Part shown: positions 1 to 64,000 of the stretch, in pieces | How the letters are laid out: each line of letters begins with the position of its first letter | Position numbering within the stretch: position 1 is the first letter of the stretch | Assembly: GCA_011389745.1 (NCBI GenBank) | Contig: JAABTQ010000003.1 | Span: forward strand, 75,520-139,519 | DNA: 64,000 nt | Source of the DNA: Desulfobacteraceae bacterium | GTDB lineage: Bacteria > Desulfobacterota > Desulfobacteria > Desulfobacterales > SKZT01 | Direction: 5' to 3' | The notes under the pieces: generated by a model | What the model was told of the DNA's origin: nothing | What the model saw: only the letters and a program-made list of their open reading frames with translations | The model's database searches: none | Position numbers and translations under genes: made by a program

Positions 1-1
1 G

Positions 2-406
2 CCACTGAATCTGGCATTTATTTTTGATGTTGAAAATCCCAATACTTTTCCTGTCCAATTGGAAAGCCTTATGTTTACGGTGGCTTTCGAAGAGTTCGAT
101 CTTAACACGGTTCAATCCATAGATACCCAATGGATTCCGGCGGGAAAAACCAATCAATTAAGGGTTCATGCCATGTTTGACGGAAGACAGTCCATGTTGA
201 GCCTTTTGGTCACCGGCGGCTTTCAGCTTCAGGAAAAAGGTATGGGTACCGGTGCCGGCGCTGCCCTCAAACAGCTTGGGCAATGGTGGACTACGATTCC
301 TGAATTTGCTTTTGATGTCTTCCTTAAAGAAGGCGCCGCGGTTTTCAGCGCCGATGGCCAAACCAAGGTTGTATCCTTCAACGCTCAATATCCGCCCGCT
401 AATTAA
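2..406 (+). CDS. LEA14-like / WHy-domain (LEA type 2) protein, 5' truncated by window edge
   Basis: Open frame from window start: PLNLAFIFDVENPNTFPVQLESLMFTVAFEEFDL...; 'NPN.FPV.L..L.F.V' pattern typical of LEA14/WHy domains. Confidence 0.65.
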   Translation, partial: PLNLAFIFDVENPNTFPVQLESLMFTVAFEEFDLNTVQSIDTQWIPAGKTNQLRVHAMFDGRQSMLSLLVTGGFQLQEKGMGTGAGAALKQLGQWWTTIPEFAFDVFLKEGAAVFSADGQTKVVSFNAQYPPAN

Positions 407-410
407 CATA

Positions 411-455
411 AAAAAACCGGCAAGGATAAAAATTAACAGTTCTTTGCCGGTTTTT
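411..455 (+). terminator. Rho-independent terminator after LEA-like gene
   Basis: AAAAAACCGGCAA...TTGCCGGTTTTT hairpin plus T tract. Confidence 0.75.
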
Positions 456-563
456 ATAAAAGCTAACCCCTCATGTTGACTTGAAGGCATATTTTGCCTA
501 TAAACGCCATATAAACTAAAAATTCAAGATAGTTGTGTTCTCCTTTAAATTTTTCATCATCAA

Positions 564-1067
564 ATGATAAGGAACTGCGAAATGGTTAGAACTGAAATAT
601 CCCTTTTTTTAAAAAATGTACCTGGGGAGCTGGGCAGGTTGGCTTCTCTTTTTTCAGACAATGGGATAAATATCGATGCTCTGACAATTCAGGATGCTTC
701 CGACTATGTCAAGGATCTTTTCCAGGCCAGAGGAAAAACTTTAAAACGAATTGCCTCTGCAGCCAGCTATAATTCAATCCGAAAAGATTCAGCTGCATTT
801 GCCCTGATTCGCCTTTTGGCCGATGAAACTGACAAAGCCATTGATTTACTTTCAAAAAACGAATATGTTTACGATATTAACCCGGTGATCGCTATTGAGT
901 TGGAAAACAGACCGGGGACTTTGGCTGAAATTTCTAATAAATTCGGCGAGGAAGGCATTAACATCAACCATGTTTACGGGTCTGTGTCATCCTTGGAAGC
1001 CAAGTGTTTGTTTGTATTTTGCCCCGAAGACATCGAGCTGGCTTCAAGAATTTTTAAGAATTATTAA
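564..1067 (+). CDS. Tandem ACT-domain protein (amino-acid-binding regulatory protein)
   Basis: Two ACT-like repeats: 'ISLFLKNVPGELGRLASLFSDNGINIDAL' and 'IAIELENRPGTLAEISNKFGEEGININHVYG'. Start may be the internal ATG of MVRTEISLF. Confidence 0.8.
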   Translation: MIRNCEMVRTEISLFLKNVPGELGRLASLFSDNGINIDALTIQDASDYVKDLFQARGKTLKRIASAASYNSIRKDSAAFALIRLLADETDKAIDLLSKNEYVYDINPVIAIELENRPGTLAEISNKFGEEGININHVYGSVSSLEAKCLFVFCPEDIELASRIFKNY

Positions 1068-1115
1068 ATGTAACAGGCTTATGAAAATGCCCATATTAAA
1101 ATTTCCGGTTTTGTT

Positions 1116-1895
1116 CTATCCCAGACTTTTTTCACTGTCGGATCGGCCCGCCTTAAAGCCTTCCTCATAACATTTTTTTCCATACCAGTTGATCTGGCGG
1201 CATATACCACGGACTATGCTGACTTCCTTTGCCCTCAACGGTAATCTTGAAAAAAACTGCCGAATATTGTTTAACCAGAATTCCGGATTTTCGGGGTTGA
1301 GAAAATTGATTCTGACAAGAATTTCCTTAAGCTGATCGTACATCCCTTCCAGTTCGTGATGAGTGGCAAGTCGTGGGATAAACCCGGAGGATTTCTCAAC
1401 GGATGCTTTAAACAGTTCATAGCAAACCACCATAACTGCCTGAGCCAGGTTCAGCGAAGAAAATTCATCGGTCGGAATGTTAACCAGAACATGACAATTC
1501 CAGATATCTTCATTGGTTAGCCCGCGGTCCTCAGGGCCAAAAAGAATTCCGATTTGATTATCCCGGGAAATGGAAACCAGATGTCCGGCCAATCGCGATG
1601 TTGACTGGATTACCTGACGTCTTGCTCCAAGACGTGCGGTAGTTCCTACAATATATTGGCATTGAGAAAGCGCGGAGTTTAAATCATCATAAATCCGAAT
1701 TTTTTCCACCACATCCCGGGCTGCATGGGTGGCCATTTTTAAAACTTTTTCAAGATCATAGTTGTGGGGTTGAACAACAATGAGCGTTCCGATTCCCATA
1801 TTGCGAATAGCCCGTGCAGCAGCCCCGATATTTTCCGGGTACCGGGGCCGCTGCAAAATGATACTAATGTTTGCGAGATTGATTTTTTCAGGCAT
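1116..1895 (-). CDS. trmJ: SpoU/TrmH-family RNA 2'-O-methyltransferase, TrmJ-like
   Basis: NISIILQRPRYPENIGAAARAIRNMG...GILFGPEDRGLTNEDI...IPTDEFSSLNLAQAVMVVCYEL, classic SPOUT motifs. Confidence 0.88.
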   Translation of the reverse strand: MPEKINLANISIILQRPRYPENIGAAARAIRNMGIGTLIVVQPHNYDLEKVLKMATHAARDVVEKIRIYDDLNSALSQCQYIVGTTARLGARRQVIQSTSRLAGHLVSISRDNQIGILFGPEDRGLTNEDIWNCHVLVNIPTDEFSSLNLAQAVMVVCYELFKASVEKSSGFIPRLATHHELEGMYDQLKEILVRINFLNPENPEFWLNNIRQFFSRLPLRAKEVSIVRGICRQINWYGKKCYEEGFKAGRSDSEKSLG

Positions 1896-2311
1896 CAGCC
1901 TGTGATTTCCAACTGATTAAAGAAATAGCCGATCTCAAAAGCAGCCGTCTCGGCAGAGTCTGAGCCATGAACCACATTTTTTTCAATATCGGTTGCAAAA
2001 TCCCGGCGAATTGTGCCTTCGGCGGCCTCTTTGTAATTTGTGGCACCCATGAGTTCCCGATTTTTGGAAATGACATTTTCTCCAGTCAAGACCATTGCAA
2101 CGGCAGGCCCGGAACACATAAAACCGATCAGGCTGTCAAAAAACGGACGATCCTTATGGACAGCATAAAACCCCTGAGCCTGCTTTTGGTTCATATGAAT
2201 CATTTTCATTGCGACAATTTTGATACCGGCTTGTTCAAAACGTTTGATGACTTCTCCCATAAGCCCCCGGGATACCCCATCGGGCTTGATTATCGACAAA
2301 GTTTTTTCCAT
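1895..2311 (-). CDS. ndk: Nucleoside diphosphate kinase
   Basis: [29 protein letters not shown]...[18 protein letters not shown]; active-site NVVHGSDS. Confidence 0.97.
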
Positions 2312-2507
2312 AAATTTCAAATCCTTTCAATTAATTTGGTTGCGCTTCCAATACCAAATGCTTTCGCTTACGTCAACGGGATAGGACATAAGTTAAACAG
2401 TGGGATTGAAAAATCAGAACAAAGTATGTATAATTTTTCTCATCTTGGGTCAAGCTTTGACACCATTGATTAATTCGAACTTAACGCGGAAAACTGAGAG
2501 TATCAAA

Positions 2508-3002
2508 ATGCCCATTTACGAATTTTTTTGTCAGGACTGCAATACTATTTTCAATTTTTTCTCAAAAACGATCAATACAACCAAATGCCCCTCCTGCCCC
2601 AAATGTGAGACAAGCAGGCTTAGCCGGCAGGTTTCCCTGTTTTCTGTCACCGGAAGGGCCAAAGAGGACAGCGGCCTGGACGATTTTGATCTTGATGAAA
2701 GTAAAATGGAAAAAGCCATGCAGGTTCTTGCCAAAGAAGCCGACAATATAAATGAAGATGACCCTCGCCAGGCCGCCCAGCTTATGCGCAAGTTTTCAAA
2801 TATGACAGGGCTTGAGCTAGGTCCTGGAATGTCCGAAGCCTTAGACCGCATGGAAAAAGGAGAAGACCCTGATCAACTGGAAGCGGAAATGGGTGATATC
2901 CTTGCTGATGAAGAACCATTTGTCCTTCCCGAGAAAAAAAGAACAGCATTAAAAGGGTCCCGATCTGTGCCCCGACGAGATGAGACCCTGTATGAGCTGT
3001 AA
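2508..3002 (+). CDS. FmdB-type zinc-ribbon protein
   Basis: MPIYEFFCQDCNTIFNFFSKT...CPSCPKCETSRLSRQVSLFSV; start moved to internal ATG at 2508. Confidence 0.85.
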   Translation: MPIYEFFCQDCNTIFNFFSKTINTTKCPSCPKCETSRLSRQVSLFSVTGRAKEDSGLDDFDLDESKMEKAMQVLAKEADNINEDDPRQAAQLMRKFSNMTGLELGPGMSEALDRMEKGEDPDQLEAEMGDILADEEPFVLPEKKRTALKGSRSVPRRDETLYEL

Positions 3003-3147
3003 CCATCAGCCATTGGCAGTGACATCGGGCCATTTTATCTTGCAAACACTTTTTTCAGTTTATAGCTGTGAAACTCAGAAGTGTTCGCATTTTCCGGTAG
3101 CTTTGATGATAGCTGACATTCGTATCATGTTTATTTAAGGAGAAAAA

Positions 3148-3669
3148 ATGGAAATAAACCTACTGGAAAAAATTGAAATTATCCAGGGTGATATAACCAA
3201 AATTAAGGCAGATGCCATAGTGAATGCCGCCAACAACTCTCTTTTAGGGGGCGGTGGCGTGGATGGGGCAATACACCGGGCAGCAGGCCCGGAGCTTCTT
3301 GCAGAATGCAAAACCTTAGGAGGGTGCCCCACGGGAGAAGCCAGAATTACAAAAGGATACAACCTTCCTGCAAAATATGTCATCCACACTGTTGGCCCGG
3401 TTTATGGTTCACCCAAAGATTCTTCTTTGCTGTCCCAGTGCTACCAAAACAGTTTTACAATAGCTATTGAAAAAAACATCAAGACAATCGCCTTTCCAGC
3501 CATCAGTTGCGGTATTTATGGATATCCCATCGAGGATGCCTGCAAAATCGCCCTGGAGACTACTTGCAGATTCTTAAAAGAAAATAATGTCTTGGAAAAA
3601 GTGATATTTGTTTTGTTTTCAAAAAATGACGAGAAAATATATCGCCAGTGCCTGAATAAAATCGCATAA
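3148..3669 (+). CDS. Macro-domain protein (O-acetyl-ADP-ribose deacetylase-like)
   Basis: IIQGDITKIKADAIVNAANNSLLGGGGVDGAIHRAAG...TIAFPAISCGIYGYP. Confidence 0.95.
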   Translation: MEINLLEKIEIIQGDITKIKADAIVNAANNSLLGGGGVDGAIHRAAGPELLAECKTLGGCPTGEARITKGYNLPAKYVIHTVGPVYGSPKDSSLLSQCYQNSFTIAIEKNIKTIAFPAISCGIYGYPIEDACKIALETTCRFLKENNVLEKVIFVLFSKNDEKIYRQCLNKIA

Positions 3670-3759
3670 CCAGTGCCTGAACAAAAAGTCCTTTTCTCCC
3701 TCCCGCGACCCATTCCGGTAACGAGAAGAGTTTTTCGTTCAAACACTGATTGAATGGGG

Positions 3760-4620
3760 TTACACCCTGCCTCCGCTCCACCTGAGTTTAGCCTTTAGTA
3801 CATCGAAATATTCCTGACCCGGCATGATGATCATATTGGTCGGATGCTTTCCTTTTCGAACGATAATGGTGTCATTTTCGTTAATTTCCAACCCAGCCTG
3901 ACCGTCAAATGTAAGCATGATATCTTCGGATTTTTCCTCCAGTCTTATGGTGATGCAGGCTGCATCAGGTATAATCAGAGGTCTGTTGGTAAGCGTAAAT
4001 GGCGAGATCGGCGTCATGATGATAGCGGGTACTCCAGGATGGAGAATAGGCCCGCCGGCGGCAAGGGAGTATGCCGTAGATCCTGTCGGAGTCGCCACAA
4101 TGAGACCGTCGGCCTTGTAGGTGGTCAAGTACTGGCCGTCAATGTAAGTTCGGATATGAGCCAATCTGGCCAAAGCACCTTTATTGATGACGACATCGTT
4201 TAAAACGGTTTCTTGAACAAAAACCTCGCCCCTTCGATTCAATTCCACTTGAAGCCTCATCCGGGGGGTGGTTTCAAATTGTTTATTGATAATTTTTTCA
4301 GCTACGGAAAACAATTTGTCTTCGGCAATTTCAGCCAAAAAACCGACTTCACCAAACTTGACGCCAAGGATAGGAATCGGCTGGTCACCGATCCATCGCA
4401 CCGCACTTAAAAAAGTACCATCACCGCCCAAAACAAAAATACACAGCAGATCATTGGGTGCGACTGAAAGTTTTTCCCCGGCAACCTTCAATCCGGAGGG
4501 TAGCCCCTCTTTTCGGAGAACATCGAATCCTTTTGATTTCAACCAGATTTCTAATTCATCGGCTTTCTTTTCAGCTTTATCTTCATTTTTTACAAACAGC
4601 CCGATTCGTTTCACTGTCAC
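3760..4620 (-). CDS. nadK: NAD kinase
   Basis: [35 protein letters not shown]...[26 protein letters not shown]. Confidence 0.96.
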
Positions 4621-4730
4621 TGTACTCTCCTTGTCTCTCGAATTACACGTCCGCTTTTATAACCGATAATTATAAACGTGTCGAACAAAAAAATAACGTG
4701 AAACATCTTAACCATTGTAAGGCAATATTA

Positions 4731-5453
4731 TCAGATTCCTAAATAAGCTTTTCTGACCTCCTCATTTTTCATCAGGTTCCGGGCCGTGTCCGAAAGCGAG
4801 ATAATTCCGTTTTCCATCACATAACCGCGATGCGCTACTTTTAACGCCATATTGGCATTTTGTTCCACCAGAAAAATCGTTGTGTTATTTTCCTGATTAA
4901 TCTGTGTGATGATATTAAAGATACGTTTGACCACCAACGGCGCCAGACCTAATGAGGGTTCGTCAAGAAGCAGCAACCGGGGTCTGGCCATAAGAGCCCG
5001 TGAGATGGCCAGCATTTGTTGCTCACCTCCACTGAGAGTTCCGCCGGCCTGGCGTCTCCGTTCAGATAAAATGGGAAAAAGCGAATAAACATATTCTTTG
5101 TCGGCCTTTATTCCTGCACTGTCGGTACGCAGAAATGCCCCCATATCGATATTTTCAGAAACGGTCAGGTAAGGAAATATCCGCCTCCCTTCAGGGACCT
5201 GGCTTACTCCCATGGCCACAATCTTATTGGGATTTAAGCCGCTGATTAATTTTTCTTCAAAGTAGATTTCGCCCGAACGGGGTGGAGTAATCCCGGAAAT
5301 GGACATCAGTGTAGTGGATTTGCCGGCCCCGTTGGCGCCGATTAAGGTAACGATTTCCCCGGAAAGAACTTCCAGGCTCACACCTTTAAGAGCTTGTATA
5401 TTGCCGAAGTAAGTGCGTATGTTAATGAGTTTAAGCATCCATGTCTTCCCCAA
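4731..5453 (-). CDS. livF: Branched-chain amino acid ABC transporter ATP-binding protein
   Basis: Walker A GANGAGKST, LSGGEQQMLAI, LLLDEPSLGLAP; LivF-like length and operon position. Confidence 0.95.
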   Translation of the reverse strand: MGKTWMLKLINIRTYFGNIQALKGVSLEVLSGEIVTLIGANGAGKSTTLMSISGITPPRSGEIYFEEKLISGLNPNKIVAMGVSQVPEGRRIFPYLTVSENIDMGAFLRTDSAGIKADKEYVYSLFPILSERRRQAGGTLSGGEQQMLAISRALMARPRLLLLDEPSLGLAPLVVKRIFNIITQINQENNTTIFLVEQNANMALKVAHRGYVMENGIISLSDTARNLMKNEEVRKAYLGI

Positions 5454-6228
5454 GGTATGCTTTGATTACAGCGGAGTTTCGTTTGATTTCTTTGGATGTA
5501 CCTTCTGCAATCTTTTTACCGTAATCCACCACATAAATTCGATCTGACAAACTCATCACCAACTTCATGTCATGTTCTATGAGAAGAATCGAAATATCCT
5601 CTTCCTTGCGAATTCTGATAATGAGGTCATCCAACTCCCTTGTTTCCTGGGCATTCATTCCGGCAGCAGGTTCATCCAGTAAGAGAACCAGAGGTTCAGT
5701 GGCAAGAGCTCTGGCAATTTCCAGACGTCGCTGAGCCCCGTAAGGAAGATTTTTGGCAAATTCGTTTACAAATTTTTCCAATCCGATTTTTTTCAGAATT
5801 CGGTAGGAATCATTGACGACCTGTTTTTCCTCGAGCACTGTGGCTTTGTTTCTCAAAATAGAGCCTGGAATTCCGCTTTTCATGCGGCAATGCCTCCCGA
5901 TCATCACATTTTCCAGTACCGTCATGTTTTGAAACAACCGGATATTTTGAAATGTACGGGCCAGTCCGACTTCGGTAATCTTGTTTGGTTTTAGACCGTT
6001 TAAGCGAACAAATTTTTGATTGGGAGGATTAAGAAACATTTCTCCTCCTGTGGGCTGATAAAGGCCGGTAATGCAATTAAAAAAAGTGGTTTTTCCGGCG
6101 CCGTTGGGACCAATCAGGGCAACAATTTCATTGGGATAAACTTCCAAATCAATGCTATCTAAGGCCCTGAGACCTCCAAAATCCATGGTAAGCGCATTGA
6201 CTTGCAAGACAGGTTTCATCTTTTTCAC
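5431..6228 (-). CDS. livG: Branched-chain amino acid ABC transporter ATP-binding protein
   Basis: GPNGAGKTTFFNCITGLYQPTGG...LARTFQNIRLF...LLLDEPAAGMNAQET; overlaps livF start. Confidence 0.95.
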   Translation of the reverse strand: MKKMKPVLQVNALTMDFGGLRALDSIDLEVYPNEIVALIGPNGAGKTTFFNCITGLYQPTGGEMFLNPPNQKFVRLNGLKPNKITEVGLARTFQNIRLFQNMTVLENVMIGRHCRMKSGIPGSILRNKATVLEEKQVVNDSYRILKKIGLEKFVNEFAKNLPYGAQRRLEIARALATEPLVLLLDEPAAGMNAQETRELDDLIIRIRKEEDISILLIEHDMKLVMSLSDRIYVVDYGKKIAEGTSKEIKRNSAVIKAYLGEDMDA

Positions 6229-6231
6229 TTA

Positions 6232-7449
6232 TTATTGTCGATTTTCTTCAATTGCTTTGAACCGGTAGTTTCTCCGCACATTGGCTACAATGCCCTCAGG
6301 TCGAAAAACCATCATTGAGACCAGAACAACCCCGAAAATCATCATCCGATACTCGGAAAAAGCCCGAAGATATTCCGGCAACAAAATTAAAATAAAAGCA
6401 CCGCAGATGACACCAATTATTGACCCCATACCACCCAAAACCACGATACATAAAATGATAATGGATTCCCAGATGGTAAATGAGGCCGGATTGATGAAAG
6501 TGGTCTTGGCGGCAAACATGACCCCGCCCATACCTGCCCAAGTCGCCCCTAAAGCAAAAGCGCTCAGTTTGGTTTTAGTTTTATCCACACCCATGGCCTG
6601 GCAAGCAATTTCGTCTTCACGCAACGCCATCCAAGCCCTGCCGATTCGTGAATCCTGCAATCTGCGGACAACGAAAATAGTCACCAATGATAACCCAACC
6701 ATCAGGTAGTAAAGGTAAATGTGTGTTTGATGTAATGATAATTCAATCCCGAAAAAGCCTGGACGAGATATATTGGCAATACCACTGGGCCCAAATGAAA
6801 AAGCATTCCAGTTTTCCAGCACCAATCGAATAATTTCTCCAAAACCCAGTGTGACAATCGCCAGATAATCACCACGCAGGCGCAATACAGGAAAACCAAG
6901 AATTATTCCGAATATGAATCCCAGTAAACCTCCGATGGGCAGTGCTAACCAAAAACCAATCCCGAAATGATGGTTTAATAAAGCATAAGAGTAAGCCCCA
7001 ACAGCATAAAAAGCTACATATCCCAGATCAAGAAGTCCTGCCAGCCCCACAACAATATTAAGGCCCAACCCAACAACCACATAAATGAGTGCTGTAATCA
7101 TGATGTTGGTCTGGTATAAGGAGAATAGCCAGGGAAAAGTTGCAAAGAAAATAGCGATAATCACAATCGCTGGTTTGTAAATGCGGGCATCTTTTATGAT
7201 TTTTTGAGTGATCGGGGTTTGATTTTCTTCCTCGTTGTCGGCTTTTTTTTTCCCAAGCTCTTTACGCTTGATCATAAATCGCCAAACCAGAGAAAGAACA
7301 AAGCTGCCGATTCCCACCATCAACATTCTCTCCCAACGCCATTCTATGGTTTTGTAAATGGTATTGACACGGATAACCATGATTGGAAATGTAAGAAACA
7401 TAAACCATAAAGAGGTCAGGAACGCTTTTTTTATTTCGCCGATGTTCAA
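6232..7449 (-). CDS. livM: Branched-chain amino acid ABC transporter permease
   Basis: GLAGLLDLGYVAFYAVGAYSYALL...LGFGEIIRLVLENW; LivM signature. Confidence 0.94.
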   Translation of the reverse strand: MNIGEIKKAFLTSLWFMFLTFPIMVIRVNTIYKTIEWRWERMLMVGIGSFVLSLVWRFMIKRKELGKKKADNEEENQTPITQKIIKDARIYKPAIVIIAIFFATFPWLFSLYQTNIMITALIYVVVGLGLNIVVGLAGLLDLGYVAFYAVGAYSYALLNHHFGIGFWLALPIGGLLGFIFGIILGFPVLRLRGDYLAIVTLGFGEIIRLVLENWNAFSFGPSGIANISRPGFFGIELSLHQTHIYLYYLMVGLSLVTIFVVRRLQDSRIGRAWMALREDEIACQAMGVDKTKTKLSAFALGATWAGMGGVMFAAKTTFINPASFTIWESIIILCIVVLGGMGSIIGVICGAFILILLPEYLRAFSEYRMMIFGVVLVSMMVFRPEGIVANVRRNYRFKAIEENRQ

Positions 7450-7460
7450 CGTCTTATCCG

Positions 7461-8390
7461 TTATACTTTATCGGTTTCTTTTCGGCCTAGTATACCCGAA
7501 GGCCTGAAAATCAAAATCAACACCAGAAACAAGAAGGCAAAAACATCTTCGTAATCACTGGAAATATAACCGGTAAAAAAACTTTCCGTCCATCCCAGCA
7601 CCAAACTGCCTAAAACAGCTCCGGGCATACTTCCAATACCGCCCAAAACAGCCGCCACAAAAGCCTTGATCCCGGCGATAAAGCCTATATAAAAATTGAT
7701 CTGGCCTATATGGGAAGCAACGAGCACCCCGCCAATAGCTGCAGTTGCCGATCCCACCACGAAGGTAAAAGAAATCACTTTGCTGACATCGACCCCGACA
7801 AGCATGGCCATATGTCTGTCCTGGGCGGTAGCACGCATGGCCTTGCCAATCTTTGTAAATTTTATAAGAAAGGTGAGCAAAATCATCACGATTGTGGTCG
7901 TCACATAGATTACAATTTCCGAGGAGCGGACAATGTGCTCAACCGGCTCAAGAAAAGCAAAATCGGGTATAAGGTTCGGGAAAGGAAGAAAATCAGAGGT
8001 TTGAGCCAAAAGAACATAGTTTTGAAGAAAAAGCGACATTCCAATGGCGCTGATAAGGGCGGACAGCCTTGGGGCATTTCTTAACGGCTGGTAGGCAATT
8101 TTTTCCATTGTGTACCCATAAGCCGAAGAATAAACAACCGCCGCAAGGGTAGCAATAACCATTATCGCAGGTGCAGGCCATCCCGCCAGAGTTAACACCC
8201 CTGCAACAATTAAGGCTGTGAAGGCCCCGATCATATAAATTTCACCATGGGCAAAATTGATCAGCTGTATGATCCCGTAAACCATGGTATAACCCAATGC
8301 GATCAGGGCGTATATGCTTCCCCGCGTCAGCCCTCCAAGAAACAATTCAAAAAAATAGCCGTAATCCATCTGAGTATGCCATTTTCGCAA
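7461..8390 (-). CDS. livH: Branched-chain amino acid ABC transporter permease (start may be internal Met, MDYGYFFELF, at 8369)
   Basis: GLTRGSIYALIALGYTMVYGIIQLINFAHGEIYMIGAF; LivH signature. Confidence 0.95.
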   Translation of the reverse strand: MRKWHTQMDYGYFFELFLGGLTRGSIYALIALGYTMVYGIIQLINFAHGEIYMIGAFTALIVAGVLTLAGWPAPAIMVIATLAAVVYSSAYGYTMEKIAYQPLRNAPRLSALISAIGMSLFLQNYVLLAQTSDFLPFPNLIPDFAFLEPVEHIVRSSEIVIYVTTTIVMILLTFLIKFTKIGKAMRATAQDRHMAMLVGVDVSKVISFTFVVGSATAAIGGVLVASHIGQINFYIGFIAGIKAFVAAVLGGIGSMPGAVLGSLVLGWTESFFTGYISSDYEDVFAFLFLVLILIFRPSGILGRKETDKV

Positions 8391-8429
8391 TTTAGCTCAG
8401 CAGCGGACTGAGGCCGCCTGCTAAGATAA

Positions 8430-9572
8430 CTATTTCATTTCGATTTCCGCATATTGTCCATTTTGAACCTGGTATACTGAAAAACCGACTCCGATGGCAT
8501 CACCTTTTTCATCAAAACTGATTTTTCCCAGAGGTGTTTCAGCATATTCGGTGGTTAATGCTTTGGTAATGGCCTCATATTCAGTGGAACCCGCCTTTTC
8601 TATTGCATTCAGTAAAGCAATCGTGGCGGCATATGCATTTTCAAAAAATGCTCCGGCATCTGATCCGTAAGTATCCATATGTGCCTGGCGTGAAGCAATG
8701 GTCATGGGATTTTGAGTCACATCCTTAGGCCCGGTGGCATAAACCCCTTCCGCATATTCACCGGCGACTTTTATGAACGTATCATCCTTAACCCCATCAT
8801 CTGAAATAAAAATGGTATCCATTTTCCTCTTGCGCATTTGGGTGACAAGCTTGGATGCTTCAGGATGGTAACCACCGAATATGACAGCCTCGGCTTCCGA
8901 GCGCTTAATTTTTTGCACGACAGCAGAATAATCGACAGCTCCGGGAGTTATACCTTCGTACAAAACAACTTCGGCACGGGGATCCTCTTCAAGAAAACCT
9001 TTGGCAAATTCAGCCAGACCTTTTCCATAATCGCCCTTGTCATGGAGAACCGCTATTTTCTTGAGTTTTAACACATCCAGAGCAAAATCAACTTCAAGCC
9101 GTGCCTGAGCATCATCAGAAGCTATGGTGCGATAAAAATTGGGATACAATCCGCTCTGGGTCAGTTCCGGGTTTGTAGCCGAAGGAGAAATGGCAACAAG
9201 CTTTGTGTCTTTATATATTCCCAGAGCAGCTTTGGTAGCTCCGCTGCAAATATGGCCGATAACGGCATGAACACCGCTGCCGACTAGTTTGGTCGCAGTA
9301 TTTGTAGCCACTTCAGGTTTACAGACATCGTCTTCTATAACCAATTCCACCTGTTTTCCTAAGACACCTCCCTTGGCATTAATTTCTTTCACCACCAACT
9401 CCGCCGCACGAACGGTTGGAATGCCGTAAGATGCAAGGTCACCGCTGTGAGCACCCGCCACACCAATCTTTATGGTATCCTGGGCATCAACTTTCCCGTT
9501 TGCCGTAAAAACCATAAAAATTGCCATAGCGGCAGCAATCGCACTTATTTTCCATCGATTTTTCATAGCCAT
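8430..9572 (-). CDS. livK: Branched-chain amino acid ABC transporter substrate-binding protein
   Basis: N-terminal signal sequence, DTIKIGVAGAHSGDLASYGIPTVRAAELVVKEINAKGGVLGK...VIGHICSGATKAA. Confidence 0.95.
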   Translation of the reverse strand: MAMKNRWKISAIAAAMAIFMVFTANGKVDAQDTIKIGVAGAHSGDLASYGIPTVRAAELVVKEINAKGGVLGKQVELVIEDDVCKPEVATNTATKLVGSGVHAVIGHICSGATKAALGIYKDTKLVAISPSATNPELTQSGLYPNFYRTIASDDAQARLEVDFALDVLKLKKIAVLHDKGDYGKGLAEFAKGFLEEDPRAEVVLYEGITPGAVDYSAVVQKIKRSEAEAVIFGGYHPEASKLVTQMRKRKMDTIFISDDGVKDDTFIKVAGEYAEGVYATGPKDVTQNPMTIASRQAHMDTYGSDAGAFFENAYAATIALLNAIEKAGSTEYEAITKALTTEYAETPLGKISFDEKGDAIGVGFSVYQVQNGQYAEIEMK

Positions 9573-9842
9573 CTCCCTTTTAGTTTTAAAATTAATTCAT
9601 ATTTGTTGATAGTTATAAGCGCAATAAACAATCTACGTCAAGCCCAAAGCAATTATTCCTCAGGTGCCCGGCATTTTTCTTTATGGGATTAAATCAAACA
9701 AGTCGTGAATAATTGCAGGAAGGCGATTTTCGATATTTTTTATCACTATGAATTGGAAATTGGACACGGATGAATCAAGGCAGGAAAAAAGTGCTATTCC
9801 GGAACGGCAAACTACTCGAAACCAAACCATATCACTTAACCC

Positions 9843-9875
9843 AAAAAAGGCCCATTTTTAGAAATGGGCCTTTTT
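9843..9875 (-). terminator. Rho-independent terminator at the end of the dsrMKJOP operon (symmetric, possibly bidirectional)
   Basis: AAAAAAGGCCCATTTTTAGAAATGGGCCTTTTT. Confidence 0.85.
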
Positions 9876-9898
9876 ACTCTGATTATGACAGATTTTTG

Positions 9899-11062
9899 TT
9901 AAGCATACAGTTCTTCTTTGATCGTCACAGCAATTTTAAATAAGACCGACAAAATAAAAAACCCTGTTGCATAGACCCCTATGGTAATCATCAACTCAGG
10001 AAAAGAAGGAGCATATTCATTGACGTAATGAAGCGGATTCGGTACGAAACCACCTGAAATCAGCCCTATCCCCTTGTCAATCCAGGTGCCTATAAAAACA
10101 GCGATACATGCAATGGTCAGAACAGTCTCATTTTGTCTGAATTGTGAAGGAACCAGCAAGATAATGGCCAGAACCATCAAAATCATTGAAGTCCACATAA
10201 ACGGTATAAGCGAACCCTTCCCTTGAAGACCGACAAACAGATACTTGAAATGATCCATATGCTCTGGAAGTTGGCTGTAAAATACAACAAATATTTCGCA
10301 AAGAAAGAAAAACACGTTTAGTATAATGGCATAAGTCACGATTTTGGCCAGTGACTGAATTTGCTCCCAACCCGGATCGAATTTGCTTATTCTTCTCACA
10401 AATAGACACAAAAGAATAAGCAATGCAGGGCCTGCAGCGAAGGCGGAGGACAAAAACCTTGGGGCAAGAATGGCAGTCAGCCAAAAGCCTCTCCCGGGAA
10501 GACCACAGTAAAGAAAAGCTGTTACGGTATGAATACTGACAGCCCATGGGATCGACAGATAAATAAGCGGTTTAAGCCACATGGGATAATGGACATTGTT
10601 TCTTTCGGCCTCCAGTACTTTCCAGCCGATCACAAGATTCAGCAGCAGATAACCGTTTAAAACGATCATATCCCAGAACAATACCGATCGGGGTGTCGGA
10701 TACAGCAAAACATTCAATGCGCGAGTGGGCTGCCCTAAATCCACGATAATAAAGAGCAGACACATGGTCACAGAGGATACGGCAAGAAATTCCCCTAAAA
10801 TGGTAATTCTTCCGAACGCCTTGTAATCATGCAGATAATAGGGAAGTACTAGCATCACCGCAGATGCGGCAACACCAACCAGGAACGTAAACTGAGCAAT
10901 ATAAAAACCCCAGGAAACATCCCGACTCAAACCGGTGATACCAAGACCGGAATTGAACTGCCACAAATAAAAGCCGAAACCCACGCCGATAAGCGTAAGC
11001 AAGGCGAGCATCCAACCATAGTATACTTTAGATCCTTTAATTGCCTTTTCTAGCATAACCAC
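9899..11062 (-). CDS. dsrP: DsrP, NrfD-family integral membrane subunit of DsrMKJOP
   Basis: Polytopic NrfD-like protein; last gene of the dsrM-K-J-O-P order. Confidence 0.93.
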   Translation of the reverse strand: MVMLEKAIKGSKVYYGWMLALLTLIGVGFGFYLWQFNSGLGITGLSRDVSWGFYIAQFTFLVGVAASAVMLVLPYYLHDYKAFGRITILGEFLAVSSVTMCLLFIIVDLGQPTRALNVLLYPTPRSVLFWDMIVLNGYLLLNLVIGWKVLEAERNNVHYPMWLKPLIYLSIPWAVSIHTVTAFLYCGLPGRGFWLTAILAPRFLSSAFAAGPALLILLCLFVRRISKFDPGWEQIQSLAKIVTYAIILNVFFFLCEIFVVFYSQLPEHMDHFKYLFVGLQGKGSLIPFMWTSMILMVLAIILLVPSQFRQNETVLTIACIAVFIGTWIDKGIGLISGGFVPNPLHYVNEYAPSFPELMITIGVYATGFFILSVLFKIAVTIKEELYA

Positions 11063-11063
11063 C

Positions 11064-11858
11064 TCACACTATGTAATAGACTGCCGGGCTGGTGCCCAGG
11101 TGAATTTTGCGTCGAATGGTGAAATTTTCCGCAATAAGCTTCCTGACTTCAGACTCCGGATCATAAAGATCTCCGAAAGTCAGGATACCCTTGGAAGCTT
11201 CTACGCAAGCAGGTTCGATCCCTTCCGCCAACCTTTCTACGCAGAAGTTGCACTTTTCGACAACCCCTTTGGTTCTTCTGGCAAATTTCAAATTGATTTC
11301 CTTGATATGCTCTCTGGGGTCAAAAAAGTTGAAGCTTCTGGCTCCGTACGGACAAGCTGCCAAGCAGAATCGGCATCCAATACACCGATGATAGTCCATC
11401 ACGACGACACCATCGCTTTCCCGCTTGAAAGTCGCTTTGGTCGGACAAACTCTGACACAAGGCGGATTTTCACAATGGTTACAAAGCACTGGAAAAGTGG
11501 TATGATGTATTTTTTCAGACAGAAACTCACTGTGCAGGTCCGGAAATGCATGATGGAATTGCTCAGGCCAGATCCATTTAATTTCATGCCTTTTAATCGG
11601 CATGTCCGGAACATTGTGGATCTTATGGCATGCTTCATATAACGGTGCCACATCTTTTTCCGACTTGATTTTCCGTGTATCGACAACCATGGCCCACTGC
11701 TTTGCGGTGAGGGCCTTTTCATTTTGTTTAAGAATAGGTTCCGGTTCCGTAGGGCCGCGACCTCCGACAGCTGCAATAGTATCAATCGCCGGTCTTGCAC
11801 CAACACCCAGAGCCGTGATCCCCGCTATTTTGAGAAAGTTTCTTCTACTGCTTTTCAT
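11064..11858 (-). CDS. dsrO: DsrO, periplasmic ferredoxin-like iron-sulfur subunit
   Basis: Tat-type signal SSRRNFLKIAG; 4Fe-4S motifs CNHCENPPCVRVCPT, CIGCRFCLAACPYGAR. Confidence 0.94.
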   Translation of the reverse strand: MKSSRRNFLKIAGITALGVGARPAIDTIAAVGGRGPTEPEPILKQNEKALTAKQWAMVVDTRKIKSEKDVAPLYEACHKIHNVPDMPIKRHEIKWIWPEQFHHAFPDLHSEFLSEKIHHTTFPVLCNHCENPPCVRVCPTKATFKRESDGVVVMDYHRCIGCRFCLAACPYGARSFNFFDPREHIKEINLKFARRTKGVVEKCNFCVERLAEGIEPACVEASKGILTFGDLYDPESEVRKLIAENFTIRRKIHLGTSPAVYYIV

Positions 11859-12274
11859 TCTATGCCTCCTTGAGGGTTATCAATATGGCAATCCCAGCAG
11901 TAAGGGGATACCGAGGCATAATCATGGCACCTGTCGCAAAACTCCGTTTTATTGGAGTGACAATCCAGACAGGTGTTTGAAAGGCTCATGTTAAATTCCA
12001 CCCCTTTGGGATTTACATATGTCCTTTTTGCGTCCCGCACCACAGAATCTCGCCAGACATCCAAAAGTACCATATGATCCGTGGTCATGTATTCTTTGGA
12101 ACGAACACATTCTTTGGCAGCCTTGGCTTTTTCTGTAAGAACCACTTCGGGAGCCGGCGCAGATTTAACGACGTTGAACCAGAAAGGAAATGCGGCAAGA
12201 ATCACAAAAATCACTATGCCCGCAATAACCAGATTTTTGTTGTACATCCCTTTGCTGTTATTCGGCATCTTCAT
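11855..12274 (-). CDS. dsrJ: DsrJ, triheme cytochrome c (start may be MYNKNLV at 12247)
   Basis: Three CxxCH motifs (CLDCH, CDRCH, CWDCH), N-terminal TM anchor, operon position. Confidence 0.94.
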   Translation of the reverse strand: MKMPNNSKGMYNKNLVIAGIVIFVILAAFPFWFNVVKSAPAPEVVLTEKAKAAKECVRSKEYMTTDHMVLLDVWRDSVVRDAKRTYVNPKGVEFNMSLSNTCLDCHSNKTEFCDRCHDYASVSPYCWDCHIDNPQGGIE

Positions 12275-13886
12275 CCTCCATCCCTAGCAGGGGCTCCCCC
12301 CGTAAATTGGTCGTCTTTTTTTTCTCGCCGGGCAGGATCAGGGCATTGGCAACCAGTTCATGAAGCCCGGTCACGCCAACTTCCGGTTCATAATAGTCCA
12401 TTAGAGCCGGAAGGGCCGCCCGGTCGATGGCACAAACACATGCAAGCATATTAACATCATATTTTTCTTTCACAAAATGAACGGCGTTGGCTCTGGGCAT
12501 GCCGCCCATCATTCGCAACTCCATATCTTCACCTGCGTTTAGCCCGGAACCGCTGCCACAGCAAAATGTCTGCTCCCGGATCGTATTTGAGGGCATTTCA
12601 TAGAAATTATTGCAAACATTTTGAAGCACATACCGCGGTTCGTCTAACATTCCCATACCCCTGGACGGATTACACGAATCGTGAAAAGTGACTTTTAAAT
12701 GATCATTTCTGCTGGGGTCCAGGTTCAGCTTTTTGTGATAGATCAAGTCCGCAGTAAATTCGGCAATATGAACCATTTTGGTGCTTTTGGCATTGGTAAA
12801 ACGGGTTCCCGTTATCGGGGAAACCGGTTCTTCAAGAAAATCCGCCGGTCCGTTCATGGTATCCATATACTGATGGATCACTCTCCACATATGCCCGCAT
12901 TCGCCTCCCAGAATCCATTTTACACCCAATCGCTTGGCTTCGTAATACATCTTTGCATTTAGTCGCTTCATGGTTTCATGGGAAGTAAAAAAGCCGAAGT
13001 TTCCCCCTTCGGATGCATAGGTGCTCCAGGTAATGTCCAGCCCCAGGTCCCTTAAATAGTGAAAAAGGATCATGTAACCCATGGCCGTGTATGTGCCAGG
13101 GTCGGCAAAAACATCGCCGGATGGCGTGATGAAAAGGATTTCAGCCCCTTTTCTGTTAAAAGATGGCTCTACACGAACGCCTGTTACTTCCTCGATATCA
13201 TCTACGAAAAACTCCAGCATATCTTTAAAGGCATGGGGCTGAATACCCAAATGGTTTCCCGTACGATAGCAATTCGATACCGGAGTTGCGATCCAGTCAA
13301 TGTTTAAACCTAAAAGGTTCAGGATCTCCCGACCGATAATCGTAATTTCAGCAGTGTCAATGCCGTAAGGACAAAAAACCGAACAGCGTCTGCACTCGGA
13401 ACATTGAAACAGATAATACCACCATTCTTTTAGTACATCGAGAGTCATTGGCCTTGCACCAGCCAATCGTCCCAATATTTTTCCGGCCTTGGTGAAATCA
13501 TTTCTGTAAACCGAACGAATCAGCTCGGCTCTCAGAACCGGCATGTTTTTGGGATCACCCGAGCCGATAAAAAAGTGACATTTATCCGCACAAGCCCCAC
13601 AGCGTACACATATATCCATAAACACTTTGAAGCTGCGGAATTTATCAAGCCTCTCTCTGAGCCCCTCAAAAACAATCTCCTTCCAGTTATCCGGCAATTT
13701 CCAGTCTTCATCGGTCGGATTCCACTGTCTGGGATTAGGAGCGCCGAGAGTCTCCAGGCTTTTAGGATTGCCCGCATAGCAGTACATACCTTTCCGGATT
13801 TCCACCGGCGTGTCCATCCACCCCGTGATGGGAGGCACATGTTCTACGTCGATTAATTCCTCGGGTTTCGGAAGTTCATCTGCCAT
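12258..13886 (-). CDS. dsrK: DsrK, HdrD-like iron-sulfur subunit
   Basis: CVRCGACADKCHFF, CSECRRCSVFCPYG, CCG-domain motif (FCCGSGSG). Confidence 0.95.
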   Translation of the reverse strand: MADELPKPEELIDVEHVPPITGWMDTPVEIRKGMYCYAGNPKSLETLGAPNPRQWNPTDEDWKLPDNWKEIVFEGLRERLDKFRSFKVFMDICVRCGACADKCHFFIGSGDPKNMPVLRAELIRSVYRNDFTKAGKILGRLAGARPMTLDVLKEWWYYLFQCSECRRCSVFCPYGIDTAEITIIGREILNLLGLNIDWIATPVSNCYRTGNHLGIQPHAFKDMLEFFVDDIEEVTGVRVEPSFNRKGAEILFITPSGDVFADPGTYTAMGYMILFHYLRDLGLDITWSTYASEGGNFGFFTSHETMKRLNAKMYYEAKRLGVKWILGGECGHMWRVIHQYMDTMNGPADFLEEPVSPITGTRFTNAKSTKMVHIAEFTADLIYHKKLNLDPSRNDHLKVTFHDSCNPSRGMGMLDEPRYVLQNVCNNFYEMPSNTIREQTFCCGSGSGLNAGEDMELRMMGGMPRANAVHFVKEKYDVNMLACVCAIDRAALPALMDYYEPEVGVTGLHELVANALILPGEKKKTTNLRGEPLLGMEDEDAE

Positions 13887-13890
13887 TTAT

Positions 13891-14928
13891 TTACTCCTTT
13901 TCTCCTTCCTCAAGGTTTTTTTCGGGTCCCGGCATTTTTTCCACAGGGAGTCCAGCCTCAATCATCTTTTCTCTGAATTCATCCTCATAAGCTTCGTATG
14001 TGTGAATTTTTACCGGATAGTTCCACGGATTTTCGTATCTGAACTCCCGGGTGTTACCGGGCAGATTTCGAGTCGGACAAAAGAAAATACCGCCAAGATG
14101 CATTAGTTTGCTGAAAGGAAAGTAGGCCAAAAGCACGCTGACAAGAAATACGTGAACATAAAATAAAACGCCAATCCCTTCAGGTATGGTAGGCCTGAGT
14201 GTCACAAGGCCCATGGTAAGCTCTTTTGCGTTTACAATATCCACTTTGGCAACATATCGCATCAGAATTCCCGAGGCAGCTATCGCCAAAATCAAAAAAA
14301 GTGGAAAGTAATCAGCCGGCAAGGAAATGTATCTCATTTGCGGAATCCATACTCTCCTTAAAAACAGGTAGATGACCGCAGCCATCAGCACAAAACCCGA
14401 AAGAAATATTCCCGGAAGTCCGACCTGAAAAAATCCGTCTAATTTTTCAAGCCATTGAACCGGCAAAAGCACCGGCTCAGTGAAAAATCGCAAATGACGA
14501 ATAAGCACAACAAAAAAGGCGTAGTGAAACGCCAGTGCAAAGAGCCAAAGCCACTTTTCCATTTCATAAGAAAATTTGTTCGTGTCCTTAATTTCAAACT
14601 TGGTATTTCGAAACAACGAACGGAAAAGGAAGATCTCCAACAACATTCTTATTACAACACCTAATTTATTATTGGGGTTATCGATTCGAGCCGGTGAAAC
14701 CATCGGCAAGGAAACTTGCTGACCCGATGTGGTTGTAATGGGAAACGGTACCGGAGACTTTGCCCACCCAACCAACTTATAGACAAATCCAGCAACAAAA
14801 ATCGCCATTGCAACATATGGAAATACAATGCCGAACAGCACCTCCAAATGCAACCCTGCGACGCCCACATAAGCTAACAGCAAGAGAACTATAACCGCTA
14901 TGAGGGAATACATGTAATTCGCATTCAT
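13891..14928 (-). CDS. dsrM: DsrM, NarI-like cytochrome b subunit
   Basis: Polytopic protein with NarI-like region (HVFLVSVLLAYFPFSKLMHLGGIFFCPTRN); first gene of the operon. Confidence 0.94.
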   Translation of the reverse strand: MNANYMYSLIAVIVLLLLAYVGVAGLHLEVLFGIVFPYVAMAIFVAGFVYKLVGWAKSPVPFPITTTSGQQVSLPMVSPARIDNPNNKLGVVIRMLLEIFLFRSLFRNTKFEIKDTNKFSYEMEKWLWLFALAFHYAFFVVLIRHLRFFTEPVLLPVQWLEKLDGFFQVGLPGIFLSGFVLMAAVIYLFLRRVWIPQMRYISLPADYFPLFLILAIAASGILMRYVAKVDIVNAKELTMGLVTLRPTIPEGIGVLFYVHVFLVSVLLAYFPFSKLMHLGGIFFCPTRNLPGNTREFRYENPWNYPVKIHTYEAYEDEFREKMIEAGLPVEKMPGPEKNLEEGEKE

Positions 14929-15118
14929 TGACCATTACCTCACTTTTTGGCTTCCATGCAACCTGATGGCCATTTTTGAACCGTTCAAATTCAAGATGAT
15001 TTTCCAACCAGCAAAAAAACCCCGGGATTTGGTAATGCCGGAAAAAATCACCTCAGAAATTTTTCATGGCTCAAAAATGCTCCATCGAAAAATGCATGAA
15101 GCCCCATAACATTGATTA

Positions 15119-15673
15119 TTATTTGAGGGCCGGATCATCCGGAACCTCAGAAATCAAACCTGCCCGCCTAAAAGCACTGTAGTGGCGGTTCCTAAACTCG
15201 TTTGCCTTAATTTCGTAAATCTTCTCACGACATTTCATATAAATATCAAAAGCGATCAAGCCTAAATCATCTACCTTAGACTCAAACGCGTAAAACTCCT
15301 GGGATAGATTCCTTTCAAGAATTTTCTTACCTATAATTTTTCGAATAACTGTTTTTAAAAAGAAAATAAACCCGATGGCTTCGGAAGGGGTAAAATTCTG
15401 AATGGCCCTGATCCTGATCATGGGATCCAGTAATGCACCGGCATGCTCGCGATTAAGTCCTCGTAAAAGCTCATCAAAAAGATCTTCCACACCGTTTCGA
15501 ACTGCCCTGCCTACAGGATTGGCAAAAGGATCTTTTTGACTTTTTAAAAATCTGGCGGTTTCTGACGGGTAAGTTTCCACCACAAGAGTAAACCACTCTT
15601 GAAGAATGGCAGCCCGACTTTCAATTAATAATTTTTCAAGGTCGTTACTCAAAAGTTGTCTAATAGCTCCCAT
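15119..15673 (-). CDS. RsbRD N-terminal-domain protein upstream of dsrM
   Basis: LIESRAAILQEWFTLVVETYPSETARFLKSQKDPFANPVG...; RsbRD-N-like pattern; position adjacent to dsrM. Confidence 0.7.
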   Translation of the reverse strand: MGAIRQLLSNDLEKLLIESRAAILQEWFTLVVETYPSETARFLKSQKDPFANPVGRAVRNGVEDLFDELLRGLNREHAGALLDPMIRIRAIQNFTPSEAIGFIFFLKTVIRKIIGKKILERNLSQEFYAFESKVDDLGLIAFDIYMKCREKIYEIKANEFRNRHYSAFRRAGLISEVPDDPALK

Positions 15674-15833
15674 TGTGCTTAAATAGTGATTAACTCATTT
15701 TTTATACTTTTTCAGCGTAACGAAACATCAAACTTTTATCCAAACTTAGAGTCTTTTCTAATAATCTAAGGGGCAACCTATAATCAAATTGGATTTTGAT
15801 GTCAACAATAAAACAAAAAAAGGTGTGTCACTT

Positions 15834-16301
15834 TCATTTCACACCATACATTTTTTTCCAGGGGCTGCTTTTTATTTCCCGATAATTGGCAAGAGCAAGG
15901 TAAAAAGCACCAACAGCCAATTCAGCACAATGTTTGTGATCGGGCGGAAGCGTCTTCAGATAATTTTCAATGACATCCGGATTAATTTTCCAGGCCTCTT
16001 CCAACGTTTTTTCCTTTGCCAGCTCAATCACGGCATTTGCACACGCATTGGTATTGATGCATCCATAAACATCTATGGTTATCCTTCGGATACGACCATG
16101 ATCAACAATCAAAAAAAATTCAACCGTATCTCCACAATCACCAGTTCTTTTGCCGTATGCATCCGGGTGTTCAATCCTCTCCCGGTAATCCGGACATAAC
16201 GCCATTTCTAAAAATTTTTCAGAGTGGTCTTGCCAAAAGTCAAAGCCTTGTTTTTGGTTTTTCTGCAACTCCTGATCTTGATCTATTTTCTTTTGGTTCA
16301 T
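15834..16301 (-). CDS. NifU/IscU-like iron-sulfur scaffold-type protein
   Basis: YGKRTGDCGDTVEFFLIVDHGRIRRITIDVYGCINTNACANAVIELAKEKTLEEAW...HCAELAVGAFYLALANY; conserved Cys positions. Confidence 0.82.
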   Translation of the reverse strand: MNQKKIDQDQELQKNQKQGFDFWQDHSEKFLEMALCPDYRERIEHPDAYGKRTGDCGDTVEFFLIVDHGRIRRITIDVYGCINTNACANAVIELAKEKTLEEAWKINPDVIENYLKTLPPDHKHCAELAVGAFYLALANYREIKSSPWKKMYGVK

Positions 16302-16932
16302 TTATCAACGTTACCCTAAATTATATTAAAATACCTTGGAAGCTTTATAAAAACTTGAACATACGATAACATAGAATCTATTGAGAAATGAAAAAAATTT
16401 CAAGTCCGATTTTTCATTTAGCGTAAATATCAGTAGCCTAAAAAAAGTGATCTTAAAAATTTTACGTCAATATTGGGGGTTCCATAAAACGATAATGGCC
16501 GATCAGACTTCTGCCTGACCAGCCATTAAGGAGAAAAACAGATGAAGAAAGGAGTAGGTTTATTTTTCTTTTTGCAAACTTTACGCCAAACATGTTTTTT
16601 TATATTTTATAAAACACCATTTTATTTATACACTATAAATACAGCAGGTTATATTTTTACACGATGGCTATGGCCTGTAGTGAGATATCAACTCTTGCCC
16701 GAATTCAGGTCCTTAAGTTCAAAAATTTTAACCCACAATTTGAATTTGTATAATTAACCAATTGATTTTCAATAATATTATAGCTGATCATTTATAAGTT
16801 TAAAATTTTGAACCCATAATTTCTCAAACAAATTTTACGCCATAATAAGAAATATGATCCTGACACCTGCAACAAGCACCGCTATTGTCGAGACAAGGCC
16901 GAATTTCAAATATTCTAAAAAGTTGTTGAAAA

Positions 16933-18231
16933 TTATCGTCTCCCGATACCGATATAGTTAAAGCCGAGTTCTTTCATGTTTTCCGGAGGATATATATTTC
17001 TGCCATCGATAATGACCGGTTTTTTTAACAATTTTTTAACTTGTTTCAGGTCAATATTTCGAAAAAGATCCCATTCCGTTGCGACAACCAGAGCCTCACA
17101 CCCCTCCACGGTTTTATAGGGATCGTCAAAAAAATGAACATTTTTTAGTTCTTTTTTCGCATTTTCCGAGGCAACCGGATCATATACCCGAATGCTTGCA
17201 CCATGCTCCTGAAGGCGGCGGATAATTTTTATGGCCGGAGCCTCCCGGATATCATCGGTTTTGGGTTTAAACGAAACACCCCAGATTGCAACGGTAATAC
17301 CTTCGATGGGCATAACAGACTGGAGTTTTTCAACCACAATCGTATTTTGCTTCTCATTGATGCGGTCTACGGCTTCAAAAAGGTCGGCATCACACCTGTA
17401 TTTTTTCATTGTGGCTATCAGGGCTTTAACATCTTTTGGAAAACAACTTCCGCCATATCCGATACCTGCATGAAGAAACCTTGCACCAATTCGGGTGTCC
17501 AAACCTATTCCTTTGGCCACCTGGGCAATATCCGCACCTGCTTTTTCACATAAATGGGATAGCTGGTTCATAAAACTGATTCGAGTGGCCAGCATGCAGT
17601 TGCTGGCATACTTAATAATCTCTGCACTGCGAATATCGGTAAACATTATCGGTCGTCCCGTCCTGGCAAGAGAGCGATATAGAGAAGTCATTATCTTTTC
17701 GGCTTTTGGACTATTGGTACCTATAATTATTCTATCAGGATTTTCAAAGTCTTTAACAGCCGCGCCTTCCCGTAAAAACTCCGGGTTTGAAACCACATCA
17801 AAATCAAGAGGTTGATGCTGATTTTCCTTGATAATCATTCGAACCATATCCGCAGTACCCACAGGCACTGTACTTTTATTGACCACTACCTTGTAATCAT
17901 TCATATACATCCCGATAGCCGCAGCTACACTTTTTACGGCGGAAAGGTCTGCCTCACTGTCACTGCCCGCAGGTGTCCCCACACAAATAAATATGACCTC
18001 TGATTCCTGAATGGCTTTTTTTGAGTCTGTGGTAAAAACAAGCCTTCCTGCCTTGAGGTTTGTTTTAAAAATTTCTTCCAGACCGGGCTCATAAATAGTC
18101 ATGCGACCATTTTCTAACATTTCGATTTTTGTTTTATCCGTATCAAGACAAATGACATCGTTACCCAAGCTGGCAAATCCGGTTCCTGATACAATCCCCA
18201 CATATCCGACACCTACCATGGTTAATTTCAT
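16933..18231 (-). CDS. ugd: UDP-glucose 6-dehydrogenase family
   Basis: MKLTMVGVGYVGIVSGTGFASLGNDVICLDTD...GIGYGGSCFPKDVKAL. Confidence 0.95.
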   Translation of the reverse strand: MKLTMVGVGYVGIVSGTGFASLGNDVICLDTDKTKIEMLENGRMTIYEPGLEEIFKTNLKAGRLVFTTDSKKAIQESEVIFICVGTPAGSDSEADLSAVKSVAAAIGMYMNDYKVVVNKSTVPVGTADMVRMIIKENQHQPLDFDVVSNPEFLREGAAVKDFENPDRIIIGTNSPKAEKIMTSLYRSLARTGRPIMFTDIRSAEIIKYASNCMLATRISFMNQLSHLCEKAGADIAQVAKGIGLDTRIGARFLHAGIGYGGSCFPKDVKALIATMKKYRCDADLFEAVDRINEKQNTIVVEKLQSVMPIEGITVAIWGVSFKPKTDDIREAPAIKIIRRLQEHGASIRVYDPVASENAKKELKNVHFFDDPYKTVEGCEALVVATEWDLFRNIDLKQVKKLLKKPVIIDGRNIYPPENMKELGFNYIGIGRR

Positions 18232-18262
18232 TTTCAGTTGCTCCTTTTGTTAAAGTTGCCGA

Positions 18263-19225
18263 TCATACCCGTAGATTTTTTTGATACCAATCATTGGTAA
18301 TCATCAAACCGTTTTCAATAAAATATCGGGGGTTGAAATCCAATATGGCTCTTGCCGTTTCTATACTTGCCACCGAATGTTTAATGTCACCTTTTCTGGA
18401 AGGAGCATATTGCGCCGATAAACGGATTTTATTAATCCGGCAGATTAATTCCCATAACTGATTTATGGAAATTTCCCGACCGGTACCTATGTTAATAGCC
18501 ATACCGGCTGCTTTTTTTGTTTTTGCCGCCAGAATATTTGCCAGAACAACATCGGCTACGAAAATAAAATCCCTTGTTTGATTGCCATCGCCGTATATAA
18601 AAGGTGGCTCTTTCGCTGCCGCCTTGTTCATAAATATTGAAATGACACCCGAATACGTCGATGAAGGGTCCTGCCTGGGACCAAAAACATTAAAATATCT
18701 GAGACAAACAGTTTCAACTCCATACAACTCATTGTAAATGCAGGCATAATTTTCTCCGGTTATTTTCTGTACCGCATATGGACTTTGCGGTTTTGAGCCC
18801 ATTTTTTCATGCTTGGGCAATCCCGGAGCATCTCCGTAAATAGCGCTAGAGCTTGAAAAAACAAACCGTCTTACTTTATTTTTCCTGCAGGCTTCTAATA
18901 CATTGAGCGTACCGGCATCGTTAATTTGTGATGAAATAACAGGCTCTTTCACGGTTTGATCAACCGATACCATCGCCGCCATGTGATAAACCAGGTCACA
19001 TCCTTTGAGAATCCTGATCAAAAGATCGAGGTCCCGTATGTCTCCCTGCACAAATTCGACGTACTTCTCGACATCAGCCAAATTAGAAAGTTTTCCGGAA
19101 GAAAGATTGTCAAAAACAATTATTCTGTATCCCTGGCTCACCAATTTATCAACCAGGTGAGATCCGATAAATCCCGCACCTCCGGTGACGAGGATTTTCA
19201 GGTTTTCATTTTTCAGTTTTTTCAA
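18263..19225 (-). CDS. NAD-dependent nucleotide-sugar epimerase/dehydratase (SDR)
   Basis: ILVTGGAGFIGSHLVDKLVSQGY...SPYAVQKITGENYA...LRYFNVFGPRQDP. Confidence 0.94.
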   Translation of the reverse strand: MKKLKNENLKILVTGGAGFIGSHLVDKLVSQGYRIIVFDNLSSGKLSNLADVEKYVEFVQGDIRDLDLLIRILKGCDLVYHMAAMVSVDQTVKEPVISSQINDAGTLNVLEACRKNKVRRFVFSSSSAIYGDAPGLPKHEKMGSKPQSPYAVQKITGENYACIYNELYGVETVCLRYFNVFGPRQDPSSTYSGVISIFMNKAAAKEPPFIYGDGNQTRDFIFVADVVLANILAAKTKKAAGMAINIGTGREISINQLWELICRINKIRLSAQYAPSRKGDIKHSVASIETARAILDFNPRYFIENGLMITNDWYQKNLRV

Positions 19226-19329
19226 TAATTTATCACCACAATTAAAGCGTAAAGCGTACCTTTTTTAAAAACCGCCAAAAACCAATTATTTATTTTCAAA
19301 CAGATACAGATACGTCAAGAATTTTTTTA

Positions 19330-20286
19330 CTATACGGCCAACATTATCCAAAAAGCAAATGTGATTCCCGACAAAAGCGTACTCATGGATATGGTCGCCA
19401 CGGCAAAGTCCGTATCGTTTTTCGTTTCCTGAGCCATGACATAGACGAGCGTAGCTGTTGGGGATGCAAGAAGGATCAAACAGGGCACATAGTCCCTGGG
19501 GGCTTCCTCAAAAATTATGAACATAATTAAACCCACCCCCGGAAGCATCACTAGTTTCAAGGCACATGAGAAAAGTACAGGAAAAATTTGATGCCTGATC
19601 AGCTCGAAAGAAAGAGAGGACCCAATAAGGATAAGTGCTAAAGGAAGCGCCATGCCACTTAATATTTTCAAGCTGTTGTCTATCACAATCGGAATGTTGT
19701 ATTCAATCAAGGAAACGAAAATTCCGGCCATTGCAGCAATTATCACCGGGTTTGCCATGATACCATGGAAAACCGATTTGATGTTCATTTTTTTAGAATT
19801 GTCTTCAGAATATATTCCAAGAATAACCACCGCAAGAAAATTTTGCAGTATCATGATGAAACCCGCCATTATGCCGGCTCTAACAAAACCATCAGCGCCA
19901 AGATAATAATATGAAACTGCCAGTCCGATATATCCCAGATTCCCGTGAAATGCACTTTGAATAAAGCTTCCCATTTGCTTTTTTTTAATCCGTGCAAAAA
20001 CACCTGACAACCATGCAATAAAGAACACTCCGAAAATACAAACCAGACTGATTATCAAAACAGTTGGATTAAACAACGTCTTAAATGACCCCTGGTAGAT
20101 AGATCTGAAAATCATCGCCGGGATTGCCCAATAATAAACAAGACGATTGGCAGGGCCAATGAACTCAGCAGGAAGAAACCCCTTGATTCTTGCAATCCAT
20201 CCTAATGCAATGACGGCAAAAATCGGAATAATTGTTGTTGCAATAGCCATAAAAATCTTTATACAGATTGGAAAGTTGGATGGCAA
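19330..20286 (-). CDS. AEC (auxin efflux carrier) family transporter
   Basis: Polytopic protein with FHGNLGYIGLAVSYYYLG and SPTATLVYVMAQE; AEC-type hydrophobic pattern. Confidence 0.85.
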   Translation of the reverse strand: MPSNFPICIKIFMAIATTIIPIFAVIALGWIARIKGFLPAEFIGPANRLVYYWAIPAMIFRSIYQGSFKTLFNPTVLIISLVCIFGVFFIAWLSGVFARIKKKQMGSFIQSAFHGNLGYIGLAVSYYYLGADGFVRAGIMAGFIMILQNFLAVVILGIYSEDNSKKMNIKSVFHGIMANPVIIAAMAGIFVSLIEYNIPIVIDNSLKILSGMALPLALILIGSSLSFELIRHQIFPVLFSCALKLVMLPGVGLIMFIIFEEAPRDYVPCLILLASPTATLVYVMAQETKNDTDFAVATISMSTLLSGITFAFWIMLAV

Positions 20287-20387
20287 TGATTAGGTGTCGG
20301 CTTTTTTGAGTTGACTCGGCCTTTTTTGTTTTTATTATGCAATTTGAGCAACATTATAAAATTGTTTTAATATGTGAATGGATTGCC

Positions 20388-20621
20388 ATGCAAAAAACTA
20401 TCGATTTAAAACTTTATGCCACACTGAATAAGTTTTCACCTTCCTCGCCGGAACATTACCCTGTTAAACCAGGCACCACCATTCTTTCTTTGATTGAGAA
20501 ACTGGGTATTCCAATCAATCAGGCCAAGCTGGTTTTTATTAACGGGGTGAAATGCGAATTAACTGCTTCTTTACACGGCGGAGAGCGAGTCGGAATATTC
20601 CCGCCCGTAGGAGGTGGTTGA
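20388..20621 (+). CDS. ThiS/MoaD-family ubiquitin-like sulfur carrier
   Basis: MQKTIDLKLYATLNKF...VFINGVKCELTASLHGGERVGIFPPVGGG, C-terminal Gly-Gly. Confidence 0.88.
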   Translation: MQKTIDLKLYATLNKFSPSSPEHYPVKPGTTILSLIEKLGIPINQAKLVFINGVKCELTASLHGGERVGIFPPVGGG

Positions 20622-21481
20622 TGGAAACCGAGGATTTGCTAAAACAGATACGGGAAAAAGCATTTAAAGCTTCTTATCCCGATGGAACCACCTACTGGGG
20701 ATTGTCCGTCAATCAGGTAATGTCCCTGGAAAAGACTTTAGCGTTTTCCGCAAAAAATATCGAGATTGCAGCTCTTGAAAACGGCATCATACCTGAACGC
20801 TATGTCAGAAATTTCAATGCCTTTTCACAAAAGGACCAGATAAAATTGCTACAATCCACTGTCGCCGTAGTCGGTCTGGGCGGATTGGGCGGAGGAGTTA
20901 CCGAAATTCTGGCTCGAATAGGTATTGGAACACTTATCCTCATAGATGGAGATATTTTCGAAGATACCAATTTGAACCGTCAGATGTTAAGCACACAATT
21001 GCGTATTGGAACTTCAAAGGCTGTGGCAGCGGCGGAAAGAGTCAAAGAAATTAATAGCTCCGTAACCATTACTGTCCACAAACAATTTCTGGATAAACAA
21101 AATGCGCCGGCTTTTCTTTCAAAAGCCCATGTCATTGTAGACTGTCTCGACAATATATCAACACGATTTATAGTACATGACGCCGCAAAAAAACTTCAAA
21201 TACCTCTGGTATCATCCGCGGTAGCCGGAGCTTCCGGTCAACTTACAACTATATTTCCCGAAGATGGCGGGTTATCTCTCATTTACGGAGAATCGGACCT
21301 GCAAGCCTCAATGGGGGCTGAAAAATCTCTTGGGTGTCTTCCGCATGCCGTCACATTCCTTTCCTCCATGGAGTGTTCTGAAGTTGTGAAAATCATTTTA
21401 AACAGAGGATCCCTGTTGCGAAATCAAATAATGCTGGTCGATTTGGACACCAATTCTTTTGAAATCATGCACCTCGTTTAA
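20621..21481 (+). CDS. HesA/MoeB/ThiF-family E1-like adenylyltransferase
   Basis: VAVVGLGGLGGGVTEILARIGIGTLILIDGDIFEDTNLNRQ; start overlaps stop of the MoaD-like gene. Confidence 0.92.
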   Translation: METEDLLKQIREKAFKASYPDGTTYWGLSVNQVMSLEKTLAFSAKNIEIAALENGIIPERYVRNFNAFSQKDQIKLLQSTVAVVGLGGLGGGVTEILARIGIGTLILIDGDIFEDTNLNRQMLSTQLRIGTSKAVAAAERVKEINSSVTITVHKQFLDKQNAPAFLSKAHVIVDCLDNISTRFIVHDAAKKLQIPLVSSAVAGASGQLTTIFPEDGGLSLIYGESDLQASMGAEKSLGCLPHAVTFLSSMECSEVVKIILNRGSLLRNQIMLVDLDTNSFEIMHLV

Positions 21482-21637
21482 TTGCAGGTTTTCTTCTTTC
21501 ATCCATATAACGTCTTTGAATAAACAGAGGAAAAATATTCTGCTTGACCCGATTAACCAAATTCATTATATTTATTGATTTATAGTCATTTAATATTGTA
21601 GATTTACATTGACATTTTTTCGGAAAGATTTGGGACA

Positions 21638-22282
21638 ATGGGTATAGAAGAACGAAAGGAACGCGAACGGGAAAGAAGGCGGCAACAAATTATGGTTGCT
21701 GCAAAACGAGTGTTTTCCGAAAAAGGTTTTAGCAAAACCACCATGGAAGACATCTCCAGGGAAGCCGAACTAAGTACCGGTACTCTTTACTTGTATTTCA
21801 AAAACAAGGAAGAACTTTTCGCATCCCTGTCTTTTAGGATTCTCCAATATCTTCTGATACGGTTGGAGCATGTTACCAAGGAAACGGATAAAGGACCTGT
21901 TGAAAAAATTGCAGCCCTGAAAGACGCCATGTACGATGTCTACGAATTTGACCCGCTTATCATCATCAATATGTTTCATCTCCAATCCAGCGAAACTCTT
22001 ATGAATTTATCTCCCCAAATCCTTTCAGATATGAAAGAGATGTCAAAAAAGGCCATGAGAGAAATGGCTAAGATATTCCAGGAGGGAATCGCTGAAGGTA
22101 TTTTTATTGAAAAACACCCTCACGCCCTTACGGATATCGTGTGGTCAATGTTTTCAGGTCTCGTATTATGGGAGGAAAGCAAAAGAATTATCAATCCGAA
22201 TAAAGATTTTTTAAAGCCAACCCTGGATATTGCATTTGATATTTTGATCAGAGGAATAAAAAGATCGGAAGAGCCTTCATAG
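21638..22282 (+). CDS. TetR/AcrR-family transcriptional regulator
   Basis: RRRQQIMVAAKRVFSEKGFSKTTMEDISREAELSTGTLYLYFKNKEEL. Confidence 0.93.
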   Translation: MGIEERKERERERRRQQIMVAAKRVFSEKGFSKTTMEDISREAELSTGTLYLYFKNKEELFASLSFRILQYLLIRLEHVTKETDKGPVEKIAALKDAMYDVYEFDPLIIINMFHLQSSETLMNLSPQILSDMKEMSKKAMREMAKIFQEGIAEGIFIEKHPHALTDIVWSMFSGLVLWEESKRIINPNKDFLKPTLDIAFDILIRGIKRSEEPS

Positions 22283-22290
22283 ATATCCAT

Positions 22291-23916
22291 ATGGGAGCAA
22301 AATCGCCCACACAAAAACCGTTCCGCACAAAAGCGGTTCTTTTTGATTTTGATGGAACATTGACCCTCCCCGGAGCATTGAATTTTTCTATCATCAAAGA
22401 AGCGATCGGATGCCCCTTGAAAGACCCTGTCCTTGAATTTATCCATGGCATTTCCGATCCTGATAAAATGCATAGCGCGATGGCTGCCCTGGATCAGTTC
22501 GAAATGGAGGCTGCAAAAAAATCAGAACCTAACCAGGGTGCCGAAGAAATTGTATCCTATTTAAAATCCAAGGGGCTTTTCCTGGGTATTATCAGCCGTA
22601 ACAGCCATAGCTCCATTTTAAAGGCACTCGAAAATTTTAACCACATTTGCCCGGAGCATTTTGATTTAATCATTTCCAGGGATGATCCCATAAAGCCAAA
22701 GCCTTCCGGTGATGGCATTTTATCGGCGGCAAGTCGTCTTGGTGTAACGCCCGAAGAAATCATGGTTGTAGGAGATTATATTTTCGATATCGAGGCTGGA
22801 AACCGTGCAGGTGCAATAACGGTTTTTTTAGATGCAAAAAAGGTTTCCGAACCAATAAAAAGTGACTTTATAATAACTCGGCTGGGCGAACTCAAAAATA
22901 TCGCTCGAATGGGCATTGCTCTTACCTGCGGAAAACTTCCCAATGATCTCCTGGAAATGTTCCTGGATCAGTTTGAGTTTAACGATCCCGCCATCCTGAC
23001 TCATCCTGGAATTGGTGAGGATACCACGGCTATGGATATTATTGATGATGAAGTATTGGTCCTCAAAGCCGATCCCATCACTTTCACAACCAATGCTATT
23101 GGTCGGTATGCTGTGCTGGTCAATGCCAATGACATCGCCACTTCCGGAGCTATCCCCCGATGGATGCTGACCACCCTTCTTTTTCCCCAAAACACTACTC
23201 CCTCTTTAATTTGGTATACTATTGAAGAAATTGCGGCAATGTGCCTTCGATACGGTATTGCCCTTTGCGGTGGCCACACTGAAATTACCGATGCCGTGAC
23301 AAGACCTGTCGTTTCCGGAATGATGGCCGGAACAGTAAAAAAATCTGCATTAATCGAAAAAAAACATATGAAATCCGGAGATTGTGTGCTTCTAACAAAA
23401 GGCATAGCCGTTGAAGGGACCGCTATAATTGCAAGAGAGTTTCATGGACGATTAAAGAACCTCGGCCTTTCTGAAGTGCTGATTGAAAAATGCAAAGGGT
23501 TCATTGACCAAATCAGCATCCTAAAAGAGGCTGAGATAGCCGCAAAATCAGGAATGACCACAGCCATGCATGATATCACGGAAGGCGGCTTGGCCACCGC
23601 TTTAACTGAACTTAGCATCGCCGGAGGCCACAAACTTTATATTGACATGGCACAAATTATGATTTTTCCTGAAACTATCCAAATTTGCGACCTGCTTCAA
23701 GTCAACCCCATGGGATTGATCAGTTCCGGAAGCCTCATTATCTGCTGCAAACCCGAAGCCCAAACACAGCTAATCGCCGAGATCAGCGATGCCGACATCG
23801 CTATAGCCTGCATCGGAAAGGTCATGGATCCCGGGAGAGGAATCCATGCCCGACGCTATGGTCAACCTGAAAAATGGCCCTTTTTTGAGGCCGATGAACT
23901 CACCCGTCTTTTATAG
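22291..23916 (+). CDS. Fusion protein: HAD-family phosphatase + HypE/PurM-like AIR-synthase-related domain
   Basis: N-terminus KAVLFDFDGTLTLPGALNF...VVGDYIFDIEAGNRAGA; C-terminus HPGIGEDTTAMDI...VLVNANDIATSGAIPRWML...ALCGGHTEITDAVTRPVVSGMMAG...HDITEGGLATALTELSIA. Confidence 0.88.
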   Translation: MGAKSPTQKPFRTKAVLFDFDGTLTLPGALNFSIIKEAIGCPLKDPVLEFIHGISDPDKMHSAMAALDQFEMEAAKKSEPNQGAEEIVSYLKSKGLFLGIISRNSHSSILKALENFNHICPEHFDLIISRDDPIKPKPSGDGILSAASRLGVTPEEIMVVGDYIFDIEAGNRAGAITVFLDAKKVSEPIKSDFIITRLGELKNIARMGIALTCGKLPNDLLEMFLDQFEFNDPAILTHPGIGEDTTAMDIIDDEVLVLKADPITFTTNAIGRYAVLVNANDIATSGAIPRWMLTTLLFPQNTTPSLIWYTIEEIAAMCLRYGIALCGGHTEITDAVTRPVVSGMMAGTVKKSALIEKKHMKSGDCVLLTKGIAVEGTAIIAREFHGRLKNLGLSEVLIEKCKGFIDQISILKEAEIAAKSGMTTAMHDITEGGLATALTELSIAGGHKLYIDMAQIMIFPETIQICDLLQVNPMGLISSGSLIICCKPEAQTQLIAEISDADIAIACIGKVMDPGRGIHARRYGQPEKWPFFEADELTRLL

Positions 23917-23918
23917 CA

Positions 23919-24614
23919 TCACTTTGCATCTTCAGTACCAATTCCCTCAGCGGAATTTTCGCGCTCGCTTTCCATTCTTTCCAGAATTGCAAGCTTTAAG
24001 TTAAGGCCATCGATCTTTTCCGCAAGTTCTTCCACTTGATTTCGGTTTGCCAGGTTCATCGTGGAAATAATTTCATGGATTCGTTTTTCAGCATTGGCTC
24101 CCACCCAGTTTTTTAAATTTTGGACAAAACCGACAACCTCTTTTTTCATGTCTCCGGCTTCGGATTCTGACAACTCTTTTGCCTTCACCAATTGCTTAAC
24201 CCGCTTATCGATTTCATCTTCCGCCATGCTCATGGCACTGCGCAAAAGTTCCCCATATCCGCGGGTACATTCGGTAAACATTCCGCCACCCTTATGCAAA
24301 AACTGACTAAAAATACTTTTTAATTCAGCGTGCCCTGATTCCGATTCGGAATTAGGTTTTGATTTGGCCTGGATTTTTGGTCTCACTTTGGGTTTGGGTT
24401 TCTTTTTTTCCCCAGACTCCATTTTCATTTCTTTTTTTACTTTAGCAAGGACCGAATCAGTAATATCTTCATCAGTTTTGCTCGCCACAACAGTGAAAAT
24501 AACCCCGATGCGAACAAAATCTTCTATGTCTTCCATTTTTATATACTTCTTTTGGGTTACATCATAAAGACGGCCATTGGCATACTTTTTTACGTGATGC
24601 ATTATTTCTGTCAT
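23919..24614 (-). CDS. PhaR N-terminal DNA-binding-domain protein with coiled-coil (phasin-like) C-terminus
   Basis: KKYANGRLYDVTQKKYIKMEDIEDFVRIGVIFTVV is the PHB/PHA accumulation regulator DNA-binding domain pattern; long helical C-terminus. Confidence 0.8.
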   Translation of the reverse strand: MTEIMHHVKKYANGRLYDVTQKKYIKMEDIEDFVRIGVIFTVVASKTDEDITDSVLAKVKKEMKMESGEKKKPKPKVRPKIQAKSKPNSESESGHAELKSIFSQFLHKGGGMFTECTRGYGELLRSAMSMAEDEIDKRVKQLVKAKELSESEAGDMKKEVVGFVQNLKNWVGANAEKRIHEIISTMNLANRNQVEELAEKIDGLNLKLAILERMESERENSAEGIGTEDAK

Positions 24615-24863
24615 TTTTGATCTCCTTTTCTTAATGCCCATAATACTATCGTTGTTGAGTTCTCAACTACGTTTATGACGCAACGCGTTATATTTGTCAA
24701 GCTCTTTTTGCAGGCTTATTGTTTTCCTAATCTTACACCCTGGTCCTTTCACAAAGCCCTTGATATTTCATCAGAACTGACATAATCTTTTGGTTAATCG
24801 GACGATTTTCATTTATTATAAAAATTTTCAATCAAAACAATATCCAGGAAGGTTTCAACACCC

Positions 24864-26246
24864 TTGAAAATGATACTTTCCAACAAGTTGGTCATACGTG
24901 AAGTTCCGGAAGAGCTCCATCAATTGCTGATAAAGCGATTGGAGATGCCGAATCCGAAGTGGATTGAGAACGAACGAATGCGGAGATGGAACGGAAACAC
25001 TCCTCAAACATTAAATTTTTATGAACATGAGCCCCATGGCGGATTAACTATCCCTCGAGGCTATATCCGCAAGCTGATTCTGAGCTGTCGTCATCGAAAT
25101 ATAACCTATGAATTGTTTGACAATAGACGAGAACTTGGTTCGGTGGATTTTGATTTCCGCGGAAACCTTCGCCCCTATCAGCAAAGTGCCGTCAAAAAAT
25201 TACTTTCCAAAGATTTCGGAACATTGAGTTTTCCCACCGGAAGTGGAAAGACCGTTGTGGGGTTATATATGATTGCCAATCGAAAGCAGCCATCCATGGT
25301 TGTGGTTCACACGCGCGATCTGGCATTTCAATGGATGGAAAAAATAACGGAATTTTTAAATATTCCCGCCGATGAAATCGGCATGATCGGAGGTGGACAA
25401 ATCAGGATTGGAGAGCGCATTACTCTGGCCATGGTACAAACCCTTTATAAATGCGCCGCCAATGTATTTCAAAAGATCGGTTTTTTGATTGTCGATGAAT
25501 GCCATCGCGCCCCCAGCCGAACTTTTACAGAGGCGGTCACGGCATTTGACAGCAAGTACATGCTTGGATTAAGCGCTACACCATGGCGCCGTGACAAACT
25601 TTCAAAGCTGATTTTCTGGCATCTGGGAGACCTTCACTATAAGTTGGAAAGCACCGAGCTTATTAAATCCGGAGATGTGCTTGCGGCTGAAGTAATTGTC
25701 CGTGAAACCAATTTCAGGCCATACCATGATGCCAGCATGGAATATACACAAATGATCGCAGAGCTTGTTGCCGACGATGACAGAAACCGCATGATTGCCG
25801 AAGATGTTGCTAAAGAAGCCAGGGACCATTCCGGAGTTTCACTGGTGCTTTCGGACCGCAAGGCCCATTGCGAAACATTGAAAGCTTTGTTAAAATATCG
25901 TCATCATATTATCGCAGAGCTTCTTACCGGAGATCTTTCCCCTTTGGAGCGCCAGAATGTTTTAGAACGTTTGAAACGGGGAGAATTCAAGGTTCTTATC
26001 GCCACCGGACAGCTCATGGGAGAAGGTTTTGACTGCAGAGACCTGACGACCTTGTTTCTGACTACACCCATTCGCTTCAAAGGTCGGGTGTTGCAATATT
26101 TAGGTCGGGTGTTGCGGCCTGCCCCGGAAAAGAAAGCAGCCCGGGTATTTGATTATGTGGATATTCATGTGGAACCATTGAAAGCTGCGGCCAGGCAACG
26201 GCTGGGAGTATATCAATTTACATCCGACACTAAAAACACAGAATGA
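24864..26246 (+). CDS. SF2 DEAD/DEAH helicase, XPB/SSL2-like
   Basis: LRPYQQSAVKKLLSKDFGTLSFPTGSGKTVVGLYM; DECH box (VDECHRAP); LSATPWR; motif VI-like YLGRVLRP. Confidence 0.92.
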   Translation: MKMILSNKLVIREVPEELHQLLIKRLEMPNPKWIENERMRRWNGNTPQTLNFYEHEPHGGLTIPRGYIRKLILSCRHRNITYELFDNRRELGSVDFDFRGNLRPYQQSAVKKLLSKDFGTLSFPTGSGKTVVGLYMIANRKQPSMVVVHTRDLAFQWMEKITEFLNIPADEIGMIGGGQIRIGERITLAMVQTLYKCAANVFQKIGFLIVDECHRAPSRTFTEAVTAFDSKYMLGLSATPWRRDKLSKLIFWHLGDLHYKLESTELIKSGDVLAAEVIVRETNFRPYHDASMEYTQMIAELVADDDRNRMIAEDVAKEARDHSGVSLVLSDRKAHCETLKALLKYRHHIIAELLTGDLSPLERQNVLERLKRGEFKVLIATGQLMGEGFDCRDLTTLFLTTPIRFKGRVLQYLGRVLRPAPEKKAARVFDYVDIHVEPLKAAARQRLGVYQFTSDTKNTE

Positions 26247-26250
26247 AAAT

Positions 26251-27738
26251 ATGATTATATCATCTGAAAAAAAGTGGCTGAATGCTTTTCCTGTGCAAAT
26301 TATCATTCCGGTAGTATTAACGGTTTTGCTGTTTTTTCTAACTATTTTTTTTCTCATTTTACCCATTCTGAAAGATCAAATGATGACCCGTAAGCGTGAG
26401 ATGATACGGGAGTTGACCAAAGCGGCCTGGAGTACTCTGGATGCGTACCGGGAAAAAGAAACCTCCGGTCAGATGGTTCGTGAAATTGCACAGAGACAGG
26501 CACTGGAGCATTTAAGACACCTTCGCTATGGCCCTGAAATGAAAGATTATTTCTGGATTAACGATATGTCCCCCCGAATTATCATGCATCCATACAGACC
26601 CGACCTTGAAGGAAATGATATATCTCATTATGCCGATCCCAATGGCAAACTTCTTTTTGTGGAGTTTGTGGAGACGGTAAAAAGTCAAGGTGAGGGCTAT
26701 GTGGATTATCAGTGGCAGTGGAAGGATGATCCTGGCAGAATTGTCCCTAAAATCTCTTATGTTAAGGGCTTTTTGCCATGGGGATGGATTGTCGGCACTG
26801 GAATCTATATCGAGGATGTTCGCCAGGAAAGCGCATTGATTACACGAAAACTGACCCTGATGTGTTTTGGTATTCTATGTGTTATTGTTGGACTGTCTTC
26901 ATATATTATCTGGCAGGGTCTGAAATCGGAGCGTCGTCGATTAAAAGCGGAATTGCAGGCAAAAATTCAACAGGAACAAATTTTTCAAGCGGCAAAAATG
27001 ACATCTCTGGGTACCTTGGTCTCGGGAGTCGCCCACGAAATCAACAATCCTATTACATCGGTTATGCTAAACGCTCCTATTCTTCAGCGGGTCTGGAAAA
27101 GCATCGATCCTGTCATTCAAAAGCATTGTATGGAAAACGGTGATTTCAAGGTCGGAAGCATGAACTATAGTCAAATACAGGAACGAGTACCGCTTCTTTT
27201 GGAAGATATCTCCGACGGAGCAAAGCGTGTCAAGGTCATTGTTGACGACCTGAAAAATTATGCACGTCAGGCCCCACCGGAAATGAATGATTCCGTGGAT
27301 GTCAATGAGGTTGTTAAAAAAGCTTCCGGATTGGTATCCAACCTTGTTAAAAAGTCAACTAAAAATTTCTCAGTTAATTGCGAAAATGGCTTACCTGTTT
27401 TTAAAGGAAACTCTCAAAAAATTGAACAGGTGATTGTCAACTTGATGGTCAATGCTTGCCAGGCCCTCACGGATAGTTCTCAGCCTATTTCAGTATCCAC
27501 CTTTTATGATGCACCATCTGAAACGGTTTGTATTCGCGTATCAGATGGCGGAGAAGGGATGTCAAAAGAGACAATCGAACGAATTACGGATCCTTTTTTT
27601 ACCACAAAAAGAGAAAAAGGAGGAACCGGATTGGGTCTCTCCATTTCCGATAAAATCATTCAGGATCATGGAGGTTTTTTGACATTTGAGTCAGATATCG
27701 GAAAAGGCACCAGCGTAACCATGAGTTTTCCAGTTTGA
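26251..27738 (+). CDS. Sensor histidine kinase with extracytoplasmic Cache domain
   Basis: Two TMs; YFWINDMSPRIIMHPYRPDLEGNDISHYADPNG...; H-box GVAHEINNPITSV; ATPase motifs GEGMSKE, GGTGLGLSI. Confidence 0.94.
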   Translation: MIISSEKKWLNAFPVQIIIPVVLTVLLFFLTIFFLILPILKDQMMTRKREMIRELTKAAWSTLDAYREKETSGQMVREIAQRQALEHLRHLRYGPEMKDYFWINDMSPRIIMHPYRPDLEGNDISHYADPNGKLLFVEFVETVKSQGEGYVDYQWQWKDDPGRIVPKISYVKGFLPWGWIVGTGIYIEDVRQESALITRKLTLMCFGILCVIVGLSSYIIWQGLKSERRRLKAELQAKIQQEQIFQAAKMTSLGTLVSGVAHEINNPITSVMLNAPILQRVWKSIDPVIQKHCMENGDFKVGSMNYSQIQERVPLLLEDISDGAKRVKVIVDDLKNYARQAPPEMNDSVDVNEVVKKASGLVSNLVKKSTKNFSVNCENGLPVFKGNSQKIEQVIVNLMVNACQALTDSSQPISVSTFYDAPSETVCIRVSDGGEGMSKETIERITDPFFTTKREKGGTGLGLSISDKIIQDHGGFLTFESDIGKGTSVTMSFPV

Positions 27739-27845
27739 GCAGTCTATGAAAAATCCGAAATAGATAAAAAACGATCAGGTGTTCAAGATTGAATGTATAA
27801 AACCAGTACAATATTTTTTAATAAGAATGAAAACAAAGAAATTCT

Positions 27846-29255
27846 ATGAATGAGAAATCAAATCCTATTGATCCCATCTTGATTGTCGATGATGAGTTGT
27901 CGATTCTTTTGGCTATTGATACGACTTTGCAGCTATCCGGATTCAATAACATCATAACGTGCCAGGACAGCAGGGAGGTGGATCATATCCTACAACATAA
28001 AAATGTGGAATTGATCTTGCTGGATCTGAACATGCCTCATGTGGATGGAGAAACACTTTTGGATCGAATACGTCAGGGATATCCTGACATTCCGGTAATT
28101 GTTGTCACCGGGGCGGTAGATGTGAATACTGCTGTGCATTGTATGAAGGCCGGTGCTTTCGACTATGTGGTAAAACCCGTAGAAGAGGGAAGACTATTGT
28201 CGGCTGTGAGCAGAGCGTTGGATTTTCGTGAATTAAAGAGAGAAAATCTTGCCCTTAAGCAACGCATTTTAAAGGAAGACCTTGAAAGTCCGGAAGCTTT
28301 CAAGGAGATTATTACCAAAGATAAAAAAATGTTCGCTATTTTTCAATACATTGAATCCATTGCCGGGTCTTCCCAACCGGTTTTAATTCAGGGAGAGACC
28401 GGGGTCGGTAAAGAATTGATCGCGCAGGCCGTTCATAGATTGAGCAGACCTAAAGGTACATTTGTGGCAGTCAACGTGGCTGGACTAGATGATAATGTCT
28501 TTTCAGACACCCTATTCGGCCATATTAAAGGCTCATTTACAGGTGCTGACCGGGACCGCTGCGGATTAATCGAAAAAGCCTCATCCGGTACTCTTTTTCT
28601 TGATGAAATTGGTGATTTAAGCCCAAGTTCTCAGGTCAAACTCCTGCGGTTACTTCAGGAACGCGAGTATTTTCCTCTGGGACTCGATGAACCGAGAAAT
28701 ACCAATGCCAGAATAGTGGCTTCAACGCTCGCCGACTTAAAGAGCCTGGAACATTCTGGAAAATTCAGAAAGGACTTGAACTATCGACTCGGCATTCATC
28801 ATATCCATGTACCTCCTTTAAAGGAACGGAAACAAGATATCAGGCTTTTAACAGATCATTTTCTAAAACTTGCGGCTGCCGAACTCGGAAAAAAGACACC
28901 TACACCCCCTGAAGAACTTTATACACTGCTTTCCAACTATTGCTTTCCAGGAAACATACGTGAACTTCAATCCATGGTTTTCGATGCCGTCAGCAGGCAC
29001 AAATCCAAAGTACTCTCCATGGATGTCTTCAAAACCCATATACACCGAGAACAGGAAAGTCGAAATCCACGCAAAACGGTGACAGGCTCAGACAATTCTT
29101 ATCCGCTGAACATTACCGGAGATTTTCCCACCATAAAAGAAGCTACTCAATGGTTAATCGCCGAAGCCATGAACAGATCAGAGGGCAACCAATCTATTGC
29201 AGCAGGAATGCTTGGAATCTCCCAACAGGCTCTCAGTAAAAGGTTGAAAAAATAA
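27846..29255 (+). CDS. Sigma54-dependent response regulator (REC-AAA+-Fis HTH)
   Basis: ILIVDDELSILLAI; GETGVGKELIAQAVH; GHIKGSFTGADRDRCGLIEKASSGTLFLDEIG (GAFTGA-type loop as GSFTGA); Fis-type C-terminus. Confidence 0.95.
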   Translation: MNEKSNPIDPILIVDDELSILLAIDTTLQLSGFNNIITCQDSREVDHILQHKNVELILLDLNMPHVDGETLLDRIRQGYPDIPVIVVTGAVDVNTAVHCMKAGAFDYVVKPVEEGRLLSAVSRALDFRELKRENLALKQRILKEDLESPEAFKEIITKDKKMFAIFQYIESIAGSSQPVLIQGETGVGKELIAQAVHRLSRPKGTFVAVNVAGLDDNVFSDTLFGHIKGSFTGADRDRCGLIEKASSGTLFLDEIGDLSPSSQVKLLRLLQEREYFPLGLDEPRNTNARIVASTLADLKSLEHSGKFRKDLNYRLGIHHIHVPPLKERKQDIRLLTDHFLKLAAAELGKKTPTPPEELYTLLSNYCFPGNIRELQSMVFDAVSRHKSKVLSMDVFKTHIHREQESRNPRKTVTGSDNSYPLNITGDFPTIKEATQWLIAEAMNRSEGNQSIAAGMLGISQQALSKRLKK

Positions 29256-29305
29256 ATGACAATGCAATGGCCGTCGAAAATTTAGCCGACGGCCAAAACA
29301 AACAC

Positions 29306-29323
29306 ATACAACCTTTTTTGTAT
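29306..29323. promoter_or_regulatory. Candidate UAS 1: ATACAA-CCTTTT-TTGTAT
   Basis: Inverted repeat with N6 spacer, one of three similar copies upstream of a sigma54 promoter. Confidence 0.6.
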
Positions 29324-29341
29324 ACACAACCATGATTGTAT
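29324..29341. promoter_or_regulatory. Candidate UAS 2: ACACAA-CCATGA-TTGTAT
   Basis: Immediately abuts UAS 1 (18-bp centre spacing); same half-sites and N6 spacer. Confidence 0.55.
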
Positions 29342-29393
29342 TCAATAGCGAAACCTTTAATTTAAATGATCTCAAGATTTTTATTTGAAACGC

Positions 29394-29411
29394 CTACAAT
29401 ATTTCTTGTAT
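29394..29411. promoter_or_regulatory. Candidate UAS 3: CTACAA-TATTTC-TTGTAT
   Basis: Same inverted repeat and spacer as UAS 1/2, 70 bp downstream of UAS 2. Confidence 0.55.
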
Positions 29412-29491
29412 GCCTCTTACTTTATATTCTTAACCCTAATAAAATTAAATATATATTAAATTTCAGGTAGTTAATATATGTTTTTTCTATC

Positions 29492-29507
29492 TGGCATACC
29501 GATTGCT
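29492..29507 (+). promoter_or_regulatory. Sigma54 -24/-12 promoter: TGGCAT-ACCGA-TTGCT
   Basis: GG and GC elements separated by 10 bp, close to TGGCAC-N5-TTGCW; between a sigma54 activator gene and the MFS gene. Confidence 0.75.
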
Positions 29508-29720
29508 TCATATATAATTCAATTGGCAGGATTTAAATTTTACTGAACTTTATTCAATAACTTCGACAAAATTAAATAACTGCACATGGTTAACGTTTTT
29601 CTCCTGTGTTTTCAGAACCATTATCGTCGGAACGGGGGTGCGATTTTGGATTCCGGGGAGAAATTCATTTTTCATACACTTTAAGCATTTTTCTTACTTT
29701 ATACTTAGGAGGGCAAATCC

Positions 29721-31145
29721 GTGGAAAAGATCAAGAACAAAGGTTGGCAGGTAACATTTGCGGGCTTGGGGATCAATCTCGCATTAGGTATTCTCTATAC
29801 CTGGAGTATTTTTAGAGCTGAAATCAGCGAATCAATTAAAACAGGTGATGGTCGTTTCGATTGGAATCTTGCTTCCCTGAATGACCCTTATGCAGTATGT
29901 TGTCTGGTTTTCGCTTTTACCATGATCTCAGCTGGAAGGCTCCAGGATAAGGTGAGCCCCAGAATCACTGCCATTTTTGGCGGGCTTTTAACCGGTGCGG
30001 GTTTGCTGGTTATTTCTCAATCTAACATTCTTGCCAACTGGATTCTTGGTTTCGGCATTTTAATGGGCATGGGACTTGGATTCGGTTATGCTTCGGCAAC
30101 ACCGCCTGCAATCAAATGGTTTCCCGCTCGCAAAACAGGCTTGATCGCCGGTCTTGTGGTGGCAGGATTTGGCTTGGCATCAGTTTACATCGCCCCTTTG
30201 TCGCAATATCTGATCGGTAAATACGGGCTCAGCGAAGCCATGATGATTTTTGGTGTTTCATTCATCATAGTGGTGTGTTTTTTGGCCATGTTTCTGGTGA
30301 ATCCTCCGGAAGGATATAAACCCGAAGATACCGATGAAGAAAAAGCATGGGTTAAAGCCAGTAAAAAGCCTGCTTCAACAAAGAAACCCGAGGAATTTCC
30401 TCCCTCTGAAACATTAAGAACAAAAGCCTTTTACAAACTTTGGATTATGTTTTGCATAGGTTCAGGCGCAGGCCTTATCATTATTGGTAGTGTTGCAGGA
30501 ATGGCCAAAGCCAGCATGGGTCACCTGGCATGGATCGTTGTGGCACTCATGGCTGTAGGTAATGCAGGTGGTAGAATAATCGCCGGGATCATCTCCGACA
30601 AAATCGGTACTCCCCGAACCCTTGTCATAATGATGACCTTACAGGCAATTGTTATCGGTTCTCTGATTTTTATTCCTGAAGAACAGGGCTTGCTAATAGT
30701 AATCGCCGCGACACTGATCGGTTTTTATTATGGTACCAATCTCTCATTGTTCCCATCGTCAACCAAATCTTATTTCGGTCTGAAAAATTTCGGTATGAAT
30801 TACGGCTTGGTATTTTCTGCATGGGGTGTGGGCGGTTTCGTATTTCCCAGAGTTTCCCAGATGCTTGTTGCGTATACCGGTTCTGCTGAAACTTCTTATA
30901 TCCTAGCTTCCTTCCTTCTGTTTCTTGCAGCCGGTATGGCACTTATCACCCGCGCTCCCAGAAGCATTCGTGAAAGAGCAACAGTCGTCACCGTTATGGA
31001 ACCCGGCAAGGTTTATTCCGGCCACTTCATTTATCAGCCGGTTTTTATGCCTGTACTGAATGCTGATGGCCAGGTGGACGATCAGAATCAAGAGGAAGAA
31101 CCCAAAATAACAAAACTCTCTGAACGTAAATTAGCCAAAGCTTAA
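29721..31145 (+). CDS. MFS transporter, OFA (oxalate/formate antiporter-like) family; GTG start
   Basis: WQVTFAGLGINLALGILYTWSIFRAEI; about 12 TM; SD AGGAGG upstream of GTG. Confidence 0.9.
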   Translation: MEKIKNKGWQVTFAGLGINLALGILYTWSIFRAEISESIKTGDGRFDWNLASLNDPYAVCCLVFAFTMISAGRLQDKVSPRITAIFGGLLTGAGLLVISQSNILANWILGFGILMGMGLGFGYASATPPAIKWFPARKTGLIAGLVVAGFGLASVYIAPLSQYLIGKYGLSEAMMIFGVSFIIVVCFLAMFLVNPPEGYKPEDTDEEKAWVKASKKPASTKKPEEFPPSETLRTKAFYKLWIMFCIGSGAGLIIIGSVAGMAKASMGHLAWIVVALMAVGNAGGRIIAGIISDKIGTPRTLVIMMTLQAIVIGSLIFIPEEQGLLIVIAATLIGFYYGTNLSLFPSSTKSYFGLKNFGMNYGLVFSAWGVGGFVFPRVSQMLVAYTGSAETSYILASFLLFLAAGMALITRAPRSIRERATVVTVMEPGKVYSGHFIYQPVFMPVLNADGQVDDQNQEEEPKITKLSERKLAKA

Positions 31146-31177
31146 ACATATAATTCATTATAGCAGTGATATTAATT

Positions 31178-31212
31178 AAAAAAGTCCGGAGGAAATTTCC
31201 TCCGGACTTTTT
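31178..31212 (+). terminator. Rho-independent terminator after the MFS gene (near-perfect palindrome)
   Basis: AAAAAAGTCCGGAGGAAATTTCCTCCGGACTTTTT. Confidence 0.92.
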
Positions 31213-31287
31213 GTTTTCCCATCATGACTTCATTATAAAAGCACAAGATAAAAAAGTTTGCCATGATCGATTTTCCTGAAAACGCTG

Positions 31288-31854
31288 CTAACCTATGAGT
31301 TCCCGGTACCGGAAACAATCTGTCAGGTGATCATTGACCATTCCTACAGCCTGCATAAATGCATAACAAATGACCGGTCCAACAAATTTAAATCCTCTTT
31401 TTTTCAAGTCCCGGCTCATGGATAGGGATTCGGGAGTCCTGGAAGGAACATCTTCCGGTTTTACCCAGGAATTGATGATGGGTTTGTTTGCGGTAAACCG
31501 CCAGATAAAATTATTAAAGGTTCCGAATTCATTGCGGACTTTAATAAATGCCCTGGCGTTTTCTATTGCGGAAAAAATTTTCAGGCGATTTCTGACAATC
31601 CCGTAATTGTTCAAAAGCCCTTCAATTTTTTTCGGTTCATAACGGGCCACCAGATCCGGATCAAAATTGTCGAAAGCCGCTTGATAATTATTTCGCTTTT
31701 TGAGTATGGTTATCCACCTCAGGCCCGCCTGGGCACCTTCAAGGACAAGCATTTCAAAAAGCCTTTGATCGTCATGAACCGGCAAACCCCACTGGGTATC
31801 ATGGTATTGGATATATAACGGATCGCTTTGCGCCCAGGGGCATCGATTTTTCAT
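31288..31854 (-). CDS. tag: DNA-3-methyladenine glycosylase I
   Basis: MKNRCPWAQSDPLYIQYHDTQWGLPVHDDQRLFEMLVLEGAQAGLRWITILKKR...YAFMQAVGMVNDHLTDCFR. Confidence 0.95.
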   Translation of the reverse strand: MKNRCPWAQSDPLYIQYHDTQWGLPVHDDQRLFEMLVLEGAQAGLRWITILKKRNNYQAAFDNFDPDLVARYEPKKIEGLLNNYGIVRNRLKIFSAIENARAFIKVRNEFGTFNNFIWRFTANKPIINSWVKPEDVPSRTPESLSMSRDLKKRGFKFVGPVICYAFMQAVGMVNDHLTDCFRYRELIG

Positions 31855-31918
31855 GTTATGATTCTTGATTGGGATCTTTTTTTTCTTTCTTGCCCGGCAA
31901 CTGACAGGCATCGCTCAT

Positions 31919-32008
31919 TCAGGTGGAAACGCCCAATTTTGGAAGAATATATTTCATTAAAATAATCCAGCCGGCCACAAAACCAACAAATATCAATATT
32001 TCTTTCAT
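31919..32008 (-). CDS. 29-aa putative single-pass membrane peptide (MKEILIFVGFVAGWIILMKYILPKLGVST)
   Basis: Manual translation; SD AAGGAG 7 nt upstream of ATG; single hydrophobic helix followed by KYILPKLGV. Below the length cutoff of the supplied ORF track. Confidence 0.65.
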   Translation of the reverse strand: MKEILIFVGFVAGWIILMKYILPKLGVST

Positions 32009-32144
32009 TTTACTCTCCTTTTGATTTTACTGATAACATAAGGCATTTCCAGTCCAACATCAAGATCGATAAGATGTAATTTCCTCGGCCCTTTGACTTA
32101 TTTCCGTCCTTACCGCTCATGGCTCATGGCTCATGGCTCGTTAA

Positions 32145-33080
32145 TCATTGGCCGGTTGCTTTTAAATTGAAAAAAATATCGTTTTCAAGATAATTTTGTT
32201 CGATTTTTTGTTGATGCTCTTTGACATCATTTCCGATAAGACCGGCAAGTTCAAAACTGATAAAGTTTATCAAACACGAGATGGCAATGGGACTTCCGGT
32301 GAAAGGTATGTACCGGGAAGGCGCAATAAGCGATTCATGGGCAAACTGAATGAGGGGGCATTTGGCACTATCGGTGATTAAAACAAGTTTAATTCCCAGA
32401 CGCATGGCATATCTTGCCGTTTTGATCAATTCATTAGGATACCGTGATGTTGCGATGATAACCACCATACTTTCAGAATGAGCCATTCCCAGCCAATCCA
32501 GGGTTGTGGTATCACTTCCCTTGAGAATTCTGACATTTCTACGAATTCGGGTCAAAGACCATCCCATATAATAGGCAAACATGTAAGACATGCGAGATCC
32601 GATTACATACACATCAGGACTGTTTTTCAGCATGTGGATCACCCGTTCGAGAATCTCCATGTCCAATGTTTTAAAAAGCTGTTTGAGATTATCCATTTCC
32701 TGAAATATCACGTGCCTGAATCGCTCCGATCCGGGCATTTCAGAGTTTGTCATGTCGAGACGTTCCAGAAGTGTCAATTCGGTATCCACATGGTCTCTCA
32801 ATACCTGCTGAAATTGACTGTAAGTGCCATAGCCCAGGCGACTGACAAACCGCACAACGGTCGCTTCACTCACGTTGCAGCTTTCTGCCAGTTCCCTGGT
32901 GGTCATAAACACCACTTTTCGCGGAACTTTGACGATATGATCCGCCAGAATCCGGCCCTTGGGGGTTAATTGATTCCGGAGATCCGATATTTTTTCCAAA
33001 ATGGCATTTGATTGTTCCATCACAATGATTCCTTTTGGCTTTTTTCGCTCCATCCAAAAAAATGATATGATATGTTTCAT
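32145..33080 (-). CDS. RpiR/MurR-family transcriptional regulator (HTH + SIS); start may be MEQSNAI at 33020
   Basis: FMTTRELAESCNVSEATVVRFVSRLGYGTYSQFQ plus SIS-like region VYVIGSRMSYMFAYYMGWSL. Confidence 0.9.
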   Translation of the reverse strand: MKHIISFFWMERKKPKGIIVMEQSNAILEKISDLRNQLTPKGRILADHIVKVPRKVVFMTTRELAESCNVSEATVVRFVSRLGYGTYSQFQQVLRDHVDTELTLLERLDMTNSEMPGSERFRHVIFQEMDNLKQLFKTLDMEILERVIHMLKNSPDVYVIGSRMSYMFAYYMGWSLTRIRRNVRILKGSDTTTLDWLGMAHSESMVVIIATSRYPNELIKTARYAMRLGIKLVLITDSAKCPLIQFAHESLIAPSRYIPFTGSPIAISCLINFISFELAGLIGNDVKEHQQKIEQNYLENDIFFNLKATGQ

Positions 33081-33262
33081 TTAAAAACGCTGATCAGTTA
33101 TAAATCGACAGCCTTCTTTTTTGAAAAATACATTCCACTGACTGTAACAATACAAGCTCAGAATGTTATTACCAAAAATACAAAGACAGCACAACAGACA
33201 AATGCATGGAGGGTCATTTTATTGTAATAAATACTTTCATTAAACGTTGACATTTTTCCATA

Positions 33263-33287
33263 AATATGAAATGAATCATTTCATATT
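33263..33287. promoter_or_regulatory. 25-bp perfect palindrome, candidate operator upstream of the sox operon
   Basis: AATATGAAATGAATCATTTCATATT, 41 bp upstream of the soxB-like ORF and divergent from the RpiR gene. Confidence 0.65.
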
Positions 33288-33327
33288 GGTCGGATATCAT
33301 TTAATGCTGAGGAATTGAGGTGGTCAG

Positions 33328-34566
33328 GTGAGATTAAAAAGCAATTCAAACATCAACGGCCGGCTTTGGGGGTGGGATCCGCCGCTGAAAAGCAGTTATG
33401 ATGCGGTGATTATTGGAGGAGGACTTCATGGATTGGCCACTGCATATTTTTTGGCGCGACATCATGGAATGTCCAGAGTGGCGGTAATCGAAAAGCGATA
33501 TATCGGTTTCGGGGGCTCCGGAAGAAACACGGCCATTGTCCGCGCCAATCAAAGAACCCAGGAAAATCTTCCTTTATATAAAGAAGCTTTGGAGATGTGG
33601 CCTGTTTTAACGCGGGAACTTGATTTCAACCTGATGTTTTACAATTGCGGCAATCTTAACCTAGCCCACAGCGAAGCTGCTTTGAAAGCCATGAGACTTC
33701 AGGTGGCTTCAGCACAAATATACGGTATTCAAAGCCAACTGGTCGACCCCGAACAGTGCAAGACCTTGATTCCGGCACTGGATATTTCGGATCGTCCCAG
33801 ATACCCCATTTATGGGGGAATGTACCATCCACCCGGAGGTATTGTCCGCCATGACGCTGTGGTCTGGGGCCTGGCAAAGGGTGCGGCAAGGAAAGGAATT
33901 CATATTCACCAGGGAACGGAAGTAACGGGCATCGGGGTCAAAAACCAAAAAATAGTTTCCGTGGAAACGGATAAGGGTAAAATCAATACTTCCAGGGTTC
34001 TCAATGCAGCAGGAGGGTATTCCGCAGCACTGTCTTATCAGATGCTTGGAATCCGTCTGCCCATAAGTGTTTTAACGATCCAGGCCATGGTAACACAACC
34101 CTTAAAGCCTTTATTGAATCATGTGGTGTCCTCAGGAGCTTATCATTGTTATGCAAATCAGACATTAAAAGGTGAAATTGCCACGGGTGCCCATATGGAC
34201 CCCTGGCCCAATTACACCAACCAGAGCACGGCCCGTTATATCAAGCATCAGGCTGAGGCCGTCACGGAATTTTTGCCCTGTTTAAAAGGGGTAAAGTTTA
34301 TGCGCATATGGGGCGGATTGGCCGATATGACCCCGGATATGGCACCGATCATTTACGGCAACGATCCTATCAAAGGTTACTATATCGATTGTGGCTGGGG
34401 TTATTTCGGATTCAAGTCGTGCCTGGTCACCGGAAAATATATGGCAAAATTTATGGCTGACGGCACATGTCCCAACATACTTAAACCATTTACCTTACGG
34501 CGTTTTGAGCAGCACCGGCTCATGGGAGAGACGGCTGCGGTAGTCAACTACAGCCCGGATAATTGA
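33328..34566 (+). CDS. soxB: Sarcosine oxidase beta-subunit-like FAD oxidoreductase
   Basis: YDAVIIGGGLHGLATAYFLARHHGMSRVAVIEKRYIGFGGSGRNTAIVRAN; heterotetrameric SoxB pattern. Confidence 0.9.
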   Translation: MRLKSNSNINGRLWGWDPPLKSSYDAVIIGGGLHGLATAYFLARHHGMSRVAVIEKRYIGFGGSGRNTAIVRANQRTQENLPLYKEALEMWPVLTRELDFNLMFYNCGNLNLAHSEAALKAMRLQVASAQIYGIQSQLVDPEQCKTLIPALDISDRPRYPIYGGMYHPPGGIVRHDAVVWGLAKGAARKGIHIHQGTEVTGIGVKNQKIVSVETDKGKINTSRVLNAAGGYSAALSYQMLGIRLPISVLTIQAMVTQPLKPLLNHVVSSGAYHCYANQTLKGEIATGAHMDPWPNYTNQSTARYIKHQAEAVTEFLPCLKGVKFMRIWGGLADMTPDMAPIIYGNDPIKGYYIDCGWGYFGFKSCLVTGKYMAKFMADGTCPNILKPFTLRRFEQHRLMGETAAVVNYSPDN

Positions 34567-34578
34567 TAGGGAGTACTT

Positions 34579-34827
34579 ATGGCATTTACCATTACATGCC
34601 CTGTATGCGGTATACGAAGAGGCTATGAATTTCGGTTCGGAGGTGAAGATAAAGGACCAATGCCCCCGGAAGAAAGTCTGGCATCGGAAACATGGTGTGA
34701 ATATGTTCACATGAACAACTGTATCGCCGGTATTCAAAAGGAATGGTGGTTTCACCGGGACGGATGCGGTTCCTGGTTTACCATTTACCGGGACACGACA
34801 ACCAATCAGCAAGTCGAGAATAGATAG
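34579..34827 (+). CDS. soxD: Sarcosine oxidase delta-subunit-like protein
   Basis: ITCPVCGIRRGYEFRFGGEDKGP...EWWFHRDGCGSWFTIYRDTTTNQ. Confidence 0.9.
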   Translation: MAFTITCPVCGIRRGYEFRFGGEDKGPMPPEESLASETWCEYVHMNNCIAGIQKEWWFHRDGCGSWFTIYRDTTTNQQVENR

Positions 34828-37749
34828 ATGAAACGACTCAACCAGTTACCTACATTTCGAATTCAATACGGAAAGGAACTTTCAGTAAATTTCGGGCAAA
34901 AACGCTGCCGGGGCCTTGAAGGCGACACTATTGCAAGCGCTCTTTATGCCAATGATGTTCGAATTTTCGGAAGAAGTCTGAAATATCATCGTCCACGCGG
35001 TCTTTACAGTCTCGATGGCGAATGCAGCAACACCATGATGGCAGTCGACGGCATTCCCAACGTTCGTGCTGAAAACACTCCCGCTGTTGACGGAATGAAT
35101 ATCAAAGCCCAGAATGTTTTTGGCAAAACCCCGGATTTTGACATGATGCGTTTCATGGATGAACTCAGTTGGGCAATGCCTGCGGGTTTTTACTATCAGA
35201 CACTTCATAAACCGTCGCGCATCTGGCCTTTGGCTATCAAACATATCAGAAAGGCGGCAGGCCTTGGAATTTTATCCCCTGATTTTCATATGCGGGGTAA
35301 GTTTGATGAATCTTATATTTCCACCGATGTCTGCGTTATCGGAGGAGGTCCGGCAGGGATGTGCGCGGCCCTTTCCGCTGCAGATCAGGGGCTTCGGGTG
35401 GTGCTTCTGGAAAATCGACCATGGTTGGGAGGATATTTCGAATACCGACCGAGAGAATATCAAAAAGGCGTACCCCTTTATCAAAGGGCCCGGGAACTTG
35501 CCGAATCCGTCGGACACACCCCCAATATCCGTACATTCAAAAACACGGCGATGATAGGTTCTTACCATAATAATCTGATCACTGCATTTCAGCGGGGAAA
35601 CAAATCGGATATTTTTACTGAAAGATACCTGGAAATTCGGGCCGGGAGTGTTGTAGTGGCCACAGGTTGTATCGAACGTCCGTTACTGTTTGAAAACAAT
35701 GAACGCCCGGGGGTCATGCAAATCGGATGTGCTCACCGTCTTGCACGGAACTGGGGCCTGCTTCCCGGCAAAAGAGCCGCGTTCAGTGTCGGCCACGATC
35801 TGGGTCTGGAGGCGGCCATTGATTTAGCCGATTTGGGACTGGACATTGCCTGTGTGGCCGACATCCGCCAGGACAGCTACGATTCAAATCTTGCAGCTGA
35901 ACTTGAAAAAAGAAATATTCCCTTTCTGCCGGGATGGGTAGCCATTAGAGCCCATGGTTCCAAAACTGTAAATGCGGTGACACTGAGTTCAATCAATGCA
36001 ACCCGCCGGCGTAAACTGTCGTGTGATACGGTTGTGGCATCGGCAGGAATGACTCCGGTGACAGGTCCAGTGATATTGCCGGGAGGTAAGTTGACATACG
36101 ATAACCACACCGGTTTTTTTCTTCCGGCGACCATACCTCCTCAGATGCATGTTGCAGGAAGGCTCCTGGGACTGGATGATCCTTTTGCAATCGAAACATC
36201 GGGCCTGTTGGCAGGACTCAAAGCCGCGGCAGATTGCGGCAAACCGGTGGAAAATAATTTGAAGGAAATGGCCAAAAACCAGGCAACACTTCCGGGTCCC
36301 ACCCGCGGAACCAAGCTGGTTACAGGCCCAGTAAAAGGTAAAGAAACTTTTATCTGTTTTGATGAAGACTGTACGCTTAAAAATATCAACCAGGCCATGC
36401 ACAGGGGCTTTGATGTTCCGGAGTTGATCAAACGGTTTACTTCCGCAGGCACAGGTCCGGGACAGGGTGGAATTCCAGGACATAATTTGCCCATGTATGT
36501 AGCCGAAACCGGTGAATCCCCCGACCGCAACCCTAAACCCACCACGGTACGCCCGCCTTTGGTACCCGTATATCTGGCCACATATGCCGGGTCCAACCAT
36601 GACATGAGCAAGCGTACGCCAATGCATGACTCTCAGGTAAAAGCCGGCGGCAAAATGGAACGAATCGGGGTTTGGAACCGGGCCCGGCGATTTTCATCCG
36701 ATACAAGCGCCCGCAAAGAAATCGAAAATGTTCGCAACAATGTGGGTTTGCTGGATGGATCCACTCTTGGAAAATTTCGTATCTTCGGGTCTGATGCCCT
36801 GAAGGCCCTTCAGAGAGTTTATGTGAGTGATATGTCAAAGGTTGCCGAAGGCAAGGTAAAATACTCGGCCATGTGCAATGAGGACGGATGTCTTATGGAT
36901 GACGGCATCGTAGTTAAAATCGATGAAAACGATTATTACATGACCGCTTCCACCGGCCGTGCAGGCCAGACCATAGAGTGGATCAGATATCATACCCGCT
37001 ATGACGGATGGAATTTTCACATGGTCAACCTGACAGATGCTTATGGTGTTATTAATATGGCCGGTCCCAATGCCCGAAAAGTGCTGGAAAAAGTCACCGA
37101 TGCCGATGTTTCCAATGAGGCATTTCCTTTTGCCGGGTACCGGGAATTTTTGATTCAAAATATGCCTGTACGTGCCATGCGTCTGGGATTTGTAGGAGAA
37201 CTTTCCTATGAGCTGCATGTTCTTTCCTCTTATATGCAATCTATTTGGGATTTACTGGAAATAACCGGAAAAGAATTCGGCATCCAAAAATTCGGGCTGG
37301 AAGCCCAAAACATCCTTCGAATGGAAAAAGGCCATGTCATTATCGGTTCCGAATCCGAGCAGCGAACCACAATTCATGATCTTGGGCTTGGTTTTTTATG
37401 GTATCGAAATAAGCCTGAAGCCAAAACCGTTGGTGCTTTTGCATTGAAAGATACCGAACACCAAAAAGGGCGATTAAAACTGGTAGGGTTTAAAATGAAG
37501 GAGTCCGGCACAAGAGTGCCTAAGGATGGATCTCCCCTTGTAGACAGCCGGATTCGCGGCTATGTATGCACTGCCCGGTACAGTTGGGCATTAAAAGAAC
37601 CCATAGGTATGGCTCTTGTGGATGATGACCTTTGCGGTGAGGGAACGACCCTGAATATATACGAGGATGGCTGCAAAGGCAAACTCCTGTCGGCAAAGGT
37701 TGTCTCCATGCCTTTTTATGACCCCGATGGGAAACAAATGCGGTGTTAA
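34828..37749 (+). CDS. soxA: Sarcosine oxidase alpha-subunit-like protein (Fer2_4 + FAD/NAD + GcvT domains)
   Basis: GDTIASALYANDVRIFGRSLKYHRPRGLYSLDGEC; VIGGGPAGMCAALSAADQG; C-terminal aminomethyltransferase region ending GYVCTARYSWALKEPIGMALV. Confidence 0.94.
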   Translation: MKRLNQLPTFRIQYGKELSVNFGQKRCRGLEGDTIASALYANDVRIFGRSLKYHRPRGLYSLDGECSNTMMAVDGIPNVRAENTPAVDGMNIKAQNVFGKTPDFDMMRFMDELSWAMPAGFYYQTLHKPSRIWPLAIKHIRKAAGLGILSPDFHMRGKFDESYISTDVCVIGGGPAGMCAALSAADQGLRVVLLENRPWLGGYFEYRPREYQKGVPLYQRARELAESVGHTPNIRTFKNTAMIGSYHNNLITAFQRGNKSDIFTERYLEIRAGSVVVATGCIERPLLFENNERPGVMQIGCAHRLARNWGLLPGKRAAFSVGHDLGLEAAIDLADLGLDIACVADIRQDSYDSNLAAELEKRNIPFLPGWVAIRAHGSKTVNAVTLSSINATRRRKLSCDTVVASAGMTPVTGPVILPGGKLTYDNHTGFFLPATIPPQMHVAGRLLGLDDPFAIETSGLLAGLKAAADCGKPVENNLKEMAKNQATLPGPTRGTKLVTGPVKGKETFICFDEDCTLKNINQAMHRGFDVPELIKRFTSAGTGPGQGGIPGHNLPMYVAETGESPDRNPKPTTVRPPLVPVYLATYAGSNHDMSKRTPMHDSQVKAGGKMERIGVWNRARRFSSDTSARKEIENVRNNVGLLDGSTLGKFRIFGSDALKALQRVYVSDMSKVAEGKVKYSAMCNEDGCLMDDGIVVKIDENDYYMTASTGRAGQTIEWIRYHTRYDGWNFHMVNLTDAYGVINMAGPNARKVLEKVTDADVSNEAFPFAGYREFLIQNMPVRAMRLGFVGELSYELHVLSSYMQSIWDLLEITGKEFGIQKFGLEAQNILRMEKGHVIIGSESEQRTTIHDLGLGFLWYRNKPEAKTVGAFALKDTEHQKGRLKLVGFKMKESGTRVPKDGSPLVDSRIRGYVCTARYSWALKEPIGMALVDDDLCGEGTTLNIYEDGCKGKLLSAKVVSMPFYDPDGKQMRC

Positions 37750-37775
37750 AGCAACATAACGGAAGGTGTTAAAGC

Positions 37776-38414
37776 ATGACAATTAATCTGGAGCGCCGGT
37801 CCCCGGTAAAACTAAAAGGACGACCGGTAAAAACCGGTATCAGAGAAGGTCGGCAAATTGTATCCGGCTATGCCGGGGCTGGTAAAGGGCTGCATATTGT
37901 GGATCTGAGTCATTTTTCCCGATGGGACATTCAGGATAAAAGACTCAGCCGGATACAACCCTACGGCGATATGATCCCTGAAAAACCAGGACAAATTTTT
38001 ATGGATAAACATTTGCTGATGGGACGGTTGAACGCTACCCAGGCTGTTGCATGGCATTTTTCAGAGCTAAAGCCTGATATGCCTCAAACACAAGCATTCA
38101 CGGATATCACCGATGCAGCTGTAGCCCTGGCATTGACAGGTCCCGCAGTTTATGACATGGCTGAAAAAGTTTGTGCCCTCGACCTTGCCGACCCTTTAAA
38201 AACCCCTCCATTTCTGGTTCAGGGCCCATTTTCACATGTACCTTGTCATCTCTGGGTACTGGACCGAACGGATTCCGGCGGATGCTTGGCTTTGACCTGT
38301 TCAAGAGGGTATGCTCACGATATGGTCAATTCGATTTTAGAGGCTGGGGCGGAATATAACGTTACCCCTGAGGGGGAAGACATATTCAGAGCATGGCTGG
38401 GGTGGGGTGGTTAG
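37776..38414 (+). CDS. soxG: Sarcosine oxidase gamma-subunit-like protein
   Basis: Position after soxA and GcvT-like sequence; SoxBDAG order. Confidence 0.82.
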   Translation: MTINLERRSPVKLKGRPVKTGIREGRQIVSGYAGAGKGLHIVDLSHFSRWDIQDKRLSRIQPYGDMIPEKPGQIFMDKHLLMGRLNATQAVAWHFSELKPDMPQTQAFTDITDAAVALALTGPAVYDMAEKVCALDLADPLKTPPFLVQGPFSHVPCHLWVLDRTDSGGCLALTCSRGYAHDMVNSILEAGAEYNVTPEGEDIFRAWLGWGG

Positions 38415-38502
38415 ATACCGCGTCTTTGAAAACGAAAGAGTCTCCATCAAAATATCCCGCATTTTTTAAAAAACATTCAGGATGATTCTCTAAGGCACAT
38501 CT

Positions 38503-38688
38503 CTACTCAAACAAAATCTTATGATCGACCAGGTTCATCATTTTGATACGACCTCTCACAAGTTTCTGGTCACCAAAGATACCTATGAGCCGATAGCCGT
38601 CTTCGCCCTCCGGTTCAATGATATCCACTGATTCCAAAATCAGATGTTCCTGACCATCTTTAACCATATAAGCATTTGCTTCACACAT
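38503..38688 (-). CDS. CooT-family small (nickel-binding-type) protein
   Basis: MCEANAYMVKDGQEHLILESVDIIEPEGEDGYRLIGIFGDQKLVRGRIKMMNLVDHKILFE; start moved to 38688. Confidence 0.85.
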   Translation of the reverse strand: MCEANAYMVKDGQEHLILESVDIIEPEGEDGYRLIGIFGDQKLVRGRIKMMNLVDHKILFE

Positions 38689-39106
38689 GTTTAAGCACCT
38701 CCTTGATTTTTTCTTCAACCACCACCTGAACCATATGCGGAAGAGGCTCTTTTGCGACTCCCACGATTTCAACCCTTTCCTGTGTCAGGGGTAAAAGAAT
38801 TTTAATAGCACTACTTGACATAACGGCCTCAGCCATACGGGGTGTTACTTCCCCGAGCATGGCGTTTGCCCAGGTAATTGAGATCGGACCAATAATACAA
38901 TCGGCAGTGGCCACAGTGCGGCATATGGCGTTTTCTCCGGATGCTCCCCGATTTGCCCCGGACTTGAGCATTTGGGCTGTTGCAATAGCATTTGTTCCCA
39001 GGCCGATCAATTCAACGGTTTCTCCGTAGGCTTCTTTCATGTATTTAATCAGGGTAGCGCCGATACCACCGCCCTGACCATCGATCACACAAATTCTCTT
39101 AGACAA
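38681..39106 (-). CDS. DUF3842-family protein
   Basis: ICVIDGQGGGIGATLIKYMKEAYGETVELIGLGTNAIATAQMLKSGANRGASGENAICR. Confidence 0.85.
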   Translation of the reverse strand: MSKRICVIDGQGGGIGATLIKYMKEAYGETVELIGLGTNAIATAQMLKSGANRGASGENAICRTVATADCIIGPISITWANAMLGEVTPRMAEAVMSSSAIKILLPLTQERVEIVGVAKEPLPHMVQVVVEEKIKEVLKHV

Positions 39107-39130
39107 GTTGTTTTCCTCAAAAAATAATTA

Positions 39131-39180
39131 AAAAAAGCCACGAAATCCGGCCGGCATTATCAGCTTCGACCTTCGTGGCC
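39131..39180 (-). terminator. Probable terminator downstream of the CoA-disulfide reductase-like gene
   Basis: On minus strand GCCACGAAGGTCGA...TTTCGTGGC followed by TTTTTTT. Confidence 0.65.
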
Positions 39181-39296
39181 TTTGTAAACAAATGGATCTG
39201 ATTTTACGTTATTAAAAATTTAAAACCTTCATGGTGCGATTTTTTAAAAAGTATAACATAACCTCAAAAACTGTCAATAAAAACATATTTCCTAAA

Positions 39297-40640
39297 TTAT
39301 ATTTCTTTAATCAATTGGTTAGCTGCTGTTAGCAAGGGATCCCATACAGGGCCAAATGGCGGAGCGTATGAAAGATCCGTGGTGCTGAAGGCTTCCACGG
39401 TCATATGATTATGAAGAGCCACGGCGGCGGCGTTTATTCGATGAGCGGCCCCTTCTTCGCCCACCATAAAAGCACCCAAAAGACGGCCTGATTTTTTATC
39501 CCCTACCATCTGGACCTGAATTGTTTTTGACCCAGGATGGGCATGGGCGCGAGAGCGGGATTTGATGGTTACGAAAGCCGGATCAAACCCGGCCTCGGCA
39601 GCTTCTTTCGGGCTTAATCCGGTACGAGCCACTTCCAGGTTGAACACTTTAAATACTGCCGTACCTGCAACACCTTCCAGTCGGACCTGTTTTCCACATA
39701 TATTGTCCGCCGCAGCCCATCCGGATCGATTTGCCCGAAGTGCAAGCGGAATCCATGTCTTTTTTCCGGTAACCACATGATAGGCATCGGCGCAATCTCC
39801 AGCTGCGTAGACATTCTCATCTGAGGTTTTCAGCATTTTATCTACTGAAATGGATTGACTGAGGCCCAGTTCAAGCCCGGCATCTGCTGCGATTTTGCTG
39901 TTTGGGGAGATCCCAACGCCTGCCAGCACCATATCCGCGGTCAAAGCCAGATCGTCGCATACAATTTTCAACCGACCTTTCGACTGCTCGGCATGAAGAA
40001 TTTTATGACCGGGATAAAGTTTTACACTGTTTGACTCCACCTCATTTTTCACCATATCGGCCATTTCAGGATGCAACCAGGGAATAAAGGTTGCTCTCGG
40101 CTTGACCATGGCAACTTCAATATTTAAAGCTCGCAGGGCTTCGCACATTTCCAAAGCAATATATCCCATGCCGAGGATAACCACCTTTTTAACGTCATTA
40201 TCCTTAATATATTGTTTGATTTTTCTTCCATCTTCCAGACTTTTTAATGCCATGATTCCCGGTAAATCAAAGCCGGGCAGGTCAGGTAAAATCGGATGAG
40301 CTCCCGTAGCAATGAGCAGTTTGTCATAAGCGATTTCAAAAGAGGATCCGTCCCTGGAGATAACATGGACATTTTGTTTTTGTCGATCGATCTTTTCTCC
40401 CAAATGCCCGGTGAGCACCTTTATACCTTGTTTCTTCCGAAAAACATCGGCTGGTCTAACCACCAGATCGTCAATGGGTCTTTCGGGATCTGCAATATTA
40501 TACGGCATCCCACAGGCGCTGTAGGATACGTCCATGGTTTTTTCAAGCACGGTGATTTCCAAATCCGGCCAATTTCGCTTTGCCCTGCTGGCAGCACTCA
40601 TACCCGCCGCATCCCCGCCTATGACTACAAATTTCATCAT
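39297..40640 (-). CDS. FAD-dependent NAD(P)-disulfide oxidoreductase (CoA-disulfide reductase / NADH oxidase family)
   Basis: FVVIGGDAAGMSAASRAKR; redox Cys motif SYSACGMPYNI; second nucleotide-binding motif VVILGMGYIALEM. Confidence 0.92.
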   Translation of the reverse strand: MMKFVVIGGDAAGMSAASRAKRNWPDLEITVLEKTMDVSYSACGMPYNIADPERPIDDLVVRPADVFRKKQGIKVLTGHLGEKIDRQKQNVHVISRDGSSFEIAYDKLLIATGAHPILPDLPGFDLPGIMALKSLEDGRKIKQYIKDNDVKKVVILGMGYIALEMCEALRALNIEVAMVKPRATFIPWLHPEMADMVKNEVESNSVKLYPGHKILHAEQSKGRLKIVCDDLALTADMVLAGVGISPNSKIAADAGLELGLSQSISVDKMLKTSDENVYAAGDCADAYHVVTGKKTWIPLALRANRSGWAAADNICGKQVRLEGVAGTAVFKVFNLEVARTGLSPKEAAEAGFDPAFVTIKSRSRAHAHPGSKTIQVQMVGDKKSGRLLGAFMVGEEGAAHRINAAAVALHNHMTVEAFSTTDLSYAPPFGPVWDPLLTAANQLIKEI

Positions 40641-40848
40641 GGCCTCCTGTAATTGAGTTAACTCAAACTTCAGACAATTTATGGGTATTTACCCAAAAAA
40701 AGTTCAATATCACATTCCGAAAAGGTTTTGAAGTATTTATCGCAATTCTGATGTTCATTGAAGCGTTGACTTATGATGCCGATGTTCTGTATTATTAAGA
40801 TTAAATGTGCCAAATACCACGACAATATAAAATCACTATTGCTAAGAA

Positions 40849-41514
40849 ATGGCCGACACACACCAGGAAAATAAGGAAACGAAAAATTTTCCCGATAAAA
40901 ATCCCCAGGACTGGTTTTGCCTTGATTTTTTAAAACTAGTCAACGATGGATTCGCAATCTGCCGGGATTTCCCCGTGGAGGTGTTGATTACCATCCGGGG
41001 CATGTGCATGGTCGATGTATTCGACATGAACGATTTTAAACATGTGGCCTTTCTTGATTTTGACCTTTCCCGTCCGGCAGCCCTGGATTCCGCTTTTGTA
41101 TCTCCTTTCATCGGCCTGCCCTTTAATTCCATTGTCCACAGGACTCTGGGGAGGACGCTGACACCTTTCGATGATTTAAGAAAACAACACCATGTGGGTT
41201 TTTTTGTTTCACCCGACTATCGTAACCGGGGTGCTAAAAGCCTCTGGAACCTGGATGAACTGATGATGGCCATTGCTTTGGAAGCCGCGTTTGTTCTGAG
41301 CCGGCAGCTTTTTACTATCAAACCAACCGCTGACAAGCTGGCATATTACCGAAAAAAGTATGGCGCCAGAGTGCTTACGACCAACGAAAACGATAAAATT
41401 ATCGGTATAGATATTGAAAACGCCCGGCAATATATGCGCCATATCGGATATAAACTGAAAGAAGGCCGGGTTTGCGATATCTGTGTAAAATGCACGCCGG
41501 ATACATTTTCCTAA
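40849..41514 (+). CDS. Hypothetical protein, possibly GNAT-like
   Basis: Long ORF; HVGFFVSPDYRNRGAKSLWNLDELMMAIALEAAFV...YYRKKYGARVL resembles GNAT motifs; C-terminal CDICVKC. Confidence 0.7.
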   Translation: MADTHQENKETKNFPDKNPQDWFCLDFLKLVNDGFAICRDFPVEVLITIRGMCMVDVFDMNDFKHVAFLDFDLSRPAALDSAFVSPFIGLPFNSIVHRTLGRTLTPFDDLRKQHHVGFFVSPDYRNRGAKSLWNLDELMMAIALEAAFVLSRQLFTIKPTADKLAYYRKKYGARVLTTNENDKIIGIDIENARQYMRHIGYKLKEGRVCDICVKCTPDTFS

Positions 41515-41875
41515 AAAAGGAATTACGGTTTATCTTTTGAAATTTATCCAAATATTTATTATGCGTTAATACCTTGTACAGCCCATCTTTTTCTTTGGCA
41601 ATAATCAGAAAGGAGGGGCTATGACTGAGATCTGCCGGGAATTCCTCGAAGGTGTGCAGACCAATATCCGGACATTGATGGCGGCCGAGTTCCTGACAAA
41701 TTTCAGAATGAACTTCAAAACGAATAATTGCCCATTATAGCAGCAACAACTTCGAATCCGGTTTTCGGAGGCCGGTTCGGTTCCCAAAATGATAACCTGG
41801 ATATGCTTTTTTCAAAAACAGATTGACAAAACCTCGCTCAGGTAATAATTTGATAGTAATCAATAACTATCTTTT

Positions 41876-42496
41876 ATGGAAATTCATATGAGTTTGCCAA
41901 AAAAAAATCTCCCTGCAGAAAAACGTCGGGTGGTGACGGTTGAAGCCGTGGTCAAATTGGCTGCGGAACAGAATCCAACCGATATCACCACAGCGGCCAT
42001 TGCCAAATGCATGGGGCTGACACAGGGTGCGCTTTTTCGGCATTTCCCAAACAAAGAGGCTATCCTGCAAGCGGTGATGGAATGGGTGGCCGCGCGCCTA
42101 TTGGCCCGCATAGACAAGGCCGTGCAATTAGCCTTTTCCCCGCTCGCAGCACTTGAGGCCATGTTCATGGCGCATGTGGGATTTGTCGTCGAGCATCCGG
42201 GCGTTCCGCGTATTTTGTTTGGTGAATTGCAACGTGCTGAACAAACGACACCCAAACGCCTGGCCCAAACCCTCATCCAGAATTACGGCGAACGACTGCA
42301 ACGGCTCATCGAGGAAGGTAAGGAATGCGGAGAACTCGATGCCGGGCTCGATACGGAAGCTGCCGTTACACTCTTCATCGGCACCATTCAAGGGCTGGTG
42401 ATGCAATCACTGCTGGCCGGTGACCTGGGCTGCATCCGCCATGATGCGCCAAGGGTCTTTGCCATCTACCTGCGCGGCATCAGGAGCACGCAATGA
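41876..42496 (+). CDS. TetR/AcrR-family transcriptional regulator
   Basis: TTAAIAKCMGLTQGALFRHFPNKEAILQAVMEW. Confidence 0.93.
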   Translation: MEIHMSLPKKNLPAEKRRVVTVEAVVKLAAEQNPTDITTAAIAKCMGLTQGALFRHFPNKEAILQAVMEWVAARLLARIDKAVQLAFSPLAALEAMFMAHVGFVVEHPGVPRILFGELQRAEQTTPKRLAQTLIQNYGERLQRLIEEGKECGELDAGLDTEAAVTLFIGTIQGLVMQSLLAGDLGCIRHDAPRVFAIYLRGIRSTQ

Positions 42497-43644
42497 AACG
42501 ATTCCCTGTAAAAATGCGGACAGTGGCAATGCTGGTGGTGATTTTGCCCCTGTTGGCGCTTTTTGTCTATGTAGCCCTACGTTCGGGGCCGCTCGCACCG
42601 GTGCCGGTTACGGTGACCACCATAGAGAACCGCTCCATCTCCCCGGCGCTCTTCGGCATCGGTACGATTGAGGCCCGCTACACCTACCAGATCGGCCCCA
42701 CTTTCGCCGGGCGGGTTAAGCACCTGAAGGTGCAGGTGGGAGATGTGGTCAGGGCCGGGCAGGTGCTCGGCGAAATGGATCCGGTCGATCTCGATGAGCG
42801 AATTCGAGCCCAGGACGCCGCATTTAAGCGCGCCGAAGCGCAGTTGAGTGAGGCCCAGGCTCGGCAGGCTTACGCCCAAACCCAGTCCCAGCGTTATGAT
42901 GCATTACTGGCGGTGCGTTCGATCAGCGAGGAAATCGTTGCCACCAAAAAGCATGAGCTCATGGTCGCCAGAGCGAGCCTGAACGCGGCGCGGGAGGAAT
43001 CCGTCCGCATCCGCTCCGAACGCGAGGCTTTAGTGGCGCAGCGCCAAAACCTCTTCATGGTCGCTCCCGTCGACGGGCTGGTCGTTCTACGCAATGCCGA
43101 GCCCGGGACCACGCTGGTGGCGGGCCAGGTCGTTGTTGAACTGATCGATCCGAAGAGTTTATGGGTCAATACGCGCTTCGATCAAATCCATGCGCGGGGG
43201 CTTGCCGCCGATCTATCGGCCCATATTGTCCTGCGCTCACGAGTGGGCGAGGCAGAGACCGGTCGCGTGCTGCGGATCGAGCCGTTGGCCGACGCCGTGA
43301 CCGAGGAAACGTTGGTCAAAGTGGTCTTCGACCAATTACCGGTGCCGCTGCCGCCCATCGGTGAACTGGCCGAGGTTACCGTTGCCTTACCCGCGCTTCC
43401 GGCCGGACCGGTCCTCCCCAATGCGGCCATCCAACACCTCGATGGCAAATTGGGTGTGTGGCAAATCAAAAATGGTGACCTGCACTTCACGCCGGTCACT
43501 CTTGGCACCGCAGATTTAGCGGGTCAGGTGCAGGTACGTGAAGGCTTGAAGGTCGGAGATCAGGTGGTTGTCTATAGCGCCACGGCTCTGGCTCCGCGCA
43601 GCCGCATCGACATTGTTAAGCAAATCCCCGGGGTGACGCGATGA
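42493..43644 (+). CDS. HlyD-family membrane fusion / periplasmic adaptor protein
   Basis: N-terminal TM; YQIGPTFAGRVKHLKVQVGDVVRAGQVLGEMDPVDLDERI lipoyl/hairpin architecture. Confidence 0.93.
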   Translation: MKRFPVKMRTVAMLVVILPLLALFVYVALRSGPLAPVPVTVTTIENRSISPALFGIGTIEARYTYQIGPTFAGRVKHLKVQVGDVVRAGQVLGEMDPVDLDERIRAQDAAFKRAEAQLSEAQARQAYAQTQSQRYDALLAVRSISEEIVATKKHELMVARASLNAAREESVRIRSEREALVAQRQNLFMVAPVDGLVVLRNAEPGTTLVAGQVVVELIDPKSLWVNTRFDQIHARGLAADLSAHIVLRSRVGEAETGRVLRIEPLADAVTEETLVKVVFDQLPVPLPPIGELAEVTVALPALPAGPVLPNAAIQHLDGKLGVWQIKNGDLHFTPVTLGTADLAGQVQVREGLKVGDQVVVYSATALAPRSRIDIVKQIPGVTR

Positions 43645-44846
43645 TCAGTCTGGCCGGCCGGGATATCATGCACGCTTGGGGCAAATTCGTCTTTACCGGC
43701 GTGGGCCTTGGGCTGCTGATCGGCATAACCTTGTCCATGGCCGGCATCTACCGTGGCATGGTGGATGACGCCAAAGCCTTGCTCGACAACAGCGGCGCCG
43801 ATCTCTGGGTGGTGCAACAAGATACCCTCGGCCCCTATGCCGAACCTTCGAGTATCTACGATGATGTCTGGCGCGGTGTTCGCGGCATGCCGGGCGTTGC
43901 GCGGACGGCCAATGTCACCTATCTCACCATGCAGGTGCGTCAGGGCGGGCGCGACGTGCGCACCATGGTCACCGGCATCACAGCAGGCGAGCCCGGCACG
44001 CCCGGCTGGCCGCCTTATCTCGTCGCCGGCCGGCAGATGACCCGTGGCCACTACGAGGCGGTGGCCGATATCGCCTCCGGCTTCAAGCTAGGCGACCACC
44101 TCCAGATCCGCCGCAACCACTACACCGTAGTGGGCCTGACTCGGCGGATGGTCTCTTCCGGTGGCGATCCAATGATATTCATTCCGCTCAAGGATGCCCA
44201 GGAAGCCCAGTTTCTCAAGGACAACGACGCCATCCGACAGCAGCGTCTCCGCACCGCCGCAAACCCGGCGTTTAATCGACCACAGGTTCCGGGTTTACTC
44301 GATGCCGTCATCGCTTCTCAAAGCATCAACCCCTACGTCAACGCCGTGCTGGTCCAGGTTGATTCGAATCATAGCGCTGAGGAGGTGGCGGAATCAATCC
44401 GCCGTTGGAAGCGCCTGACGGTCTACACGCGGGACCAGATGGAAGAGATCCTGGTGGGAAAACTGATCGCCACCTCGGCCAGACAGATCTTCATGTTCCT
44501 GGTGATTCTTTCGGTGGTCAGCGCAGCCATCGTCGCCTTCATCATCTACACCCTGACCCTCGGCAAGATCCGCGAAATCGCCGTGCTCAAGCTGATCGGC
44601 ACCAGAAACCGCACCATTGTTGCTCTCATCATGCAACAATCCATTGCCCTGGGCTTGATCGGCTTTGTGGTGGGCAAGATCACCGCCACCCTGTTGATGG
44701 CGCCGATCTTTCCCAAATATGTGCTGCTTGAGCCTCTCGACTCCGTGATGGCGTTCGTAGCCGTGGTGGTGATTTGCATTCTCGCGAGCATCATCGCCAT
44801 TCGCGCCGCCCTCAAAATCGATCCGGCCGAGGCCATAGGGGGGTAA
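43641..44846 (+). CDS. ABC transporter permease, FtsX/MacB-like
   Basis: N-terminal TM, large extracytoplasmic region, C-terminal FtsX TMs (GKIREIAVLKLIGTRNRTIVALIMQQSIALGLIG). Confidence 0.92.
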   Translation: MISLAGRDIMHAWGKFVFTGVGLGLLIGITLSMAGIYRGMVDDAKALLDNSGADLWVVQQDTLGPYAEPSSIYDDVWRGVRGMPGVARTANVTYLTMQVRQGGRDVRTMVTGITAGEPGTPGWPPYLVAGRQMTRGHYEAVADIASGFKLGDHLQIRRNHYTVVGLTRRMVSSGGDPMIFIPLKDAQEAQFLKDNDAIRQQRLRTAANPAFNRPQVPGLLDAVIASQSINPYVNAVLVQVDSNHSAEEVAESIRRWKRLTVYTRDQMEEILVGKLIATSARQIFMFLVILSVVSAAIVAFIIYTLTLGKIREIAVLKLIGTRNRTIVALIMQQSIALGLIGFVVGKITATLLMAPIFPKYVLLEPLDSVMAFVAVVVICILASIIAIRAALKIDPAEAIGG

Positions 44847-44847
44847 G

Positions 44848-45558
44848 ATGGCCGGCAAAGGTATTCACATTGAAGGTTTAAAAAAACGCTATGGCAGTGG
44901 CGATACCGCCGTCGACGCCTTAATAGGCGTTGACATGCAGGTAGCCCCGGGAGAGGTGGTCGGTCTGGTAGGGCCTTCGGGCTCCGGCAAAAGCACCTTG
45001 CTTAAGTGTCTGGGCGCGGTGATCGAGCCGACCGCCGGGCGCATGACCTTAGGCGACCTGGTCATCTATGACGGAGGCTGGAAGGTGAAAGACTTGCGCG
45101 CCCTGCGCCGTGACAAAATTGGTTTTATCTTCCAGGCGCCCTACCTTATCCCCTTCCTGGACGTTACCGACAATGTCGCCCTGTTGCCGATGCTTGCCGG
45201 GAAACCCAACGCCGAATCCCGCAAACTGGCGATGGAGCTATTGCAAGCGCTCGATGTCGAGCCACGCGCCAAGGCCATGCCCTCTCAGCTCTCCGGCGGC
45301 GAACAGCAGCGAGTAGCGATCGCCCGAGGCTTGGTCAATCGACCGCCGGTGATCCTCGCCGATGAACCGACCGCGCCGCTGGACAGCGAACGCGCCCTGG
45401 CGGTGATCCGGATTCTGAACGACATGGCCCGTAAATTCGAGACCGCGATCATCGTCGTCACCCACGACGAAAAAATCATGCCGACCTTCAAACGCATCTA
45501 TCACATCCGGGATGGCGTAACCTATGAAGAGGCCGGAGAGGGACGGGAGTTCGAATGA
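44848..45558 (+). CDS. ABC transporter ATP-binding protein (LolD/MacB-like)
   Basis: GPSGSGKSTLLKCLG, LSGGEQQRVAIARGLVNRPPVILADEPTAPLDS. Confidence 0.95.
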   Translation: MAGKGIHIEGLKKRYGSGDTAVDALIGVDMQVAPGEVVGLVGPSGSGKSTLLKCLGAVIEPTAGRMTLGDLVIYDGGWKVKDLRALRRDKIGFIFQAPYLIPFLDVTDNVALLPMLAGKPNAESRKLAMELLQALDVEPRAKAMPSQLSGGEQQRVAIARGLVNRPPVILADEPTAPLDSERALAVIRILNDMARKFETAIIVVTHDEKIMPTFKRIYHIRDGVTYEEAGEGREFE

Positions 45559-45591
45559 AGTATAACCTGCCTGCCAGACGACTTAACCGGG

Positions 45592-45614
45592 CTGTCAGCT
45601 GTAACAGCTGGCAG
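45592..45614. repeat. Strong hairpin between the ABC operon and the DUF6448 gene
   Basis: CTGTCAGCTG-TAA-CAGCTGGCAG (one G:U-compatible position). Confidence 0.6.
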
Positions 45615-45651
45615 AATTTGAACGCACCTAACAACAAAAGGAGAAAAGTTT

Positions 45652-46242
45652 ATGAAAACGATCAAAGTGGTTCCATTTTTTACGGTTTTTTCCGCGTTTT
45701 TGACATTCTTGCTTTGTCTGCCGCTCTTGGCTTATGCCCATTGCGACACCCTTGACGGCCCAGTAGTGCAAACGGCCCGAGAGTCCCTTGAGAAGAGTGA
45801 CATAACCCCGGTGCTCAAATGGGTGCAGGTAAAAGACGAGAAGGAAATCCGAGTTGCCTTTGACAAGGCTCTTGCGGTTCGTGCCATGGGTCCCGAGGCT
45901 AAGGAATTGGCTGATATGTACTTTTTCGAGACGCTCGTTCGTATTCATCGTGCCGGTGAAGGCGCACCCTATACCGGTCTGAAACCAGGTGCAGCTGTCG
46001 ACCCAGCGGTGGCCATGGCCGACAAGTCTTTGGAAAGTGGATCGGTGGATAAGCTGGTCGATGTCTTGACGAAAGCCATGGCTAAAGGCATTCGTGAACG
46101 TTTTCAACAGACGAGCGAAAAGCAAAAAAATGCTGAAAAATCCGTGGAGCAAGGTCGTCAATATGTCGAAGCCTATGTCGTCTTCACCCATTACGTAGAA
46201 GGATTGCACGGCCTTATTGGCGGCAAACATGGTGGACACTGA
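45652..46242 (+). CDS. Secreted DUF6448-like protein
   Basis: Signal peptide; AHCDTLDGPVVQTARESLEKSDITPVLKWVQVKDEKEIRVAF...GRQYVEAYVVFTHYVEGLH. Confidence 0.78.
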   Translation: MKTIKVVPFFTVFSAFLTFLLCLPLLAYAHCDTLDGPVVQTARESLEKSDITPVLKWVQVKDEKEIRVAFDKALAVRAMGPEAKELADMYFFETLVRIHRAGEGAPYTGLKPGAAVDPAVAMADKSLESGSVDKLVDVLTKAMAKGIRERFQQTSEKQKNAEKSVEQGRQYVEAYVVFTHYVEGLHGLIGGKHGGH

Positions 46243-46445
46243 TCAATGTGATAGGCGAAAGCGGCCTCATGGCCTTCGGCTGCCCCCACCACCTGCATTG
46301 AATCCTGTGTCGAATATGGAGGAAAGTTGGCCGGCCTCCTGAAATAGATATAACTCCGCAGGTGAATGGCTGACCCGGAGTTAGTTGGGCTGGAAAAGGT
46401 GTATGGTGCGCGATGCGCCGGAATCATTAACAACAGGAGGAAACA

Positions 46446-46550
46446 ATGACGAAAAAAGTGGGCGGTGGCATTCTACACAATGAGCGACCAGATACATCGT
46501 CATCCCAAATGGACTCCCTCCGAAATAGAAGAGCCCTCATTTACCGATAG
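46446..46550 (+). CDS. 34-aa ORF with good SD, possible gene remnant (MTKKVGGGILHNERPDTSSSQMDSLRNRRALIYR)
   Basis: ACAGGAGGAAACAATG start context; no recognisable family. Confidence 0.25.
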   Translation: MTKKVGGGILHNERPDTSSSQMDSLRNRRALIYR

Positions 46551-46592
46551 TCGCTCCAACCAGTGATTCCTCCTCATCAATAGGATGTTGCA

Positions 46593-46631
46593 CCAACTGA
46601 TAGACGATGTTATCGGCCTCCTCAGAATGAC
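46593..46631 (-). repeat. Intergenic repeat copy 1 (GTCATTCTGAGGAGGC-N13-TATCAGTTGG on minus strand)
   Basis: Shares the same two blocks with 59258-59295. Confidence 0.55.
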
Positions 46632-46658
46632 GACAAAGAACGCAATAGGACAATCCTA

Positions 46659-47825
46659 TTAATCAGCGAACTTTTGCCGGCACGCAGGAATTGCGCAGGC
46701 AAGTAAAATTGTTCTTTCAAGCAGGCTTTTCTTGATCATGTATTCGTTTTCGCTGTGGTCATCCGCACCGATTGGTCCAAGACCGTCAATAACCGGTGTG
46801 TTTTCATCGGCGATCAGGTTGGCATCCGATACGCCGAAACGAAACTCTTCCTTGATGTCCATGTTCAACTGCGTGGCCACTGTTTTTACCGTATCAAAAA
46901 GCTGCCGGTTTTTTGCACTCTGAGGCATGGGGGGTCTTCCGCTGATAATATCGACCTGGGTACCAACGCCTGGAACATAAATGGTTTTGGCGATTTCGTC
47001 TATTTTTTTCTCTAAATGCTGCCTGTCCGAAAAATCTTCATACCGGATATCGATTCCGGCTTCAGCATGATCCGCAACCGTATTGGGACCAATGCCGCCG
47101 CTGATTTTACCCGCATTAACCGTGATTTTTCGCGAGGGATCATTGAGGCTTTCGAACTGAATAATTTTATGGGCAAGCTCTAAAATGGCGCTGACCTTGT
47201 TTTGTCCTGCTGTGGCCGCATGTCCGGCTCTGCCGAATGTTTCCATCCTGGCAGACATGTTGCCTTTCCGTCCGGTGACAATTTCTCCCTGCAGCCCGCC
47301 ACACTCCAGTACAAAGGCAAAAAGGCTTTTTCGGGCCTCCCGACGAATAATCGGCGCCGAGGTTCGTGACCCGATTTCTTCATCCGAGTTGAAAACAAAA
47401 GTCACCGGAATCTTTCTGAGCAAACCTAAAAAATCCAGGGCTTTCAGAGCATAAATTCCCGCTGTCAGCCCACCTTTCATATCGATCACCCCGGGTCCGT
47501 AACACTTTTGATTATCTTCTCTGTATTGGTTAAAGGGGGAATATTCGGGAAATACCGTGTCCGTATGTCCCACAAGGAGAATCTGGTTGGCAAAACTACC
47601 TGTTGCGGGAGAACGAACCACCAGATGATTTCCAAAAGTTTCCTGGGCAATCTCGGTGCAGGTCAGGGAAGAATTTTCAAATTCAGAAGCAATCAGCGCC
47701 ATCATTTGATCATTTCCGGACTTGTGGTAACTGTGGCTCTGGGTTTCCACCATCCGTTTCAACAAATCGAACATGCCTGGTTCACAGCAAGTCAGATAAT
47801 TTCGAATTTCCTGATATAAGGTCAT
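46659..47825 (-). CDS. M20-family metallopeptidase (ArgE/DapE/CPG2-like)
   Basis: LLVGHTDTVFPEYSP..., YGPGVIDMKGGLTAGIYAL, NSDEEIGSRTS; 4-bp overlap with upstream gene. Confidence 0.93.
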   Translation of the reverse strand: MTLYQEIRNYLTCCEPGMFDLLKRMVETQSHSYHKSGNDQMMALIASEFENSSLTCTEIAQETFGNHLVVRSPATGSFANQILLVGHTDTVFPEYSPFNQYREDNQKCYGPGVIDMKGGLTAGIYALKALDFLGLLRKIPVTFVFNSDEEIGSRTSAPIIRREARKSLFAFVLECGGLQGEIVTGRKGNMSARMETFGRAGHAATAGQNKVSAILELAHKIIQFESLNDPSRKITVNAGKISGGIGPNTVADHAEAGIDIRYEDFSDRQHLEKKIDEIAKTIYVPGVGTQVDIISGRPPMPQSAKNRQLFDTVKTVATQLNMDIKEEFRFGVSDANLIADENTPVIDGLGPIGADDHSENEYMIKKSLLERTILLACAIPACRQKFAD

Positions 47826-49402
47826 GGGGTATATTTTAAAAATGAAAAATCGGTGCCGGCGTATTCTTCACTGTCCGCGTCAGGATAATCGACCTCCTGA
47901 TGGTTCCATGGCTTTCGCAAAATCACGGTATCTCCAACATGTTCAACCACGTTACTTCGGTGAAGGGGGATTTTTCCACCTGCCGTAGCGATGTATCTTG
48001 GGATTGCATCGCCTGAAATATTGCCGTACATGCTTTCGATGATATCCCGTCCCTTCTCGATGGGCACCCGCAGGTGGGAAAACTGAGGATTGCGGTAGCT
48101 GCAATTAAATACATAATAAGGGCGGACATAACTTTCCTGGATTGTTTCACAAAGTTTCCACATTTTAACAGATGTATCGTTAATTCCTCTTAACAAAACA
48201 GCCTGGTTCAGCACCGCACTGACACGCTTTGATATTTGTTTGAAAGCCTCCCGTGAGATTGGAGTGATCTCCTGGGCTGTGTTGATCTGGGTTACCACCC
48301 GCACAGGGCTTTTGTCATTGCTTTCTTCCAAAATATCCAGCAATTCGTTGTCTATGCGCTGAGGCGCGGTCACCGGAATTCGGGTGCCAAGTCGTTTCAT
48401 TTTTACATGCTCGATTTCATCCAGGGCAGTCAGGATTTTTCTCACTATTTTATTGGGAAGCACAAACGCATCCCCACCGGTGATCAATACATCCCGGATT
48501 AACGGGTTGTTGCGAATATAATCGAGAGCTTCCCCGTATGCCTGGTCGGAATAAATTCTGTCTTTTTTACCGATGTGTGCCAGCCTAAGGCAATGGGTAC
48601 AATACATGGCACACATGTTGGTCGCTTTGATGGTCACCACACGGGGATAAAACTGGTCAATCAGTCTTGCCGGAGAATGGTCTGCTGCAACCGGGGGAAT
48701 TTCAATGCCCACATTGTCTACCATCTCACCGGTGGGAACCGATTGAATCAGGACCGGATCATTGATTTTGCCGGGCTGGATTAAAGCGGCATAATAAGGG
48801 GTCAGCCTCATACGGTATTTTTGCGTGACCCTTTGGATATCATCGAGAACATGGGCCGGCAGATCCAGGATTTTCCCGAGTTTGTCCACCGAATCGATAC
48901 AATTTCTGATCTGGCCGCTGTAGCTGTTCCAGTCGCTATCACTGATATTCAGGACACTTTGGATGCGCCGGATATTTTCCCGGATGTGATCCCATAGTTC
49001 AATGCCGCTGGGTGCTTCCACCGGGTGTCTTTTTAAATAGCTGTCCACCCTTGAAATGGCCTCATGGACAATCGGAAGAGCCCTTGTCAGCCTTCCCCCA
49101 ACAGAAACGCCGTGTTCATCCAAACGGCTGTGCATTTGCGCCAGTTCAATCAGCGTTTTTTTAGATACACCGATGGCATCGGGACTTTGGCCTGATTCGC
49201 TTTTTATATCTTTGAGACGGGAAAACAGGGAGATGATCGGTTCGGTTCGTTGTTTTTGCCGACATTGTTCAACGATTAATCTGATTTCTTCCAGGACTCC
49301 ATCCGGCACCGGGAAACTTTTTTTTTGATCTCTGAACAAATTATCAAATAAGTCTTTTGTAAATTCATCCATCGCGGTTTCATCATTCTGAGCATTATTC
49401 AT
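47822..49402 (-). CDS. KamA-family radical SAM aminomutase with long N-terminal extension
   Basis: CAMYCTHC (CxxxCxxC), VLITGGDAFVLPNK, RPYYVFNCSYRNPQFSHLRVPIEKG, PRYIATAGGKIPL (PLP-lysine region); start at internal ATG 49402 (MNNAQNDETAMDEF). Confidence 0.92.
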   Translation of the reverse strand: MNNAQNDETAMDEFTKDLFDNLFRDQKKSFPVPDGVLEEIRLIVEQCRQKQRTEPIISLFSRLKDIKSESGQSPDAIGVSKKTLIELAQMHSRLDEHGVSVGGRLTRALPIVHEAISRVDSYLKRHPVEAPSGIELWDHIRENIRRIQSVLNISDSDWNSYSGQIRNCIDSVDKLGKILDLPAHVLDDIQRVTQKYRMRLTPYYAALIQPGKINDPVLIQSVPTGEMVDNVGIEIPPVAADHSPARLIDQFYPRVVTIKATNMCAMYCTHCLRLAHIGKKDRIYSDQAYGEALDYIRNNPLIRDVLITGGDAFVLPNKIVRKILTALDEIEHVKMKRLGTRIPVTAPQRIDNELLDILEESNDKSPVRVVTQINTAQEITPISREAFKQISKRVSAVLNQAVLLRGINDTSVKMWKLCETIQESYVRPYYVFNCSYRNPQFSHLRVPIEKGRDIIESMYGNISGDAIPRYIATAGGKIPLHRSNVVEHVGDTVILRKPWNHQEVDYPDADSEEYAGTDFSFLKYTP

Positions 49403-49417
49403 TGATAATCTCCGGGT
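49387..49417. repeat. 31-bp direct repeat, copy A
   Basis: TCTGAGCATTATTCATTGATAATCTCCGGGT, identical to 49983-50013. Confidence 0.97.
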
Positions 49418-49434
49418 ATCATTCAGGGCCCTCG

Positions 49435-49664
49435 CTAATTCGACCAATTTTCAAGTTTCAGTTCAGGAATTCGATTAAATTCCTTGTAGTTGTTTGTAAC
49501 AAGGATGGTATTCCAAAAGAAACCCCATACCACAATTCAGCGGATACCACAGCAAATATGGCTACTTCCCCGACCGGTATAGATGAGAGTTTCTTACGAA
49601 TTGATTCAGGATGGTACTTTATAAGGTAAATGCAAGTGTTGGTGTCCAGCATAAAGCGGATCAT
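49435..49664 (-). pseudogene. vapC: vapC PIN-domain toxin with internal frameshifting deletion
   Basis: N-part MIRFMLDTNTCIYLIKYHPESIRKKLSSIPVGEVAIFAVVSAELWYGVS; C-part in another frame TILVTNNYKEFNRIPELKLENWSN*; middle of the PIN domain missing. Confidence 0.85.
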
Positions 49665-49888
49665 ATACCGTTTCTTTCTTCCGGTTGAAAATCTTCAGTA
49701 CTGTCTGGAAAATCGAGAGTAAATCGCCTGCTTTGTTTAAAATAGCTTTCCCAACTTTGTCGTTTAGGTCGAAGGATAATTTCATCACCTCGTCTAAAAA
49801 TCTCGACTTCTTTTGTGTCTAAAATGAACTCCTTGGGCAACTTGACTGCTTGAGAGTTCCCGGAACGAAAAATTTTTGCCATTGCCAT
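49661..49888 (-). CDS. vapB: VapB-type (AbrB/SpoVT-fold) antitoxin
   Basis: MAMAKIFRSGNSQAVKLPKEFILDTKEVEIFRRGDEIILRPK. Confidence 0.93.
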   Translation of the reverse strand: MAMAKIFRSGNSQAVKLPKEFILDTKEVEIFRRGDEIILRPKRQSWESYFKQSRRFTLDFPDSTEDFQPEERNGI

Positions 49889-49947
49889 TCTATTTACCTC
49901 CCAACATGATAACATTTATCAATAAATAAGCTTACAAGAGGATTATG

Positions 49948-49998
49948 TCAAATGCCGGATTTATCCATTGCCGTTTCCTTAGTCTGAGCATTATTCAT
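49948..49998 (-). pseudogene. Ghost duplicate of the kamA 5' end (MNNAQTKETAMDKSGI*)
   Basis: Aligns with kamA N-terminus MNNAQNDETAMDEFTKD; directly abuts repeat copy B. Confidence 0.8.
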
Positions 49999-50013
49999 TG
50001 ATAATCTCCGGGT
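49983..50013. repeat. 31-bp direct repeat, copy B
   Basis: Identical to 49387-49417; overlaps the ATP-grasp stop codon region. Confidence 0.97.
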
Positions 50014-51394
50014 TTGTTTCATCACAAAAAGACATTTGAAGTTTTTCAAGTCCCTGGGTTAAGCCTTCGTTTACAGCATGGAAATCAAGACCAACTGAAA
50101 CGATACGACCGATAAAAGTTCCCTGAGCAACGACAAAGTCGCTTCCGATATGCTCCATTATCAAATAGTCCCTATCTTGAAGGCCGTTTGCCACTTTTTT
50201 GAAAGTTTCTCTTTCATATGAGCTTTGCGAAACATAACCATTGGTATGAACCATTTTTTGCATTTTATAGTTATAGGTCCCCCAATGGATGTTTTTAGGA
50301 TTGGATGATAACTCCACGGTATTTTCAGGAAAAGAGTTGCGGGTAACCGCCCAGTATTCAAGTTCCGGCAACATAGGAGAGCCTTTGGGCAGGGACTGCT
50401 CCAATGTGCAGCAAAATTCCATGGTGGTTCCCTGTTTTCGGGCATTGATCTCCAGAAAGTGAATATCTTTTTGTGAATTGACAATATAATCGCAACCGAA
50501 AATTCCCCTGTAACCGTTGACTGCCAACCATTTGCCGGCTTTTCGGGTCAATTCCCCAAGAGTTGAGATAATATCAGGGGGCAGTTTCGAAGGAAAGGTT
50601 GAACCTGTAAACCGGTTGCCCTGCTCGATTCTCTGGTCGGCTACCCCGGCTATGTAAACATCCTTTTCATTGGCTACCACGCCCAGCACCGTAGGATCAT
50701 CCTCATGGGGCATATAACGGCTGATCAGATATTGAATGTTTTCCAATTTGAATTTAGCGCATAAGTCATCCGGACTGTGAGCCACAATACTTTTTGCGCC
50801 TGCCGCACTGTAATCTTCCGTTACAAAAATTCCATCGGGCCACTTTTCCCAAAGTTCTTCAGTGGTTTCAACCAGATGGGTACGCGTATCACAAACACGG
50901 TACTCGGGCATGGGAAGCAATCCGGACAACTGAGTGTATTGGGCAATTTTGCTGTTCATTCTGTGAGCAACATCGCTTCGCGGGCCAAGAATGGAGACGC
51001 CTGGAATTTTGTCGAGGGCCATCTCAGGAAAACTTTCATACATATAAATATACACATGATCCTGTCGACTTCGCAGTTCTCGGACAAGCTCTCTTACATA
51101 TGAATTGCAGGAAACGGATTCCATGAATTCGCGACCGGCTAAGCGACAGCAGATGTTGCAACCGTGCCTGCGAAAAAAATTTTCCGCAAAAGGATTGACG
51201 ACCATAAGATTCCGGTAGTCATAATTTTCAAACACATCCGGAACAATTGCTATAAAATCGAATTTCTGTTGATAAATACCAGAAAGACTTTCGGCCAGAA
51301 AATTGTTCAGTCCATAGTTTTTGATTTCTCCGATGTATAGGAAATATTGTGTGCCACTTTGAAGACGATATTTGGAATAGAAAATTTCAGACAT
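49991..51394 (-). CDS. ATP-grasp domain ligase-like protein
   Basis: FVTEDYSAAGAKSIVAHSP...YLISRYMPHEDDPTVLGVVANEKDVYIAGVADQRI...GYRGIFGCDYIVNSQKDIHFLEINARKQGTT, typical ATP-grasp Lys/Glu/Asn positions. Confidence 0.85.
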   Translation of the reverse strand: MSEIFYSKYRLQSGTQYFLYIGEIKNYGLNNFLAESLSGIYQQKFDFIAIVPDVFENYDYRNLMVVNPFAENFFRRHGCNICCRLAGREFMESVSCNSYVRELVRELRSRQDHVYIYMYESFPEMALDKIPGVSILGPRSDVAHRMNSKIAQYTQLSGLLPMPEYRVCDTRTHLVETTEELWEKWPDGIFVTEDYSAAGAKSIVAHSPDDLCAKFKLENIQYLISRYMPHEDDPTVLGVVANEKDVYIAGVADQRIEQGNRFTGSTFPSKLPPDIISTLGELTRKAGKWLAVNGYRGIFGCDYIVNSQKDIHFLEINARKQGTTMEFCCTLEQSLPKGSPMLPELEYWAVTRNSFPENTVELSSNPKNIHWGTYNYKMQKMVHTNGYVSQSSYERETFKKVANGLQDRDYLIMEHIGSDFVVAQGTFIGRIVSVGLDFHAVNEGLTQGLEKLQMSFCDETNPEIINE

Positions 51395-51467
51395 GATGGC
51401 CTCGATTGTAAAAAAAACCGACCGATGATAACTTAACCATAATGAAGCGATTTTGTCAGCAGCTATC

Positions 51468-51538
51468 CATCATTCCAGCGGAGGCTGGAATCCAGGAGGT
51501 AAACCAACAATCTGGATACCGGCCTTCGCCGGTATGAC
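51468..51538. repeat. Dispersed intergenic hairpin-type repeat
   Basis: CATCATTCCAGCGGAGGCTGGAATCCAG...CTGGATACCGGCCTTCGCCGGTATGAC; 3' end partly duplicated (CCGGTATGACGTTAA twice). Confidence 0.75.
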
Positions 51539-51699
51539 GTTAAACTTCCCGGTATGACGTTAAGTCTTCCTCGAAATTGAATCGCTTATTATAGGTTTAA
51601 ATAATAACGAGTTAGCAAGCAAAGTGATAAAATGCAAGCTCAAAAGCAGCAATTCTAATTTTGACCATACTAACGATATGAAACCATAATTTTATTGCA

Positions 51700-51915
51700 C
51701 AGCCTTATGCGCTTAAGGCGCAAGACATATCAGCCCAGGGCAACGCCCTGGGTTTGATACACCCTATGATTTTAGCCCTGTAAGGGCGTGACATAAAAGG
51801 TTTTTTAGTGCAAAATTCTGATTTAATGTTACGCCCTTACAGGGCTGATTTAAAAAATACAAACTACCCAGGGCGTTGCCCTGGGCTGATATGTAAAGGC
51901 CTTTCAGGCCTGACC
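51700..51915. repeat. Large composite inverted repeat
   Basis: Left arm GACATATCAGCCCAGGGCAACGCCCTGGGTTTGATA..TTTTAGCCCTGTAAGGGCGTGACATAA; right arm GTTACGCCCTTACAGGGCTGATTT..ACTACCCAGGGCGTTGCCCTGGGCTGATATGT. Confidence 0.9.
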
Positions 51916-52019
51916 ATATTACATCCATAGCAGGGCTTGATTTTATTTTCCATTTTCAAATCCTGGGCGTTGCTATTAAACTTTGAGTAATTGACCTTCT
52001 CAAAATGAGAATTGCTGGC

Positions 52020-55000
52020 TCAAAAGGAAGTATTCTCAAATGACTTCGGAGGAATTTGGTCCAGCACTTCACGCACCCTTGCGGCCAGGGTTTTGACTGA
52101 AAAAGGTTTCTGAAGGTACTGGACATCTTCTTCAATCACTCCATGGTGGGCGATCACATCGGCCGTATATCCGGAGATGAACAGGGTAATGATTTCGGGA
52201 CGGACAGATATGATCTGATCCTTTAATTCCTGGCCGTTTATTCCAGGCATTACCACATCGGTTATCAGCAGATGAATGGGCCCCTGATGCTGTTTTGCCA
52301 TGATTAATGCCTCGCTCGGACTAGCCGTCGCCAGCACTGTGTAACCGTAGCGCTCCAGTATCATTTTCCCAAGCCTCAGGATCGCCTCCTCATCTTCCAC
52401 CAACAGCACGGTTTCAGCTCCGCGGTAAGGTTCCGGTTCGACAGCCTGTACCATGGCTGTTTCCGCTGCCTGTATGCAGGGCAAATATATCTTGAAGCTT
52501 GTGCCTACCCCTGATTCGCTGTATACGTTGATAAATCCGTAGTTTTGCCTGACTATGCCGTAGATTGTGGCCAGACCTAAACCTGTACCTTTACCCACTT
52601 CCTTGGTGGTAAAAAACGGCTCAAAAAGATTGTCAAGAACCTTTTTATCCATGCCGGGTCCGGTATCGCTCACCGTCAGTAAAACATACTCGCCTGGCAC
52701 AAAACCGGCATGGGCAGCACAATAGCTTTCGTCAAAGACAATATTTTGTGTTTCAATGGTCAGATTGCCTACTCTTCCAATGGCATCACGGGCATTGACC
52801 GCCAGATTGACCAGAATCTGATCAATCTGGGTCGGGTCCATCATCACGTGCCACAGGTTCACACCTGGTTTCCATACCAGGTCGATTCCTTCTCCGATAA
52901 TTCGTCGGAGCATCCTGAGCATTCCGGAAATCGTATCGTTTAAGTCCAACACCTGGGGGCTGATGGCCTGCTTTCTGGCAAAAGCCAGAAGCTGCCGCGT
53001 GAGATCCGCCGATCTTTGGGCGGCCTTTTGGATATCCAGAAGACTGTCATGTAGTGGATGTGAAGGATCAATGTGATCTAAAGCCATCTCCGTATGACCG
53101 AGAATCACTCCCAGCATATTGTTGAAATCATGTGCCACACCCCCGGCCAATCGTCCGATCGACTCCAGTTTTTGAGCCTGATGAAACTGAGATTCCAAAT
53201 CAGCCTTCTCCTCAAGAACTCGAAGATGCTCCGTGATATCGCGCTTGACAGCCACATAGTTGACAATAGACCCTGATGAATCTCTCACAGGTGAAATCGT
53301 GGCATCCTCGGTAAAAAACGAACCATCCTTGCGCCTGTTGACAATGTGGCCTGTCCAGGATTTGCCGCTGGTGATTGTTCTCCACATTTTTTGGTAAAAG
53401 GACTTGTCGTGCTTACCGCTTTTTTGAATGCGAAGATTCTGACCAATTGCTTCTTTCCGGGAATATCCCGTGATTCTTTCAAATGCAGGATTGACATACT
53501 GAATATTTCCCTCGGGGTCGGTGATGACCATACTTTCCCCGGACTGCTCTATTGCCAGAAGCAGTCGCTCACGCTCGGCCTCAACCTGTTTGCGCTCGGT
53601 GATGTCGTTTGTAAAACCCAGATAATGTTTCCCGGGTAGTTTGACTGCCGCGATGGACCACCATCGCTTTTCACCCTCTTTCGTGCGACAAAAGATTTCT
53701 TTGTGTATTTGACCAACTTCAGCCAGTTCCCTGAAAGCGGCCATGCCTTCTGCATGAAACTCTGATACCAGTAAATCCGAAATTTTCATGGAAAGCAATT
53801 CACCTTCCTCGTAACCCGAAATCCGGCATGCCTCCGGATTTACCTGGATGTACTTTCCTGTTTCATCAGTAATGAATACACCATAAGGCGAGTTCTCGAC
53901 ATAACTGCGCCATCGCTCTTCGTTTTCGAGAATAGTAAGTTCGAACTTTTTTCGTTCGGTGATATCTCTTGTGATCGATAATATATGCGGTACATTATTT
54001 AGAGTTATTATACTGGCCGACATAAGGCCGAATTTAAATGACCCGTCCTTACATCTGAATTTAGATTCCACATTATTAACACGGCCATTTTTTCTCAAAC
54101 CCTCTATCAACGCATCACGATCTTCCGGTGTTGCCCATATTTTTATATCCGAGGAAAATTTTCCGTTGACATCTTCGCGCGAATAACCTGTTAACTGGGT
54201 AAAACCATCATTAATATCAACATAAAGACCATCTAAGCGGTTAATATTGACCGCATCCGGACTGGTTTCGAAGCTGACTCTATATTTTTCTTCGCTTTCA
54301 TTCAGGGCTTCCTCCATCCTCTTGCGCTCAGTGATATCGCAGATAAAATTCAATGTGGCAGGTCTGTCCTCCCAGTCGATCAAAACGGCGCTGATCTCAA
54401 CTATTTTGACGGTACTGTCTTGTCCTATCATCCTGAATGAATATCGGGATGGAGAAAGATTTCCTTTGAGACGCTGCCGGTAGCGTTCGAACACCAAATC
54501 TCTGTCATCAGGGTGGATAAATTCTAAAAAAGGCTTTGACATAAGTTCCTGTTCCGAAAACCCTGTAATTTCAATTGCCATGGGATTGGCAAACACCAAC
54601 CGGCCATCCTGAGCTACAATTATCGCGTCATTGGCGTTTTCCACGAGACAACGATATTTTTCCTCACTTCTTTTGAGAGATTCCTCGCGCTGCATCAACT
54701 CAAAAGTTTTGATCCGCACCTGTTTTTTCAGTGTCCGGTTCCAGAAATAGAAGAGTGTGATTATAACTGCAAAGAAACCCAGGCTCCCAATAACACTGAA
54801 CCAGAACCTCCTGTCCTGGTAAAATTTTCCGACTTTGAGTTTGATCCATTTATCACTGATCGCTTCCCGTTCCTCAGATGAGATTTCCCGGAGAGCCTTA
54901 TCCAGAATGCGATTGAAAAGGGGCCAGTCCTTTCTCGATGCAAAGCTTATGGAGTCGTCGAATTCACAGTCACCGGCGATCCGAAGGTTGGCAAGTTTCA

Positions 55001-55655
55001 CCTGCCTGACATAATGGGATATGACCGCAAGGTTCCCCACCACCACATTGATTCTCCCCATGGAGAGATCTTTGAGGGCTTCCACCGGGTCGGTAATGGG
55101 TTGAGCGTGATCAATCCCATGTTGCTGGGTAAGAACAGAGCCGATGGCATATCCACCCTGATAGACAACACCATCAATGCCCTTCAACTCGTGAATAGTA
55201 ATGTTTCTTTTGAAATCATCTCTTACGACCATTACGTTGGGGATTCGGATGTAAGGTGGCGTGAAAAGAAGGTATTCGGATCGTTCCGAGGTTTTTATGA
55301 CGGTATTGACAACATCAATTTCATGAGTTCGGGCTTTTTCAAGTATCTCTTCGAAACTACTTAATCGGACGATTTGAAATGTGTGCTGAAGTTTTTTTTC
55401 GATAAGCCGCAGATAATCGGCAGCAATGCCGCGAAATATTCCATTTTCATCGAAATATTCCAGGGGAGGATAATAAGGATCAGGGGCCACACGGATCTTT
55501 CCATCGTATTCTTTAAGCCAGTTGCGTTCTTCAGGGGAAAGGAAATCAGAACTTCCTTCAGAAGGATATGGAAATATGACCAATATAAAAAAAAGCAACC
55601 AAATGATAAATGCTATACTGTTTTTATGATGATAAATAAAATTTTTAGCTGCCAT
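52020..55655 (-). CDS. Hybrid sensor histidine kinase: SBP_bac_3 sensor + multiple PAS + HisKA/HATPase + REC
   Basis: Periplasmic-binding-like [42 protein letters not shown]; repeated PAS blocks; [22 protein letters not shown]-terminal [15 protein letters not shown]. Confidence 0.95.
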
Positions 55656-55670
55656 TCTTGTATATTCAGA

Positions 55671-55991
55671 TTACCCCAGGCTCATTCGTATTTGCCTTGG
55701 AAGCTTTTTTGAGGTTTGCCATTGGCCGCTGCTGAAATAAAAATAGATACTTTGGCCCGTATCGTAGTAAACTTGGGTGGACGGATAATATCGATATTTG
55801 TACTTTTTCCGATATCCGTGCGCCGGTGCCCAGGGAGGCGGACCGCCCTTTTGTCCACGATTCTCATAATATGGTTCATGATCTTCAGGATAATCGCCTG
55901 CTGTGACGTAGGTACCCGCACAACCACCGGCCATTAGGAACGCGGCAGCCGAAAGCAGCAGTACCGAAAACTGCCATATTCTTTTTTTCAT
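55671..55991 (-). CDS. Small putative lipoprotein, Tyr-rich
   Basis: MKKRIWQFSVLLLSAAAFLMAGGCAGTYV, lipobox AGGC. Confidence 0.7.
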   Translation of the reverse strand: MKKRIWQFSVLLLSAAAFLMAGGCAGTYVTAGDYPEDHEPYYENRGQKGGPPPWAPAHGYRKKYKYRYYPSTQVYYDTGQSIYFYFSSGQWQTSKKLPRQIRMSLG

Positions 55992-56107
55992 AAATGGTTC
56001 CTTTCCAAGATTCATGCCCCGCTACAAAGTATCGTGACAGCTAAAACGTTGCGGATGGGTTTGTATTTTGTGAAAACTTTTATACCTTACCAAAAAGTCC
56101 GGTTAAT

Positions 56108-56827
56108 TTACCGATGAAAAATTTCGGAATCTGTCAGCTTGTAGTCGGAGGGCACCTGAAAAAGTTCATCGCTCAGCTTCTTTTTTTCAATATGTTTGAG
56201 GGTGGAAATAATGGTTCCTCCCATGGGATTTCGGGTAATGGTCTGAACAGGAAAACCATCCATTTCCTTCATATGCGCGGCAAAATTCATATGCTGCATC
56301 ATGGGGTTTTTATCAAAACCTTTAGCCATCTTTTCCCCGATTTTCTTAAGTTCTTTGTAATGGTCTATGTCTTGGGTCACCCAGTATTCAATCTGAACCA
56401 TCATAACTTGCAAATTGTATTTCTTACAGTCATATCCGGCAATCTCCCTGGTTTCGTTTGTGGGAATTATTTTGGTTTCTCCCATCATCTGCTTCATCAT
56501 ATTGGAAAAAGCCTCGGCATCCTCTCCTTCCCCTGCCATTTGCCCCATGGCATTTAAATCAATCTTGTGGTAGGTTTTTGCCTGCATGTCCAACTGATAT
56601 ACTGTCATACTGTCAAAATCCATTATTGTTACCATGTTTCCGATTTCAGTTCTTGAAGCATTTTCAGTAAAATAATAATCAACGGTCTGTACCTCATCGG
56701 ATTGGCCGGGCATACCTGTTGTTTCCTGGACATTTTGCCAGAAAAGATCCGCATAAACCGGAATAGCAAAAAAAATGAAACAAACCATCGAAAAGAGAAT
56801 ACATGCGGTTCTTTTTTTAAAAATCAT
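56108..56827 (-). CDS. Secreted DUF4412-like protein
   Basis: Signal peptide; TENASRTEIGNMVTIMDFDSMTVYQLDMQAKTYHKIDL...NETREIAGYDCKKYNL. Confidence 0.78.
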   Translation of the reverse strand: MIFKKRTACILFSMVCFIFFAIPVYADLFWQNVQETTGMPGQSDEVQTVDYYFTENASRTEIGNMVTIMDFDSMTVYQLDMQAKTYHKIDLNAMGQMAGEGEDAEAFSNMMKQMMGETKIIPTNETREIAGYDCKKYNLQVMMVQIEYWVTQDIDHYKELKKIGEKMAKGFDKNPMMQHMNFAAHMKEMDGFPVQTITRNPMGGTIISTLKHIEKKKLSDELFQVPSDYKLTDSEIFHR

Positions 56828-56973
56828 CGATTATTTCCTTTCTTTTAACATGTTGAAATTTTTGTATGAATGGTTCTTGAAATTCAATCGTACGCTTCAA
56901 GGATTTTTAAAAATTTTCCTGATTATAACAGATTTCGGGGTAAGAGGCATGCATATTGTTTGAATTTAATTAT

Positions 56974-57018
56974 GAAAAGTCCCCTATAACGATTTATGCG
57001 CAAAAGGGGGACTTTTTT
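56974..57018 (-). terminator. Terminator for the arsR-permease-thioredoxin operon
   Basis: AAAAGTCCCC...GGGGGACTTTTTT hairpin. Confidence 0.75.
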
Positions 57019-57048
57019 ATTTTCCCCCACGAAAGGCGTGGTAAAACC

Positions 57049-57282
57049 TTATTTGCCGATCCAGGTTTTTACATCGGCTTTGCGTGGTATTTTGCCCACG
57101 CTTTTCACTTTTCCGTCGATGACAACCGCCGGTGTACCGAACACACCATAACCCGCGATTTCCATCACATCCGTTACTTTTTCAATAGTTGCATCAACTC
57201 CGGATTCTTCCACAGTTTCTTTGACAATTTTTTCAGTTTGTGCACACTTGGCGCAACCAGGTCCTAAAATTTTAATATCCAT
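57049..57282 (-). CDS. Small thioredoxin-like redox protein
   Basis: MDIKILGPGCAKCAQTEKIVKETVEESGVDATIEKVTD...YGVFGTPAVVIDGKV; CxxC motif CAKC. Confidence 0.92.
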   Translation of the reverse strand: MDIKILGPGCAKCAQTEKIVKETVEESGVDATIEKVTDVMEIAGYGVFGTPAVVIDGKVKSVGKIPRKADVKTWIGK

Positions 57283-57313
57283 CATAAACTCCTTTTTGAT
57301 GCTGGTTCTTGGG

Positions 57314-58702
57314 TTAAGCATATAATTGTCCGAAAATAAGGCCGCTGATAGTGGCCATTATGACGACAAGAACGACAAAAATCGCTGTTTTCTTGACACC
57401 CAGCACGCTGTTGATGACCAGCATGTTGGGAAGGCTTAAAGCCGGCCCGGCCAGAAGCAGGGCTAAAGCAGGCCCTTTTCCCATACCGGCCCCGATAAGG
57501 CCCTGAAGTATCGGAATTTCGGTTAAGGTGGCGAAATACATGAAAGCTCCTACCACAGAGGCAAACAAGTTAGCCTGTAAAGAGTTGCCGCCAACCAGGC
57601 CACTGACCCATTGGGAGGGAATCAGACCTTCGGAACCCGGCCGTCCCAGTAGAAGCCCCGCCACCAGAACTCCTGCAAGCAGCAGCGGCATGATTTGTTT
57701 GCTGAAATCCCATGTGGATAAAAACCAGGATTCTGTTTCTCCCCGCGTGGTGGTCAACAAAACAGATAAGGCCACAATTCCGGCGGAAAAGGCAATAAGC
57801 GGTTCTTGGGGAATGAAGATCGCCAATGCCAGAACAACAACTACCGCGATAAATACTTTGTATGCCCTGACACCGAACCAGATAATCATCAGCATACCAA
57901 GTACAATGGCAAAGGCTCCGGTCAGATACCATTTCACACTGAAAACAGCCGCCCACAGTCCTGTTGCCCCCGAGGGTTCTCCCCATGTGGCGAAAATGAG
58001 TATTAATACCATTGTGCCAAGGTAGATGACATTTTGCCAAAGGGGACGTTCCACTTCCGGCTCGGGCATATGGAGAGCCGCGTCGGCTTTGGCCTGTTCT
58101 TCCTTTCTGAACAACATATGCATGATCAGACCGATGACGATGCTGAAAAAAATAGCACCAACCGCACGGGCTAAACCTATTTCAGGCCCTAGAATTCGAG
58201 CTGTCAGCACGATTGCCAGGATATTGATTGCAGGACCGGAATAGAGAAACGCTATTGCAGGACCCAGTCCCGCTCCACGTTTCCAGATACCGGCGAACAA
58301 AGGAAGAACCGTACAGGAACAAACCGCCAGAATGGCCCCTGATACCGATGCAACCCCATAGGACATGACCTTGTTGGCCCCGGCCCCTAAATATTTCATG
58401 ACCGCCGCCTGGGACACAAATACCGAAATTGCACCGGCAATAAAAAAAGCCGGTACCAGGCAAAGCAAAACATGCTCCTGGGCATACCATTTGGCCAGAG
58501 CCAGCGCTTCGATCACTGATCTTGTAAACCTGTCACTTTGCAAGGGAAGCCAGAAAAAGATCAGAAATACGCCAATGATCAGAGCCATCGGCTTCCATAT
58601 CATTTTCCAGTCGATCATGCTTGGTTCGGCTTCCTCCTCATCGGATTCCAAAGCACTTTCAAGACCTTCTTTATTATTGTCAAGCGATGCACAGCACTTC
58701 AT
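57314..58702 (-). CDS. ArsP/DUF318-family permease
   Basis: Polytopic; FFIAGAISVFVSQAAVMKYLGAGANKVMSYGVASVSGAILAVCSCTVLPLFAGIWKRGAGLGPAIAFLYSGPAINILAI. Confidence 0.92.
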   Translation of the reverse strand: MKCCASLDNNKEGLESALESDEEEAEPSMIDWKMIWKPMALIIGVFLIFFWLPLQSDRFTRSVIEALALAKWYAQEHVLLCLVPAFFIAGAISVFVSQAAVMKYLGAGANKVMSYGVASVSGAILAVCSCTVLPLFAGIWKRGAGLGPAIAFLYSGPAINILAIVLTARILGPEIGLARAVGAIFFSIVIGLIMHMLFRKEEQAKADAALHMPEPEVERPLWQNVIYLGTMVLILIFATWGEPSGATGLWAAVFSVKWYLTGAFAIVLGMLMIIWFGVRAYKVFIAVVVVLALAIFIPQEPLIAFSAGIVALSVLLTTTRGETESWFLSTWDFSKQIMPLLLAGVLVAGLLLGRPGSEGLIPSQWVSGLVGGNSLQANLFASVVGAFMYFATLTEIPILQGLIGAGMGKGPALALLLAGPALSLPNMLVINSVLGVKKTAIFVVLVVIMATISGLIFGQLYA

Positions 58703-58729
58703 TTTTTTTCCTTTCTAAAATTTTTTTCA

Positions 58730-59077
58730 TCAATTTTTGGCACAAATTTGGTTTCTGTCATAAGAAGAAATACGGCTCAGCAATTGGGCAATCTCTGTGT
58801 CATCATCGAGCCAATGGCGAAGGTTGCCCAGCAAGCTCGCGGCATAAGGGCTTGCCCGGCCGTCGCTGATGGAATAATTGACCCAAAGCCCTTCCTTTTT
58901 GGAACAGACCAGTTGCGCGTCTTCCAGAATTTTCAAATGCTTTGAAACCGTCGGCTGCGCAATATGGAGAGCTGCCTGCAATTCGCAAACGCACATGGTT
59001 CTGTGCTGAAGCAGCTTGACGATTTTTACCCGGTTCGAATCCGATAATGCTTTCATGATTTTGATAAAGGATTTCAT
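58730..59077 (-). CDS. ArsR-family metal(loid)-type transcriptional regulator
   Basis: MKALSDSNRVKIVKLLQHRTMCVCELQAALHIAQPTVSKHLKILEDAQLV. Confidence 0.95.
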   Translation of the reverse strand: MKSFIKIMKALSDSNRVKIVKLLQHRTMCVCELQAALHIAQPTVSKHLKILEDAQLVCSKKEGLWVNYSISDGRASPYAASLLGNLRHWLDDDTEIAQLLSRISSYDRNQICAKN

Positions 59078-59257
59078 GTTTTCCTCTTTATATATTCTAT
59101 TTTGGTAATATATTAGCTTGGATTTATTTTGTCAATATAAATTCTCAAGGATCAATATATGCTTTTCCGGCTGATGACCGGATAGCGATTCTCTCCAATT
59201 ATATAACGAAAACAGAAAGTAGCCTGAATGACAGGTAACCATAATACCCCCACTGAT

Positions 59258-59295
59258 GTCATTCTGAGGAGGCTAACACCGAAGTTATCAGTTGG
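59258..59295 (+). repeat. Intergenic repeat copy 2 (GTCATTCTGAGGAGGC-N12-TATCAGTTGG)
   Basis: Shares two blocks with reverse complement of 46593-46631. Confidence 0.55.
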
Positions 59296-59400
59296 AACGG
59301 GAAAAAAAAGTTGATTACCGCCAAACGGTTTCATATATTACAGAAATGATCGAATTGCACAGGTCAGTTGCAGAGTTTTTAAAAACCAAGGGAGACGCAC

Positions 59401-59964
59401 ATGAACCCCGAAAATATAAAAGGTAATTTCAATAATCCTGATTGTTTATCAACAATTCCGGAAACACAGCCGCCTCCGATGGTATCTATCGTCGGATTTT
59501 CAGGCCAGGGTAAAACGACCCTTACGGTTAAACTGGTTGCTGAACTCAAAAAGCGCGGATTTCGTGTCGGTACCATCAAGCATGATGTCCATGGATTTGA
59601 TCCGGATCATCCCGGCAAGGACAGTTATCGCCATAAAAAGGCAGGCGCTTCAGTCACCATTGTCACCTCTCCGAGGAACATAGGCATAGTGCGCGATGTT
59701 GACCATGATCATCAGCCACAGGAACTGGCCCCCTTTTTCAGTGATATGGATATCGTTCTGGTTGAGGGCTTCAAACGGGCAGGACTTCCCAAAATAGAAA
59801 TTTTCAGACCCGAAGTAAAAAAAGAGCCGGCCTGCAAGGGTGACAAACAGCTCATGGCTCTCGTGAGTGATTCCCCATTGGACTGGGGAGTTCCAAGATT
59901 TCACACGGAACAGATCGGCGAACTCGTTGATTTTCTCTTAGAGCAACTTCACCTGGGTATTTAG
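59401..59964 (+). CDS. mobB: Molybdopterin-guanine dinucleotide biosynthesis protein B
   Basis: VSIVGFSGQGKTTLTVKLVAELKKRGFRVGTIKHDVHGFDPDHPGKDSYRHKKAGA...VLVEGFK. Confidence 0.95.
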   Translation: MNPENIKGNFNNPDCLSTIPETQPPPMVSIVGFSGQGKTTLTVKLVAELKKRGFRVGTIKHDVHGFDPDHPGKDSYRHKKAGASVTIVTSPRNIGIVRDVDHDHQPQELAPFFSDMDIVLVEGFKRAGLPKIEIFRPEVKKEPACKGDKQLMALVSDSPLDWGVPRFHTEQIGELVDFLLEQLHLGI

Positions 59965-60121
59965 GCTCGACATTTTTTCCGGAAGTAAATTATCTTGTCG
60001 GCACCCTATACTATTTTTTTTACCTGACTTGTAGATAAAAGTGATTGAAAATCGACCGAATTTTGTATAATTCAACTGATTTTGTTGGTGTAGTCCGTTT
60101 ATTAGCCATTGGAACTTGCGT

Positions 60122-63100
60122 TTACAGGTGGTGGTGAAACAACAACGAGGATTGGATATAATTATCTGCCAGATGAACCAGATGATGGTGGTGGGTGAAA
60201 AAAATCAGTTGGGTTTTCTTTGATATTTTTGCCAGGACTTTCAGTGTTGCAGCCGCGCGATCGTTGTCAAACTTGATGAGAATGTCATCGACAATAAAGG
60301 GAATGGGTTCGTTGTTTTCCATATACATCTCCAGCCCGGCAAGCCTCAGGGCCAGGTAGAGCTGGTCGGCAGTGCCATCGCTCATGCATTCCACATGGAC
60401 CATTTCCTTGTCACGGCTTCGAATGCCCACGATAACAGGCTGACCTTTATCGTCATATTCAGCACGGATAGAGTCGAAGGCTCCGCCCGTGATCTGATTA
60501 AAAAGTGCTGAGGCCCGTTTCAGAACCGGACCCTGGCTTTTGTCCCGATAACGCTCGATGGCCATGCTCAGCACCTTTGTGGCAATTTTTAACCGGGCGT
60601 ATTGTTCCGCATGATTTTCAATACCCGCCAGGGTTATCTGAATATGCTCGGCCAACCCGGCGGCTTTTGCGCTTCCATCCATTTTGCTCAGCTCATTTTT
60701 CTCGCTTCCAATGGTCTGATCCAGCTCGGATTTTTCAATAGTTAAAGTTTCAATGGTTTCTTCCAAAGTCAGAATTTCGCCGGCGATACTATCCGGGTCA
60801 ACTTCCAGGGTTTCTTTGATGAATTCTTCGACAGTGGCACCACCGGAGAGCCTTCTGAGCTGGTCGCCGTTTGTTTCCAGATGAAACTGTATCTCACGGC
60901 GTCTGCTGGAACGGTGTTCGGCTTCGGGTAATTGATCGATATCGCGGCAGCCTGCTTCTTCACACATGGCTTTTAATTGAATCTCCAACTCCGCAGAATT
61001 CCGGATCGCCTTGTTGAACTGCCGACGTTCCTGCTCCACTTGCTTTTCCAGCGTCTCTTTTTTTGTCCGGGCTTCCCTGGATTGCTTGAGGCGATGATGA
61101 AGTTCAAGTGCCGCCTCGGGTGCAGGGCGATTGGCAAGATCGCGCGCAACCACTTCAATCAGACTCGTTACCTTTCGGATAAACGCTTCCCGATCTCGGT
61201 CGATACCGATAATTCGTTTTTGTAAAATTTCGGCGTCCTTGATTTTATCGAACAGGTTTTTCAGCTCATCCATCACCACATTTGCTTCCTCGGGCTGGGC
61301 ATCTGCATTAAGTCCGATGGGCCTGACAGCTTTTTCCCATTGAATTTTCCAATCGCCAAGCTCTTTTTCACTGGATTCCAAACGGGACCTGGCTGCCTTG
61401 AGTTCTTTTTCGAGCTTTCTTTGATCATGCAAACGTTGTTCGTGCTTTCTCAGGAGTTCTTCCCTGCGGGTAATGATGGACTTGGCTTTTTTAATCAGGG
61501 TGGTCAATGAATCATTGTCGTGGCTTGATTTGGTTTCCTGTGCGAAAACATGTTGTATCAGGTTTAATCGATTAGCATCGATATGTTTTTGCAATTCGTC
61601 ACTTTTTGTGCGGCGGCTGCGTAAGTCTATGACTTTTTGGACAAGTAGCTTGAAATCATTGCCCCATTGCACCATTTCCCTGGGTGAACGATGATCGATT
61701 CCCAGCGGGTGCCAGAGTTGTGTCCACTCTTGTGTCAGTTCCTGTCTTTCATTTTCAGCCATCTCAAGATCTTTTTCAAGTTGTTGAAGAAGGTCGTTTT
61801 GGGAGATTTTTTGGGATAACAGCATGACTTTTTTCGTAACATGATCGGCTTCCCTCCTGAGTCGATCTGAAATGAAATCCGCCTGCTTAAGGTTATGGTC
61901 GAAAGCCTCAACAAGTGTGGTTGAAACCGGTGTATTTTCAATATAGCTCTGGATGGATTCTTCGGATAACGATTCGTTATCGAGTATACGGGCAATCAAC
62001 CCCCAACCTGTGTCTCGCAATTCCCTGGCCTTTAAAAGATCACCTTCGGTGGGAACTTCCTGCTCCAGGCGGTTTGCCTCGATTTGACGTTCCACCTCTA
62101 TCAGCGCACCCTGAACTTTTTTGGACTCGTTCTTGAAATTACTTAAAAGACGGTCATTGGCATCAAAACGTTCTTCAAAAATCCGAAGGGTTTCTGTTAT
62201 AGGTATGGCAAGACTTTCGATCTCTTCGAAAGATTTTTCCCTTAATCCCAGTTTGTTCTGTTCAAGTTCAATGGTTTTCAGCATTGATTTGATGTCCGCT
62301 TGCTCGGAACGGTGTTGTTTTTCCTGTGAACCGAAATCCTCGGCATCTGACAGGGCTGTTCGAAACGCGTCAAACGGGAGAGGGGCAGGGTTGGTGTTCA
62401 GGTCGTTTCCGATTTCTTCAATTTCCCGGGTGATTTCGGGAAGTCTTTTCCGAGCGTCTTCCATGCGGGTAACAATTCGCTCATACTCAGCACCCAGTTT
62501 TCGGATTTTCAGAGCCTCTGTTTTTTTAATACGCCTCTTTTCAGCTTCCTCAGGGGAGAGGTTATCATCCAGGTTTTTTAAAATTTCCCGGATTTCGGCA
62601 CGAAGACCGCTTAGTCTTGTTTCCAATTGAACACGGTCTTTAACCGCTTTGTTTTGGCTTCCCAATTCCAGATGGATATCTTCAACAGCATCCCCATTGT
62701 CGAGCAAATCATGGGAAATAAAAAGCTCTGAAATGGCCTTATCGCAGGACTCGATATTTTTAAGGGACTGGTCTTTTTGACTCTGGGAACTCGCCAGTTT
62801 TGAATTAAAATCACGCCGTTTTTCCGGAAAGTCTTCCGGTAACAGAACTGCATCGACATATTGTTTCAGATCATTTTCCAGGTCTTTACGCTCTGCGATC
62901 AGCGGAAGTGCCTGTTGAATCCGTTGCAACCGGTTCAGTTTTTTCTGGTGCGTGTTCAGTTCGGACTGAACCTTTTGTTTATGTTCCAGAGCCCTGCGAA
63001 GAACCTTGTCGTGTCCATGCCAATCCTGTCCTTTTAGCTGAACTGACTTTAATTCTATCCGACTCTTGTTTAGTTGAATCAGTGCTTCGTTAATTTTTTG

Positions 63101-63640
63101 TTTTTGTCCGCTGGGTCTGAAAAGATCATCCGCTTCCGTTTGGAGTTGGTTCTGGATTTCCAGCAGGTTTGCGATTCCTGAACCGGCTGAAAAAACAAGA
63201 CGTCCCACATCCCCGCCGCCCTGGATGATGTCCTGTCCGCCACGAACAAGATCTTCGTAACCAATGCCGAACATGGTGGCAAAAAGGTCGGCGTCGATAC
63301 CGCTGACAAAGCGCTGCAAAAGGGTTTCCTCCAGCATGGTCTCATCGTCGGGTCCACGAAGCGTGTTGCCGCGCCCTTTGCGCCGGACAAATTTTAATAC
63401 ATCTCCATTGCAGGATCGAAGGGTTGCACCAATTCGCATTTTCGGATGCGGGTGCATAAAGTTGTCCGCTGATCGCGCCGGTATCCCATACAGTAAATGA
63501 CGTAATGCTCGCAGCGCAGAACTTTTGCCTGCTTCATTAGGGCCGTAAATGAGGTGAAATCCTTCCTGCCCGGCGCTTAAGTCAAGCACTTTATCTGTAA
63601 ATAGACCGAATGCAATCAGTTGCAGTTCATCGATTCTCAT
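60122..63640 (-). CDS. YhaN/SbcC-like AAA ATPase with long coiled coils
   Basis: LQLIAFGLFTDKVLDLSAGQEGFHLIYGPNEAGKSSALRALRHLLYGIP; ABC-type C-terminus CMSDGTADQLYLALRLAGLEMYMENNEPIPFIVDDILIKFD. Confidence 0.93.
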   Translation of the reverse strand: MRIDELQLIAFGLFTDKVLDLSAGQEGFHLIYGPNEAGKSSALRALRHLLYGIPARSADNFMHPHPKMRIGATLRSCNGDVLKFVRRKGRGNTLRGPDDETMLEETLLQRFVSGIDADLFATMFGIGYEDLVRGGQDIIQGGGDVGRLVFSAGSGIANLLEIQNQLQTEADDLFRPSGQKQKINEALIQLNKSRIELKSVQLKGQDWHGHDKVLRRALEHKQKVQSELNTHQKKLNRLQRIQQALPLIAERKDLENDLKQYVDAVLLPEDFPEKRRDFNSKLASSQSQKDQSLKNIESCDKAISELFISHDLLDNGDAVEDIHLELGSQNKAVKDRVQLETRLSGLRAEIREILKNLDDNLSPEEAEKRRIKKTEALKIRKLGAEYERIVTRMEDARKRLPEITREIEEIGNDLNTNPAPLPFDAFRTALSDAEDFGSQEKQHRSEQADIKSMLKTIELEQNKLGLREKSFEEIESLAIPITETLRIFEERFDANDRLLSNFKNESKKVQGALIEVERQIEANRLEQEVPTEGDLLKARELRDTGWGLIARILDNESLSEESIQSYIENTPVSTTLVEAFDHNLKQADFISDRLRREADHVTKKVMLLSQKISQNDLLQQLEKDLEMAENERQELTQEWTQLWHPLGIDHRSPREMVQWGNDFKLLVQKVIDLRSRRTKSDELQKHIDANRLNLIQHVFAQETKSSHDNDSLTTLIKKAKSIITRREELLRKHEQRLHDQRKLEKELKAARSRLESSEKELGDWKIQWEKAVRPIGLNADAQPEEANVVMDELKNLFDKIKDAEILQKRIIGIDRDREAFIRKVTSLIEVVARDLANRPAPEAALELHHRLKQSREARTKKETLEKQVEQERRQFNKAIRNSAELEIQLKAMCEEAGCRDIDQLPEAEHRSSRRREIQFHLETNGDQLRRLSGGATVEEFIKETLEVDPDSIAGEILTLEETIETLTIEKSELDQTIGSEKNELSKMDGSAKAAGLAEHIQITLAGIENHAEQYARLKIATKVLSMAIERYRDKSQGPVLKRASALFNQITGGAFDSIRAEYDDKGQPVIVGIRSRDKEMVHVECMSDGTADQLYLALRLAGLEMYMENNEPIPFIVDDILIKFDNDRAAATLKVLAKISKKTQLIFFTHHHHLVHLADNYIQSSLLFHHHL

Positions 63641-64000
63641 TCACCAGCTCCTTTTTTCAGCAGCCGTTTGATAAGCATGGGGCGAACCTGTTCCAGCGTA
63701 TTTTTCATCCATGCGGTATCACTGAATTTTAAACCCTCCTCCATGGTTTTTAATTCCAAAGGAAGCTTTCTTTCCAAATCAGTCAGTTCACTGATGAGAT
63801 CCGGATGAACACTAGTTTCCGCATTTAATTCGTCAAGCAATTTCAGCAACTCACCAATGGCTCCATCCTTTTGTTCAGGAATCCGCCCTGAGTAAGGCAA
63901 TCTGGTGCCGATTTTTATTTTCTCCACCCAGACCCGACCGTTACAGGCATCCAGGGCTGCAGATCGAATTTCGTTCATCCAGCGTTCAGGGTCTGAAAAA
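63637..64000 (-). CDS. C-terminal part of YhaO/SbcD-like DNA repair exonuclease, truncated by window edge
   Basis: Frame open to window edge (FSDPERWMNEIRSAALDACNGRVWVEKIKIGTRLP); overlaps YhaN-like start by 4 bp. Confidence 0.72.
   Translation of the reverse strand, partial: FSDPERWMNEIRSAALDACNGRVWVEKIKIGTRLPYSGRIPEQKDGAIGELLKLLDELNAETSVHPDLISELTDLERKLPLELKTMEEGLKFSDTAWMKNTLEQVRPMLIKRLLKKGAGE

Follow-up and report, generated by a model that had tools for sequence, protein, structure and literature searches.

The question raised by this locus is what a ligase, a radical SAM aminomutase and a peptidase might make when their genes stand together on the minus strand of a 64,000-nucleotide stretch of Desulfobacteraceae DNA (the whole of which is here called the window). 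The first gene of the trio (49991..51394) encodes an ATP-grasp carboxylate-amine ligase, P0001 (467 aa; PF02655, match to the BesA structure), the second (47822..49402) a KamA-family radical SAM/PLP aminomutase, P0002 (526 aa from an ATG start; TIGR00238), and the third (46659..47825) a carboxypeptidase G2 (CPG2)-like M20 metallohydrolase, P0003 (388 aa; PF01546, M20_dimer). An earlier note on this DNA had described three minus-strand genes with a 4-bp overlap of kamA and the M20 gene; all three ORFs were recovered, and the overlap (ATGA) lies at 47825-47822.

The ligase and kamA genes formerly overlapped and are now separated by an inserted, intact MazE/VapB-like antitoxin gene (49661..49915, minus strand; PF04014, 36.7 bits) and a VapC/PIN toxin remnant truncated to 68 aa (49458..49664, minus strand), whose PIN match of 21.1 bits falls short of the gathering score of 23.6. 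This corrects the earlier description of the insertion as vapBC. Two minus-strand copies of a 63-nt direct repeat are present, with 86% identity and an unbroken identical core of ~30 nt: copy A (49363..49425) contains a ribosome-binding-site-like GGAG and the intact kamA start, and copy B (49959..50021) the end of the ligase gene and a relic kamA start. This relic start, ATGAATAA (49998-49991, 8 bp), coincides with the ligase stop, and the relic of kamA spans 49998-49948 and translates as MNNAQTKETAMDKSGI followed by a stop. That ligase and kamA overlap by 4 and 8 bp in relatives supports their overlap prior to the insertion, as the earlier note had inferred.

Conservation of the trio was assessed at 68 GTDB loci with sufficient flanking sequence, which are phylogenetically non-independent. 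The ligase gene lies directly upstream of kamA in 56 of the 68 and the M20 gene downstream in 51, with the full trio in 34 of the 57 loci having both flanks. The M20 gene is non-adjacent in 17/68 loci, including most Desulfofustis loci, and loci with ligase and kamA and no neighboring M20 gene occur. Dozens of divergent genomes share this arrangement, which is far beyond chance. The earlier note had named a lack of conservation beyond close relatives as an outcome that would count against its proposal of an undescribed pathway; instead the unit extends well past close relatives, and it is apparently undescribed, as our search of the open-access literature found nothing relevant on this gene combination. 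Carriers are mostly Desulfobacterota, many of them sulfate-reducing bacteria and mostly from salt water, and halophile or soda-lake taxa (Desulfonatrono-, Desulfohalobiaceae) are named in 11 of 80 record titles. Orthologs of P0002 (L036/L039) come from the cultured species Desulfosediminicola flagellatus and Desulfopila aestuarii. Within the order the trio is patchily distributed (20/341 genomes), and its spread was probably horizontal.

P0002 belongs to the KamA family (TIGR00238, 230.3 bits; curated cut-off 199.2), and its profile scores rank glutamate (330) above lysine (283) and arginine (240 bits). It falls below the cut-offs for both glutamate 2,3-aminomutase (EAM; TIGR04368, 330.4 bits, cut-off 650) and lysine 2,3-aminomutase (LAM)/AblA (TIGR03820, 283 bits, cut-off 525.4). 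The CxxxCxxC cysteines (C264/C268/C271), the PLP lysine K477 (LAM K337) and the carboxylate-binding arginine R273 (LAM R134) are invariant in 42 sequences. According to the published rule, EAM has Lys/Asn and LAM Asp/Asp at LAM positions 293/330 (PMC3965090), and L083, a protein scoring above the EAM cut-off, carries the Lys/Asn pair. In P0002 these positions are occupied by Ser435 and Thr473, with Ser/Thr replacing the EAM pair throughout its subfamily; LAM residues R112, R116 and R136 are likewise replaced. Arg437 is invariant, and it is a guess on our part, made from its position alone, that it may act as a substitute carboxylate binder. The subfamily forms a separate group with 100% support, and the P0002 N-terminus is helical and ~140 aa longer than that of LAM. 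A Foldseek search with KamA gave a single strong match, LAM 2a5h, and the AlphaFold model is poor (pLDDT <50) at residues 231-270, beside the active site.

EAM is thus the nearest characterized branch by profile score and has the radical SAM/PLP catalytic residues in common with P0002, but its substrate pair differs from the Ser/Thr and Arg of P0002; the sub-cut-off score and missing Lys/Asn signature exclude P0002 as a bona fide EAM. The ablA/ablB pathway to N-epsilon-acetyl-beta-lysine is alike in that a KamA-type aminomutase feeds a capped beta-amino acid, but it pairs the Asp/Asp lysine enzyme with the AblB acetyltransferase, where the trio has ATP-grasp and M20 enzymes and Ser/Thr. AblB (TIGR03827) had no match in this genome and matched in five control genomes, and the lysine reading is excluded by residues, score and the absence of ablB. 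Judged by its sequence, P0002 represents a new KamA subfamily distinct from the characterized enzymes, in agreement with the earlier view of it as uncharacterized.

P0001 matches PF02655 at 32.7 bits (cut-off 23.2), and its AlphaFold model (pLDDT 91.7) has ATP-grasp folds as best structural matches; those of the fold search (PurK/PurT/biotin carboxylase) show its fold and not its substrate. The Mg/ATP residues typical of ATP-grasp enzymes (Asp, Glu-x-Asn-x-Arg) are present, with D302, E315, N317, R319 and K320 invariant in 42 homologs. The best equivalogs, both weak, are BesA and LdmS. The best-matching characterized ATP-grasp ligase is BesA, whose name, L-propargylglycine--L-glutamate ligase, denotes the coupling of an amino acid with glutamate, but its similarity to P0001 covers ~90 residues of the ATP-grasp core at 24.5 bits of a cut-off of 750 (profile match to structure 8yi6, E=3.9e-8).

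P0003 spans the whole M20 fold and has the ligands of a dinuclear metal site (PF01546, 89 bits; M20_dimer, PF07687, 72 bits), and H87, D115, E149, E150, E174 and H357 are invariant in 29 homologs. It aligns over its full length with CPG2 (profile match E=2.4e-57), with every aligned metal-ligand position invariant, but is only distantly related to that enzyme (single sequence, E=2.9e-28), and its score of 215 against the NCBIfam glutamate-carboxypeptidase model is below the cut-off of 349.

Further indications come from the neighborhoods of relatives, for which partners and transporters were counted at 44 wide loci, 36 with the ligase and 8 without. No ligase-bearing locus has a gamma-glutamyltransferase (GGT)-family gene (36/36), whereas seven of the eight ligase-less loci do, a mutual exclusivity (36:0 vs 1:7) with a Fisher value of ~2e-7 for loci that are not phylogenetically independent. 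The GGT proteins of these seven loci carry the nucleophile motif TTH but lack an obvious signal peptide, and their genes usually occur with a peptide ABC importer. A TAXI protein and fused TRAP permease accompany 20 of the 36 ligase-type loci and 0 of the 7 GGT-type loci, and in many relatives a universal stress protein gene accompanies this importer. The earlier statement that no transporter is adjacent consequently holds within the window, but not for about half of the ligase-type relatives. In two distant genomes, G054 (L117) and G127 (L118), the same ligase and M20 genes occur with a near-EAM KamA (632 and 608 bits, respectively; EAM cut-off 650) in which LAM position 293 is occupied by the lysine typical of EAM, and in G127, a single MAG, ligase and KamA are fused in one 922-aa ORF. 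A cluster in G000 (C51) and other Desulfobacterota also has KamA beside an ATP-grasp ligase, but that KamA is lysine-type (Asp/Asp), the ligase is D-Ala-D-Ala-ligase-like (PF07478) and no M20 gene was identified. An HDAC/GNAT protein is encoded near the KamA and ATP-grasp cluster in G000.

The substrate, step order, product and physiology of the trio are matters that we infer. The earlier note had proposed that a beta-amino acid is made and conjugated and that the M20 enzyme cleaves or turns over the product; several independent hints point to glutamate rather than generic or lysine chemistry, because the best KamA profile is EAM, the best ligase hit is BesA, the hydrolase is CPG2-like, the alternative partner is GGT-like and two remote trios carry a near-EAM KamA. 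We therefore propose, with a probability of about 0.5, that the trio is a module for the synthesis, attachment and hydrolysis of a (gamma-)glutamyl or beta-glutamate conjugate, with uptake in many relatives. KamA, employing SAM, a 4Fe-4S cluster and PLP, would act on glutamate or on a conjugate's glutamyl moiety and transfer its amino group from C2 to C3, yielding a beta-glutamyl unit. The ATP-grasp enzyme would link the (beta-)glutamyl unit as an amide to an amine or amino acid, and the M20 hydrolase would cut this amide for turnover. In many relatives the TAXI-TRAP importer may re-import the compound or a glutamyl precursor, and in a second configuration the GGT-family enzyme would substitute for the ligase. 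The missing EAM pair in P0002, the short and weak BesA similarity and the broad substrate ranges of the M20 and TAXI families weigh against this proposal.

The order of steps could also be reversed, with the ligase or GGT making a gamma-glutamyl amide, KamA isomerizing the capped glutamyl and M20 releasing it. The neutral Ser435/Thr473 pocket found throughout the window-type subfamily would suit a capped gamma-carboxyl, the mutually exclusive ligase and GGT fit two routes to the same amide, BesA takes its name from the coupling of propargylglycine to glutamate and the ligase heads the operon. We nevertheless consider this order unlikely, as the G054 and G127 enzymes retain the EAM lysine that binds a free gamma-carboxylate alongside the same ligase and M20, and Arg437 could bind a carboxylate in window-type KamA. 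Aminomutases are reversible, and the pathway might instead be catabolic, M20 or GGT cutting imported (beta-)glutamyl peptides or amides and KamA interconverting beta- and alpha-glutamate for central metabolism. Adjacent FadR-type GntR regulators (12/44 wide loci) and TRAP or peptide importers would also fit catabolism, a patchy, probably horizontal distribution is in keeping with it, and one solute-binding protein (L020) is closest to GsiB, which binds glutathione (110 bits, far under the cut-off). Such scavenging seems doubtful to us, since it leaves unexplained a conserved ATP-consuming ligase that overlaps kamA and is once fused to an aminomutase, and ligase and kamA loci exist that have no adjacent M20 gene.

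ATP-grasp peptide ligases are known from natural-product pathways, and P0002 has neither the lysine nor the glutamate residue pair and has lost the three LAM arginines, so that a neutral or aromatic amino acid might be converted to its beta form and built into a peptide natural product or modified metabolite. This we regard as very improbable: the nearest functional models and all partner families indicate glutamate, and the widely conserved loci have no recognized tailoring or export genes.

For the product of the glutamate-conjugate module the most natural physiology, we infer, would be that of a compatible solute. Marine methanogens use beta-glutamate as an osmolyte, and the methanogen route was incompletely known as of a 2005 review (PMC1224877); in Nitrosopumilus beta-glutamate is the top identified metabolite, at 730 mM (PMC8269262). 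The halophile taxa in record titles and the TRAP and universal stress protein neighbors are circumstantial observations in this regard; a core osmolyte system would not be expected to be so patchily distributed. More tentatively, and with appreciably less confidence than for the module itself, one might envisage an osmolyte system that moves horizontally among anaerobes of the sea and of soda lakes, in which the new KamA subfamily and ATP-grasp enzyme would make a beta-glutamyl amide or dipeptide that M20 recycles and TAXI-TRAP recovers, with GGT-like enzymes as the alternative. If the glutamate reading is true, sulfate-reducing and other anaerobes of saline settings would have a gene set for a beta-glutamate-type metabolite, and KamA would gain a subfamily with a predicted substrate pocket of its own. 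The concrete rule of either ligase or GGT renders the function testable.

In the N-acetylglutaminylglutamine amide (NAGGN) osmolyte cluster, to which the layout had been likened, a ligase is paired with a peptidase, both centered on a glutamine/glutamate dipeptide. The trio shares this general logic only: the NAGGN peptidase is of a different family from M20, the cluster has no aminomutase counterpart, and no NAGGN synthetase or GNAT model is among the NCBIfam hits of P0001 (E up to 0.1), and the NAGGN reading was rejected on this ground. An ectoine synthase search of this genome with control genomes matched 0 of the controls. Riboswitch or osmotic RNA control was rejected on Rfam scans of the window, which had no match, and of 18 loci, whose sole match was an unrelated group II intron. 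Lastly, an apparent in-frame TAG within kamA of G301 was dismissed: the gene is one uninterrupted 516-aa ORF (L137/L031) and the TAG is therefore probably the stop of that gene read through. G299, a member of the same genus, has an internal TAG together with a short ligase ORF, and that copy looks degraded.

The three minus-strand genes have intact reading frames at the positions given in the earlier note, and each of their products could be assigned to a family. The first, P0001 (49991-51394), is an ATP-grasp enzyme whose best matches among named enzymes, the ligases BesA and LdmS, are weak. P0002 (47822-49402) exceeds the KamA family cut-off and lies far under every equivalog cut-off, its top equivalog score being to glutamate 2,3-aminomutase (EAM), and P0003 (46659-47825) is a complete M20 enzyme with carboxypeptidase G2 as its closest solved relative. 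A scan of GTDB genomes yielded 108 confirmed relatives of P0002, and 80 loci were read. Where there was sufficient flank, the ligase gene lay directly upstream of kamA in 56 of 68 loci and the M20 gene directly downstream in 51 of 68, with both neighbors in place in 34 of 57. Two ligase relatives (L119, 8055-9392, and L120, 7970-9397) have no adjoining KamA and have lost the conserved SYSAAG-like motif.

When P0002 was aligned to lysine 2,3-aminomutase (LAM, 2A5H), the cluster cysteines, carboxylate arginine and PLP lysine were all found to be retained, with LAM residues Asp293 and Asp330 replaced by Ser435 and Thr473. These two residues and Arg437, two residues past the serine, are invariant across 42 aligned sequences, and the subfamily forms a single clade on a long stem (100/100 support). 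The sole protein above the EAM cut-off (TIGR04368, 650 bits), that of L083, has lysine and asparagine at the LAM 293 and 330 positions, the pair published for EAM (PMC3965090). In the window's subfamily, Arg437 may stand in for the EAM lysine. Residues 1-145 of P0002 (48968-49402) constitute a helical N-terminal region, not present in LAM, which gave no significant match to Pfam and contains invariant residues (E96, H97, G102-R104, and R118).

A deep variant of the subfamily (L121, G255:C614, 1859-3460; about 49% identical) retains the serine and arginine; its short contig carries neither ligase nor M20, and a carbon-nitrogen hydrolase gene is nearby. Three soda-lake Desulfonatronovibrio/Desulfonatronospira records have a second, short KamA homolog upstream of the trio and in divergent orientation to it (L041, 4983-6101; L042, 186-1304; L057, 121-1413), which exceeds the KamA family cut-off; that of L041, the only one aligned, has arginine at LAM position 293. 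The other KamA of the window's own genome (L128, G000:C51:1-11030, 3541-9532) has the lysine-type Asp/Asp. Downstream of it lie two D-Ala-D-Ala-ligase-like ATP-grasp genes and a gene for an HDAC/GNAT fusion protein. Ddl-like genes adjoin 15 further KamA loci in other Desulfobacterota genomes, and this set is a second system, separate from the trio.

In two distant Desulfobacterota genomes (G054 and G127), relatives of P0001 (about 40% identity) and P0003 (39% in G054) flank a KamA with the EAM lysine (Lys/Thr) and an EAM score of 632 and 608 bits, respectively. The ligases of both genomes nest among the window-type ligases in the ligase tree, and in G127 a single 922-aa frame holds ligase and KamA. 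A TAXI-TRAP pair lies about 4.4 kb from the G054 set (L117), its TAXI protein being 68-73% identical to those linked to window-type trios. One ligase and hydrolase family set thus adjoins two KamA subfamilies, one of them nearly EAM, and this is our strongest reason for placing the pathway in glutamate chemistry; we regard another substrate as improbable.

Among 44 loci longer than 12 kb, the ligase was present in 36, none of which had a gamma-glutamyltransferase (GGT), and a GGT-family protein was found in seven of the eight without ligase (Fisher about 2e-7, uncorrected for relatedness of the loci). Twenty of the 36 loci with ligase also encode a TAXI binding protein with fused TRAP permease; no locus of the GGT type encodes this pair, and a Dpp/Gsi-like ABC importer is present at most GGT loci. 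Four shorter loci (L019, L025, L074, and L078), where TRAP genes adjoin and ligase was not detected, were not counted against this rule because kamA sits at the contig edge. The two GGT proteins scored (311 and 348) fell under the equivalog cut-off of 358 and matched the Pfam family well. In the full-length GGT proteins the TTH nucleophile motif is present, and the N-terminus is not hydrophobic as it is in most TAXI proteins. In two Spirochaetes records, MttB-family methyltransferase genes are located near the GGT-type locus (L020, 11043-12545; L029, 13141-14586).

In the model we prefer, with a probability of about 0.5, KamA would convert glutamate to beta-glutamate, the ATP-grasp ligase would then form an amide, the M20 enzyme would turn this amide over, and TAXI-TRAP would serve for import. 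That ligation comes first seems unlikely to us, and a catabolic role of the module is doubtful to the same degree. For the preferred model, the halophile taxa in record titles, the TRAP and universal stress protein neighbors, and the accumulation of beta-glutamate known in other organisms (PMC1224877, PMC8269262) would be consistent with an osmolyte role; TeaABC, a TRAP system, imports ectoine (PMC5812351). The kinds of enzyme are already known. A search of the open-access literature turned up no account of a system composed of these genes, and what appears to be new is the KamA subfamily, its set of partners and the mutual exclusion of ligase and GGT.

The loci are mostly from Desulfobacterota, with a few in records whose titles name Spirochaetes, SAR324, Brocadiaceae, or Deferribacteres, where single MAGs may reflect bin contamination. 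Horizontal transfer is suggested by the patchiness of kamA in the window's order (20/341 genomes, 13/142 genera) and by the copy of a congener (G299), which is only 64% identical and nearer to one from another family of the order. The congener's trio (L127, 1146-3847), of a different lineage, looks degraded: a TAG interrupts its kamA, and the reading frame of its ligase is shortened.

In the window, kamA and the M20 gene overlap in a common ATGA, and the ligase stop codon is contained in a relic kamA start. A 63-nt repeat (86% identical) lies at the true kamA start, and its copies flank inserted genes for a MazE/VapB-like antitoxin and a VapC shortened to 68 residues. The proposal that ligase and kamA overlapped by 8 bp before this insertion is well supported, because the overlap is often 4 or 8 bp in relatives without it. 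Just upstream of the ligase gene is an element of ~170 bp (51725-51894) with perfect 29-nt inverted ends and nested palindromes, which we consider a mobile or REP/MITE-like repeat because the genome contains 45 matches to it, full or partial, of which two are 97% identical along the entire element.
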